DNA of 40,192 nt from a virus. The stretch's first letter is position 1, and the number at the start of each line of letters is the position of its first letter. Location: positions 1-40,192 of IMG/VR virus record IMGVR_UViG_3300005253_000628, one strand, 5' to 3'. The position numbers were made by a program, and so were the translations under genes. The notes beneath the pieces were generated by a model. The model saw only the letters and a list, made by a program, of their open reading frames with translations. It had not been told where the DNA came from and ran no database searches. This document shows, in pieces, positions 1 through 40,192 of this stretch.

Positions 1-72
1 TTTGCCTGTAGACTGTGTTCCTGGGTCGGAGACGTAAACCTCGAAGTCGTCAACATTCCTAATACGAATCAT
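1..72 (-). CDS. N-terminal fragment of a cut gene (unknown product)
   Basis: An ORF starts at ATG 72-70 and runs off the left edge with no stop in its 24 codons. A strong Shine-Dalgarno (AGGAGG, about 6 nt before the ATG) supports it. It is the next gene after the 426-aa protein in the minus packaging/head operon. By position it could be a scaffold, capsid or small head gene, but 24 residues (beginning MIRIRNVDDFEVYV) are too few to identify it. The 89 bases between it and the upstream gene hold only the ribosome binding site. Confidence 0.6.
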   Translation of the reverse strand, partial: MIRIRNVDDFEVYVSDPGTQSTGK

Positions 73-161
73 TGCTGCCCTCCTATAGTGACTGCCCTCC
101 CAGGCTCCATGCCTAAGAGATACTACCTGATTGAACTACAACTGCCCCTACCTGTCAAGAC

Positions 162-1442
162 CTACGTTGCTCCTCCAGTGTACGTCTCACTCATCATATC
201 CAGGACCTTCTGCTTCAGCTTCGCCAGGGCTTCCTTTCTGGGTCCACGCTCAGCAGAGCTGATGTCCCGCAGAGGTCCCAGCAGTTGGTCCAGGGCTCCT
301 GATACCTGTTTGGGACCCCCAAGGAACGGACCACCTTGCCCCCCTCGCATGCCACGGGCAACATCCAGCATACGCCGACCTGCCTGGGTAGTTTCCACTC
401 CACCAGTACGAACGCCTGCTTCCATCGAGCCCATCATCATCTGCGTCAGTTCATCAACGGAGCGAGTCTCTCCACCAACGTCCCGCATCATGATAGCAAC
501 CCCCTCAGCCGCATTCCTCCGCGACTCAAGAGATGCCCCTAACTCCTGAGCTCCCTTGAATATCGTCGCAGCGCCAGCCTTGGGACGACCCGTAGAGGGG
601 TCGAAAGTGGGGTCACCAAGGACAGTCTTACGAGCATAGTCGAGACGCGCTTTACGACCTGCCTTGAGAGTAATGTCTTGTTTCATTCCCCTGGCGAAGA
701 AGGGTTGCATCGCCCTGGTCTCCTTACCCAATAGTTGTTCCAATCTAGCTAAGGAGATAGGACCAACATCAGGGAAGTTGACATCCTTGATTTTAGCTGC
801 AAACTCTGGGGTAATGGCTGCTTTTATCTCGGCCAGTCGAGGAGCATTAAGCATCTTACCCGTAAGGCCCTGCACTCCAGTCTGATAATCGTGCTGGAAG
901 ACTTCAGGGTCCAGGTTCGATGTTTCGTACAGGCGCTTCCTTGTCTGCATGGCAGAGAACCGAGCCTGCTCTCTAGTAGGACGAGTGAAGGGCTTACCGA
1001 ACTGCTCACCCGTTTCCTGGAGTCGCTTACGCAGGTCAGCACCACGATAGGCAGTAGTAGGCTCTGGACCCATGCCCCGCAACTCGGCCATCATTGCCTT
1101 GACCTCTTCAAGTCGTGGATTGGGACGAGTCTTCTCTGATGCCAGGTCCAGTGTGGCTTCCCATGCACGCTTCTTGCTGGTTGTCTGAAGGTACTCTGCT
1201 CCCTCACCACGGCCAGTCTTACGTAGGAAGTTCAGTATCAATCGTCTACCAGCCTCAGGAGACTCTACGCCTTGTGGCTGAAAGAGTTTCTTACCCCCAC
1301 CGGCAGCCAACAGTCTCTTCAGGGACTCCAGCATTGAGGAGGCACCCTTCTCGACAGGGACCTGGATTGCACCACCAGACCTGCTAGGCAAGGTCTTGAG
1401 CATCTGAAGGATGGCTTGTAGGGCAGGGCGGGGATTAGGCAT
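162..1442 (-). CDS. 426-aa putative virion/head protein, unknown family
   Basis: The start ATG is 3 nt after the portal stop, so it is translated with the portal gene. The 426-aa product is rich in Lys, Arg, Ala, Leu and Gly and largely helical in appearance, with no signal peptide, membrane segment or Cys motif. Its N-terminus (about residues 1-50) is Gly/Lys rich; the central part has amphipathic helices. The position directly after the portal in a head operon suggests a structural, scaffold-like or ejected virion protein. It has the same Lys/Arg/Gly-rich, low-Cys style as the large virion protein at 33016-36012. I do not recognise the family. Confidence 0.8.
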   Translation of the reverse strand: MPNPRPALQAILQMLKTLPSRSGGAIQVPVEKGASSMLESLKRLLAAGGGKKLFQPQGVESPEAGRRLILNFLRKTGRGEGAEYLQTTSKKRAWEATLDLASEKTRPNPRLEEVKAMMAELRGMGPEPTTAYRGADLRKRLQETGEQFGKPFTRPTREQARFSAMQTRKRLYETSNLDPEVFQHDYQTGVQGLTGKMLNAPRLAEIKAAITPEFAAKIKDVNFPDVGPISLARLEQLLGKETRAMQPFFARGMKQDITLKAGRKARLDYARKTVLGDPTFDPSTGRPKAGAATIFKGAQELGASLESRRNAAEGVAIMMRDVGGETRSVDELTQMMMGSMEAGVRTGGVETTQAGRRMLDVARGMRGGQGGPFLGGPKQVSGALDQLLGPLRDISSAERGPRKEALAKLKQKVLDMMSETYTGGAT

Positions 1443-1444
1443 GG

Positions 1445-3766
1445 TTACACCGCCGGTTGCTTAGGCTGTAAGGATTCTCCGGTCTGGGGACTCTTCACTC
1501 CAGGGATTGTTTGACCCTGAGTACCAGGAGGCTTCTTACCCTGTGGCGGACGGGTAGTATCTTGTTCGATGGGCGCGACATCGGGAGGCTCACCGCCACG
1601 AGGTACTGTAAAGCCTGCTGCTGCCCACTCCTGCATGTTCCGAAGGTGCATGAGGGTGTGCTGAGTCCACTGAACCCTGACCTCAGGAGGCAGTCGCCGG
1701 TAGGAATCTGTCTGAGCATCCCGCTTGTGCTGCATGAAGTGGGCGAAGTGGTTGTCGAATACCGGGTCAACGTCGGGTGCAGTCTTGATGTCCAGGAACA
1801 TATCGAATTCCTGGGCAGCAATCTTGAAGTCGTCATCTACCGCACCGGACAAGTGAGCAAGACCTGCGTGTTGCAGGATGTTGTAGGCCGTCATTGGGTC
1901 TCTGACGTTGATGAGACCCAGTTCGATGAGGGACTGAATGGTAGCCCGGACTGCTGCCTGGGACTGTGGAAAGGCAGAACCAGCCTCAGCCTTAATCTCC
2001 ATCTCACCTTGAAGGTCCGTCATGATGAACCGCTTAGTCTCCCATCGAGTAGCCTGGGAACCGACTAGGATTCGTTCCTCAGGAGCACGGACCCGAAGTA
2101 TCTCGATGGACTGCTCAAGCCACTTAGCGAAGTTGTCCTCGTAGGACTGGTACCAGGAACTCATGGCACGCTGGGCCTTTTCACCAAGATAAGCCAGAGC
2201 CGATGCAGCCGTCACACCAGGAGGAGTATCACCACCTTGGAGGAAGAAAGTACCTGCAATCCGCTCCATGGATTCGTCAATCTCCTGAATGAATAGGAGG
2301 ACCGACTGGTTCAACTGCTCCGGCGACAAGCGTTCAGGCTTGACTGGAGTATTCCCGCCCGCAGACAGGATGTTGTAGTTGATACGGATTGCGGGCTCAC
2401 CCGTAATTAGCCCCACCCCGGCTCCGCGTGGAATCAACCATGCAGGCGAGCCCATACGTTGGGCAGCCAGCATAATCATGGCCTCAAGCAGGTTTCGTTG
2501 GTTCTGCTTGTAGACCAAATCATCCATGCGGGTCTTACGCCAGAATCTACCTGGCACTACGTCGCCTCCAAAGTGGACCCCTGGCAGAAAATAACTACCG
2601 TCCTTTCTCTTGGAAGGCAAGGATATGATTTTGGTCAGCTTTGGGTTGCTGCCAAACTGAATGATGTAGCAGCCATTGGGATACTTCTCAGTAGGCAGAT
2701 GCCATAGCTCACTGATGCTGGTTCTATCTTCAGCTGTAGCCCTAGCAGAAGGAGTACCACCCCCGGCAGAACCGAAGGTAGCAGAAATGTAGGCCAAGGA
2801 CGACAGGTAAAGCTGTCCTTGACTCTCAGCTTCTGAAGCGAGGCTACTAAACTCCTGCTTCAGGTTCTTCTTATCCTTGAACACTCTCCGAGCGATGGCC
2901 CTAGCCTCACCGATGGGGAAGGACCGAACCCTAGCAAAGCCCTGCTGGTCCTCCCAGTTGGGAACTGTGTTGTCACAGAATATCTCGAAGGGAGAGGCGA
3001 CTTCAGATATTAGGCGACCCTTTGGATACGCTAGTTTGACATCCTTGAACTCAGGCGGTTGCATCTGGTTGACTGCCCCACCGCTCAAGGGGTCTATCTG
3101 AGGCTGACCGCCAGGACCCATCATCGGTTGAGGCTGACGAGAAGGACACTGCTCGTTGGGACACTCCAATGGAGCATTCTCGAAGGTATCTGTGTAGCCG
3201 CATGCTGCACACTCCAGAGCAGGTACCTCGAAGGTCCCATACTCGCTGGACTCATCGTAGGACTGGAGGAGGAATACGTTACCAGTGAGGACCAGCCAAG
3301 CCCTGAGGTAGGGCTCGTTCTGATTCATCTTAGTTTCCTTCCAGGCCAGTTTCTCCAGGTGGGACCCAGACTCAGCCAGAGCGACACTGGCAGTCTTGTC
3401 ACTGGTCGGAGTGTAGGAGAACGTGGGCCTACGCAAGGACGATACAATGTCGTTAGCCTTCTCAGCAAACTTGTTGGTTACCGGCTTGGGGAACCAACCA
3501 GGGAGATTACGACGCCTCCACTTGTGCTGGCGGTTCTCGTAGACAATCCAATGGTTTCCCGCGTAGTACATGACGTTACGGTACCAATCCCGCTCGAAGA
3601 CGTAGCGATTGACGGACCAGGCGGTTATCCGCTCTTGAAGGAACGCACTGGCAGCAGTGAGGTCCTTGTAAGCGTCTACTCCCGGCTTAGGCTGGTTTCG
3701 TTCGTCCAGCTCCTGCTCGGTAGCTCGATTGGTAGGGGTTTCGTCTCCTATGCCCAGAAGTGCCAT
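1445..3766 (-). CDS. Portal protein with internal zinc ribbon
   Basis: The 773-aa product forms the dodecameric head vertex through which DNA is packaged and ejected. An early aromatic region (about residues 45-115, with the YYAGNHW-type segment and the KPVTNKF segment) followed by a long mixed body is typical of P22-type podovirus portals, and the length fits. A CxxC...CxxxxC zinc ribbon (C186, C189, C202, C207) and a following Pro/Gly/Gln-rich stretch interrupt the body; this is unusual. The C-terminus (about 720-773) is a low-complexity Pro/Gln/Gly tail. It follows terminase in the operon and overlaps the stop of the upstream 81-aa gene by one base. The portal call rests on domain feel and context, not on a catalytic motif. 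Confidence 0.85.
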   Translation of the reverse strand: MALLGIGDETPTNRATEQELDERNQPKPGVDAYKDLTAASAFLQERITAWSVNRYVFERDWYRNVMYYAGNHWIVYENRQHKWRRRNLPGWFPKPVTNKFAEKANDIVSSLRRPTFSYTPTSDKTASVALAESGSHLEKLAWKETKMNQNEPYLRAWLVLTGNVFLLQSYDESSEYGTFEVPALECAACGYTDTFENAPLECPNEQCPSRQPQPMMGPGGQPQIDPLSGGAVNQMQPPEFKDVKLAYPKGRLISEVASPFEIFCDNTVPNWEDQQGFARVRSFPIGEARAIARRVFKDKKNLKQEFSSLASEAESQGQLYLSSLAYISATFGSAGGGTPSARATAEDRTSISELWHLPTEKYPNGCYIIQFGSNPKLTKIISLPSKRKDGSYFLPGVHFGGDVVPGRFWRKTRMDDLVYKQNQRNLLEAMIMLAAQRMGSPAWLIPRGAGVGLITGEPAIRINYNILSAGGNTPVKPERLSPEQLNQSVLLFIQEIDESMERIAGTFFLQGGDTPPGVTAASALAYLGEKAQRAMSSWYQSYEDNFAKWLEQSIEILRVRAPEERILVGSQATRWETKRFIMTDLQGEMEIKAEAGSAFPQSQAAVRATIQSLIELGLINVRDPMTAYNILQHAGLAHLSGAVDDDFKIAAQEFDMFLDIKTAPDVDPVFDNHFAHFMQHKRDAQTDSYRRLPPEVRVQWTQHTLMHLRNMQEWAAAGFTVPRGGEPPDVAPIEQDTTRPPQGKKPPGTQGQTIPGVKSPQTGESLQPKQPAV

Positions 3767-4011
3767 TACTTCCCTCCGGCCTTAGAGTCTACTACTTTAT
3801 CGTCTACCTCATCAACTAGTAGTTCCCTCAGCTCGTCGCTCATCTTGGACTGAGCCTCAGTGACCTCCGCCTTGAGTTCAGGCTGCAAGGGCAAGTGACC
3901 CTGACCGAGGAGCATACGGTCCATGAGGCCCTCTATCGTGTTCCTGAGTTCCCTGTTCTCTTCCTTGATGATGTCGAGCATGTCTTCGGGAATTATTCTC
4001 CATCCGAACAT
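3766..4011 (-). CDS. Small acidic helical protein upstream of the portal gene
   Basis: The 81-aa product is predicted to be helical and acidic, with a likely coiled coil over residues 8-45 (EENRELRNTIEGLMDRM) and an acidic, Asp-rich C-terminus. I chose ATG 4011 because AAGGAG lies about 9 nt upstream; an in-frame ATG at 4050 would lie deeper in the HNH gene and lacks such a site. The 3' end overlaps the portal start by one base, indicating coupling. It could be a head-assembly helper; the function is unknown. Confidence 0.7.
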   Translation of the reverse strand: MFGWRIIPEDMLDIIKEENRELRNTIEGLMDRMLLGQGHLPLQPELKAEVTEAQSKMSDELRELLVDEVDDKVVDSKAGGK

Positions 4012-4481
4012 AAACGGTCTCCTTTTCGAGAGTTGCATGAACGGCAGCAAGGCAGAATGTTCTCGATGAAATTAGTACCGCCCTTGCTAACGGGAATCAC
4101 ATGGTCGGCCTCCAGCTTTTTTCTCCGCCAACAGTAAGCACACCTATTATAGAACAGGGCGACCAAGAAGTACCACTCCACTGCTGTAAATCTTCCCAGT
4201 GCCCCCCTACGTCTAGCCCTATTTCGCTTATTCTGCATGTGGGCCATACCCAGATTCTCACAGCGCCAAGTCCTTAATTTCCCTCGCAGTTCGTTCTTAT
4301 GGGATTGCGTATATCTATGGTTAATTTCCTTCCTAGACATCGGGATAGCTGGGCCGTAAGTCAACCTACGTTTCTCCCAGCCCCGTCTAAGTGTGACACG
4401 ACGAAGTTCTTTCGTCCGTGCCCAAGAGTCAGACAAGGCTTTCCTATGAGCCACACTAAAAAGTCTTCCTTCAATCGCCAT
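3993..4481 (-). CDS. HNH endonuclease
   Basis: The 162-aa product has a basic N-terminal half and an HNH (beta-beta-alpha metal) nuclease domain at about residues 112-158. The visible elements are CAYC, the EADHVIPVSKGG core with the catalytic His, and the second zinc knuckle CCRSCN followed by KGDR. Free-standing HNH genes of this type act as homing endonucleases or as packaging-associated nickases near terminase genes. It sits between terminase and portal and overlaps both neighbours (11 nt with the upstream gene, 19 nt with the downstream one), so it is woven into the operon. Its ribosome binding site is weak. Confidence 0.9.
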   Translation of the reverse strand: MAIEGRLFSVAHRKALSDSWARTKELRRVTLRRGWEKRRLTYGPAIPMSRKEINHRYTQSHKNELRGKLRTWRCENLGMAHMQNKRNRARRRGALGRFTAVEWYFLVALFYNRCAYCWRRKKLEADHVIPVSKGGTNFIENILPCCRSCNSRKGDRLCSDGE

Positions 4482-4860
4482 ATTCCCAACTCAAGTTAAA
4501 TGGAATGACCAAGTTATAATAGCGTTCGCTCGGTTTCTCCCCGTCATCCCACCTGAACCCAATCCTGAAGTGCAGGTACCGACCATTCCAGAAGTTCTTG
4601 AGTCGCCAAGTGCGGGCGTAGTAGGGACGCAATGAACCGTCTTTGTCCCACAGGTAGACCGTATAGTTGCCTGGGGGAGGAATCGGCTTCCTAGAGCGAT
4701 TAGGCTCCCACCAAGGACTTCCTGCGAACGGAATGATGAACGGACCCTTCCCACAAAACGCATTCCAAGCCCTGGGGATGTAGCTAGCAGGCCACAGCCA
4801 ATCTTTATGTAACTCATTTCGCAAATGAGGCGGTAAACACTTTCTTCCTCTACCACCCAT
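4471..4860 (-). CDS. 129-aa unknown protein between TerL and HNH
   Basis: The product is rich in Trp, Tyr and Pro, with many aromatic residues and alternating polar/hydrophobic segments that suggest a beta-sheet fold. There is no membrane segment or metal motif. GGAGG lies about 9 nt before the ATG, inside the 3' end of the terminase gene. The start overlaps TerL by 11 nt and the end overlaps HNH by 11 nt. With the HNH gene it forms an insert separating terminase from the portal region and may have moved as a unit with it. The function is unknown. Confidence 0.75.
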   Translation of the reverse strand: MGGRGRKCLPPHLRNELHKDWLWPASYIPRAWNAFCGKGPFIIPFAGSPWWEPNRSRKPIPPPGNYTVYLWDKDGSLRPYYARTWRLKNFWNGRYLHFRIGFRWDDGEKPSERYYNLVIPFNLSWEYGD

Positions 4861-6415
4861 AAAATGCCTCCACTATGTCCAAACTTTCCGTATCTGCCTC
4901 AGGCAGCAACGATGTGTCTGACTCATTCAACATGGTATGAGCCTCACGCAAATCATTACCTGGGTCCCTGCGGCGCTTATCTATCTTCTTGCAGGCCCTC
5001 CAGAAGGAAGCACTGGCTGGGTCAACTTGCTGTAGGAAGTCCAACTTAGTCGGCAGCATTTTCTTCTGAGGCTCAGGTAGCTGGACCAGGATGTACTCCA
5101 GAGCATCACGAGCATGGTCGGGCTGATGAGGGTCAGGCTTGTTCTCTCCAGTGTCTGACTGCTTCCAGAGGGCACGGTCATGTTCCCTCTTGGTCCAAGT
5201 ACACTCGTCGGTGATGTAGAGCCGGGGAGCACCATACTTCTTCGTGATGGGGTGCTGGATGTAGGGTACAGACGTAAAGTAGCCATTGACCCGACCGATG
5301 TTAGCTACCTTGGACTTCTTCCGAGACGGTAGGCAGTGGATGTTGTACTGAGCCAACTCGGTCATCACCGGACGGTTCTCATAGTCAATGACCTTGATGG
5401 CTTCGTACCAGTGGGGGTCACGCTGAATCCAAGTAGCTACCTCTCGGATGGTTGCATTGGCCTTGTAGAACTCGTCGTAGGCGAAGGCCCTACCCCACTT
5501 ATCACGGGCAACACGAACGATGGCCCAGGGAGCAGCACCGCCTGTGTCAATGCCGATGCCCCACTCAACTATGTCCATCTGCTCCAGGTCCGCTACGCTC
5601 AGGGGCGGGATGTTATGGGCAGATTCAAGGTCGTAGGCCTTATACAGCTTGCCCTCAAAGTCCTCGAAGGAGCAGTCCAAGTACCGGGCGATGTACTCAG
5701 GGGGAAACTCAGTCCGCATGTCCTCGTAGAAGCCTTGGGGCAGGTAGCCGCCTAGCTGTGGAGTGTTCTCGATGGTAGCTACCTGTAGGGCGATGGAACT
5801 CTCCTTGAGGTATATCCATGGCCTGTCCTTCAGCAACGGGTGAGGATGTCCTTTGAGGACCTTGGCTCCCTGGTAGAACCTGCGCCAGTGCCACGAGTGA
5901 CCAGCTGGGTTCAGAGCCATTGTGATGGAGCGGGAGATACCGGCACGGAAGCGGGTACGGGCGATGAGTTTGAGATACTGGTCTTCCTGGACCTCCTCAG
6001 CCTGGTCAATGGCAATGTCAGAGACGTTCAGGGAGGCGATGTGCTGCTTGCTCTTTTGGGTATCGTAGATGTGACCGAAGGTGATGACTGAGCCGTTCTT
6101 GAGGACATCACGCTCCATGCCCTTAGAGCGGGTCCTACCACCCTTTCTGAGCCAGGATGTGGGTAGTACTTCATCCCAGACCTGCATGGTGGACTCACGG
6201 AGGTCGGCAGCATGAAGGCGCAGGATGATGCCTCGGTTGAAGGGAGTACGGGCCATGCGGTAGGCCATGCGGGTACAGAGACTGACGGACTTGCCCGTAC
6301 CGTATCCACCAGCGATGATGACACGAGGCTTCTCTACGAAGGTCGCTATGGCCTGAGAGGGCAGTAGTCCTGCCAGGTCGAGCTGACCGCTATTTGGTAT
6401 CTTCGGGCTCGGCAT
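4850..6415 (-). CDS. terL: Terminase large subunit
   Basis: The 521-aa motor ATPase and nuclease packages phage DNA into the prohead through the portal. Walker A is GGYGTGKS (residues 36-43); Walker B with the catalytic acid is IAIDQAEEV (about 134-142). The C-terminal RNase H-like nuclease half shows GIGIDTGG (first Asp), the VIDYENRP strand and the late DHARDALEY element. I chose ATG 6415 because GAGGAGAAAG lies directly upstream; in-frame codons further up overlap the zinc-ribbon gene and carry no terminase features. The gene order TerS, zinc ribbon, TerL is compact, with overlaps. Confidence 0.96.
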   Translation of the reverse strand: MPSPKIPNSGQLDLAGLLPSQAIATFVEKPRVIIAGGYGTGKSVSLCTRMAYRMARTPFNRGIILRLHAADLRESTMQVWDEVLPTSWLRKGGRTRSKGMERDVLKNGSVITFGHIYDTQKSKQHIASLNVSDIAIDQAEEVQEDQYLKLIARTRFRAGISRSITMALNPAGHSWHWRRFYQGAKVLKGHPHPLLKDRPWIYLKESSIALQVATIENTPQLGGYLPQGFYEDMRTEFPPEYIARYLDCSFEDFEGKLYKAYDLESAHNIPPLSVADLEQMDIVEWGIGIDTGGAAPWAIVRVARDKWGRAFAYDEFYKANATIREVATWIQRDPHWYEAIKVIDYENRPVMTELAQYNIHCLPSRKKSKVANIGRVNGYFTSVPYIQHPITKKYGAPRLYITDECTWTKREHDRALWKQSDTGENKPDPHQPDHARDALEYILVQLPEPQKKMLPTKLDFLQQVDPASASFWRACKKIDKRRRDPGNDLREAHTMLNESDTSLLPEADTESLDIVEAFYGW

Positions 6416-6539
6416 CTTTCTCCTCAGACAAGATAACTGGAAGTAGTAACTCCCCACAGTCAGGACAGTACCTCCATCCTGGAATGAGTAGGGAACTACA
6501 AGCATGGCATGCTGCCTGCATAACCTTGGGGTCACACAT
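6390..6539 (-). CDS. Zinc-ribbon miniprotein between terminase subunits
   Basis: The 49-aa product has a zinc ribbon of two CxxC knuckles (CHAC at about residues 12-15 and CPDC at about 25-28) and an acidic tail (EEKDAEPEDTK). A GAGGAGAAGGAAG site directly precedes ATG 6539. It overlaps the TerS stop by 8 nt and the TerL start by 26 nt, so translation of the three is coupled. It may bridge the terminase subunits or bind DNA; this is inference from position only. Confidence 0.8.
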   Translation of the reverse strand: MCDPKVMQAACHACSSLLIPGWRYCPDCGELLLPVILSEEKDAEPEDTK

Positions 6540-6993
6540 CTTCCTTCTCCTCTTTGCCTTCCTCAAGCTGCTTAGATTCCCTGGCAATCATCTCCATGAT
6601 GGGCCTCATGGCATCGGGTACTACGAACTTCAGTTCTTGGATTTCTACCTCAACCACAGGCTCCTTGCTGACGCCCATGCGCTTCCAGTAATCTTTGATG
6701 GTACCGGGGTCCCCTTCCATGATTAGCTTCATGGTAGAGGCCAAGGCTACTGCACCCATGTCCCGCTGCACGGCGAACATGCTGGAGGTCCATCTCTCCT
6801 CCAACTCCTTGATTTCGGGACGGGCACGGACCTTCTTCATGCCATCGAGGGTCATGCCGTACTTCTTGGCTAGGTCCCCATGGCTCATGTTGTTGAACAC
6901 AGCATCGTTGGCAATGCGGACATTTCTGACCGCTCTTTGGGCAGCGGCCTTGACCCGGACAACCTTTCCGACTTCCTTGGCATCTGAGGACAT
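6532..6993 (-). CDS. terS: Terminase small subunit (probable)
   Basis: The 153-aa product directly precedes terL. It has a predicted helix-turn-helix at about residues 38-60 (LAKKYGMTLDGMKKVRARPE), a helical oligomerisation region, and a highly charged C-terminus (KQLEEGKEEKEDV) expected to contact TerL. This arrangement and size are normal for small terminases, which recognise phage DNA and load it on the motor. The call rests on the HTH plus location; sequence of the family is poorly conserved. Confidence 0.8.
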   Translation of the reverse strand: MSSDAKEVGKVVRVKAAAQRAVRNVRIANDAVFNNMSHGDLAKKYGMTLDGMKKVRARPEIKELEERWTSSMFAVQRDMGAVALASTMKLIMEGDPGTIKDYWKRMGVSKEPVVEVEIQELKFVVPDAMRPIMEMIARESKQLEEGKEEKEDV

Positions 6994-7008
6994 AGTGAAA
7001 TACCTCTA

Positions 7009-7206
7009 TTAGAGTAAGAGCAAGAGATTACTATTGCCTGGACTAAGGCTCTTCTGAAACAGTTGTTCCGTCTCAAACTCAATCTTGAATTTTAGGCTAC
7101 TGAGTTCTGGAGTCACCTTAATGCCTGAGGCTCTCAAGGCCTGGATAAAGAACTTCCACTTCATGGGTCTTTGCTCAACAGTAAAGACACTCAGGAATCT
7201 AACCAT
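7009..7206 (-). CDS. 65-aa hypothetical protein
   Basis: A small basic protein with a Leu-rich end. AGGAGG lies about 8 nt before ATG 7206, supporting the start. It is the gene before terS in the minus operon, separated from it by 15 nt. A second in-frame ATG 14 codons in (MKWKFF) is an alternative start. No motif is recognised. Confidence 0.65.
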   Translation of the reverse strand: MVRFLSVFTVEQRPMKWKFFIQALRASGIKVTPELSSLKFKIEFETEQLFQKSLSPGNSNLLLLL

Positions 7207-7215
7207 TTCAGCCTC

Positions 7216-7356
7216 CTAGTACCCAAAGCAACCCTTCATCACCGTCGCCAGGATTACACAGGTGTATATCAGGCCCACCCAGAGCCAGCGGTAGCCCTCA
7301 CTCAGGCTACGTCTCATCTGCCTCTCGTCATATTCCTGATTTCTGCGGGGCTCCAT
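7216..7356 (-). CDS. 46-aa single-span membrane miniprotein
   Basis: The first 23 residues are charged (many Arg and Glu), then one hydrophobic segment (about residues 24-41), then a short tail with Cys. GAGGAGGAG precedes the ATG. It overlaps the end of the upstream 105-aa gene by 43 nt. One of several tiny single-span membrane proteins in this genome; function unknown. Confidence 0.65.
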   Translation of the reverse strand: MEPRRNQEYDERQMRRSLSEGYRWLWVGLIYTCVILATVMKGCFGY

Positions 7357-7631
7357 TTCTCCTCCTCTACTATCTTCCTGGCCCACTGTAGCACTTTCTC
7401 CTGGAGGATGGGAGCATACCTGCTGACGACGAACTGATTGTGGTCGCCGGATAGGATGGGCAGGAGTACTTCCAGTCTGCCATCGAGACGGGCACCGCGC
7501 AGGGTGAGGAGATGGTTGTCGTTCTCACTGATGAACTCCATGACTATCTGATACTGGTTGCCCTTGGTCAGCTTGGGCATTCCGTCGGAGTAGACCAAAT
7601 CAACCTTGAGGGTTCCCTTGATTTCGACCAT
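7314..7631 (-). CDS. 105-aa hypothetical protein
   Basis: A soluble protein with a beta-rich first half (alternating hydrophobic residues, residues 1-60) and a helical second half with Trp and charged residues. It starts directly after the stop of the gene at 7632-7958, so the two are co-translated. It belongs to the promoter-proximal end of the minus packaging operon. No family recognised. Confidence 0.75.
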   Translation of the reverse strand: MVEIKGTLKVDLVYSDGMPKLTKGNQYQIVMEFISENDNHLLTLRGARLDGRLEVLLPILSGDHNQFVVSRYAPILQEKVLQWARKIVEEEKWSPAEIRNMTRGR

Positions 7632-7958
7632 CTACGCTACCTCCACGAGGAGACCGGCTCGGTCTTCGAGGTCCTCTAACTCCCTATTAAGCAGGCTGAA
7701 GTCACCCTCCATACAATGCTTGGGGAAGTGGCCCTGCTCCTCCCTTACCCCATCCAGCCACTCTATCTTGTTCCTGAGGCGCACTATTTTCACAGCAGTC
7801 TTGATTATGGTTAGTTCCTCTGTCGTAGGACGGGGCATCCCAGGCCTAGGAGAGTAGTTTCCCTTCCGTAGGCTAAAGAGCTTGAATGGCAGGCGGTCTT
7901 TGAAGACGGCAAGGAAGTACCAACTCCTTGGCCAGTCAATGAATATGGTCTCTCCCAT
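7632..7958 (-). CDS. 108-aa hypothetical protein, first gene of the left minus operon
   Basis: The N-terminal half is aromatic and basic; the C-terminal half (about residues 45-105) is an acidic/Leu helix pair with coiled-coil character. It is the first gene after the candidate promoter at 7996-8024. GGAG lies about 7 nt before the ATG. Function unknown. Confidence 0.75.
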   Translation of the reverse strand: MGETIFIDWPRSWYFLAVFKDRLPFKLFSLRKGNYSPRPGMPRPTTEELTIIKTAVKIVRLRNKIEWLDGVREEQGHFPKHCMEGDFSLLNRELEDLEDRAGLLVEVA

Positions 7959-7995
7959 TCTAACTCCGCATCAACCCGCAGGGCCGATGCTTAAT

Positions 7996-8024
7996 AAGTT
8001 AGCCCTCTTTTACCTATCTGTCAA
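7996..8024 (-). promoter_or_regulatory. Candidate sigma70-type promoter for the left minus operon
   Basis: On the minus strand a perfect TTGACA (8024-8019) is followed after 17 nt by TAACTT (8001-7996), a weak -10. It points into the operon starting at 7958, with the -10 about 38 nt upstream of the first ATG. The perfect -35 and correct spacing support it; the -10 is only a partial match. Confidence 0.55.
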
Positions 8025-8060
8025 GGACTACCCCCCTGTTTTTTCGGGGCCATCCCCGCG

Positions 8061-8069
8061 TGGTATATA
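8061..8069 (+). promoter_or_regulatory. Possible extended -10 promoter for the plus block
   Basis: TGG followed by TATATA (8064-8069) forms an extended -10 pattern (TGn-TATAAT-like). No convincing -35 is present. It would give a leader of about 320 nt before the first plus-strand gene. Other plus promoters in the interval cannot be excluded. Confidence 0.35.
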
Positions 8070-8095
8070 TGTAACTACCGTACCTGTAATGACTT

Positions 8096-8369
8096 GAGGA
8101 CCAATCGGAGTACGTCCTCGTATGTTGTTGATAACAAAGGAGGTAGTCTAGATTTGGAGAAAAGTTATCTCGCAGAAGACCTTATATGACAACCACCCCC
8201 TTCGCACATATTCCCTTATCCTGCTTGCATCACACGCACGTGCACACGCACGCGATAGATAACCCGCACGCCCGCGTTGGGGTCGTACCACCCCAGGGCC
8301 ACGGTTAAGTCTTTTATTTTCAACAAGTTGCCGATGTTTTGCCGAGTCGGTTGAGGCCGAGAAATCGGC
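8096..8369 (+). other. Structured intergenic control region / leader
   Basis: The 435 bases between the divergent operons (7959-8393) hold no convincing gene. They show GAGGAC/GTCCTC (8096-8101 with 8114-8119), a TTGTT-GAT-AACAA inverted repeat (8125-8137), TGGGGT/ACCCCA (8278-8283 with 8290-8295), and GCCGA-GAAA-TCGGC (8356-8369), a hairpin with a GAAA tetraloop 24 nt before the first ATG. Between about 8190 and 8260 the sequence is a CA/CG-alternating, pyrimidine-rich stretch. These could be operators or folds in a long 5' leader. One AAAGGAGGT with no ordinary start codon lies at 8136-8144. Confidence 0.4.
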
Positions 8370-8393
8370 TATCTCACTGGAAAGAGGTGTGTT

Positions 8394-8702
8394 ATGACTC
8401 AGCAAGCAAGCAATGGCAAGATAAGCACAGAGCAGTTCTTCAAGCAGGCTATGGCCGAGTGGCACAAGCTGCACCCCGACGCAAAGAGCAAGGGGATTCA
8501 CAGCGTGTTCTCTGGGTTCAACGAGAGCCTGCGAGAATACTACGGGTTTGACCAGGCCCAGGGGATTGCTGCGATGAACGAGCTCGTAGAAGCGGGCAAG
8601 GTCGTGAGCATCCCCCGCATGAAAGGCCCCATGCTCTACCTGCCGGGTGATGCGCCCAGCTCCAAGCTGACCGTCAAGGCCATCCTGGGAGCGCAGGTCT
8701 AA
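8394..8702 (+). CDS. 102-aa possible winged-helix protein, first plus-strand gene
   Basis: The product has helices at about residues 10-28 and 38-70 and a C-terminal beta-hairpin (about 68-85: the KVVSIPRMKGPMLYLP stretch) that together look like a small winged-helix domain. It is the first gene of the plus block, set apart by a terminator-like hairpin at 8725-8742, so it may be expressed as a separate strong early transcript. GAGGTG precedes the ATG. A DNA-binding regulator is possible; I cannot name a family. Confidence 0.75.
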   Translation: MTQQASNGKISTEQFFKQAMAEWHKLHPDAKSKGIHSVFSGFNESLREYYGFDQAQGIAAMNELVEAGKVVSIPRMKGPMLYLPGDAPSSKLTVKAILGAQV

Positions 8703-8724
8703 CCCCAACAGTGTCAACAGGATA

Positions 8725-8753
8725 GGGGAGCTTAGGCTCCCCCTTCCCGTTTA
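8725..8753 (+). terminator. Rho-independent-like terminator
   Basis: A perfect 7-bp GC-rich stem GGGGAGC / GCTCCCC with a TTAG loop (8725-8742) is followed by a pyrimidine tract that ends in TTTAT. The tail is less T-rich than classical terminators, so termination may be partial. It lies 22 nt after the stop of the first early gene. Confidence 0.6.
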
Positions 8754-8771
8754 TACTCTGCGGCATCATGC

Positions 8772-8789
8772 GTGTACTGGTTAGTACAC
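8772..8789. promoter_or_regulatory. 18-bp perfect palindrome (operator or hairpin)
   Basis: GTGTACTGGTTAGTACAC has 7-bp perfect arms around GGTT. It lies between the terminator of the first early gene and the ribosome binding site of the next one (8790-8801). As DNA it could be a dimer operator; as RNA it is a stable hairpin just before the Shine-Dalgarno. Confidence 0.45.
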
Positions 8790-8801
8790 TGGGAGGGTAC
8801 T

Positions 8802-8993
8802 GTGAATAAGCATCCAATTTGTGAGTGTGAGGACGGAGAATGCCTAGTATGCTCAGGCAAATGCGGTGCGTATTCCACCACACTGCTACGTCGAGTGGAC
8901 ACAGACGACCAGACAGGCATACGGTTCTGTGATGACTGTGTGGAGGACGCAATCGCCGCCGGAGTCTATGCTGTGTTTCAAGGTGACAACTAG
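8802..8993 (+). CDS. Cys-rich zinc-binding miniprotein
   Basis: The 63-aa product starts at GTG 8802, preceded by GGGAGGGT. It has seven Cys: CECEDGECLVC and GKC near the N-terminus, then CDDC at about residues 43-46, consistent with a treble-clef or zinc-ribbon fold. The upstream in-frame ATG at 8772 lies in the palindrome and lacks a ribosome binding site. Function unknown. Confidence 0.7.
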   Translation: MNKHPICECEDGECLVCSGKCGAYSTTLLRRVDTDDQTGIRFCDDCVEDAIAAGVYAVFQGDN

Positions 8994-9035
8994 GAGGGAG
9001 TACAGTCCAATCGGGTTAGGAGGGAGGCAAGGACG

Positions 9036-9215
9036 ATGAACGGCTACAAAGCATTCTACAAAGGCAAGTCAATCGAAGTCTCCGCCAATACCAGCTATGA
9101 GGCACAGGAGAAGGCGGCAAAAGTATTCAAGGCCCGCAAGTCTTACCAAGTGGCGATTGTCATATGTGAGAAGGCTGGTGAACAGGTAATACATTCAACG
9201 GCAGACATTGGATAG
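9036..9215 (+). CDS. 59-aa conserved-looking phage protein
   Basis: A small protein beginning MNGYKAFYKGKSIEV and ending HSTADIG. From memory this style occurs in many phage early regions, with no known function. The fold is probably a beta-alpha-beta: a strand over the first 15 residues, a helix over about 20-34, then a strand (VAIVIC). AGGAGGGAGG lies upstream of the ATG. Confidence 0.8.
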   Translation: MNGYKAFYKGKSIEVSANTSYEAQEKAAKVFKARKSYQVAIVICEKAGEQVIHSTADIG

Positions 9216-9240
9216 GCTGCTGTTCTAAGAGGGTACTCAT

Positions 9241-9417
9241 ATGACTAGCACTGAGCGGATTGAGTCCATGCGTCGGCGCATGCTCAGGGAAACGCAAGCG
9301 GCAATTGACCGCATGCGGATAGACCAGGCCAAGCGGGATGTAGCGATACAAGCGCAGATTGACGAGTGCATCAGGCAACAGCGTTTATGTCGGCAACGTC
9401 AAAGGGAATTGGGTTAG
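9241..9417 (+). CDS. 58-aa coiled-coil miniprotein
   Basis: The whole protein is a very basic, Arg/Gln-rich helix with near-continuous heptad character and no strand-breaking residues. GAGGG lies upstream of the ATG. It may bind nucleic acid or a partner helix; the function is unknown. Confidence 0.65.
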   Translation: MTSTERIESMRRRMLRETQAAIDRMRIDQAKRDVAIQAQIDECIRQQRLCRQRQRELG

Positions 9418-9426
9418 GAGGGAGTT

Positions 9427-9600
9427 ATGTACTGCACAGAATGTGGTTGCAAATGCGAATGTACTGACCATCAGTACAACCCTGTCTATCAGTGTCCTAA
9501 GTGTAAGACCAATTTCCAGTACCTTGCAGAGCTATCGGGCGGGCCATCCTACGTCATCCTCAGTGATGAGGATATGGCGAAGATGTACCCTGACCCGTAG
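9427..9600 (+). CDS. 57-aa zinc-ribbon miniprotein
   Basis: Seven Cys in the first 26 residues: CTECGCKCEC and then CPKC, enough for a zinc ribbon with an extra pair. The C-terminal half is acidic (LSDEDMAKMYPDP). GGGTTAGGAGGGAG precedes the start, the same ribosome-binding context as the gene at 9036. Confidence 0.7.
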   Translation: MYCTECGCKCECTDHQYNPVYQCPKCKTNFQYLAELSGGPSYVILSDEDMAKMYPDP

Positions 9601-9671
9601 GAGGGTAAGCAAATGACAGAGCGAGAGTACTCAAGGCAGGTACGAAGGTGCTCTTGACTGCCTACTGACCC

Positions 9672-9717
9672 ACAACTGAACAGGGGGCTAGACTACTAGC
9701 CTCCGATTGAGTTGTTT
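9672..9717 (+). terminator. Long hairpin, terminator-like
   Basis: A nested stem: GGGGGCTAG / CTAGCCTCC (9683-9691 with 9696-9704, one G-U pair, loop ACTA), extended further out by ACAACT (9672-9677) with AGTTGT (9710-9715). It is followed by TT. It separates the first small-gene group from the next and could end transcription or process the mRNA. Confidence 0.5.
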
Positions 9718-9727
9718 GGAGGATACC

Positions 9728-9847
9728 ATGACCCCAGAGGAACGACAGTACAAAGCAGGAACGTGGATTCTAGGTCTGACCTTTTCAGTCATTGTGTGGG
9801 CAATCGTGATATGTACAGTCCTCTACTTCATAGGGGTAATCACATGA
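9728..9847 (+). CDS. 39-aa single-span membrane miniprotein
   Basis: A 12-residue charged N-terminus is followed by one hydrophobic span of about 25 residues to near the C-terminus. GGAGG precedes the ATG. The stop overlaps the next start (ATGA). Confidence 0.65.
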   Translation: MTPEERQYKAGTWILGLTFSVIVWAIVICTVLYFIGVIT

Positions 9848-10059
9848 AACGACCAGCTATCACGCGGAAGGGGCATCAGCTGCTTGCGAAGGCACTCCGA
9901 CAATCATATAGGGAGAGTGACGGTTCTGCACTCGGTCTTATGAACGTCTCCCATGCGGTGTCAGCAATCGCCAATGTACTAGCTAAAGACAATCCCCACT
10001 TTGACCGCGACTACTTCCTGGCAATCGTATGGGGTGAGGCAAACATAAGCGGATTATAG
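9844..10059 (+). CDS. 71-aa hypothetical protein
   Basis: A basic N-terminus (MKRPAITRKGHQ) and then helices with Ala and Leu; soluble. Translation is coupled to the membrane miniprotein by an ATGA overlap. Its start context ATAGGGGTAATCACATGA is nearly identical to that of the next gene. No family recognised. Confidence 0.7.
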   Translation: MKRPAITRKGHQLLAKALRQSYRESDGSALGLMNVSHAVSAIANVLAKDNPHFDRDYFLAIVWGEANISGL

Positions 10060-10069
10060 GGGTAATTAC

Positions 10070-10291
10070 ATGACCAAAGACCAGTTGCTCCACCTGAGCC
10101 ATGCTCTTAACTCTATGGAGCATTACCTAGCTTCTGCTGAGCGGTACTATGAGGCCACTCACCTTCCCATTCCCTCTAGCCTAATCAACATAGCGGGATA
10201 CCTGAAGACAGCGAAAATGATTGTCGAACCTGCCTTGAATGAAGCACTATTAAGGCAACCCCAATCGGACTTTGAGCATCACGGAGGATGA
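10070..10291 (+). CDS. 73-aa helical hypothetical protein
   Basis: The product is mainly helical, with two amphipathic helices (about residues 3-28 and 38-62) and a His/Gly end. It shares its start context (ATAGGGGTAATTACATGA) with the gene at 9844. Function unknown. Confidence 0.7.
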   Translation: MTKDQLLHLSHALNSMEHYLASAERYYEATHLPIPSSLINIAGYLKTAKMIVEPALNEALLRQPQSDFEHHGG

Positions 10292-10294
10292 ACC

Positions 10295-10612
10295 ATGACA
10301 CAGCAAAGTAAGCATACGCCGGGGCCGTGGAGGGCTAGGGCAGCCGAGCGTGACGGTGGTTGTGCTAAGGCGCTTATCGTAGCAGAGAGCGAAGTCTCCC
10401 GACTGCCGATATGTCCCGCTGAAGCTGCTGGCCGTGATGTAGCCCAAGCAAATGCCAACGCCCGTCTAATCGCTCAAGCGCCAGAGATGTATGAGTTGGT
10501 AGAAACTATCGAAAAGCTGGTTGTTGATGACGGCCTCGACCTTAACGACTATACACTCATGCTAGGAGAGGCAGCCCGCCGAATCAAGGCGGAGATTGAT
10601 GAGGAGGGATAG
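10295..10612 (+). CDS. 105-aa protein of a common phage family (HTPGPW type)
   Basis: It has the hallmark N-terminal HTPGPW and later ANARLIAQAPEMYELVETIE (about residues 51-70), a combination I know from many phage small proteins of unknown function. The C-terminus is an acidic helix. GGAGG lies upstream of the ATG, and the neighbours are two nt away on each side. Confidence 0.85.
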   Translation: MTQQSKHTPGPWRARAAERDGGCAKALIVAESEVSRLPICPAEAAGRDVAQANANARLIAQAPEMYELVETIEKLVVDDGLDLNDYTLMLGEAARRIKAEIDEEG

Positions 10613-10614
10613 CT

Positions 10615-10893
10615 ATGACACAACCAACCAAACCATCGGCGGGAGCGTTGAGGGCTGCGAGAGCTATTGGGAAGACCTGCAAAGGCGTAGGTATCACACA
10701 CCTTTCTCATGAGTGGATGGCAGAAGTTATTGACCGTGAAACTGGCATGGCAGAGTTGTTGGAGGCTGCTAAACAACTCTTGGGTATCGCAGAATCTGTG
10801 CTCCTAAATGAGCGAATCAACCATGGGCCATATCTAAAGCAGGTCATCTATCAGACGCAGCAAGCCATCACCAAGTGTGAGCGAAAGGAGTAG
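10615..10893 (+). CDS. 92-aa protein of a common phage family
   Basis: It shares the MTQ start style with the preceding gene and begins with a Pro/Ser/Ala linker and LRAARAIGKTC, then helices rich in Leu, Ala and Ile. It often neighbours the HTPGPW protein in phages, from memory. The following 153 bases (10894-11046) hold no convincing gene; they contain a run of short repeats of CCATGG/GCATGG and the ribosome binding site of the next gene. Confidence 0.75.
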   Translation: MTQPTKPSAGALRAARAIGKTCKGVGITHLSHEWMAEVIDRETGMAELLEAAKQLLGIAESVLLNERINHGPYLKQVIYQTQQAITKCERKE

Positions 10894-11046
10894 TACCATC
10901 CCATGAGGCCTCCTGAGCCTACCTTCTAGGTACGGCATGGGGCACACCATGGTTTCTTGCCCTCCACTATGGCCCCCACAGGAGGTCTCTTGAGATGGCA
11001 TTTGGGTATAACGAATACATACTACTTAGTCCAAGGAGGCAAGCTA

Positions 11047-11268
11047 ATGGGACTCTACTGGACAGGCAAGCTGGAGTGCTGGCGGTGCCGGTGCCTTCAC
11101 ACCTTCTCCGACTTCAACTGCTACCTGCTCTACATGACATGCTTGGCATGTGGTGCTATCAACGCCTGTCCACCTGAGCGTATCCTGTGGGCACAGGCAG
11201 AGAAGCAGGGCCGCATCATCGAGGGCAGGATTCCTAAGCGAGAGAGGCAGGAGTATAGGGGGGCATAA
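11047..11268 (+). CDS. 73-aa zinc-ribbon protein
   Basis: CWRCRC (residues 11-16) with CLACGAINAC (about 32-41) form a zinc ribbon; the C-terminal third is basic. AAGGAGG precedes ATG 11047; further in-frame ATGs upstream lack one. Probably nucleic-acid binding; function unknown. Confidence 0.7.
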   Translation: MGLYWTGKLECWRCRCLHTFSDFNCYLLYMTCLACGAINACPPERILWAQAEKQGRIIEGRIPKRERQEYRGA

Positions 11269-11271
11269 GCT

Positions 11272-11541
11272 ATGGCAACTGCAAAGAAACAGAAAAGCAA
11301 CAAGGGCATACCCCGTAGGGCGCGTAGTGTCGGTCGTACTGCTCGTAGGAACAGGTATTGGGCTAAGTGTACCTGCTCCTACTGTCCAGGGGCCAATGGC
11401 AAGACAGTAGTGTTCAAGTCTCCAGGCAGGAAGGTACTGCACGTTGAGGCCAAGCACGACTACTTCCCTGCTCAAAGGAAAGTCGTTAGCAAGGGACGTG
11501 GCCCACTAGACATTCTGGGTTTCATGGGAGGCTCAGCATGA
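11272..11541 (+). CDS. 89-aa very basic protein with a zinc knuckle
   Basis: The N-terminal 35 residues are Lys/Arg rich (many RR pairs), followed by CTCSYC at about 33-38 and a Gly/Lys-rich rest. Likely nucleic-acid binding. The stop overlaps the next start (ATGA). Confidence 0.7.
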   Translation: MATAKKQKSNKGIPRRARSVGRTARRNRYWAKCTCSYCPGANGKTVVFKSPGRKVLHVEAKHDYFPAQRKVVSKGRGPLDILGFMGGSA

Positions 11542-11768
11542 CCCAATGGCGTAGACGCAATCGGAATACGTTTGCCCGCATTCCCCCTCATATGGGACGA
11601 CGGTACGCCGATGACTTGCCTAAGGAAGTGAACAAGGCCTTCGATGCCATAGTGACCTACCGCAGAGCAATGAAACGCTACAAGCAAGGTGGAGGCAATA
11701 TCCTACTCGTAGCTGAGGCTTGGAGGGGAGTAGAGGAAACTGTACGGGCAGTCAAGTTGCAATCATAG
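11538..11768 (+). CDS. 76-aa basic hypothetical protein
   Basis: A basic Arg-rich N-terminus, then two helices (about 28-50 and 55-73). It overlaps the previous stop by 4 nt, so is co-translated. No motif. Confidence 0.7.
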   Translation: MTQWRRRNRNTFARIPPHMGRRYADDLPKEVNKAFDAIVTYRRAMKRYKQGGGNILLVAEAWRGVEETVRAVKLQS

Positions 11769-11806
11769 GATGTTGGTAAGCGAACTGGAACTGGAGGTAT
11801 CCCATT

Positions 11807-11905
11807 GTGGAGTACCTAACCAACGTGGGGAAGTTTATCCTGGGCTGGTTGTTACTGATTGGCCTAGGCATACTTCTCCTGTTAGCAGCAAAACCCAAAA
11901 CGTAG
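11807..11905 (+). CDS. 32-aa single-span membrane miniprotein
   Basis: GTG start with GGAGGT at about 8 nt. The product is VEYLTNVGKF followed by one strongly hydrophobic Leu/Ile/Gly-rich span (about residues 10-27) and a short basic tail. It directly precedes the Ubl gene and might be part of the same module, or be one of the many unrelated membrane miniproteins here. Confidence 0.55.
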   Translation: MEYLTNVGKFILGWLLLIGLGILLLLAAKPKT

Positions 11906-11919
11906 TTAGGAGGTACCAA

Positions 11920-12180
11920 GTGAGTGAAGGAAACTGGAACATCGCAGATACGGACAATGGCGCGGTTGAAATCAAGGTCAATGGCGAGTCCATTGGCACT
12001 GCTCAACCGACGGACACACTGAGGGACGTGGTAAGGAAATACGCTACGGAGCGTGGCCTCCGCACCTTCAGTGTGTATGTGGACGGACAGCGACTTGACC
12101 CCTCACCGGCAGCCCTTGGGGGCACGCTGGCGGGGCGTCACATCCTGGAAATCGTCGCCAAGGACGTGCGGGGCAACTAA
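11920..12180 (+). CDS. Ubiquitin-like (beta-grasp) protein
   Basis: The 86-aa product reads as a beta-grasp fold: strand-turn-strand (about residues 15-28, VEIKVNGESIG), an amphipathic helix (34-45, LRDVVRKYATER), then YVDGQRLDPS (53-62), a short segment, and a final strand (73-82, RHILEIVAKD). This matches small ubiquitin-like modifiers, and genes for an E2-like protein, an E1-like enzyme and a JAB peptidase follow in order. I chose GTG 11920 because AGGAGG lies 5-6 nt upstream; the longer ORF from 11770 would include unrelated sequence. The C-terminus is VRGN, not GG, so it may need trimming or may use another terminal residue. Ubl identity is inference from fold pattern and neighbourhood. 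Confidence 0.7.
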   Translation: MSEGNWNIADTDNGAVEIKVNGESIGTAQPTDTLRDVVRKYATERGLRTFSVYVDGQRLDPSPAALGGTLAGRHILEIVAKDVRGN

Positions 12181-12272
12181 GACCCCTGCGTGCCGTCTCC
12201 TGGTTATAGGTCTGGGCATGATTACCAATAGCATGCACTCGCCAAAGGCTAGTAAGGGGACGGTATGAAGTG

Positions 12273-12440
12273 GTCTCATTCTCTCACTGGAGACACCCAG
12301 AGTCGCCTAATGGATTCTCGCTTGTAAGTCGCCATTAGGGAAGGCAAGGGTGGGGTGAGAGGTTGGAGGAGGCTTGAGGACTCGCCAAAGTCCAGCGGCA
12401 GGTAGGGGCGAAAGCCGATATGGGGGAACCTACCCTCTGG
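12273..12440 (+). ncRNA. Candidate structured RNA inside the Ubl module
   Basis: The 295 bases between the Ubl and E2-like genes hold no convincing gene. They show four stems in order: GTCTC/GAGAC (12273-12277 with 12290-12294), CCTAATGG/CCATTAGG (12306-12313 with 12332-12339, perfect), GGACT/AGTCC (12378-12382 with 12389-12393), and CCAG..GGTAGG/CCTACC..CTGG (12392-12395, 12401-12406 with 12429-12434, 12437-12440) enclosing GGC-GAAA-GCC. The last stem shares two bases with the third, so they may alternate. Such an array suggests a leader or small RNA. No tail of Ts marks an end. Confidence 0.35.
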
Positions 12441-12475
12441 TGGGAGAATGAGGCTTTTATACTTTACAGGAGGCA

Positions 12476-13831
12476 ATGATGCCAAGAGCAGACATGAGGA
12501 TTCGCATTCGACGGGATGCAGCTACTAGGTCGGGCTATAGGTTCAACTGGAGTGAGTTCGGGATGCCTTCCCTAGCTATCTTCAAGCAGTGCTTGACTCA
12601 GGAGCAAAGACGACTTAACTCGACCTATACCTGGAGTTCATGGACTACCCAGCAGGCAGCCATATGGTACATGATTCACCAGCACTATACCTGCCAACAG
12701 ATGGCAGACCTGCTGGGCAAGGCTACGCTGCTTGACCGTGCATCACAGGTAGGCACCTGTGCCATCATGGGTGAGGACTTCTCCCGTCATGCCAATCCCT
12801 TTGACAGTTGCTACCTGAACATGGGTGGCAGCATGTTCAAGCTACAACCTGTAGCTATCGCAGATGTGACTCAGCCCCTACGCTTGATGCGAGAGCGAGT
12901 ACAACAGGAGACACAGGCAACACGGGATGAAATACTTGCAGCTGCTGGAAGGGAAGCTGGAATAATAACTAATGCAGCGGAGGAGACCAGGGTTAGGGTG
13001 GAACATGAGTTGCAAGCGACTGAGCGGGACAGGGGTATAAGCCTGCCAGCATGGATGCGACATGCCGACCACTTGCCAATTATGTTCCATGACAACTACT
13101 CCTTCCCCATCGAGATAGGTATACGACTGGATTTCACTATAGGGGTGTTCTTCTTCATCCATGGTGAGACTATCTATGAGTGGGATAATATCCATCCAAC
13201 CCGTATCAGACCCTTAATCTGGATGAAGATGCACCCCATTACTGGACGGTACAATCTGGAGGCTGCCAGATTGGACACTTCCTATCCTGGTGACTTGCCT
13301 CACATGAGTCATACTCAGGCCTGCTTAGCACCTACAGGCCTACCAGAGCACATCGGGAACCAAGATGACCTCTTCCGACTCAGGGGCGCTATAGGCCGAT
13401 GCTATACTCGCATCCACATGAATTCCCTACTATGTAGTCCGGATACTTGGTCTCATGAAGTCCGACGGTCTACACCCGATGCAGTCCTAACCTTCTGGAG
13501 GGAGTCTAACCATGGGCACGATATTCCTAGGAATGATGCCGGTGAAGTAGACCCAGCATACTTTCACGCTGATAGGGTAGTATCCACAACAGAGGAGCGA
13601 CGAGCAACTTGGGAGTTAGAGAGACTCGATAGGCCTACTGGGAGAACCACAGGGGAACAGCGCTTAGAGGAGCACCGAGCAGAAATAGTAGCAGGCGGTA
13701 TTGGCCGTCTAGATGTGGCAACAGCACAGACAGTGCCCCCATTAACACCAGAGCAGACGGCAGCAGCCGTAGATGAGAATGAGGCAAATGAGACAGAGGG
13801 AGAAGAGGAGAGAGACGATGGCACGGTATGA
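12476..13831 (+). CDS. E2-like conjugating-enzyme protein with long extensions
   Basis: The 451-aa product has an N-terminal domain with a possible HTH (about 57-82), a helical coiled-coil stretch (about 133-187), a beta-rich domain (about 205-320) and a Thr/Glu-rich acidic tail (from about 390). In the middle domain, WMKMHPITG (249-257), then YPGDLP and PHMSHTQACLAP (275-286) resemble the HP...C...L active-site loop of E2-fold enzymes; C283 is the candidate catalytic Cys, with H276 and H279 nearby. A helix (297-318) follows. Order Ubl, E2-like, E1-like, JAB supports it. AGGAGG precedes ATG 12476 (ATG 12479 is an alternative). An E2 call remains inference; the extensions are not typical. Confidence 0.55.
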   Translation: MMPRADMRIRIRRDAATRSGYRFNWSEFGMPSLAIFKQCLTQEQRRLNSTYTWSSWTTQQAAIWYMIHQHYTCQQMADLLGKATLLDRASQVGTCAIMGEDFSRHANPFDSCYLNMGGSMFKLQPVAIADVTQPLRLMRERVQQETQATRDEILAAAGREAGIITNAAEETRVRVEHELQATERDRGISLPAWMRHADHLPIMFHDNYSFPIEIGIRLDFTIGVFFFIHGETIYEWDNIHPTRIRPLIWMKMHPITGRYNLEAARLDTSYPGDLPHMSHTQACLAPTGLPEHIGNQDDLFRLRGAIGRCYTRIHMNSLLCSPDTWSHEVRRSTPDAVLTFWRESNHGHDIPRNDAGEVDPAYFHADRVVSTTEERRATWELERLDRPTGRTTGEQRLEEHRAEIVAGGIGRLDVATAQTVPPLTPEQTAAAVDENEANETEGEEERDDGTV

Positions 13832-14558
13832 CCGACAGGAACCACTTAGCATAGTGCGTGACCAGTCCGTAGCTATCATAGGCTGCGGGGGCATAGGTTC
13901 ATGGGCTGCGTACTATCTCACATTGGCGGGGGTGAAAGAGCTACACCTGTTTGACGGTGACAATGTGAGTGAGCATAACCTGAATAGGTTACCGCTACCT
14001 ATAGGCGCAGTAGGTAAACCGAAGTCCAGTGCCCTAGCATCGTTTCTGGGGCAATTCAACAGAGAGGTAAGGTTCCGCCCCCATGCTGAGTTTGAGGTAG
14101 TAGGCCAAGAGTTTGAGGATGGCATAGGGAGTCTCCATCTTAGGACACTCCATAGCACAGACTACTGCCTAGTCTGCACGGACACCTGGAAATCCCGCAA
14201 GATGGTTTGGGATGCTTGCCAACAGGCAGGGATTAAGTACCTAGAGGTAGGCGCAGAGGGCAACGATGCATCCCTCAGTCCCTCTCCTCCTGAGTGGGTG
14301 ATGCCTAACGAAGCTGAGCCTGGGTACCAGCATGTACCTGTATTCGTAGGGCCATGTGCAGCTATCGCGGCCATGGCGGTGTACTACGTCCTACACCAGC
14401 AGGTACCTACCAAGACTTTCAGAATCGGATGGAAGGACAACAATCTTACCTTAGCTACATGGGAGGAACCAGATGGCAAGGAAGGGAAACAGACACGCAA
14501 GGAAGAAGGCCAAGCGCCTAATACACCTGTTCAACCAGACCACCAGGACGCAGGATGA
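13818..14558 (+). CDS. E1-like / ThiF-family adenylating enzyme
   Basis: The 246-aa product has a Rossmann nucleotide-binding site GCGGIG (22-27), then FDGD (45-48), EHNLNR (52-57, the Asn/Arg of the family), K67 and CTDTWKSR (120-127 with the Mg-binding Asp). These are the hallmarks of ThiF/MoeB/E1 enzymes that adenylate the C-terminus of a Ubl. Length about 246 aa fits the short ThiF type. No crossover-loop catalytic Cys is obvious; C180 in GPC and C120/C117 are the candidates, and no CxxC zinc pairs are present. The start ATG 13818 has GAGGAGAG upstream and overlaps the E2-like gene by 14 nt. The C-terminus is a Lys/Glu/Pro-rich tail. Confidence 0.9.
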   Translation: MARYDRQEPLSIVRDQSVAIIGCGGIGSWAAYYLTLAGVKELHLFDGDNVSEHNLNRLPLPIGAVGKPKSSALASFLGQFNREVRFRPHAEFEVVGQEFEDGIGSLHLRTLHSTDYCLVCTDTWKSRKMVWDACQQAGIKYLEVGAEGNDASLSPSPPEWVMPNEAEPGYQHVPVFVGPCAAIAAMAVYYVLHQQVPTKTFRIGWKDNNLTLATWEEPDGKEGKQTRKEEGQAPNTPVQPDHQDAG

Positions 14559-15489
14559 AGACCAAGAACTGTTCGCACTAGAGGCCGAGCTAGGCGTCAA
14601 CAGGAGCACAAGGAAGACTAACGGTGGTGGAGCAGACGATGAGGATGCTGCTGGCCTCTGGCATGGTGTAGGCTTTGGTGGTGTACTCCATGGTACACAG
14701 CAACCCAAGAAGGAAGTCTTTTGGAGCTGTGCTGGTGACGTGAAGGGCTGCCCCATAGCACCAGAACCTAAGATTACCATGCCCGTGGAGATGTGGCAGT
14801 CACTCTGGCAGCTAACGGCACTCTCCAATAATGAGTGGATAGCCTACCTCATTGGTAAGTTAGAGGACGGTAAGGCTCTCATCGAAGAGGTCTACTTTCC
14901 TGAACAGACCGTCACAGGTACATCGTGCGAAGTGCCAACTGAGGTACAGGCAAAGCCTAATACCATTGGGGCCATCCACTCCCACGTCGGCATGGGAGCC
15001 TTCTGGTCTAAGACCGATGAAGACCATGCTAACTGGCCCATAGAAATCGTCCTGAACCGCAAGGGCGACTACAAGGCCCTCATGCGAGTGAAGCTGGATT
15101 GTAGTCGGTGGAGTAGGGTAGAGTGCAAGCTAACCATATCTGCTAGTCTGCCCTCCAGGGCCATGCTAGAATCACTTGAGGAGTCTATCAAGAAGGGAAA
15201 GGAACATGAGAAACCTACGGCAATCACTGTCTATCAAACCCCCGTTGCCGTCCAGCGAGGACAGTACCAGAATGCCTATGCCTCTTGGTGCAACGTCTGC
15301 CAAAAGATGCACGGGTTGCCTCGTTGTCAAAATGTCTGCGCCATCTGTGGGAATCCAGAGTGGGCAAACCATGAGTGCCCGACGGAGCGATGTCAGGAGT
15401 GTAGGACGTGGCATAGGCCTAGTGAGGTCTGCCGTCCTTCTGATGATACTCTTCCTCCCGATGGAGGCATACGCTACGGATTGGTCTAA
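14473..15489 (+). CDS. JAB/JAMM metallopeptidase with C-terminal Cys-rich domain
   Basis: The 338-aa product carries an intact JAMM zinc site: E121 in NEWIAYLIG, then HSHVGMGAFWSKTD (169-182), i.e. HxH-7-S-xx-D. This is the active metallo-isopeptidase motif that cleaves ubiquitin-like proteins from substrates or trims Ubl precursors. Residues 1-50 are basic and probably linker-like. The last 65 residues hold a Cys-rich region: CNVC (273-276), CQNVCAIC (285-292), CPTERCQEC (302-310), C320 and nearby His, suggesting two zinc sites. The gene overlaps the E1 gene by 86 nt in another frame, so these genes are tightly coupled. RBS: GGAGG at 14463. Confidence 0.85.
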   Translation: MARKGNRHARKKAKRLIHLFNQTTRTQDEDQELFALEAELGVNRSTRKTNGGGADDEDAAGLWHGVGFGGVLHGTQQPKKEVFWSCAGDVKGCPIAPEPKITMPVEMWQSLWQLTALSNNEWIAYLIGKLEDGKALIEEVYFPEQTVTGTSCEVPTEVQAKPNTIGAIHSHVGMGAFWSKTDEDHANWPIEIVLNRKGDYKALMRVKLDCSRWSRVECKLTISASLPSRAMLESLEESIKKGKEHEKPTAITVYQTPVAVQRGQYQNAYASWCNVCQKMHGLPRCQNVCAICGNPEWANHECPTERCQECRTWHRPSEVCRPSDDTLPPDGGIRYGLV

Positions 15490-15835
15490 ATTCCTCCCTC
15501 CAGTGAGGAGTGGGCTGGGGCCAGTTGAACTAGGTTGTATAGTTCGTGGCCCTGGCCTACAATCTACGGGTCGGTGGGTACCTGGGGGGTATAGACGCGG
15601 AGCTAATGGCCTGCGACAGCCTATCCTCCGTCCCCAGATGCGACAATGCTGGGACGTACACTTTTGGGCAACATATCTTGTCCACGAGACAACCCTGGGT
15701 GGTATCAGAGCCGTCTATGTAAAGAGAACCTGGGAACGGTGGTACTCTCGACGGTGGAAAGAGAAGCGGGCCTACAAGGATTGTAGGAGGTTTGGAAAAG
15801 CATGGAAAAAGCATCTACGGAAGTCGCAAGAATGA
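15422..15835 (+). CDS. Secreted or membrane-anchored basic protein
   Basis: The 137-aa product starting at GTG 15422 has an N-terminal signal-like sequence (MRSAVLLMILFLPMEAYA, about 18 residues, with AYA as a cleavage-like site), a Gly/Pro/Arg-rich middle, and a strongly basic Trp/Arg/Lys C-terminus. It overlaps the 3' end of the JAB gene by 68 nt in a different frame. The product may act in the periplasm or at the envelope. No recognised family. An ATG at 15443 would remove part of the signal sequence. Confidence 0.55.
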   Translation: MRSAVLLMILFLPMEAYATDWSKFLPPVRSGLGPVELGCIVRGPGLQSTGRWVPGGYRRGANGLRQPILRPQMRQCWDVHFWATYLVHETTLGGIRAVYVKRTWERWYSRRWKEKRAYKDCRRFGKAWKKHLRKSQE

Positions 15836-16248
15836 TGGAACAAAGAGCTAATCTATATACCTGTTGGTGCGGTAAGCCGAGGAACCTTGAATTGCACTTC
15901 TGCAAGGAACACGGTTTCCTAGAAGATAAGCTAAAGCAAGCGCGGGCGGAAGTGATGGCATCCGTGAAAGCAGTCCTAGCCCCACTCCTGGATAGGCTTC
16001 AGCAACTATTGGGTGACGAGGACTTAGATGAGGCGAAACTTCAAGATGCCTCAGAGGGCTTGTTACCTGAACTGCATGACGCAATACTGAAACTTCCCAA
16101 ACTCCAACCCGCCGCCAAAGACCTGGAAGCGTTGCTGCAAGAAGCTAGGCGAAATGGACAGTTGAAGGAAGCCCTAAGGTGGTTCTGTCTGCACGAACGC
16201 ATCACCGAGCTAGAGAAGGCCAGCGCCGAGGGGAGGAAGGTAAAATGA
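15802..16248 (+). CDS. 148-aa coiled-coil protein with an N-terminal zinc knuckle
   Basis: An N-terminal CWCGKPRNLELHFCKEH motif (about residues 21-37) looks like a zinc knuckle; the rest (40-145) is a long helical, Leu/Glu/Ala-rich segment with coiled-coil potential, ending EKASAEGRKVK. It overlaps the previous gene by 34 nt and the next by an ATGA. It could be a partner-binding adaptor; function unknown. Confidence 0.7.
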   Translation: MEKASTEVARMMEQRANLYTCWCGKPRNLELHFCKEHGFLEDKLKQARAEVMASVKAVLAPLLDRLQQLLGDEDLDEAKLQDASEGLLPELHDAILKLPKLQPAAKDLEALLQEARRNGQLKEALRWFCLHERITELEKASAEGRKVK

Positions 16249-16601
16249 AACCCGAAGAACCACAGAAGACAATTCAGTGTCACCATGAAGGAGAGCAGGG
16301 TAGGGCAGGCCGTGTCCTTCGCTCTTGTTTTGACTCGGCGTGCGAGAGTAATTGGGTTTTGAACATCCACCACCTACAAAACTGGTTCAATGACCATGCT
16401 GGTTCCATTGAGGTCGTCAACAGGTCTCCTATCAATATGGAAACATTGGCGTATGGACTGCACCAGTGGTCACATGATGTGACGGATATTTCCAAGCTGC
16501 CGATGATGGATTCGGCTCTGCTGGTGTCCAGCCTGTTCCAGCTTGGGTTCATGGCTGGATTCTTTTCGCACCAGAAAGAGAAAACAGAGAAACCTCAATA
16601 G
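16245..16601 (+). CDS. 118-aa hypothetical protein
   Basis: The product begins with MKPEEPQKTIQCHHEGEQG, has Cys and His in the first 35 residues and a helical C-terminal half ending in a hydrophobic segment (about 90-112) and a Lys/Glu tail. The hydrophobic stretch could be a short membrane helix. ATGA overlap with the upstream gene. Function unknown. Confidence 0.75.
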   Translation: MKPEEPQKTIQCHHEGEQGRAGRVLRSCFDSACESNWVLNIHHLQNWFNDHAGSIEVVNRSPINMETLAYGLHQWSHDVTDISKLPMMDSALLVSSLFQLGFMAGFFSHQKEKTEKPQ

Positions 16602-16617
16602 ATGATGGTGGTCGAAA

Positions 16618-16785
16618 ATGGAGAGGGCTCTCAGACTTCTCGGTATCGAACTCGATTCGGAAGAGGAGACTGAGGACCCGCTTGGTCTTGCCGAGTGGAG
16701 GATAAATGATACGAAGCTACTACGATTCAGACAGGGACATCTTAGGGGCTATACTACAGCTCCATGCAGTAGGAGAACGGTTTGA
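16618..16785 (+). CDS. Possible 55-aa small ORF (weak)
   Basis: An ORF begins MERALRLLGIELDSEEETED, an acidic helix, and then runs into the frame-shifted start of the methyltransferase gene, overlapping it by 80 nt. No ribosome binding site is clear. It fills the space between two genes but may be a chance ORF. Confidence 0.3.
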   Translation: MERALRLLGIELDSEEETEDPLGLAEWRINDTKLLRFRQGHLRGYTTAPCSRRTV

Positions 16786-17290
16786 CCTCGACCCAACCTA
16801 TTCTAAGGGGTTGTTCTGGGCAGGCCTGCCTGAACCGAGATTCAAGTCCGACTTAGCCCCCCAAGTGAGTGGACTTGTCCAAGCTGACGCTCGATGTCTG
16901 CCATTTAGTGGCAACTCGATGTCGAGTATATGCTTTGACCCGCCGTTCATGTTTGGAACTCATGGTCAGACCAAGAACAATATAATGAACCGTCGGTTCA
17001 CGATGTTCGATAGCTGGCTGGAATTGGTAGCTATGTATCAAGGGTCCTTACATGAGTTCCATCGAGTCCTCAGTCCCAAGGGCATTCTCGCATTCAAGTG
17101 CCAGGACTATACGGATAGCAAGACTACTATGACTCACTGCTACGTTTGGCAGTGGGCTATCGAGCGAGGATTCTATCCTAAAGACTTGTTCATCAAACTG
17201 GCAAAGGGTGGACGAATCTATAACCCCGCATTAGTTCAGAGGCATGCTAGAAAGTTCCATTCTTACTGGTGGGTATTTGAGAAGAAATGA
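16706..17290 (+). CDS. DNA-methyltransferase-like protein (copy 1)
   Basis: The 194-aa product shows DLDPTYSKGLFW (27-38), likely a diverged SAM-binding motif I, and FDPPFMFG (77-84), the DPPF/Y catalytic motif IV of amino-methyltransferases (N4-cytosine or N6-adenine). GILAFKCQDY (about 129-138) is the following strand/turn. No separate target-recognition domain is visible, so it is short for the family. A paralogue lies at 27868-28473. TGGAGG-like site precedes the ATG. It could protect phage DNA from restriction or mark replication. Confidence 0.8.
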   Translation: MIRSYYDSDRDILGAILQLHAVGERFDLDPTYSKGLFWAGLPEPRFKSDLAPQVSGLVQADARCLPFSGNSMSSICFDPPFMFGTHGQTKNNIMNRRFTMFDSWLELVAMYQGSLHEFHRVLSPKGILAFKCQDYTDSKTTMTHCYVWQWAIERGFYPKDLFIKLAKGGRIYNPALVQRHARKFHSYWWVFEKK

Positions 17291-17481
17291 CCCGCCTCGA
17301 CCAAGTTTGCACACACGACCTAAATTACCGCTGTTCCGACTGTCAGAAGTGCTATGTCTGTGAGCATGTCTCATTCTATAGTCCCAGGAGAATTCCCTAC
17401 GGAGCCATGCAATCTTGGAATGACTGGTATTGGAAATGCCCCGATGGACGGACGAAGAGGGCTCACCATGACGAAGCTTGA
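17287..17481 (+). CDS. 64-aa Cys-rich zinc-finger miniprotein
   Basis: Cys and His at CTHDLNYRCSDCQKCYVCEH (residues 8-27), then CPDG later, suggesting a zinc-binding fold. ATGA overlap with the methyltransferase stop. Function unknown. Confidence 0.7.
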   Translation: MTRLDQVCTHDLNYRCSDCQKCYVCEHVSFYSPRRIPYGAMQSWNDWYWKCPDGRTKRAHHDEA

Positions 17482-17557
17482 CAAATTCTTTGGCTTCATC
17501 GCAGGCATCCTCTGCCTGCTTTTGTGCATCTTGGATGAATGGAGACAAAAACGATGA
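17468..17557 (+). CDS. 29-aa single-span membrane miniprotein
   Basis: A short hydrophobic Phe/Ile/Leu/Cys span (residues 7-21) is flanked by basic residues. It overlaps the previous gene by 14 nt and the next by ATGA, which supports a genuine coupled ORF. Function unknown. Confidence 0.45.
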   Translation: MTKLDKFFGFIAGILCLLLCILDEWRQKR

Positions 17558-17841
17558 GTCAATCTCGCTTCAATATCGAAGCTAAGTTCATAGTTAGAAC
17601 GGTTCTACAAATCCTTCTCACTGCCTTTCTGGTGATTGCATGGCTACCTGCCCAGCAACCTACGCCTGCTCCTAAGGGCTATACCTCGAACGGTGATGTC
17701 TTCCTGGGCTGGATGAAGTACGCAGCCCATGTTCAGATACGCTTCCTCAATGGTGGGCATACTACCTACGGGCGGGAGCAGATGAAGGACATCACTAAGG
17801 AACTGGAAGCTGGACTGAAGTGTGTACAGGAGAAGAAGTAA
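17554..17841 (+). CDS. 95-aa membrane-anchored protein
   Basis: Residues 1-12 are basic, followed by a hydrophobic span (about 12-32) and then a polar domain with NGGHTTYGREQMKD; the N-in/C-out topology is typical. ATGA start overlap at 17554; it ends with TAA whose last A starts the next gene. Could be a small envelope protein such as a spanin-like or inner-membrane effector; function unknown. Confidence 0.65.
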   Translation: MSQSRFNIEAKFIVRTVLQILLTAFLVIAWLPAQQPTPAPKGYTSNGDVFLGWMKYAAHVQIRFLNGGHTTYGREQMKDITKELEAGLKCVQEKK

Positions 17842-18059
17842 TGGCCCAGATGACCTGCAAGGGAACCCGATGCGATGGACAGGGCAAGGGAGAGTACTGT
17901 GGATTCTGTCTGGAACACCAGCGCCTAGAGGTTGTCGGCATGTTGGTGAAGAAGGCAAACGAGGGAGGTCTGGATAGAGCTATCTCTGGAGCATACCTCC
18001 TTGCTGCCTCCATCGTCTCAGCAGCTTTAGGGTCAGAAGCCCTAGGAGAGAAACTATGA
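17841..18059 (+). CDS. 72-aa zinc-finger protein
   Basis: CKGTRC (6-11) with CGFCLEH (22-28) form a zinc-binding motif; the rest is a Leu/Ala-rich amphipathic helix. It overlaps the previous stop by 1 nt. Function unknown. Confidence 0.65.
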   Translation: MAQMTCKGTRCDGQGKGEYCGFCLEHQRLEVVGMLVKKANEGGLDRAISGAYLLAASIVSAALGSEALGEKL

Positions 18060-18238
18060 GCAGAGAAACTACTCAGATTTGTGATAGGTGTAAATACAGG
18101 GCTGAAGGCCAGCCCGATGTATCTCATTGGCTTCACATTCCTCCTGCACTGGCTGCTGCCTTTGGTGTTAATGCACTGAAAGAAGGGGACTTATGCCCTG
18201 GATGTATTGACTCTCTGAAGGAGTGGTGGAAAAACTGA
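18056..18238 (+). CDS. 60-aa zinc-finger protein
   Basis: CDRC (9-12) and CPGC (47-50) form a zinc ribbon around a Pro/Ala/Leu middle (about 24-42) and a Trp-containing end. ATGA overlap with the upstream gene. The 108 bases after it hold a candidate promoter and no gene. Confidence 0.7.
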   Translation: MSRETTQICDRCKYRAEGQPDVSHWLHIPPALAAAFGVNALKEGDLCPGCIDSLKEWWKN

Positions 18239-18308
18239 AGAGTTATCTCTTATGTCTTCAGATGCCACGAATGAGTAGAATGGTTGCTTAGAGGAGAAAG
18301 AAATGTTG

Positions 18309-18337
18309 TTGCCTCGTAGTATCGAGTATGCTATGAT
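18309..18337 (+). promoter_or_regulatory. Candidate promoter directly before the HNH gene
   Basis: TTGCCT (18309-18314), 17 nt, TATGAT (18332-18337). The spacing is canonical and the -10 is a good match. The ATG of the HNH gene is only 9 nt after the -10, so the transcript would be nearly leaderless; no Shine-Dalgarno is visible before that ATG. Confidence 0.45.
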
Positions 18338-18346
18338 TTTCACGTT

Positions 18347-18796
18347 ATGGCTCAGCATCCCCGACACAGACATACTCCAGCCTATTATGAGGAACGCAGA
18401 TTACAGGCTTTAGAGAGAGCACGAAAATGGCGACTGGACAACCCCAAACGGTACAAAGAGCTAAATCGAGTCTGTGGTCAGCGTTGGTACAAGGAAAACA
18501 AGGACCAAGTATGTCGGGAGACTCGCGCAAGGTACCTTCGCCTCAAGAAGATAGTGGTTCGGAAGTATGGGGGGAGATGTGCCTGTTGTGGAGTCTCAGA
18601 GCTCGTTTTCCTGGCGGTAGACCATGTTAATAATGACGGAGCCAAAATGAGAAAGGAAAAGGTACATGGTCACGGAGTAGCCCTTTACCATTGGTTAATT
18701 CGACGTGGTTTCCCAAAGGATTTTCAGATTCTGTGCCATAACTGTAATTGGGCCAAGGCCCATGGAGGCTGTCCCCATGCTCGTCCTACGTTGTAA
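18347..18796 (+). CDS. HNH endonuclease
   Basis: The 149-aa product has a basic N-terminal region (1-60) and a zinc-stabilised HNH domain: CACCG (about 82-86), then VFLAVDHVNNDG (catalytic His of the DHxxxxG type), and CHNCNWAKAHGGC (near 130-142). The organisation is that of phage-type homing or group I intron-type HNH nucleases. It lies between miniprotein clusters and has its own possible promoter, so it may be a mobile free-standing HNH gene. A GC/codon comparison would test this. Confidence 0.85.
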   Translation: MAQHPRHRHTPAYYEERRLQALERARKWRLDNPKRYKELNRVCGQRWYKENKDQVCRETRARYLRLKKIVVRKYGGRCACCGVSELVFLAVDHVNNDGAKMRKEKVHGHGVALYHWLIRRGFPKDFQILCHNCNWAKAHGGCPHARPTL

Positions 18797-18911
18797 AAAG
18801 CACCCCCGGTACACTGGCAAGGAATCACCTAGGGCAGGCTGTAATCAGTGTTACTGGCTCTACATAGTCAGGATGCAAGCTGAAGTAAACAGAGTAGAGG
18901 TAAAGAAATGA
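18777..18911 (+). CDS. 44-aa Cys-containing miniprotein
   Basis: MLVLRCKKHPRYTGK, then a CNQC pair and an aromatic helix, ending in basic residues. It overlaps the HNH stop by 20 nt. A small zinc-binding protein is likely, but the evidence is thin. Confidence 0.5.
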   Translation: MLVLRCKKHPRYTGKESPRAGCNQCYWLYIVRMQAEVNRVEVKK

Positions 18912-19069
18912 GCCCAGAACTAGCAGTCCTATACGCCAAGCTGGACATTTATGAGGAGGCTTTGAGCAAGATAGGCACGAAAGGTGGCCTGGGCTACGGA
19001 GGTTGGGCATGGGCAACAGCTACCAGAGCATTGAATGAGGCAACCAAACTGTCTCAGCCTGCATCTTAA
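18908..19069 (+). CDS. 53-aa hypothetical protein
   Basis: A soluble two-helix miniprotein (MSPELAVLYAKLDIYEEAL, then a Gly-rich loop and a second helix). ATGA overlap with the previous gene. Function unknown. Confidence 0.55.
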   Translation: MSPELAVLYAKLDIYEEALSKIGTKGGLGYGGWAWATATRALNEATKLSQPAS

Positions 19070-19080
19070 CCAGAGAAACT

Positions 19081-19161
19081 ATGAGTGACCTAGTCTTGTT
19101 CTTGTTAATAGCATCTATAATTCTTGTAGCGTATGCTATAGGACTATCAGATGACTTCTGA
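19081..19161 (+). CDS. 26-aa membrane miniprotein
   Basis: A single Leu/Ile/Ala-rich hydrophobic span over most of its length, with DD near the end. AACCAGAGAAACT precedes the ATG (weak GAG ribosome binding site). It overlaps the start of the nuclease gene by 11 nt. Confidence 0.4.
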   Translation: MSDLVLFLLIASIILVAYAIGLSDDF

Positions 19162-19831
19162 ACCTGTAACCTACTACTGGTCCCACTTCGATACCTGGGT
19201 TGAGTGCCCTGAGCGGTACCGGACCCAGTACATCCTGAAGGAACCCTACGACATTGACGACAACTGGGCCGTCAAGGAAGGCAGGGAAATCCACGACATG
19301 CTGGCCCGTAGATTGGGTAGGCTGGAGAACTTCAAGGCTGGTAACTCATTGCTTCTAAAGAAGTATCATGCAATGTATGCTACTGAGGACCGGGCCTTGG
19401 GTAGTTGGCAGACCGAGATTAAGCTGGAGTCAGTGATAGTCGCCCCTGGTATCCTCATTGCCGGTAGATTGGATGCCTGGGCTCCTACTACTAAGCTAGT
19501 CCGCGAGACCAAACGGAAGGGTCGCCGGTATGGACTGGCGAAGGACATGCTGCAACTGATGTGGTACTGCTTGGTCGCTGGTACTGACCATGGGCAACTG
19601 GATTTAGTCTACCCACCTGCATGGGAACGGACGGAGTGGGGCATGGAGCGGTTGAACTATACCTTCTCTCAAGGCCAATTTAGTCAGCTTGTGACAGATA
19701 TAGCGACCTTCCATGAGGAAGTCAGTCGCAATTCTAGTACCAATCCAGTCGTCGCTGCTCTAAGGAACCACAACTCATGTCACTACTGTCCTTTTACAAA
19801 AGCTTGTTGGGGGGAGTTAATAGTTAAGTAG
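19151..19831 (+). CDS. Cas4/RecB-like PD-(D/E)XK nuclease with Fe-S Cys
   Basis: The 226-aa product shows the RecB-type site: an early H48, G105RLD108, E119-T-K121 and Q135 with Y139. Four Cys (C19 and a C-terminal C210, C213, C219 cluster) fit the Fe-S cluster of Cas4/AddB-type nucleases. In phages such nucleases process DNA ends for recombination next to RecA/Sak-like and SSB proteins, and here a Sak4-like ATPase and an SSB-like protein follow. No CRISPR array is visible, so a CRISPR role is not supported. Confidence 0.85.
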   Translation: MTSEPVTYYWSHFDTWVECPERYRTQYILKEPYDIDDNWAVKEGREIHDMLARRLGRLENFKAGNSLLLKKYHAMYATEDRALGSWQTEIKLESVIVAPGILIAGRLDAWAPTTKLVRETKRKGRRYGLAKDMLQLMWYCLVAGTDHGQLDLVYPPAWERTEWGMERLNYTFSQGQFSQLVTDIATFHEEVSRNSSTNPVVAALRNHNSCHYCPFTKACWGELIVK

Positions 19832-19843
19832 TAGGAGGAGAAA

Positions 19844-20065
19844 ATGACTGAAGAAAAGAACACCGTGTCGGAAGAAGTGAAAAAAGAAATAACCCCTGAG
19901 CAACTCCAACAGTTGTTCGAGGCATCTATTCAACTTATGGACTCAGCTATCAAGGACCTGGTAACAGCCTGGAAAGGCATCGGGATTGTCCTGATGAGCA
20001 GTCAGATAGTCCCACCCAAGGAGGAACCCAATGGCGATAGCCCTACCGACCAAGCCCAAAGCTAA
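19844..20065 (+). CDS. 73-aa acidic helical protein
   Basis: An acidic, Glu-rich N-terminus is followed by an amphipathic helix (about 17-52) and a Pro/Glu end. TAGGAGGAG precedes the ATG. It overlaps the next gene by 35 nt. Located between nuclease and ATPase, so possibly a recombination accessory; unidentified. Confidence 0.65.
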   Translation: MTEEKNTVSEEVKKEITPEQLQQLFEASIQLMDSAIKDLVTAWKGIGIVLMSSQIVPPKEEPNGDSPTDQAQS

Positions 20066-20867
20066 GACCCGCACTGGGTTTCCCTACCAGTCCGTGTGGC
20101 TCGTAGGTTCACCACCCAAGGTAGGCAAGTCCAAGATGATTGAGGGCTTGTGGCAGACTACCAAGCGGGCAGGCAAAGAGTTGAAGGTGCTCCACATTGA
20201 CATGGAGAATTCCTGTGAGGACATTGGGGGCTATGTACTACGGTGTACAAACCTCAGTGAGGTCCGGGAGGCCATCGCTGCACTACGGGCTGACCCAAGC
20301 AAGTTCCAGGGAGTGTGCTTCGATACCATTGATGTCGTCAATGCCTGGGCTGAGGAAGAGACCATCAATGAGTTGAAGGGTACCAGTACCGAGAAGGCTG
20401 GCTCCCTTGCTGACCTTCAGGTGATGGGCGACGACCGTGTAGGCTTTGGTAAGGACTGGGCCATGGCACGGAAGAAGGTCGCTAACATCATCCAGTCAGC
20501 ACAGATGGCTGGGCTCATGGTATTCCTACTGGCCCACACCAAGGTCGAGAGGGGCAGCTTCTCTGGTGTCAACATCGCCCTACCCCAGGGCCTAGGCATC
20601 AAGGTCAGGGGCCTATGCCAGGTCATCGGCTATGTGTACTGCTCTGAGGAGGGAGGTAGGGTAGTACGGTACATCACCTTCCGCTCTGCCGACAGTACAG
20701 TAGCTGGGTCCAGGTACTCAGAACTGAACGATGCCAACGTCCGACTCAGGCTTAGAGACAGGAAGAAAGATGGCAAGGGCTACGTTGATTGGTCGCCCAT
20801 ATTTCAGTTGTTCGGGGAGAACCCAGATGGTACTCCCTACCAAATTCCGCCAACTTCAACTAGCTAG
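20031..20867 (+). CDS. Sak4-like RecA-fold ATPase (recombination)
   Basis: The 278-aa product has Walker A GSPPKVGKS (26-34) and Walker B FDTID (97-101), with an N-terminal basic stretch. It fits the phage nucleotide-binding/Sak4 group, single-domain RecA-like proteins that promote single-strand annealing. Its neighbours (Cas4-like nuclease before, SSB-like after) are the usual partners. The AGGAGG-containing context precedes the ATG within the upstream gene. Confidence 0.8.
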   Translation: MAIALPTKPKAKTRTGFPYQSVWLVGSPPKVGKSKMIEGLWQTTKRAGKELKVLHIDMENSCEDIGGYVLRCTNLSEVREAIAALRADPSKFQGVCFDTIDVVNAWAEEETINELKGTSTEKAGSLADLQVMGDDRVGFGKDWAMARKKVANIIQSAQMAGLMVFLLAHTKVERGSFSGVNIALPQGLGIKVRGLCQVIGYVYCSEEGGRVVRYITFRSADSTVAGSRYSELNDANVRLRLRDRKKDGKGYVDWSPIFQLFGENPDGTPYQIPPTSTS

Positions 20868-20877
20868 TTAGGAGGAA

Positions 20878-21459
20878 ATGAACACTATGTCTGACCCAAT
20901 GATTGCTGGATTCAGCTTCAGTGACGAGGAAGAAATAATCCTTGAGGGATTTGAGCCGCGTCCTCCAGGAGAGTATCTTGCTCAAGTTAAGGAACTGACC
21001 AAGGACGGTACAAACGTGGACGTGACATGCACGCTCATCCGTGCCTTGCAACTCTACGAGGGAGCACCTGTCCCTGAGTCACTCGGCAGCATACGCAAAC
21101 GCTTCTACCACATCGGACCTATTCCCATGGAAGCTGACGAGAAGAAGAAGAAGTCAATGAAGAACGCCAGGGGCATCTTCAAGGGCTTCTGGAAGGTAGC
21201 TACAGGCAACTCCCTGGAAGGCAGTACCATCTCGCCTGAGAAGGTCAAGGGCAGCTTCATCGTCCTAGGCATTTCTTGGTCCAAGAGAGTTGCCAAGACT
21301 GAGCCAAGGGCGGGTTACTCCTACTCACAGTGGTTGGCTGCGAACAAGCCTCAGCCATCGGACACCTTCTGGCAACAGGTATCACGGTTCCGTGTGCCCA
21401 AGCCGGAGGAGCTCCCTGACCAACCCACAGCACCCGTTGCTGTGGACGAGGATGATTAA
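20878..21459 (+). CDS. SSB-like / DUF669-type protein
   Basis: The 193-aa product has a beta-rich body (EYLAQVKELTKDGTN, RKRFYHIGPI, STISPEKVKGSF) and an acidic C-terminal tail (AVDEDD), the same tail type by which SSBs recruit partners. It follows the Sak4-like ATPase, and DUF669-type SSBs are commonly found there. I use ATG 20878 (2 nt after GGAGG, too close) or 20887 (11 nt); the second is an alternative. Confidence 0.7.
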   Translation: MNTMSDPMIAGFSFSDEEEIILEGFEPRPPGEYLAQVKELTKDGTNVDVTCTLIRALQLYEGAPVPESLGSIRKRFYHIGPIPMEADEKKKKSMKNARGIFKGFWKVATGNSLEGSTISPEKVKGSFIVLGISWSKRVAKTEPRAGYSYSQWLAANKPQPSDTFWQQVSRFRVPKPEELPDQPTAPVAVDEDD

Positions 21460-21470
21460 CTAGGCGGACG

Positions 21471-21521
21471 GGTAGTAATGGGGGTTGCTGACTTGGGAAC
21501 TCGACAGTGGCCCCCACTACC
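21471..21521 (+). other. GC-rich hairpin between SSB-like and membrane gene
   Basis: GGTAGT-AAT-GGGGG (21471-21484) pairs with CCCCCACTACC (21511-21521), leaving a 3-nt bulge and a 26-nt loop. There is no T tract, so it is more likely an RNA-processing or translation-control element than a terminator. Lies in the 74-base gap between the two genes. Confidence 0.4.
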
Positions 21522-21533
21522 TGATAGGAGAAA

Positions 21534-21734
21534 GTGAAGCATCTGAAACGACTCTTCTTCGGTTGCATCTTCGTGGGTATCATGTGGTTCTTCTTACTCT
21601 CCTGCTGGTATGCAACCCTATCTCTAGCGAAGTTGATATTCCCTTACGTTGGTCTCTACTACCTTGCCCTGGGAATGGCAGGAGGGGCAGTAAGTTTCCT
21701 GGCTTACTCTATTGGTAGGTCACTGGACGAATGA
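21534..21734 (+). CDS. 66-aa membrane protein, two spans
   Basis: Two hydrophobic segments (about 6-30 and 36-58) are separated by a short loop. The start is GTG 21534 with AGGAG just upstream. Its 3' end overlaps the next gene. Function unknown. Confidence 0.6.
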   Translation: MKHLKRLFFGCIFVGIMWFFLLSCWYATLSLAKLIFPYVGLYYLALGMAGGAVSFLAYSIGRSLDE

Positions 21735-22105
21735 TGATTAAAGCCTGGGTAGACGGTGGATGTGAAGGTAATAACTCTAAGACGGGACCTCGGTTCTCCT
21801 ATGGCAGCTACGTCGTGGAGCAGGAGGGAAAGATGCCCACCGTCCAGACCTTCGAGCTACCTGGGGCCAGTACTAATAACCAAGCTGAGTACCTAGCTCT
21901 CATCAAACTACTGGAGGACGAGAACCTACAGGATGCGACGGTCTACATGGACTCTCAGATAGTCGTAGGTCACTTGACCCAGCACTGGAAGGTTTGCAGG
22001 AGCCTGCGGCAGTTCAAGCAACGAGCCGCAGCTATCGTCAGGAAGCACAATATCACCATCAGCAAGGTTGACCGGAAGGTGATGGTCAGCCTGCTGGGAC
22101 ACTAG
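21731..22105 (+). CDS. RNase H-like protein
   Basis: The 124-aa product shows the RNase HI core: D8 in VDGGCEGN, E53 in NNQAEYLALI and D74 in VYMDSQIVVG. These are three of the four metal-binding acids. The region expected to hold the fourth (after VDRK, 113-124) reads VMVSLLGH and lacks an Asp where N-x-x-A-D is normal. It may still be active with a changed site or may serve as a binding protein. It would remove RNA primers next to the polymerase. ATG 21734 is an alternative start. Confidence 0.75.
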   Translation: MMIKAWVDGGCEGNNSKTGPRFSYGSYVVEQEGKMPTVQTFELPGASTNNQAEYLALIKLLEDENLQDATVYMDSQIVVGHLTQHWKVCRSLRQFKQRAAAIVRKHNITISKVDRKVMVSLLGH

Positions 22106-22113
22106 GAGGAGTC

Positions 22114-22455
22114 ATGAAGAACACTGTAGTCCTTGAAGTCAAAGGGAAGAAACTCACATTCTGGCCCTTCGAGCAGAATGCAGGAAACACTACTGTTAAT
22201 CTCTCGTGGTGGCCTAAGGCTCTGACAGCGAAGCTAAGTAAGCCAGGAATTTATGGAGTAGAGAGGGTAGACAAGAGAGGTAGGAATGTCGTGACTGCTG
22301 AAATCCGGGGGTGTGCTCCTGGTATTGCCTACCACCCAGCTAAGTGGGAGCAGGATGCTACCTGTATGATTTGTCAGCGACTGTTGAAGCACTGGGGAAT
22401 AACTATCCCCGAATACGTCACTCGAACTTTCCATTTCAAAGTCACTAGGCTGTAA
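22114..22455 (+). CDS. 113-aa hypothetical protein
   Basis: A mostly beta-rich protein with several Trp and one C-x2-C (CMIC at about 87-90) near the C-terminal third. AGGAGT precedes the ATG. Function unknown; located in the replication block between RNase H-like and polymerase genes. Confidence 0.7.
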   Translation: MKNTVVLEVKGKKLTFWPFEQNAGNTTVNLSWWPKALTAKLSKPGIYGVERVDKRGRNVVTAEIRGCAPGIAYHPAKWEQDATCMICQRLLKHWGITIPEYVTRTFHFKVTRL

Positions 22456-22464
22456 GGAGGAATC

Positions 22465-22731
22465 ATGCACGTCAGAGTATATCGGTACAAATGCAGGAAC
22501 AAGACTTGCAACAACGAGATGCAGGACAAGGTTCTCGAAGGCTATGAGCCTATCGCGGCCTTTCACTGCAATAAGTGTGGTCTGGGCAGGGGCAAGAAGC
22601 TGGACTTCATCCAGCAACACGGAGCTGGCATGTTCCCAGGTCCTCAGTCCATCGAGGAGTATGAGACTGCTGACTTCAATGCCCTGAAGCAGATGGAAGG
22701 GCCTGGTCACGGACTGGTAGTGGTGAAATGA
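22465..22731 (+). CDS. 88-aa zinc-ribbon protein
   Basis: CRNKTC (10-15) with CNKCG (35-39) form a zinc ribbon around a charged loop; the second half is acidic with PGPQSIEEYE. AAGGAGG precedes the ATG. Overlaps the next start by ATGA. Possibly a nucleic-acid-binding helper of the polymerase. Confidence 0.7.
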   Translation: MHVRVYRYKCRNKTCNNEMQDKVLEGYEPIAAFHCNKCGLGRGKKLDFIQQHGAGMFPGPQSIEEYETADFNALKQMEGPGHGLVVVK

Positions 22732-22892
22732 GTGCCTCCTCTGATTTCGTCATCGGTCACGCGGAGCGCTGCGACTACTGTATTGAGGTAGAAGACCGTA
22801 CCGATATAGACGATGCAGAGAAGTTTCGGTTGCAGTCTGAGCATGCTTGGGAATCTGTCGTAGATGCAGCCGTTTCACAGCAAGGAGGATAA
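22728..22892 (+). CDS. 54-aa small acidic protein
   Basis: MSASSDFVIGHAERCDYCIEVEDR with a CDYC pair, then a helical acidic rest. ATGA overlap with the upstream gene; its end contains the ribosome binding site (AAGGAGG) of the polymerase gene. Function unknown. Confidence 0.5.
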   Translation: MSASSDFVIGHAERCDYCIEVEDRTDIDDAEKFRLQSEHAWESVVDAAVSQQGG

Positions 22893-22894
22893 GC

Positions 22895-25387
22895 GTGTTC
22901 GAGGACTTTGCCCATCCAACTGAACAGCCAGACCCCTGCTCTACCTGTCCCTACTCCAAGACTCACAACAAGGGACCTGGAGTAGGGTTCTGCCCTGGGC
23001 GTGGGGACATCGAGAAGGCAGAGATAATCTACATAGGTGAAGGACCTGGTGGGAGTGAGATAGGTTGGGCTAAGTGTCCAAAGTGTCAAAAGCAAGGCGA
23101 CTTCACCTATTGCCCTGCCTGCAATCTTAAAGCACAACCCTGGGCATCGCCCTTCGTAGGCAGGTCAGGTAAGCTACGGAACCTGATGCTGGAGAAGGCC
23201 TCCATCCATCCCTCCAAGGTCTATAGTACTAACATCTTGAAGTGTAGGCCTCCCTTCAACAAGTATCCCTATGGGGATATACAGGCTCAGGCTGAGGCTC
23301 ACTGCATTCACAACTTCCTGGCTCCTGAACTAAAAGCCCTCGCAGCTAGAGAGGGTCCGCAACCGACCATCATTGCGGCAGGAGCACAACCGTCTAGGGT
23401 TCTGGTGAACCTGGATGGCATCAAGGAAAGGCGGGGGTATGTGTACGTTACAGGTGATTACCCACTCAACGCACAGGTTGCAGCCGAAGGGATTGAATGG
23501 CTCCCTCCAGTTGTTCCTACCATACACCCTGCCTTCATGTTTCATGGCAAGACCAAGAACTCAGACGATGAGGTTCGGAACCTGATTCCCTTGACCATTG
23601 GGGACTACATGAAGGCTATGCGTATCGCCAAGACGCAGGAGCTACGTCGGGTCAACGTGCAGACCAACAACAGCATGGACCTCAAGTTCGCTCTGGATGC
23701 CATAGCCGATGAGGTAGACAAGGCAGGTAGGCTGACGCTGGACTTCGAGTGGGACCCTGATGCTAAGGTCCGAGTACCCCATGTCGTTGGCGTAGGAGTC
23801 CATGACGTAGTGTACTGTGTACCCTGGAAGGATGGGGATACTGATATTCTAAGGGTATTCATCTTAGCGAGGGCACTCACTTACAACTCCAAGTTTAAGG
23901 TAGTAGCTCATAATGGCCTGACTGCTGACTTCATCCTCATGGAGGAGTTGGGGATATTTGAGAGCGTAGAGCAATTCTTGCCCTGCCTCAGGGACACCAT
24001 GCTCGATGCTCATATCGTCTACCCTGATGAACTCTCCAAACTAGAGTTCTGGGGGTCTGTCGTCACTGACCTCTGTTTCTGGAAGGACCAGAAGGAAGTA
24101 GGCAACATCTTTACCTACTGCGGGCAGGACGTGTACGCTGCTGACGTACTCCATGCCTCCACGGACACGGAGATTACAGACCTAGGACTGGAGAAGTTAG
24201 TACCCATCCACAACCATTGTCAGCTGGCCTTGTATCGGATGCACGAGCTAGGGGTGAAGGTAGACAAGAATCGCCTCAAGGCTGCCAAGAAGGAGATTGA
24301 CGATGAGCGTGATGCCGCTATTGCTGGTACCCCTTTCGAGGCCATGGAGAACTGGCGGTCTAACGAGCAGATTCATGTGTTCTTCAAGGAGAAGAAGGGG
24401 AAGCTGCCTCGTCACCGTGTTACCAAGAAAGAGACCGTGGACAAGTTCATTCTTCATAAGTGGTCGGCGCAGGGTGATGAAGATGCTTCGTCTCTACTGA
24501 CCATCAGGGAGTTGGACAAGGGTACGAGTACCTACATCAACCCCTACCTCAAGCTGATGGACGACCAGGGCTTCCTCCATGCTGACCTGCTGATGACCAG
24601 GCAGGGTACAGGTCGCATCAGTGCCGTGAAGCCTGGTCTGCTCCAGGTACCCAAGCGGTCAAAGAAGCTGAAGAAGTTAGTCCGTGGTTGCTTCATACCC
24701 TCACAGCCAGGATGGGTCCTGTGGGAGTGTGACTGGAGCCACATCGAGTTCGACCTGTTCATGCACTTCGCTGGTGCGGAGCGGTACTTCGAGATGCAGA
24801 AGGAAGGGGTAGACATCCACCAGAAGCACGCAGACATGGCGGGCACTGACCGAACCACCGCCAAGATTGTCACCTATGGGACCATTTACAAAGGGGGTCC
24901 GTATGAGATAGCATATGAGGCAGCTTCGCAGGGGTTCAAGGTAGAACCTGAGACCATTGCGAAAGTTCAGACCGTCCTACACGAACAGTGGCCTGAGATT
25001 AAGGCAGCATGGCAGAAGATAGAAGACATCGTTGTAGCGAACAAGGGCCTACTTAGACTGCCCTTCGGACGCATTCGACGATTCAACGGCAAAGCCTCTG
25101 ACTGGATTAACGAAGCCATCGCTACTTGGCCCCAAGGGACCGTCGCTGACATGCTTATACGCTGCATCCCTAAAGTCCACTACGGCATGGTCGAACACAT
25201 GCAGGGACGAGTTAGGCTACCCATCCATGACTCACTCTTTGGTGACTGCCCTCTCAGTGAGGTAGGAGAGGTCAAACAGTTCGTCACCGAGGTCATGGGT
25301 AAGCCATGGCCTGAACTGGGCGGACGGGTAATTGGCGTCGAATTTTCAACTGGCCCTGACTGGGCACATATGGAGGAACTGAAATGA
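22895..25387 (+). CDS. polA: Uracil-DNA-glycosylase-like / family A DNA polymerase fusion
   Basis: The 830-aa product begins with a family 4 UDG-like domain (about 1-220): GEGPG (48-52), PFVGRSGK (86-93), KCRPPFN (116-122) and HPA (211-213), with Cys at 15, 18, 117 and 137 matching the Fe-S set. A CPKC...CPAC insert (61-76) is extra. A 3'-5' exonuclease follows (D283/E285, N340..D345, Y408..D412), then the polymerase: thumb TGRISAVKPGLLQVP (about 572-586), motif A DWSHIEFD (613-620), motif B R653..K657..Y661, motif C HDS (778-780). GTG 22895 has AAGGAGG 6 nt upstream. SPO1-type polymerases have such an N-terminal UDG-like domain. Motif C HDS replaces the common HDE. Confidence 0.92.
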   Translation: MFEDFAHPTEQPDPCSTCPYSKTHNKGPGVGFCPGRGDIEKAEIIYIGEGPGGSEIGWAKCPKCQKQGDFTYCPACNLKAQPWASPFVGRSGKLRNLMLEKASIHPSKVYSTNILKCRPPFNKYPYGDIQAQAEAHCIHNFLAPELKALAAREGPQPTIIAAGAQPSRVLVNLDGIKERRGYVYVTGDYPLNAQVAAEGIEWLPPVVPTIHPAFMFHGKTKNSDDEVRNLIPLTIGDYMKAMRIAKTQELRRVNVQTNNSMDLKFALDAIADEVDKAGRLTLDFEWDPDAKVRVPHVVGVGVHDVVYCVPWKDGDTDILRVFILARALTYNSKFKVVAHNGLTADFILMEELGIFESVEQFLPCLRDTMLDAHIVYPDELSKLEFWGSVVTDLCFWKDQKEVGNIFTYCGQDVYAADVLHASTDTEITDLGLEKLVPIHNHCQLALYRMHELGVKVDKNRLKAAKKEIDDERDAAIAGTPFEAMENWRSNEQIHVFFKEKKGKLPRHRVTKKETVDKFILHKWSAQGDEDASSLLTIRELDKGTSTYINPYLKLMDDQGFLHADLLMTRQGTGRISAVKPGLLQVPKRSKKLKKLVRGCFIPSQPGWVLWECDWSHIEFDLFMHFAGAERYFEMQKEGVDIHQKHADMAGTDRTTAKIVTYGTIYKGGPYEIAYEAASQGFKVEPETIAKVQTVLHEQWPEIKAAWQKIEDIVVANKGLLRLPFGRIRRFNGKASDWINEAIATWPQGTVADMLIRCIPKVHYGMVEHMQGRVRLPIHDSLFGDCPLSEVGEVKQFVTEVMGKPWPELGGRVIGVEFSTGPDWAHMEELK

Positions 25388-25563
25388 ATTACTTGAATAA
25401 AGCCAAAGAAGCTATTAAGGAAGATTACTGTGATGCACCACCTGATTATAGTGCAGCCAAGGCTCATGCCCTCATCGCAATCGCTGAGGAGCTACAGAAA
25501 CTGAACGATACCCTTGAGTACATAAATGGGAAACTAACCGTCCCACCAAAGGAACTGAAATGA
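25384..25563 (+). CDS. 59-aa helical miniprotein
   Basis: An amphipathic helical protein with Lys/Ala/Glu and one Cys; ends GKLTVPPKELK. ATGA overlap with the polymerase stop and with the next gene. Function unknown. Confidence 0.6.
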   Translation: MNYLNKAKEAIKEDYCDAPPDYSAAKAHALIAIAEELQKLNDTLEYINGKLTVPPKELK

Positions 25564-26012
25564 CTCCCGGCGAAGCAGCAATGTTGGCTATCACAGAACT
25601 CAAGAGTGCTACTCTCAAGAATGGTACCTTCAACAGCTACCACGAAGGCTACGCTGTCATCCTCGAAGAACTAGATGAACTCTGGGAAGAGGTCAAGAAG
25701 AACCCAAGGACTCGTTCAGTGTCTCGAATGCGAAACGAAGCAGTACAGGTAGCAGCGATGGCCCTTAGGTTCTTAGTGGACCTATGTGGCGAGGAGGTAG
25801 CACATAAGAGACTACTCTCAAGAGACATAAATCAAGAGGCTAAGGAAGTAGGAAAGTCTGCTAGTCGGATACGAGAGTCATTAGAGGGGGTAGCCTATGG
25901 AGGGTCTATTTCAGTTCCCGGAGCTGCTGGAGTACCAGGAGCCCAACCGACCGTACCTCATCAAACACCTGCTCCACCGGGGCACGAAGATGATGATGGG
26001 AGGTCCAGCTAA
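25560..26012 (+). CDS. MazG-like / nucleotide pyrophosphohydrolase-like protein
   Basis: The 150-aa product has YAVILEELDELWEEVKK (about 31-47), the EExxE helix of MazG-type NTP pyrophosphohydrolases, and MRNEAVQVAAMALRFL (57-72) as a second helix. The last 40 residues are Pro/Gly/His rich and overlap the next gene by 116 nt in another frame; they may be a real but unusual tail. It would hydrolyse non-canonical or alarmone-type nucleotides near the polymerase. The family call rests on the helix pattern. Confidence 0.6.
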   Translation: MTPGEAAMLAITELKSATLKNGTFNSYHEGYAVILEELDELWEEVKKNPRTRSVSRMRNEAVQVAAMALRFLVDLCGEEVAHKRLLSRDINQEAKEVGKSASRIRESLEGVAYGGSISVPGAAGVPGAQPTVPHQTPAPPGHEDDDGRSS

Positions 26013-26721
26013 ACATGGTAAATCATTCATTCTCCACGGTATGCTATATCACCTTGCTACGGGCACTCCCTTATTCGGTAATCAAGAATTCCCGACCATT
26101 GCCGGTCCAGGTATTTTATTTTCTCAGGAACTCGGACCCCAAGAACTCAAACGACGGTGGACGATAGGCTATGCAAATGACCCTCTGCGCCATCTGCTGG
26201 ACCGTAATCTCACCATCTGTCCTAGGGACCATCGCATTCATCTGGACACTAATGCAGGCCAATCTTTCATGGAGACCATCATCTTCGCAGTCTGCGACCG
26301 ACTCAAGGAACCGCTTTCTTGGATTGCCTTAGACCCTATTTCCAAGTTCCACACAGGGTCTGAGAACGACTTTGAGGCCGTATCTAAGCTGATGCACAGG
26401 ATTGAAGGACTACAATACAGGGCCGGTGGTGCAGCAGCCATCTTGGTACACCACTTCGGTCATGCCAGTGAAATGAAAAGCCTGTACCGCGTAGGGGCAC
26501 AGTTGTTCCGTGGCTCTACTCACTTCATAGGGGACGTGGACACTGCCTTCACCCTTGACCGCCGCAGCCCTTCCAACTGCCGAAATCCCAAGTTCATCTG
26601 CGACTTCATTACTCGACATGGAGAGCCTATTCCCAGATGTTGGATACAACTCGATGGCGATACTGTGCGTCCTATCTGGAAGGGAGAGTACAGAGATGGA
26701 CAGAAGGCGTCTGAAATCTGA
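25897..26721 (+). CDS. RepA-like hexameric helicase ATPase (RecA fold)
   Basis: The 274-aa product has Walker A MGGPAKHGKS (34-43) and a Walker B-like WIALDPISKF (about 147). HHFGHAS (about 188-194) resembles the sensor H motif of RepA/DnaB-type ATPases. Length fits a single-domain replicative helicase loader or RepA-type helicase without a primase. ATG 25897 is inside the MazG-like gene; it is preceded by GAGGGGG and the N-terminus YLIKHLLHRG looks like the start of this family. No primase gene is visible in the window. Confidence 0.75.
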   Translation: MEGLFQFPELLEYQEPNRPYLIKHLLHRGTKMMMGGPAKHGKSFILHGMLYHLATGTPLFGNQEFPTIAGPGILFSQELGPQELKRRWTIGYANDPLRHLLDRNLTICPRDHRIHLDTNAGQSFMETIIFAVCDRLKEPLSWIALDPISKFHTGSENDFEAVSKLMHRIEGLQYRAGGAAAILVHHFGHASEMKSLYRVGAQLFRGSTHFIGDVDTAFTLDRRSPSNCRNPKFICDFITRHGEPIPRCWIQLDGDTVRPIWKGEYRDGQKASEI

Positions 26722-26896
26722 ACTAAGGAAAGCACGCTTGGCCCAGATTCGATGGAGCAGGCTGAAGAAGGATACCTGCTGCCCTCGATGTGAGAGGCAG
26801 TCGCTAGTCACTCGACACAACCGAGTGGCCGTCATACATGATTGTGGGTCCTGTGGGTATATACAGGCATGGGACAGGGAGCAACTAAGACGATGA
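26696..26896 (+). CDS. 66-aa zinc-ribbon protein
   Basis: Very basic N-terminus (1-27), then CCPRC (28-32) and CGSCG (50-54), a zinc ribbon. Overlaps the helicase gene by 26 nt and the next by ATGA. Likely nucleic-acid binding. Confidence 0.7.
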   Translation: MDRRRLKSELRKARLAQIRWSRLKKDTCCPRCERQSLVTRHNRVAVIHDCGSCGYIQAWDREQLRR

Positions 26897-27039
26897 AGAA
26901 ACACAGGTGTCAAGCTAGTCGTGCTTGTTGCTGCTACATCCTGGCCCTTGAGCCTAACGAGGATTGTCCTGTACATGGTTCCCCCTGGCCCCCAAAGTGT
27001 GAGGTCTGTGGGAGATTCATGAAGTGGAAGGAGGACTGA
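26893..27039 (+). CDS. 48-aa Cys-rich miniprotein
   Basis: MKKHRCQASRACCCY and later CPVHG and CEVCG give eight Cys in 48 residues. ATGA overlap with the previous gene. Probably zinc-binding; function unknown. Confidence 0.55.
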   Translation: MKKHRCQASRACCCYILALEPNEDCPVHGSPWPPKCEVCGRFMKWKED

Positions 27040-27040
27040 A

Positions 27041-27271
27041 ATGCCTTGTGGTGGAATCTTCCCTATCAAAGGCAGCTACATCGAGAAGCACTATGACCCG
27101 AAACATCCGTGTTGGGTCTGTGGAAAGCCTGACTGTACCCATTTCTGTGAGGAGTGGGATACTGGTATCCATGCCAAGTGTGTAGCTGACTTCCTGAAGT
27201 CAGAAGAAGGTAGCTGTATGACGCTGCACGGACACACGATTATCGTAGACTACTCCTTGGAGACACCATAA
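27041..27271 (+). CDS. 76-aa zinc-finger protein
   Basis: The CWVCGKPDCTHFC segment (about 24-36) and later HAKC suggest a treble-clef-like zinc site. Starts 1 nt after the previous stop; its stop overlaps the next start by 1 nt. Function unknown. Confidence 0.65.
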   Translation: MPCGGIFPIKGSYIEKHYDPKHPCWVCGKPDCTHFCEEWDTGIHAKCVADFLKSEEGSCMTLHGHTIIVDYSLETP

Positions 27272-27384
27272 TGGACCAACTAGAGGAACGCATCAGGAAA
27301 GTCATCTTGAAGGTAATAGTAGAGACAGTACTGATGGCAGTCATCATAGTAGCTATGTTCTATCTAGCGACGGTGTTACTGTGA
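27271..27384 (+). CDS. 37-aa single-span membrane miniprotein
   Basis: A charged amphipathic N-terminus (MDQLEERIRKV) and a hydrophobic span of about 22 residues. The stop overlaps the GTG of the RlpA-like gene (GTGA), so translation is coupled. May assist the RlpA-like protein in the envelope. Confidence 0.5.
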   Translation: MDQLEERIRKVILKVIVETVLMAVIIVAMFYLATVLL

Positions 27385-27881
27385 TACCCCGATTCCTAAG
27401 CTGGCTCATCCTGTTCATTCTAGGGACGTTAATATCACTTACCAGTCTCTACACTCATTTGGCTACCATATCCACCCTCCAGCAGGCTAACGAACGTCGC
27501 TCACAGGCCACTACAGTCCCTCCTATGCACAAAATACGAGCATCCTGGTACGGTCCTGGCTACTACGGGAAGAAGACTACCTCTGGGGAGGTATTCATGG
27601 CAAATAAACTGACCGCTGCCAGCCGTGACCTCCCCTTTGGTACTCTGGTAGAACTGTGTCGCTCTCACACAGACCTACAAGTTACTACAGGAAGTATGCC
27701 TAAGTGCATCGTGGTGAGAGTGAACGACCGTGGGCCATACTGTGAGTACCCAGGAAGTTATTACTACCCCTGTGATAATCCCAGGGACATGGACCTCAGT
27801 GAGGGGGCAGCAGAGGCATTGGGGTTTAAGACGGAGGGCGTAGTTACCCTAGATGCGAGGTATTTGTATGTCCCAGACTAA
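27381..27881 (+). CDS. RlpA-like double-psi beta-barrel protein (envelope)
   Basis: The 166-aa product (GTG start) has an N-terminal signal anchor (about residues 6-26) and a DPBB domain: ASWYGPGYYGKKTTSGEVF (54-72), LTAASRDLPFGTLVEL (77-92), VVVRVNDRGP (111-120) and DLSEGAAEALGF (about 138-149). These are the hallmarks of RlpA, a lytic transglycosylase-type enzyme in the envelope. It probably acts on peptidoglycan during entry or lysis. Its location at the end of the early block, away from the endolysin, is unusual. The catalytic Asp and neighbouring His-like residues cannot be judged exactly. Confidence 0.9.
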   Translation: MIPRFLSWLILFILGTLISLTSLYTHLATISTLQQANERRSQATTVPPMHKIRASWYGPGYYGKKTTSGEVFMANKLTAASRDLPFGTLVELCRSHTDLQVTTGSMPKCIVVRVNDRGPYCEYPGSYYYPCDNPRDMDLSEGAAEALGFKTEGVVTLDARYLYVPD

Positions 27882-28473
27882 GAAGGCGGTCTTGACAGCT
27901 AAGGTTGGCACGAATGCTGACCTATTTCCAAGCATCTTAGAAATCTACGTCCCGGACGGGAGCGTAGTCGCTGATGTAACCTTTGGTAGGGGAGTCTTCT
28001 GGAGGCAAGTAGACGCATCTCGATATAGGCTACTAGCTACTGACTTGGCGATTGACGGTATTGATGCAAGGCGACTTCCCTACAGTAATGCCAGTATAGA
28101 TGTCGAAGTCTTTGACCCCCCCTACATGCACGCTTCTGGTTCGATTAAGGAATCTATCGCAGGTTGTTATCGAAACAACACAAGCATACAGCTAAGGAAC
28201 CAGAAGGAGGTACGTCAACTATACTTCGATGCTGCACGGGAGGCACATCGAGTCCTCAAGACTAAGGGCATCTTAATCGTCAAATGTAAGGATATGGTAG
28301 AGGCAGGTAAGCAGGTCTGGAACCATGTAACCTTTATGTCTCTACCTGGATTTGCTTGTGAAGACCTTTTCGTTCTAGTACAGAACACACAGCCTGCCAT
28401 GGACCCGAAGTGGTCCCGACAGTTTCATGCCAGGAAGAATCACTCCTTCTTCGTAGTTTTACGGAAGGTCTGA
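27868..28473 (+). CDS. DNA-methyltransferase-like protein (copy 2)
   Basis: The 201-aa product has ADVTFGRGVFW (about 33-43, SAM-binding motif I type) and FDPPYM (motif IV), then GILIVKCKDM. The same elements occur in the protein at 16706-17290 (DLDPTYSKGLFW, FDPPFM, GILAFKCQDY), so the two are paralogues or close relatives. I chose ATG 27868 (MSQTKKAVL); ATG 27853 is possible. The end overlaps the convergent membrane gene by 34 bases. Confidence 0.8.
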   Translation: MSQTKKAVLTAKVGTNADLFPSILEIYVPDGSVVADVTFGRGVFWRQVDASRYRLLATDLAIDGIDARRLPYSNASIDVEVFDPPYMHASGSIKESIAGCYRNNTSIQLRNQKEVRQLYFDAAREAHRVLKTKGILIVKCKDMVEAGKQVWNHVTFMSLPGFACEDLFVLVQNTQPAMDPKWSRQFHARKNHSFFVVLRKV

Positions 28474-28586
28474 GCCCTAATCTGCCTATCCTGCTTCCTT
28501 TCCCTGTACCAGCAGAGCGGGATGATGTAGAAGAGGAAGAACCCAGCGGCTGCGACCATACCGTAAGCCATGATTACGAAGGGCAT
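28440..28586 (-). CDS. 48-aa single-span membrane miniprotein (convergent to methyltransferase)
   Basis: The N-terminal half holds one hydrophobic segment (about 3-26), the C-terminal half is very basic (RERKQDRQIRAQ). It overlaps the 3' end of the methyltransferase-like gene by 34 bp on the opposite strand, where the two transcription units meet; no terminator hairpin is visible there. Function unknown; could belong to the lysis group. Confidence 0.5.
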   Translation of the reverse strand: MPFVIMAYGMVAAAGFFLFYIIPLCWYRERKQDRQIRAQTFRKTTKKE

Positions 28587-28588
28587 AG

Positions 28589-28753
28589 CTAATCGTCAAT
28601 AGACGCCTCCAGGTCTTCCAGTATAGGGGCCAGAGTCTCATTCTCCAACAACTTTTCCCTAGTACACTGCTCGTACGTCACATCGAAGTAGGTGTCAGGC
28701 TGGCCCGTCACTGTAATCCTCAGGCTCACATCGTAGAACGGAAACTGTTTCAT
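28589..28753 (-). CDS. 54-aa hypothetical protein
   Basis: A small acidic protein starting MKQFPFYDVSLRITVTGQP, probably beta-hairpin then helix. GAGGAGGAAGG just before ATG 28753 supports it; 4-nt overlap with the upstream gene. Function unknown. Confidence 0.6.
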   Translation of the reverse strand: MKQFPFYDVSLRITVTGQPDTYFDVTYEQCTREKLLENETLAPILEDLEASIDD

Positions 28754-28890
28754 CCTTCCTCCTCATGACTAGTGCTCTTGTGCTTTTCAAAGCAATCTGT
28801 GCACAGGGATTCATCACAGTAAGGGCAATGACCATCTGCCGTCTCCCTACAGGTTTCACAGGTACATTCTATCAGGTCGAAGTCGAACAT
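28750..28890 (-). CDS. 46-aa Cys-rich zinc-finger miniprotein
   Basis: CTCETC, CPYC, CTDC and the final HKSTSH give a classic zinc-finger-like spacing (several CxxC pairs and a His pair). It starts where the endolysin gene ends (1-nt overlap). Function unknown. Confidence 0.6.
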   Translation of the reverse strand: MFDFDLIECTCETCRETADGHCPYCDESLCTDCFEKHKSTSHEEEG

Positions 28891-29390
28891 TAGGACTGAG
28901 CCCTCCGCATCCAATTATAGGCGAACCTGACCAGCCCTGGCTTCTTGACCATGAGGTTGGCGTAGTAGACTGCTGCCTGAATCCTAAGTTCATCCAGGAT
29001 TTCCTCTGGTTCGCCCCCCTCATTGATAGCCTGTAGGGTCTTGGGACCAAATACTCCATCAATCTTGATGTCAAGGAGATGATGAACCTTGAATTTCCTC
29101 AGGGCCTTCTGTAGGAGCCTGTGTGCTGCCCTGTGGCCCATATTCACAGCCAGGTCAAAGACCTTGGTAGCTGTATCCTGGTCCACGATGGCATCGTAGA
29201 TACCTGGCAACCAGTAGAGCTCTCGGTAGATACTTATGGCCTGGTCTTCCCTCAGGGTCTTAATATCTACATCTGGAAAGGTCCGCTTGGAGATACCAAA
29301 GTTGGTCTCTCCACCGGGGTCAAGTGGGTCATTGACGTATCCACCCTCATGCTTCAGGATTGTGGGAATTGCTTTGTCGAACGAAGCCAC
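28890..29390 (-). CDS. GH108-type endolysin (peptidoglycan muramidase)
   Basis: The 166-aa product has the family signature HEGGYVNDPLDPGGETNFGI (14-33) with catalytic Glu15, then a Pro/Asp helix region and a C-terminal half with FGPKTLQAIN (about 110-119), a peptidoglycan-binding-like motif. It cleaves cell-wall glycan at the end of infection. It shares the late minus operon with the holin-like and membrane genes. No signal peptide is visible, so a holin or pinholin would be needed. Confidence 0.95.
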   Translation of the reverse strand: MASFDKAIPTILKHEGGYVNDPLDPGGETNFGISKRTFPDVDIKTLREDQAISIYRELYWLPGIYDAIVDQDTATKVFDLAVNMGHRAAHRLLQKALRKFKVHHLLDIKIDGVFGPKTLQAINEGGEPEEILDELRIQAAVYYANLMVKKPGLVRFAYNWMRRAQS

Positions 29391-29394
29391 TTTT

Positions 29395-29850
29395 CTACCT
29401 CCAATAGTTGTGTAAGATGTACTTCACAGCTTCCTGTTCTGCCTCGAAATAGTGGGCCACGGACTCCTGTACGAAGGGATGCTTCCGCATGAGGTAGTTG
29501 TCAGCCTCACAGAAGGCGATAACTGGCTTACGGTGCTCCCAAGCCCACGCCAACTCAAAGATGGTTCCTACCAAGGGCCGAGTAGAGCCATAGGTATTGA
29601 GATTGACTAGAACTAGGTCCGACCTGGCAATGTCCCCGAAATCCCTGAGGATAATGTCGTGGGGCGTGTGCTCGGTAGATGAAATACCACCATCAGTCGA
29701 GGTCCGTGTCAGTTCTGCCTTACCGCGTAGTGGAGAGAGGGTCTGGAATCCATGAACTTGCTGTAGTGTGAAACCAACCCGATTCCGCCACTCAAAGGTT
29801 TCTGGGTGTTCGGTACTAATGAATCCAGCTAGATATACTACTTGCTGCAT
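29395..29850 (-). CDS. Nucleoside 2-deoxyribosyltransferase-like protein
   Basis: The 151-aa product has VYLAGFI (5-11), LSPLRGKAE (about 38-46), SDLVLVNLNTYG (about 76-87) and RPLVGTIFELAWAWE (90-104) with the catalytic-type Glu. These fit the NDT/DUF4406 type Rossmannoid deoxyribosyltransferases, which exchange bases or hydrolyse deoxynucleosides. It overlaps the upstream diphosphohydrolase-like gene by 13 nt, indicating joint nucleotide-pool work. Confidence 0.8.
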   Translation of the reverse strand: MQQVVYLAGFISTEHPETFEWRNRVGFTLQQVHGFQTLSPLRGKAELTRTSTDGGISSTEHTPHDIILRDFGDIARSDLVLVNLNTYGSTRPLVGTIFELAWAWEHRKPVIAFCEADNYLMRKHPFVQESVAHYFEAEQEAVKYILHNYWR

Positions 29851-30182
29851 TGCTGCCTCCTTGGTAGCTTCACTTGCTCACCACGGTCATCAGTCCCCTC
29901 TGTACCTCTTAGGTCATGAGCCAGGGTGAACATAAGTTCCACAATGGCATTAGCTAGGTGGTGAGTGCCTCCATCAGCATCTAGTTGCTCTCTGGCCTTG
30001 AAAGCGTTGATGTGACGCTCAGCAGCAGCAATGGTACGGCTATGCTCTATGCCCAATTCCCAATTCCTATCACCATACTTCTTGGCACCGTGAGTCAGGA
30101 CATATGCAATCTCATCCATCACGTCGGGAGGTAAGAGGTCATACCTCAGTTTGCCTTGGTCCTGCTTGATTCCTTCGCTCAT
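29838..30182 (-). CDS. dATP/dGTP diphosphohydrolase N-terminal-like protein (DUF5664 type)
   Basis: The 114-aa product has KQDQGKLRYDLLPPDVMDEIAYVL (about 6-29), HGAKKYGDRNWELG (31-44), AAAERHINAF (52-61) and DGGTHHLANAIVELMF (69-84). I know this set from phage dATP/dGTP diphosphohydrolase-like proteins, helical MazG relatives. It starts where the HTH gene ends (ATGA) and is followed by the deoxyribosyltransferase-like gene, making a nucleotide-metabolism pair. Confidence 0.85.
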   Translation of the reverse strand: MSEGIKQDQGKLRYDLLPPDVMDEIAYVLTHGAKKYGDRNWELGIEHSRTIAAAERHINAFKAREQLDADGGTHHLANAIVELMFTLAHDLRGTEGTDDRGEQVKLPRRQQCSK

Positions 30183-30415
30183 TTGCTCACCATCCTGTAG
30201 AAGTTTTTTCCTCTAATACTCTTACCCGCCGTATCAATCTCTCCAGCCCTCAGGAGCCTACGTAAATGGTCACTGGCAGTCCTGTAAGGCATTTTGTACT
30301 TGTCGGCATACTGGTTGACGGTAAAAGTACCACTGGGCTGCTCTGGCGTCAGTACCTTGACCCTAACTGAATCCATCTGTTCCCACAAATCAGGCGGTAC
30401 TTGGGGCTTGTCCAT
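30179..30415 (-). CDS. Winged-helix DNA-binding protein
   Basis: The 78-aa product has GTFTVNQYADKYKMPYRTA (about 29-47, helix-turn-helix) and SDHLRRLLRAGEIDTAGK with a wing-like SIRGKNFYRM end. Starts at ATG 30415, 7 nt after GAGGAG; another ATG at 30421 is too close. Overlaps the metallophosphoesterase 3' end by 26 nt. Likely a late-gene or local regulator. Confidence 0.75.
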   Translation of the reverse strand: MDKPQVPPDLWEQMDSVRVKVLTPEQPSGTFTVNQYADKYKMPYRTASDHLRRLLRAGEIDTAGKSIRGKNFYRMVSK

Positions 30416-31268
30416 TACCATTCTCCTCGGCCCTCCGAGTGAACTTGGTGGTGACGAACGGCGGTAGTCCATAGAGAATCTTGTGTACTTCGATGGGGTC
30501 TTCGCCTTCCCTCTTGCGCTCAGGGTATACATCGAAGTAGCAGGCACCCAGACTAGGTAGCATACGGTAGGCTGAGTTCTTCCGCATGAATCGAGTCTGC
30601 AACTGCCATGCCGGTATGATGACACCGTGCTTAGACTCATGCTCGATGTGGACGAAGTAATGAGCATGGGCACGCACGAACAGGTCGGCTTTGGGGACCT
30701 TGCCTTCCTTACCTGCCAGGGCTGAGAAGATACCCTCTCGGTCCACTGGAGTAGCACGATAGAATCCAGAGGCTACTGAGATGCCGTGAGAGAAGTTGAG
30801 GACCACTCCATCGAGTTCCAAGTCCAGGACTTCCCGGCTGTACTTTCCACTACCCAGACCGAAATAGGGGGTAGCTCCCAGGTCCTTCATGGCACCTTCC
30901 ATCAGTCCACCTGCCTTTCCATCGTGGTATTCTGTACCCTGAATGCCATACAGGGTCGCATCGGGAGCAGAGGCCAGCAAGGGTCGCATGGTATCCACAA
31001 AGGCATCCTTCTGGTCCTGACACATGGGTAGGGAGAGTTCTGTGCCCCTCTGAGCCTGCTGAGGACCATCTATCCCATCTCCGACATGGACGATGACATC
31101 GGGCTTGAGCACTGCTACCCTCTGGCAGAGGTCAACCCAACACCGCCATAGGTACCGTTGGCCGGGATTCTGGGGGGCGACGGCATCATCAGACCGTCGA
31201 AAGTTGGGGGGTATCATACCGAAGATTGAACCGACATGATTATCAGACACAGCTAGGACTCTGTACAT
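30390..31268 (-). CDS. Calcineurin-like metallophosphoesterase
   Basis: The 292-aa product carries DNH (about 9-11), GDGID (63-67), a GTEYHD at about 110-115 in place of GNH(D/E), and SHG then RAHAHYF near the middle in place of GHxH. The metal-binding pattern is that of phosphoesterases acting on DNA, RNA or nucleotides. AGGAGGGAAA precedes the ATG. It may work with the nucleotide genes downstream or process DNA ends. The changed GNH motif could alter substrate preference. Confidence 0.85.
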   Translation of the reverse strand: MYRVLAVSDNHVGSIFGMIPPNFRRSDDAVAPQNPGQRYLWRCWVDLCQRVAVLKPDVIVHVGDGIDGPQQAQRGTELSLPMCQDQKDAFVDTMRPLLASAPDATLYGIQGTEYHDGKAGGLMEGAMKDLGATPYFGLGSGKYSREVLDLELDGVVLNFSHGISVASGFYRATPVDREGIFSALAGKEGKVPKADLFVRAHAHYFVHIEHESKHGVIIPAWQLQTRFMRKNSAYRMLPSLGACYFDVYPERKREGEDPIEVHKILYGLPPFVTTKFTRRAEENGNGQAPSTA

Positions 31269-31314
31269 TTTCCCTCCTGTGGAACATGGATACCGAAATA
31301 TTCAACGTGCCACA

Positions 31315-31509
31315 TCATTGGTTGACTTTTACGAACGACATTCTCGGTGGTTTCTTCCCGTGCCGCATCAAAGCGCCTTTTCGATACGCTCTGTCGCGAA
31401 TCAGCTTTCTTAGCCATGGATACCTTGGCGCTCCACGCTTAACCAGACCCATCCGACCCGGCATGAGTCTGGATAGCTTCAGTTGAGTAAGATGAGCGGC
31501 ATGGTCCAT
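31315..31509 (-). CDS. 64-aa very basic miniprotein
   Basis: MDHAAHLTQLKLSRLMPGR then a highly basic body with many Arg/Lys and Trp. It fills most of the interval between the Gly/Pro-rich protein and the phosphoesterase. The ribosome binding site is weak, so the start is uncertain. It may bind DNA in the capsid; or the ORF may be spurious. Confidence 0.45.
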   Translation of the reverse strand: MDHAAHLTQLKLSRLMPGRMGLVKRGAPRYPWLRKLIRDRAYRKGALMRHGKKPPRMSFVKVNQ

Positions 31510-31516
31510 TGGTTGC

Positions 31517-32074
31517 CTACATTAACCGAATATTTTGGAAGTCTGGGCCACGACTCCCACCAGGCACGGGAGCACGACCACCCATAAACCTGCCTCCACT
31601 CCCGCCTGCTCCAGCACCGTACCCTGCGCCTTCACCCCCTGTTCCTCTCCACTCCTCAATACCACGCGGTCCTGGAGTAGTCGGAGCTCCTCCACTACCA
31701 AAAGGACCAGCGCCCCATGGCCCAGGGAAGTTAGGAGTCTCACCAGGCTGACGAGCCAGGAACTGTCCCATCCGTTTTATCCAGTCCTGCCATGCATCCT
31801 GCGGTGTAGGAAATCTCTCGAAGAAGGTTTGAGGCTGGGATTCAGGCTCTGGTTCAGGAGCAGTAGTGGGTTCAGGGGGAGTAAATCCAGGTCCTGCTCC
31901 CTTGCGTGCCCAAGGGTCATTGGGGTCGTTCCTGGGGTCGAAGGGGGACCTGTAAGATATGTTAGTAGAAGAGTCCACCGTACTACCAAAGCTGGTAGGA
32001 CGTATCCCACCGAACCCGGCACTACTACGAGCACTATCGAGGAGTTCTCGTCTATTGAAGTCGCCAATCGGCAT
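31517..32074 (-). CDS. 185-aa Pro/Gly-rich virion-like protein
   Basis: The N-terminal 45 residues resemble a normal domain (MPIGDFNRRELLDSARSS); the middle holds a Pro/Glu repeat region (PEPTTAPEPEPE) and the last 80 residues a Gly/Pro/Ala-rich low-complexity tail. Low complexity and location in the late region suggest a minor structural protein or a linker. ATG 32074 lies 1 nt after the membrane gene stop. Confidence 0.65.
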   Translation of the reverse strand: MPIGDFNRRELLDSARSSAGFGGIRPTSFGSTVDSSTNISYRSPFDPRNDPNDPWARKGAGPGFTPPEPTTAPEPEPESQPQTFFERFPTPQDAWQDWIKRMGQFLARQPGETPNFPGPWGAGPFGSGGAPTTPGPRGIEEWRGTGGEGAGYGAGAGGSGGRFMGGRAPVPGGSRGPDFQNIRLM

Positions 32075-32389
32075 CTAGTCCTCCGGGAAGTGCCTGACGT
32101 ACCATCGAAGTACTAAGCCCGCCAGGAACAATGCTACGGCCCATTCTACCATATCGAAGGCCGACTTAACAATGTGGCCACCCTTCCAGACATCTACGGC
32201 TTCGCGTGGGATAATGACCAGCAGGGAGGCCATGTAGGGTACTAAGTATCGCCAGGGACCGGACAGCTTCCACCTTGGCTTCTTCCGACCGAGGTACCAG
32301 AATCCATAGGTAAAGCCCATGATGGTCCAAGGAGACCAACCGATATGAATAAATGCCCGCTCTAGGATGTGTGCCCAAGGAATGTCCAT
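32075..32389 (-). CDS. 104-aa membrane protein (2-3 spans)
   Basis: Hydrophobic segments at about residues 18-34, 47-62 and 78-94, with basic loops (GRKKPRWK) between. It overlaps the holin-like stop by one base. By position and topology it may be a second holin, an antiholin or an inner-membrane spanin-like protein. Confidence 0.65.
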   Translation of the reverse strand: MDIPWAHILERAFIHIGWSPWTIMGFTYGFWYLGRKKPRWKLSGPWRYLVPYMASLLVIIPREAVDVWKGGHIVKSAFDMVEWAVALFLAGLVLRWYVRHFPED

Positions 32390-32820
32390 CAGACGTTCTC
32401 CTTCTTCTTCAAAGCCTTCATCACAGCCGGGACAACCTTCTCAGCAGACCTGCCCAGGACATAACCGCCTAAGCCAAGTTTGATTAGGCCAAAGACGTTG
32501 TTGACGAAGGCCTCCTCTGGCAGAGGTAGACCGAAAGCCTTACCCACTACGAACCAGACTACGATACCTAGGAAAGTGAGCATGGTAACAGGTCGCCAAG
32601 TTCGAGTGATGGTACTCTCGCTCTTGGTCTCCGTATTGATGACCTCTGCCCGTGCAGTCAGGAGGGACTTCTCATAGTCCAGTGCCTTAGCACCGAACTC
32701 CGTCTCCAGCTTGGTCAAGGCTACCTTCATAGCCAGCTTCTCTTCGACGCTGGTATGCAAGTTGTCAATCAACTCAGTGACGGGCTTAACGATACCACCC
32801 AGGAAACTTAGTAGAGCCAT
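32389..32820 (-). CDS. Holin-like protein (GTA-type 3TM holin group)
   Basis: The 143-aa product has a short hydrophobic N-terminal stretch (3-11), a charged helical region (about 20-68), TRTWRPVTMLTFLGIVVWFV (72-91) and a second membrane segment around 105-125, then a basic Lys-rich tail. The WRPVTML element and topology recall GTA-type 3TM holins. It lies with the endolysin and other membrane genes in the late minus operon, where it would time lysis. Confidence 0.75.
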   Translation of the reverse strand: MALLSFLGGIVKPVTELIDNLHTSVEEKLAMKVALTKLETEFGAKALDYEKSLLTARAEVINTETKSESTITRTWRPVTMLTFLGIVVWFVVGKAFGLPLPEEAFVNNVFGLIKLGLGGYVLGRSAEKVVPAVMKALKKKENV

Positions 32821-32821
32821 G

Positions 32822-33019
32822 TTACTTCCTCCCTTCTAGCCTAGCTATTGCCTTAGAATTGTCGTGAACTTCCTCGTGCATCGCTCCTACCTGCTTGACG
32901 AATGTGGGCCAGTGGTTAGTCAAGAACTCAGTGACCCTGCCATGCAACATCCAGAACTTGACGAGGAATGCCAGAGCTGCTGCTGCCCAGATGCCCTCTT
33001 TTATCTGTTCCCAAGTCAT
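32822..33019 (-). CDS. 65-aa membrane miniprotein of the lysis group
   Basis: One hydrophobic span (about 9-25), then a charged amphipathic helix ending LEGRK. It could be an antiholin, spanin or other small membrane lysis component; the precise role is unknown. It overlaps the 998-aa gene by 4 nt and its stop is 1 nt before the holin-like gene. Confidence 0.6.
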   Translation of the reverse strand: MTWEQIKEGIWAAAALAFLVKFWMLHGRVTEFLTNHWPTFVKQVGAMHEEVHDNSKAIARLEGRK

Positions 33020-36012
33020 CGGTACACCCGCTCTCCCACTGGAGTCCCAGTTCGCTCACCGCGCCTATACTGAGCCAGGATGTCATGATACCTCCGACGA
33101 GTCAATCTATGGGCCTTCAGTCCCGTAGGCGTAAAGCCTAGTAGGACCATGAGCTGCATGAGCCGAGGACTGTCGAGAGGCATGTCCTTCTGTGCTGCCC
33201 GTAGAGCGGGTATCAGTTCAGCAAACTCCCTGCGGAACTTGCTTGGTACCCTACGCATCATCCGAACAACCTCAGGGATGTTCCTGCGCTTAGTGGCAGC
33301 AGGAGTCTCGCCTCGTAGGTGCTCGTAGGGTATTCCCTTTATACGGTAGAGGAGGTCCTGAGTACTCGTCCGCCTCATGCCTCCACCAGGGAATAAGTCA
33401 CCTGCACCGCCTATGGCAGTCGCTTGCATTGCTGACCGAATACCAGAGATTTTAGAGCCTATCGCCATTGGTAGACTCTCGCCCTCTCTCATTGCCCGTA
33501 CCAGACCTGATACGTCAGAGACCGTAGGACCCAGAAGGTCCATCCAGTCTGAGGGGACGAAGTTCTCTGAGATGCCTACGTTCTGACCGACGTTGATGCC
33601 AGCTAGTATCCCAGGTAGGCCAGCAGTCGCCCGTGGGTACTTTATCTGGAGGTCCTGAAGACCGTGAGTTACCTGAGCACCGGGGTAACCAGGACCCAAG
33701 AAGGACGCCAGCATCTTGTCCACAGGCTCCACCAGTGGGATAGCTCCTGTACCTGCCAGCAGTCCAAGAGCAGTGAAGAACCTGAAGGCTTCCTTCTTAT
33801 TCATGCCCATGATGAACCCCACTTGGTTGATAATAAAGGGCTTGAACTGACCTACCAGTGCTCCTATAGGACCTTCCATGAAGGACGGGACATCGGCAGT
33901 GCCATAATGGAATTGGGTCCTGAAGATGAGGTCCCTAGCTGCTTCGATACCTTCTCGACGCAGTGGACCATAGTGAGCCCAAGGATTGGGTCCACCACCT
34001 TTGAGGCCTGCCTTCTCCAGTACTCCCAGGTATCCAGCAATGGCTGCTACCCGACGGTTCAGGGACTCACTCTTCTGGAAGGCCCACAGTCCACCACGAA
34101 TAGCCATCTGAGCTATCTTGCTAGTCTCCTCCTCCAATAGTTGTTCTGCCTGACCAGTGACGTGAAAGATGCGGGCATCACGGTACAGCCATTGCCACTT
34201 CTTATCGTTGTGCATGGCCTCGAAGATGGACCGGGCAGTTATCCTGGGACCAGCCACACCTTGGGTGCTCATAAGAGTCTGGGTCAGGTTCACCAGGGGG
34301 GACAATAGACGGAAGCCCAGCTTGGTAACTGTCTGGTAGGCACGGACGTTAGCTGCAAACTTCCGCATGGCGAAGGGGGACCCGGCATACTTCCTGAAGA
34401 TGCCCTGGAAGGGACCAGGGGTGACTGCCATCCGGTCTATCACACTGGCGATATGGTTCTCGAAGTCAGTAGGGTGACCAGCAACCGACTTGCCATACCG
34501 CTCCCAGTACTTAGCCATCGGTGAGCCAGGACCACCACCGTACTTCTCAATCAATGGCTGGGTTCGACCGAGTTCATGCAGGGGCCTATTCAGACCCTCC
34601 CAGCGGGCCTGCTGGCGGAGGTATCGTTCTATGGCCTCCGGTCGCTCAGCTTCTGGTACGGGACCTAGGATGTTCCGTCTTTGCTGGAAGGCCCCTGCAA
34701 ACTTTCCCTTCTTGAAGGGTTGTCGGATGGACAAGGGCATGATGCCTTCGCCCTTGCTACTCAGCATCTTCAGTACGTCCTCCGAGGTAGTACCTAGTCC
34801 CTTTGCCAGCTTGGTGATGGTAGCGAAGAACTGTTGCTGGCCTACAGCGGTAGTGAGTTCACCTGTACGGACACCAGCGGGGACGACCTCAAATGTCCCA
34901 GGGCTTACTCCCATTTCCTTAGCCAGCTTCTGAACTACTTTATCTGCTTCACTTAGGCTCTGTGCCAGTGGCCTTGTAGCTGTCCCTACGGGTACTTCGC
35001 CTGATGCCCCACGAACAGTGAAGGCAGCAGTCTGACCACGAGGGAAGTAGGACTCGTACTTCGGGTGCTTAGTGATGGGGAAGGCCTTAGCGAATTCCTT
35101 ACCGGCCCCAGTAGTCACCTGGCGCTGGGCCAGCTTCCGTGCCGCCTGAACCGGCATACCACTCTCCACCAAAGCCTTGGTAGCAGCCTTGATGCCCTCC
35201 TTTGCCTTCTGAGACCGCCGGAAGCCCGCTAGAGCCATCTTAATCTTCTCTGACTGGTGAGCAGCCAGGGGAGCCTGTGTAAGCTGCCTACGGGCCGTCT
35301 GGACCGCTCCTAACTCAAGTTCAGATAGGCCCTTTTGTTTCATGAACCTGGCCCGAATCTTCTGGACTAGGGCAGCACCACCCTTCTTCTCGGCCATGCC
35401 CAGGACTCTGGGACTGACAGAGCGGGTACCTTCTAGGGCCTTTAGGATGGCCGGATACCTCTCCTTGCCGACTAGCTGCTCAATCTCCTTGGCTCGTCCC
35501 AAGTACTCCTTGGCCTTCAGAGGAGAGTATTCCTGTCCCAGCTTCAGTTGCCGAACGATGTCACCCAGTTTCTTGGACAGTGGCCCCATGCGTCCGGCTA
35601 CATGGGTTCGAGTCATGATGGACTTGAGGAGGGGTAGGCCAATCTTGCCAGGGGCTCTACGGGCTCTGAAGGCCATGGGACCCAGCTTCATAGGCAGCTT
35701 GAGGGCCTTCCATGCAGGAGGGAGAGCAGCACCAATGGCTCCGGCTGTAGCTACGTCACCAGGGGTAGTGCCCTTCCGTAGGGCCTCTGTGACAGCTGAG
35801 GCACCACCTAGACGGAGCATTCTCTTGAGGAGTGCAGGACCCTTAGCAGCCAGTCCAATGCCTTTGTAGGCTGCACCAAAGGGGAGGACAGTACCAGTGA
35901 GTTCAGCTATGATTTGGGCAAGACCTTCAGGCTTCCTACCGACGTATCCACCTGAGACACCATGGATGAAGCTGTCAATGAGTGCTCGTACCTGTTCACG
36001 GTTGTCAGCCAT
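33016..36012 (-). CDS. Large internal-virion-type protein (998 aa)
   Basis: A 998-aa protein with hydrophobic/Gly-rich stretches in the first 110 residues (IIAELTGTVLPFGAAYKG), a long Lys/Arg/Leu helical middle (about 120-520), a region around 560-770 with SPLVNLTQTLMSTQ, SLNRRVAAIAGYLG and QVGFIMGMNKKEAFRFFTALGLLAG (partly membrane-like), and a basic C-terminus. The size and mix resemble podovirus internal or ejection proteins and the LPD38-type polyvalent proteins. It probably forms part of the internal core delivered with the DNA. No lytic motif is obvious. Confidence 0.75.
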   Translation of the reverse strand: MADNREQVRALIDSFIHGVSGGYVGRKPEGLAQIIAELTGTVLPFGAAYKGIGLAAKGPALLKRMLRLGGASAVTEALRKGTTPGDVATAGAIGAALPPAWKALKLPMKLGPMAFRARRAPGKIGLPLLKSIMTRTHVAGRMGPLSKKLGDIVRQLKLGQEYSPLKAKEYLGRAKEIEQLVGKERYPAILKALEGTRSVSPRVLGMAEKKGGAALVQKIRARFMKQKGLSELELGAVQTARRQLTQAPLAAHQSEKIKMALAGFRRSQKAKEGIKAATKALVESGMPVQAARKLAQRQVTTGAGKEFAKAFPITKHPKYESYFPRGQTAAFTVRGASGEVPVGTATRPLAQSLSEADKVVQKLAKEMGVSPGTFEVVPAGVRTGELTTAVGQQQFFATITKLAKGLGTTSEDVLKMLSSKGEGIMPLSIRQPFKKGKFAGAFQQRRNILGPVPEAERPEAIERYLRQQARWEGLNRPLHELGRTQPLIEKYGGGPGSPMAKYWERYGKSVAGHPTDFENHIASVIDRMAVTPGPFQGIFRKYAGSPFAMRKFAANVRAYQTVTKLGFRLLSPLVNLTQTLMSTQGVAGPRITARSIFEAMHNDKKWQWLYRDARIFHVTGQAEQLLEEETSKIAQMAIRGGLWAFQKSESLNRRVAAIAGYLGVLEKAGLKGGGPNPWAHYGPLRREGIEAARDLIFRTQFHYGTADVPSFMEGPIGALVGQFKPFIINQVGFIMGMNKKEAFRFFTALGLLAGTGAIPLVEPVDKMLASFLGPGYPGAQVTHGLQDLQIKYPRATAGLPGILAGINVGQNVGISENFVPSDWMDLLGPTVSDVSGLVRAMREGESLPMAIGSKISGIRSAMQATAIGGAGDLFPGGGMRRTSTQDLLYRIKGIPYEHLRGETPAATKRRNIPEVVRMMRRVPSKFRREFAELIPALRAAQKDMPLDSPRLMQLMVLLGFTPTGLKAHRLTRRRYHDILAQYRRGERTGTPVGERVYR

Positions 36013-36015
36013 GGA

Positions 36016-37092
36016 TTACCTCCATGGTAACCAAGAGGTACTTTCCTGTTCAGGTAGCTGAGGCTCAGGCTGTCCAGGGAAGTTCGTCAGCCAGAATAGG
36101 GATGCCTCCTCAGGACCAGCCTCATTCCGTATCTTGAAGTACTGGAACAGGGCATTCTGTTGGAGCCTACCTACATCACCACCAGTAGGAGTTGCCCTAT
36201 TGATGCCTGCGAAGGTACCTTGGGTCATGACGTTCTCCGCACGGCCTTGTATCTGAGCCCCTACTCGACGGTCCATGCCCTCGCCTAGGTAAATGTCTTT
36301 CTCGCCTACCTGTCGGCCAATGTCAAATCGCTTGTTCCGTCCTTCCTCAAGCAGTGCAGCGGCAAGTGCAGGCTGCATCAGCTTGAACCGCTGGAAGTCT
36401 GGGTCACTCTCCAACTCATACACACCCGCCTGGGAGAGGTCTTTAAGAGTGCCTGCCTGAGTAGCTGCAAGGTCTGCCTCAGCACCACGGCCTGCCATAG
36501 CTCCTGCTCGTTGCCGTCTAGTCTGACCAGGAGCGAGAGTGATGCCGGTGTCAGGGATATTCCACTCCCAGTCCACTGCCCCACCTGGACCGAAGATGTC
36601 TTTCATGCCTTGGGTCAGCCTAGCACCCATACCCGGCTGCGGTACGTTGGGCATTGTCATATCAGCAGCCCCTATGCCCTGGAACTGTCCAGGACCACCT
36701 AGGTTGAACGAGGGCTGAGGAGTAGGGGGTACGCCCTGTGCAAAGCCAGGACCTGCTGCGGCTTGCTGCTCCAGGGGGTCTACAACCTTCCTCGGTGCTG
36801 CTTGTGACACCTTAGGACCAGGGAGGACTGACTTCTCTGTAGGAGCAGATAGTACTGGCGGCTTAGGGGCCTCTACACCACTGTAGCCTTCTTGGACTCC
36901 AGCCATGATGTCCTTGAAGCCCTTGTAGAGGTCACCCCCGATGTCAGCGGCACCACCGGCTACCTGACCAATGGCTGAGCCTACTGCTACACCAGGAGGG
37001 CGAGGACCATGCTCTGGCATACCAAGCTGTAGGTACTCCATCAGCTTCTTTAGGCTCTCTATGCTTCTCGGTCCACCAACACGACCTGGCAT
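36016..37092 (-). CDS. 358-aa Pro/Gly-rich virion protein
   Basis: A soluble protein with Pro/Gly-rich N-terminal third (about 20-160) and a helical second half (about 190-330) with Gln and Arg. A strong AGGAGGAG precedes the ATG. It neighbours the large internal protein and the split gene, so a structural or ejected role is likely. Family unknown. Confidence 0.75.
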   Translation of the reverse strand: MPGRVGGPRSIESLKKLMEYLQLGMPEHGPRPPGVAVGSAIGQVAGGAADIGGDLYKGFKDIMAGVQEGYSGVEAPKPPVLSAPTEKSVLPGPKVSQAAPRKVVDPLEQQAAAGPGFAQGVPPTPQPSFNLGGPGQFQGIGAADMTMPNVPQPGMGARLTQGMKDIFGPGGAVDWEWNIPDTGITLAPGQTRRQRAGAMAGRGAEADLAATQAGTLKDLSQAGVYELESDPDFQRFKLMQPALAAALLEEGRNKRFDIGRQVGEKDIYLGEGMDRRVGAQIQGRAENVMTQGTFAGINRATPTGGDVGRLQQNALFQYFKIRNEAGPEEASLFWLTNFPGQPEPQLPEQESTSWLPWR

Positions 37093-37100
37093 AACTCCTC

Positions 37101-37971
37101 CTAATTCGACAGCGTGATACCACCGAACGGGGCACTGACAGTAGGAACACTACCAGCAGACGGGACTTTGAATCCCAGTTTCCGCAGTCCCTCTATGCCA
37201 AGGCCGGTACCACCCGATTTATTCTTGAAGATGTCTATGATGGACTGAGCCAACCCACCAATGTTTATATCCGCACTGAACCCACCCTCCTTGGGCCTCA
37301 GTCCTTCACCCATGGCTTGTCCCAGGCTAGGTTGGAACATATTGGCAAAGCCTGACTGCCTGCCCGCCAGCCCCATAAACCCCTGTGCAGCTTCCTTTCC
37401 TACCTCAAACTGTCGCTCCAAGGACTCACGGGCGATGCCAGTTCTGGCTTCAGTACCCGTCCGCCCAACCGTACCAAGGAAGGACTGGAGAATTGAAGCA
37501 GGCAGTCGGTTACCGTACTTCTGGTAGAGCTGTCTCATACCCCCCTGTCGGGTAGTCTCCATCTCTGACCGCATGGACTGAAGCTGAGCGTCCCTACGAG
37601 CACGGACGAACTCAGAGAGTTGGTTGAACTGAGTGGGCATGAACTGGCCCCAGAACTGTTCGACCTGAGGGATGAGTCGTTCCTCCATGCCATACTGCTG
37701 GCTCAGGAGTTTCTGGAACATCGGCAGGTTAGCATTGATGAAGGCAAGCAGACGCTTCTTAGTCTCCTTGTCAATGCCCTGGTCCTTCCCTCCGAAGAGC
37801 ATACCGAAGACAGTACTGCTGGCTCAGGAGTTTCTGGAACATCGGCAGGTTAGCATTGATGAAGGCAAGCAGACGCTTCTTAGTCTCCTTGTCAATGCCC
37901 TGGTCCTTCCCTCCGAAGAGCATACCGAAGACAGTAGTAGCAGCGCTGATTGTTGGTCCAATCCAACCCAT
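37101..37971 (-). pseudogene. Virion protein gene broken by a 121-bp tandem duplication
   Basis: Two overlapping ORFs (37771-37971 and 37101-37802) share the segment MLFGGKDQGIDKETKKRL and are out of frame with each other. Removing one copy of the duplicated 121 bp restores one 249-aa protein starting at ATG 37971 (MGWIGPTISAATTVFG) and running on through MEERLIPQVEQFWGQF to the stop at 37101. The gene as given would make a truncated 66-aa product and, if restarted at 37802, a protein lacking 16 residues; no Shine-Dalgarno precedes 37802. The product is helical with a hydrophobic N-terminus and looks like a tail/ejection protein. Confidence 0.8.
37693..37936. repeat. Perfect 121-bp tandem duplication
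   Basis: 37693-37815 is repeated at 37814-37936 with an offset of 121; the copies overlap by the two bases TA. No mismatch is seen in the 123 aligned bases. 121 is not a multiple of three, so the gene is frameshifted. Junction microhomology (TA) fits a recent slippage or end-joining event; an assembly error over a k-mer is equally possible. Confidence 0.95.
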
Positions 37972-38024
37972 AGTACCCTCCTAGGACATACTACCAAATC
38001 CCTGCCTCAGACTCAAGACTACCA

Positions 38025-38318
38025 TTAGAAGTCTCCCCCGGTGATTTGGTCAAGTAGGTCACGCACCGTATCTCCGGGTGCAGGCGTGATATTGATGCTT
38101 GCCAAAAAGTTGATTATCCTCGAAGGCAGGCGGGCGACCGTCGTATTAACATCCGGCACCCGATGTGCCCACGTCGCGGCCTGCAAGGCCCAAATATAAT
38201 TAACCCCCCTCACCCGAAGGAGATACCATCCCCGCTTGGGGCCAAAGGAGCTGTAATTGGAGTAGTTGTCCTCGTTGGCTTCCCAATTGGCCCTCCTGAC
38301 AAAAAAGTATGTGTACAT
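38025..38318 (-). CDS. 97-aa protein downstream of the fibre-like gene
   Basis: A basic/aromatic N-terminus (MYTYFFVRRANWEANEDNY) and several Trp, no membrane segment. It overlaps the fibre-like stop by 1 nt. Base use here (C/G-rich, e.g. around 38030-38220) reads differently from neighbouring genes. Possibly a fibre chaperone or tip protein of a receptor-binding module; unproven. Confidence 0.65.
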   Translation of the reverse strand: MYTYFFVRRANWEANEDNYSNYSSFGPKRGWYLLRVRGVNYIWALQAATWAHRVPDVNTTVARLPSRIINFLASINITPAPGDTVRDLLDQITGGDF

Positions 38319-39667
38319 TAAGCCACCGCCACGCTCGAATTTACTTCGGCCCGTGATATGGACAGCCTGCCATCAGTGGTGTCCGTTCCACTCCCCCCAG
38401 GAAGTTGAATGCGAACCCAAAGCCGCAGTTTGGCTACCGTTCCCTTCACACCGGCGGTGGGCGATAGTGTAATCGTTCCTGCGTTTGTTCGGGTATGGGT
38501 CGGTGAGGGGGGAGATGTGGCCGCTAGAGCGATTCCCACATTGTCGCCGCCCGTGTACCTCTGATTCCTGAGGTCGGTGGGGTCGCCCTTAAATGTATTC
38601 CATACATTTACGGTGACGGTTAGGGTGGAGATATCTGAGGGCACCGCAAAGTCAAGAACGCCTATCGAGTACCACCCCGCAGGAGTTTGGTCTATGATGG
38701 TTCCCGTAATTTCACTAGTCAAAGTCACTGCACCTGCATAGCCCAGGACGAGCTTGGCGCCCGGCGGTACGCCCGCATCCGTAAGCCCCGCCCCCACGCG
38801 CCCGTCTGTCAGTTCACCAGGACGACTACTAAGGTTCGCTGCCCAATCCGCTCCCAATGTAGCCGCCAGGTTGCCACTGTAGAGACCACCAGAAGTCCGT
38901 CGTAGGACATTAGAGGAGTCTGCACGGGTTGTCGTGATATTACGAGCCAAGTCCCCAACGGAATCCAGTCCAGCATTCGCCCTGACAGCACCAGTCTCTA
39001 CAGTTGCAGCCGCCGTACCAGACACGAGGCTAGTATCAGCAGACGTATTATTCTCTGTCCTGTTGGCATTGGCCTCCTCAGCAGCAAACCGAGTTGCGCT
39101 GTCACTTACGTCATCGAGGTCTCCACTCAATTCACTCAAGGCAGTCGGTACTGTACCACTAGCTACTGCGGTAGGAACACCAAATACAGTCCATCCCGTC
39201 CACTCCGACGTAGGAAACTTAGCCCTCACTCTGGCATACCTGTTGACAGTAGTGAATCCACCCTTAGTAAAAGCTCTAGTCTGTCCCTCGCTGACCGTCT
39301 CTAGGTTGGTAGTGAAGGCTGCATCAGAGGCCAGGTCCACTTGGTAGATGATGGCATCCAGAACTCGTAGAGGTAAGAGAAGCTGAGGCCTGCTAATGAG
39401 ACCGTTGTACTGACCATCTCCACCTGTAAAGGAGGCCCACTTGGGAGCAGGAGGAGCATCTGTAGGAGTATCCAGGGACACAAAGGGAATTGCCGGGACT
39501 GTCCTGACTCGACGCCTCAGCCCTGCATTGGAGGTATTGGCATACATCTCCACCGCAGAGGGCTTGAAGGCTAGGAGGGACCTCAACGCTGTCCGCAGGC
39601 GATAGTCCACGCCAGCAGGCAACGCCCTGCGGCTGAGTGGCGACCTGGAACGTACTGTCCTGAGCAT
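38318..39667 (-). CDS. Tail-fibre / receptor-binding-type protein
   Basis: The 449-aa product has an N-terminal basic region (1-60), a beta-rich part resembling an Fn3-like fold (about 65-165, with YNGLISRPQLLLPLRVLDAIIYQVDLASDAAF), a helical coiled region (about 175-260) rich in Thr, Ala, Asp and Asn, and a C-terminal beta-rich domain (from about 270) that ends in SSVAVA. This layout is that of phage fibres or appendages. The last part lies in DNA with another base composition, as if the receptor-binding end was exchanged. The upstream neighbour continues off the window edge. Confidence 0.7.
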   Translation of the reverse strand: MLRTVRSRSPLSRRALPAGVDYRLRTALRSLLAFKPSAVEMYANTSNAGLRRRVRTVPAIPFVSLDTPTDAPPAPKWASFTGGDGQYNGLISRPQLLLPLRVLDAIIYQVDLASDAAFTTNLETVSEGQTRAFTKGGFTTVNRYARVRAKFPTSEWTGWTVFGVPTAVASGTVPTALSELSGDLDDVSDSATRFAAEEANANRTENNTSADTSLVSGTAAATVETGAVRANAGLDSVGDLARNITTTRADSSNVLRRTSGGLYSGNLAATLGADWAANLSSRPGELTDGRVGAGLTDAGVPPGAKLVLGYAGAVTLTSEITGTIIDQTPAGWYSIGVLDFAVPSDISTLTVTVNVWNTFKGDPTDLRNQRYTGGDNVGIALAATSPPSPTHTRTNAGTITLSPTAGVKGTVAKLRLWVRIQLPGGSGTDTTDGRLSISRAEVNSSVAVA

Positions 39668-40192
39668 TAGGATGTCCGCCTTGTAGTCGCCTCAGCATAG
39701 ACTTCCATGCCCAGGACCTTCTTAGGTGCAGCTATTGCAGGCAGTGTAACCTCAATTAGCATCCGTTTGCCGTAAGCATCTCCATCAACCTGGAAACTTC
39801 CCTCCAACAGCTCAGCTAGGTTGGTCTTGGCAACCATCGTCAGTGCCGTAGCACTCCCAGGACTGTCGGGGTCGAAGGGGTCAATCCAGTAGTTCACTGT
39901 TGGTACGGCATTGGTATGGACCAGAAACTGTTTCCACACCTTGAACTGAGAGGGGTCTCCTAGGTCCAGTAGTACCTGCTTGAACTTGCCAGCAGGGGCA
40001 TCGTTGCTGGAGGCAGTATAAGCCGTCTGGGGGTCGTCCAGAACGTAGATGGTCGAGGCAGTGGCCCCTACCAGTACCTTCTTCCCCACGACAGGCTTGT
40101 ACTCAATCACGGGAGTAGGAGCGAAGTCAGTGAACTTGAACCACTGTCGAGTCTCCAGGTCCAGTAGTCGGTGACGCTTAGTACTACCTGTG
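39667..40192 (-). CDS. Structural protein gene cut by the right edge
   Basis: The open frame runs from the window edge (no stop in the last 27 codons, GSTKRHRLLDLETRQWFKF) down to 39667, where it overlaps the fibre-like start by one base. The visible 175 residues include a possible GTG restart at 40110 (MIEYKPVVGKK). Beta-rich features such as FKVWKQFLVHTNAVPTVNYW and KKVLGMEVYAEATTRR suggest a virion component, such as a tail or receptor-associated protein. The true start is outside the window. Confidence 0.75.
   Translation of the reverse strand, partial: TGSTKRHRLLDLETRQWFKFTDFAPTPVIEYKPVVGKKVLVGATASTIYVLDDPQTAYTASSNDAPAGKFKQVLLDLGDPSQFKVWKQFLVHTNAVPTVNYWIDPFDPDSPGSATALTMVAKTNLAELLEGSFQVDGDAYGKRMLIEVTLPAIAAPKKVLGMEVYAEATTRRTS

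Follow-up and report, generated by a model that had tools for sequence, protein, structure and literature searches.

A putative ubiquitin-like conjugation cassette encoded by an uncultured virus of microbes and its relatives

Prokaryotic cells and plasmids are known to carry systems for ubiquitin-like protein (Ubl) conjugation, several of which, among those studied, serve antiviral defense. The window analyzed here is the whole of IMG/VR virus record IMGVR_UViG_3300005253_000628 (40,192 bases), assigned to an uncultured virus of microbes, and its + strand carries four neighboring genes (positions 11920–15489) for a Ubl, an E2-like protein, a ThiF/MoeB-type E1, and a JAMM (JAB) peptidase. The PRTRC plasmid cassette (type 6d; Iyer et al., 2006) resembles this locus in having separate Ubl, E2-like, ThiF-type E1, and JAB genes as well as a single Ubl with a C-terminal Gly. 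However, the window scores far below the cut-offs of both the PRTRC_ThiF model (20.2 vs. 144.75 bits) and the PRTRC_A model (13 vs. 101.8 bits). Moreover, the type 6d E2 has a conserved His after the catalytic Cys and none upstream of it (Iyer et al., 2006), whereas the E2-like family of the window keeps the upstream His276 (at least 90% of 25 members) and has no near-invariant downstream His.

The Bil (BilABCD) antiphage operon likewise combines a Ubl, an E2, an E1, and a JAMM protease. In Bil, BilA consists of two Ubl domains, BilB carries a CEHH motif, and BilD contains two adenylation domains, one active and one inactive, and a Cys domain (PMC11354881), whereas the window encodes one Ubl domain of 86 aa and a 246-aa E1 without a Cys domain. 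The parallels to PRTRC and Bil drawn in a preliminary description of this DNA therefore stand as functional likeness, but the defining features of those systems that were tested are not shared, and PADLOC returned only generic E1-E2 matches on the window. Among phages, the TAPI/TAPK proteins of lambdoid and T1 tails also pair a Ubl with a JAB partner, although those tail operons have no E1 or E2 and their JAB is fused to NlpC/P60 (PMC1779556). The window differs in encoding the full set, with E1 and E2, outside the virion genes, and its JAB gave no NlpC match.

Gene layout and viral setting

The four consecutive open reading frames on one strand and the overlaps among the last three, both pointed out in the preliminary description, were recovered as described (Table 1). 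The E2 and E1 genes overlap by 14 bp and the E1 and JAB genes by 86 bp, and a gap of 295 bp separates the Ubl from the E2 gene. An AGGAGG sequence lies a few bases upstream of GTG 11920, which is consistent with the starts of homologs, and judging from these signals the Ubl gene probably begins there and not as a longer ATG open reading frame from 11770. The same AGGAGG also precedes the start of the E2-like gene. Curated-family labels are firm for two of the products (ThiF and Prok-JAB), and no curated family matched the Ubl or the E2-like protein.

Table 1. Positions of the cassette genes and their motifs in the window, with the basis of each assignment.
Feature	Position	Strand	Basis
Ubl, 86-aa beta-grasp ubiquitin-like protein, GTG start, C-terminus ...AKDVRGN (conserved Gly85 + one residue)	11920..12180	+	sequence, homologs, structure model
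E2-like protein, 451 aa	12476..13831	+	family profile, conserved residues
E2 active-site loop, codons His276 to Cys283 (HMSHTQAC)	13301..13324	+	family alignment
E1, ThiF/MoeB-type adenylating enzyme, 246 aa, adenylation residues complete, without Cys domain	13818..14558	+	Pfam, family alignment
GCGGIG, E1 nucleotide-binding motif	13881..13898	+	sequence
JAB/JAMM peptidase, 338 aa, E121, HSH169-171, S179, D182 intact	14473..15489	+	Pfam, sequence
JAMM motif HSH-x7-S-xx-D	14977..15018	+	sequence
JAB C-terminal Cys/His-rich extension, three zinc-knuckle-like CxxC clusters	15289..15432	+	sequence

The virus also encodes a terminase, a portal-like protein, a PD-(D/E)XK nuclease, two AAA ATPases, and a family A polymerase carrying an N-terminal uracil-DNA glycosylase domain. 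The cassette and the replication genes run on one strand, and the terminase and portal genes on the other. The terminase shares only about 21–30% identity with those of named phages. From the distribution of strands and the lack of a tyrosine integrase match in the window, it is plausible that the cassette belongs, as suggested, to the early genes of a lytic phage, but the record is classed as linear and may be incomplete.

Relatives and co-inheritance

Cassettes of the window type, with an identical gene order, occur in six further viral contigs (L002, L004, L006, L007, L010, and L012). The recurrence in related phages that the preliminary description proposed to look for is thus observed, and none of these close relatives pairs ThiF with JAB in the absence of the other two genes, as all six also carry a Ubl and an E2-like gene. 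A related cassette is present in about 18 more viral contigs, bringing the total to at least two dozen other viral genomes. Those approximately 18 contigs have an E1 and an E2-like open reading frame, and in most of them, as far as the contig ends permit, a JAB and a candidate Ubl are present too. The module is widespread in viral contigs and is not confined to one phage. Gene order varies amongst the far relatives, such as L042 (Ubl-E1-E2-JAB).

Relatives were collected stepwise: a search with the JAB found a second virus, an alignment of both JABs found three more, an E1 alignment reached 59 loci (including repeat fetches of the same records), and hidden Markov models of the four genes brought L010 and L012 into the window type. 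Single-sequence scans of viral contigs with the E1 and with the E2 found nothing, and two scans of genome contigs with JAB alignments found no cellular relative.

In the E1 tree, the window type forms one well-supported group (98/96). Mantel tests show correlated pairwise distances between the four families (r 0.77–0.90, all p = 0.001), although part of this correlation arises from shared virus ancestry alone. Read together, these sequence comparisons indicate that the four genes are co-inherited as a unit.

A terminal Trp is also frequent in two of the families (E2 C-terminus, 24/27; Ubl N-terminus, 17/26). A general role of this Trp in the docking of viral proteins is not claimed because other C-termini show only a slight excess of a loose Trp pattern. 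The idea of a hub shared with the JAB was dropped since the JAB Trp stands ahead of a conserved Cys and seems to belong to the domain itself.

The four proteins

The 86-aa protein was initially described as a beta-grasp protein, and its AlphaFold model (pLDDT 74) agrees, with the order of elements of that fold. All 50 PDB matches listed by Foldseek are ubiquitin, SUMO, or related Ubls, the best of these 50 having an E-value of 1.4e-3 and a TM-score of about 0.55. The C-terminal Gly is present in 23 of 26 family Ubls; in 12 of these it is the last residue, in the other 11 it precedes one to six variable residues, and 3 Ubls lack it. Variable residues after a conserved Gly are the pattern expected of a modifier made as a clipped precursor, and in the single-domain Ubl of the window one Asn (Asn86) follows Gly85. 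If tails are clipped, the JAMM enzyme would probably do it.

The ThiF/E1-type enzyme with GCGGIG and EHNLNR noted earlier was borne out by its Pfam ThiF match (E = 3.9e-28), and both motifs are accompanied by a TD motif and an N-terminal RQ (Arg-finger). Residues N69, R72, K84, and D137 (numbering of a 261-aa open reading frame) are found in all 27 E1s, and the Arg-finger R is kept in 26 of them. The nearest PDB relatives by profile are ThiF, UBA5, TcdA, and MoeB. From its length of 246 aa, too short for a Cys domain, the window E1 is predicted to be a minimal enzyme.

The JAB matches Prok-JAB just above the curated cut-off (26.2 vs. 25 bits). Its JAMM motif is intact as first described, with E121, HSH169-171, S179, and D182 present, and the E, both H, S, and D are invariant in 26 of 26 family members. 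Of its PDB relatives, AMSH-like deubiquitinases rank first (E = 1e-4) and archaeal JAMM1 next. The Cys/His-rich C-terminal extension of the JAB is missing in L002 and has a single CxxC cluster in L007.

The E2-like protein comprises an N-terminal region, a predicted long helix (about 132–184), and a UBC-like region (about 190–345), with a conserved Trp379 toward the C-terminus. Amongst 25 family members, Cys283 is the sole invariant column, and Gly117, Pro191, His276, Asn314, and Trp379 are near-invariant, with His276 (upstream of Cys283) and Asn314 kept in 90% or more. The PHMSHTQACL loop singled out in the preliminary description is present, and its His276 and Cys283 are these conserved family positions. 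In a profile-profile comparison, the family matched four human E2s, whose sequences were entered by hand, at E = 0.0071. The alignment places the family pHyh...C loop on yHPN...C and continues through the following helix, with the active-site Cys in register. Decoy families in the same comparison gave 0.11–0.48, and in 600 profiles shuffled by column or by block no score reached that of the family. Without the window type, the remaining 18 sequences matched the human E2s at E = 9e-4, whereas the seven window-type sequences alone did not match them (E = 0.37); the window type is in turn linked to the remaining family members at E = 4e-7.

Individual relatives resemble E2s more openly. The E2 of L042 has the textbook motif HPNISDSGLVCLG, and E2s account for 9 of its 10 PDB matches, aligned in register on HPN...C, although each match is weak (E 0.8–1.8). 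The E2 of L033 (HPNVNDDGMVCLG) matches UQ_con over the active-site part at E = 0.0038, which is under the cut-off of that model. Such standalone E2s with canonical HPN...C motifs are informative on the diversification of E2 enzymes. Since the window type alone fails against E2s and the wider family matches them, the likeness of the window protein to E2s runs through its family, and we infer by way of these relatives that the 451-aa protein is an E2. The earlier proposal of an E2-fold candidate therefore holds for kinship, by profile and catalytic residues. The low-confidence structure model (mean pLDDT 57) matched no solved structure in Foldseek, and the UBC fold of the window protein stays a candidate.

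Proposed mechanism, purpose, and cultured relatives

The cassette very likely represents a working, self-contained, virus-encoded system for Ubl conjugation and deconjugation, a degree of confidence that covers the system and not any particular target. Target, purpose, and each step of catalysis are inferred, and the order of Ubl, E1, E2, target, and JAMM follows the known chemistry of these enzyme families. The JAMM peptidase would trim the Ubl back to its conserved C-terminal Gly wherever one or more residues follow it (here Asn86). The minimal E1 would adenylate the Gly, probably as a homodimer like ThiF/MoeB since the Arg-finger motif is kept. Because the E1 lacks a Cys domain, the Ubl would then be handed directly, or nearly so, to Cys283 of the E2-like protein, which would move it onto a target amine without a recognizable E3. 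The JAMM enzyme may also be able to take the Ubl off the target. Several observations count against conjugation: there is no invariant Cys amongst the 27 E1s, the window Ubl ends in RGN and not GG, Ala replaces the conserved Gly in the Ubl of L007, and no recognizable E3 or proteasome accompanies the cassette.

Our best guess for the target is a DNA replication protein or an early host-takeover protein, replication proteins being the first guess because of the position of the genes and a clamp-like neighbor in a related group. A possible but tentative purpose is accordingly to modify replication proteins of the virus itself, such as a sliding clamp. The module shares a strand with the replication genes, and the gene adjoining the Ubl resembles a sliding clamp in eight relatives; for one such neighbor (A11), PCNA accounts for 4 of 6 PDB matches (E about 0.5). 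On the other hand, this similarity falls short of significance, no clamp-like gene adjoins the Ubl in the window virus, and adjacency does not make a neighbor a substrate. That several cassette lineages tag a viral sliding clamp or another replisome protein, in parallel to the SUMOylation and ubiquitination of PCNA, is a speculative and doubtful extension; if true, prokaryotic viruses would run their own ubiquitin-like signaling on replication machinery.

The module could instead act on Ubl-based host defenses (Bil, Bub, and CBASS), for example by stripping host Ubl from virions while its own Ubl, E1, and E2 compete with their host counterparts. The intact JAMM is compatible with such a role, and bacterial Ubl conjugation acts against phage assembly according to work cited in PMC12660748. 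However, this purpose appears unlikely, as catalytic features are kept in the E1, E2, and Ubl beyond the needs of a decoy or a lone deconjugase, and the JAMM co-varies with its own Ubl. Exclusion of competitors, in which the phage would tag virion proteins of co-infecting phages in the manner of Bil, draws on functional analogy with Bil only (PMC11354881) and is very improbable given that the cassette is not linked to structural genes and shares none of the Bil-specific features tested.

A sulfur-carrier relay of the ThiS/MoaD/CysO kind, with the E1 adenylating the Ubl for thiocarboxylation and the JAB freeing the carrier, is very unlikely: the E1 is closest by profile to ThiF, UBA5, TcdA, and MoeB and ThiF-JAB-Ubl sets for sulfur metabolism are known (PMC1779556), but here the E1 and JAB occur together with an E2-like gene whose Cys is invariant, 15 contigs, some of them partial, gave no match to rhodanese or PALP (cysteine-synthase), and no metabolic neighbors were seen.

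With the tested PRTRC and Bil features unmatched and no sulfur-relay partners found in the 15 contigs searched, the cassette is best placed as a variant of the Ubl-conjugation kind outside those families. No description of a phage-encoded Ubl cascade was found in the freely available papers searched, and earlier mentions may exist in subscription papers and preprints. The Ubl-conjugation reading suggests that viruses themselves tag proteins during infection, a reversal of the defense role, and the question becomes what they tag.

This question is accessible to experiment because crAss-like phages with a distant version of the cassette are cultured. The crAss-like phages crAss001, DAC15, and Kolpuevirus, together with Flavobacterium phage Fpv3, resemble the window in having a ThiF-type E1, a JAB, a protein with an invariant H-S-H...C (E2-like), and a protein with a beta-grasp-like N-terminus in one run. 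The Ubl and E2 of this run are putative, having been assigned by motif and by eye. In contrast to the window, the gene order is Ubl-E2-JAB-E1, the Ubl has a long C-terminal extension, and the cluster adjoins a uracil-DNA glycosylase gene. The crAss-like E1s form a separate, distant branch in the E1 tree, and E1s matching that of Kolpuevirus occur in 78 phage records. The crAss-like E1 is often annotated as "thiamine biosynthesis protein".

Tryptophans and extensions of the cassette proteins

A tryptophan lies near the C-terminus of the E2-like protein in 24 of the 27 sequences (window 12476-13831 and relatives), and 17 of 26 Ubls (window 11920-12180 and relatives) have one near their N-terminus. 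The context is frequently VW[STG] and may represent a docking peptide. The JAB of the window carries a C-terminal extension with zinc-knuckle-like clusters (see table), which the JAB of the viral contig L002 lacks.

Surroundings of the Ubl gene

The Ubl-E2 gap is longer in the window than in the close relatives compared, with about 120 bases in L002, about 55 in L004, and overlapping genes in L007. Directly upstream of the Ubl gene, eight relatives (L013, L014, L015, L018, L019, L020, L022, and L024) encode a conserved protein of ~250 amino acids. This protein resembles a sliding clamp; PCNA accounts for four of its six PDB profile matches, but at E values of only about 0.5.

Features of the window and of relative L018
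Feature	Location	Remark
Gap between Ubl and E2 genes	window 12181-12475	295 bases
Zinc-knuckle-like Cys/His clusters	window 15289-15432	three, C-terminus of JAB
Family A DNA polymerase	window 22847-25387	uracil-DNA glycosylase domain fused on N-terminal side
Clamp-like protein gene (example)	L018:4787-5539	just upstream of Ubl

Clusters in cultured phages

Among cultured phages, crAss-like ones and the Flavobacterium phage Fpv3 (L067, L068, L069, and L070) also contain a cluster of Ubl-like, E2-like, JAB, and ThiF genes, which are annotated as hypothetical or thiamine biosynthesis, and a uracil-DNA glycosylase is encoded close to it.
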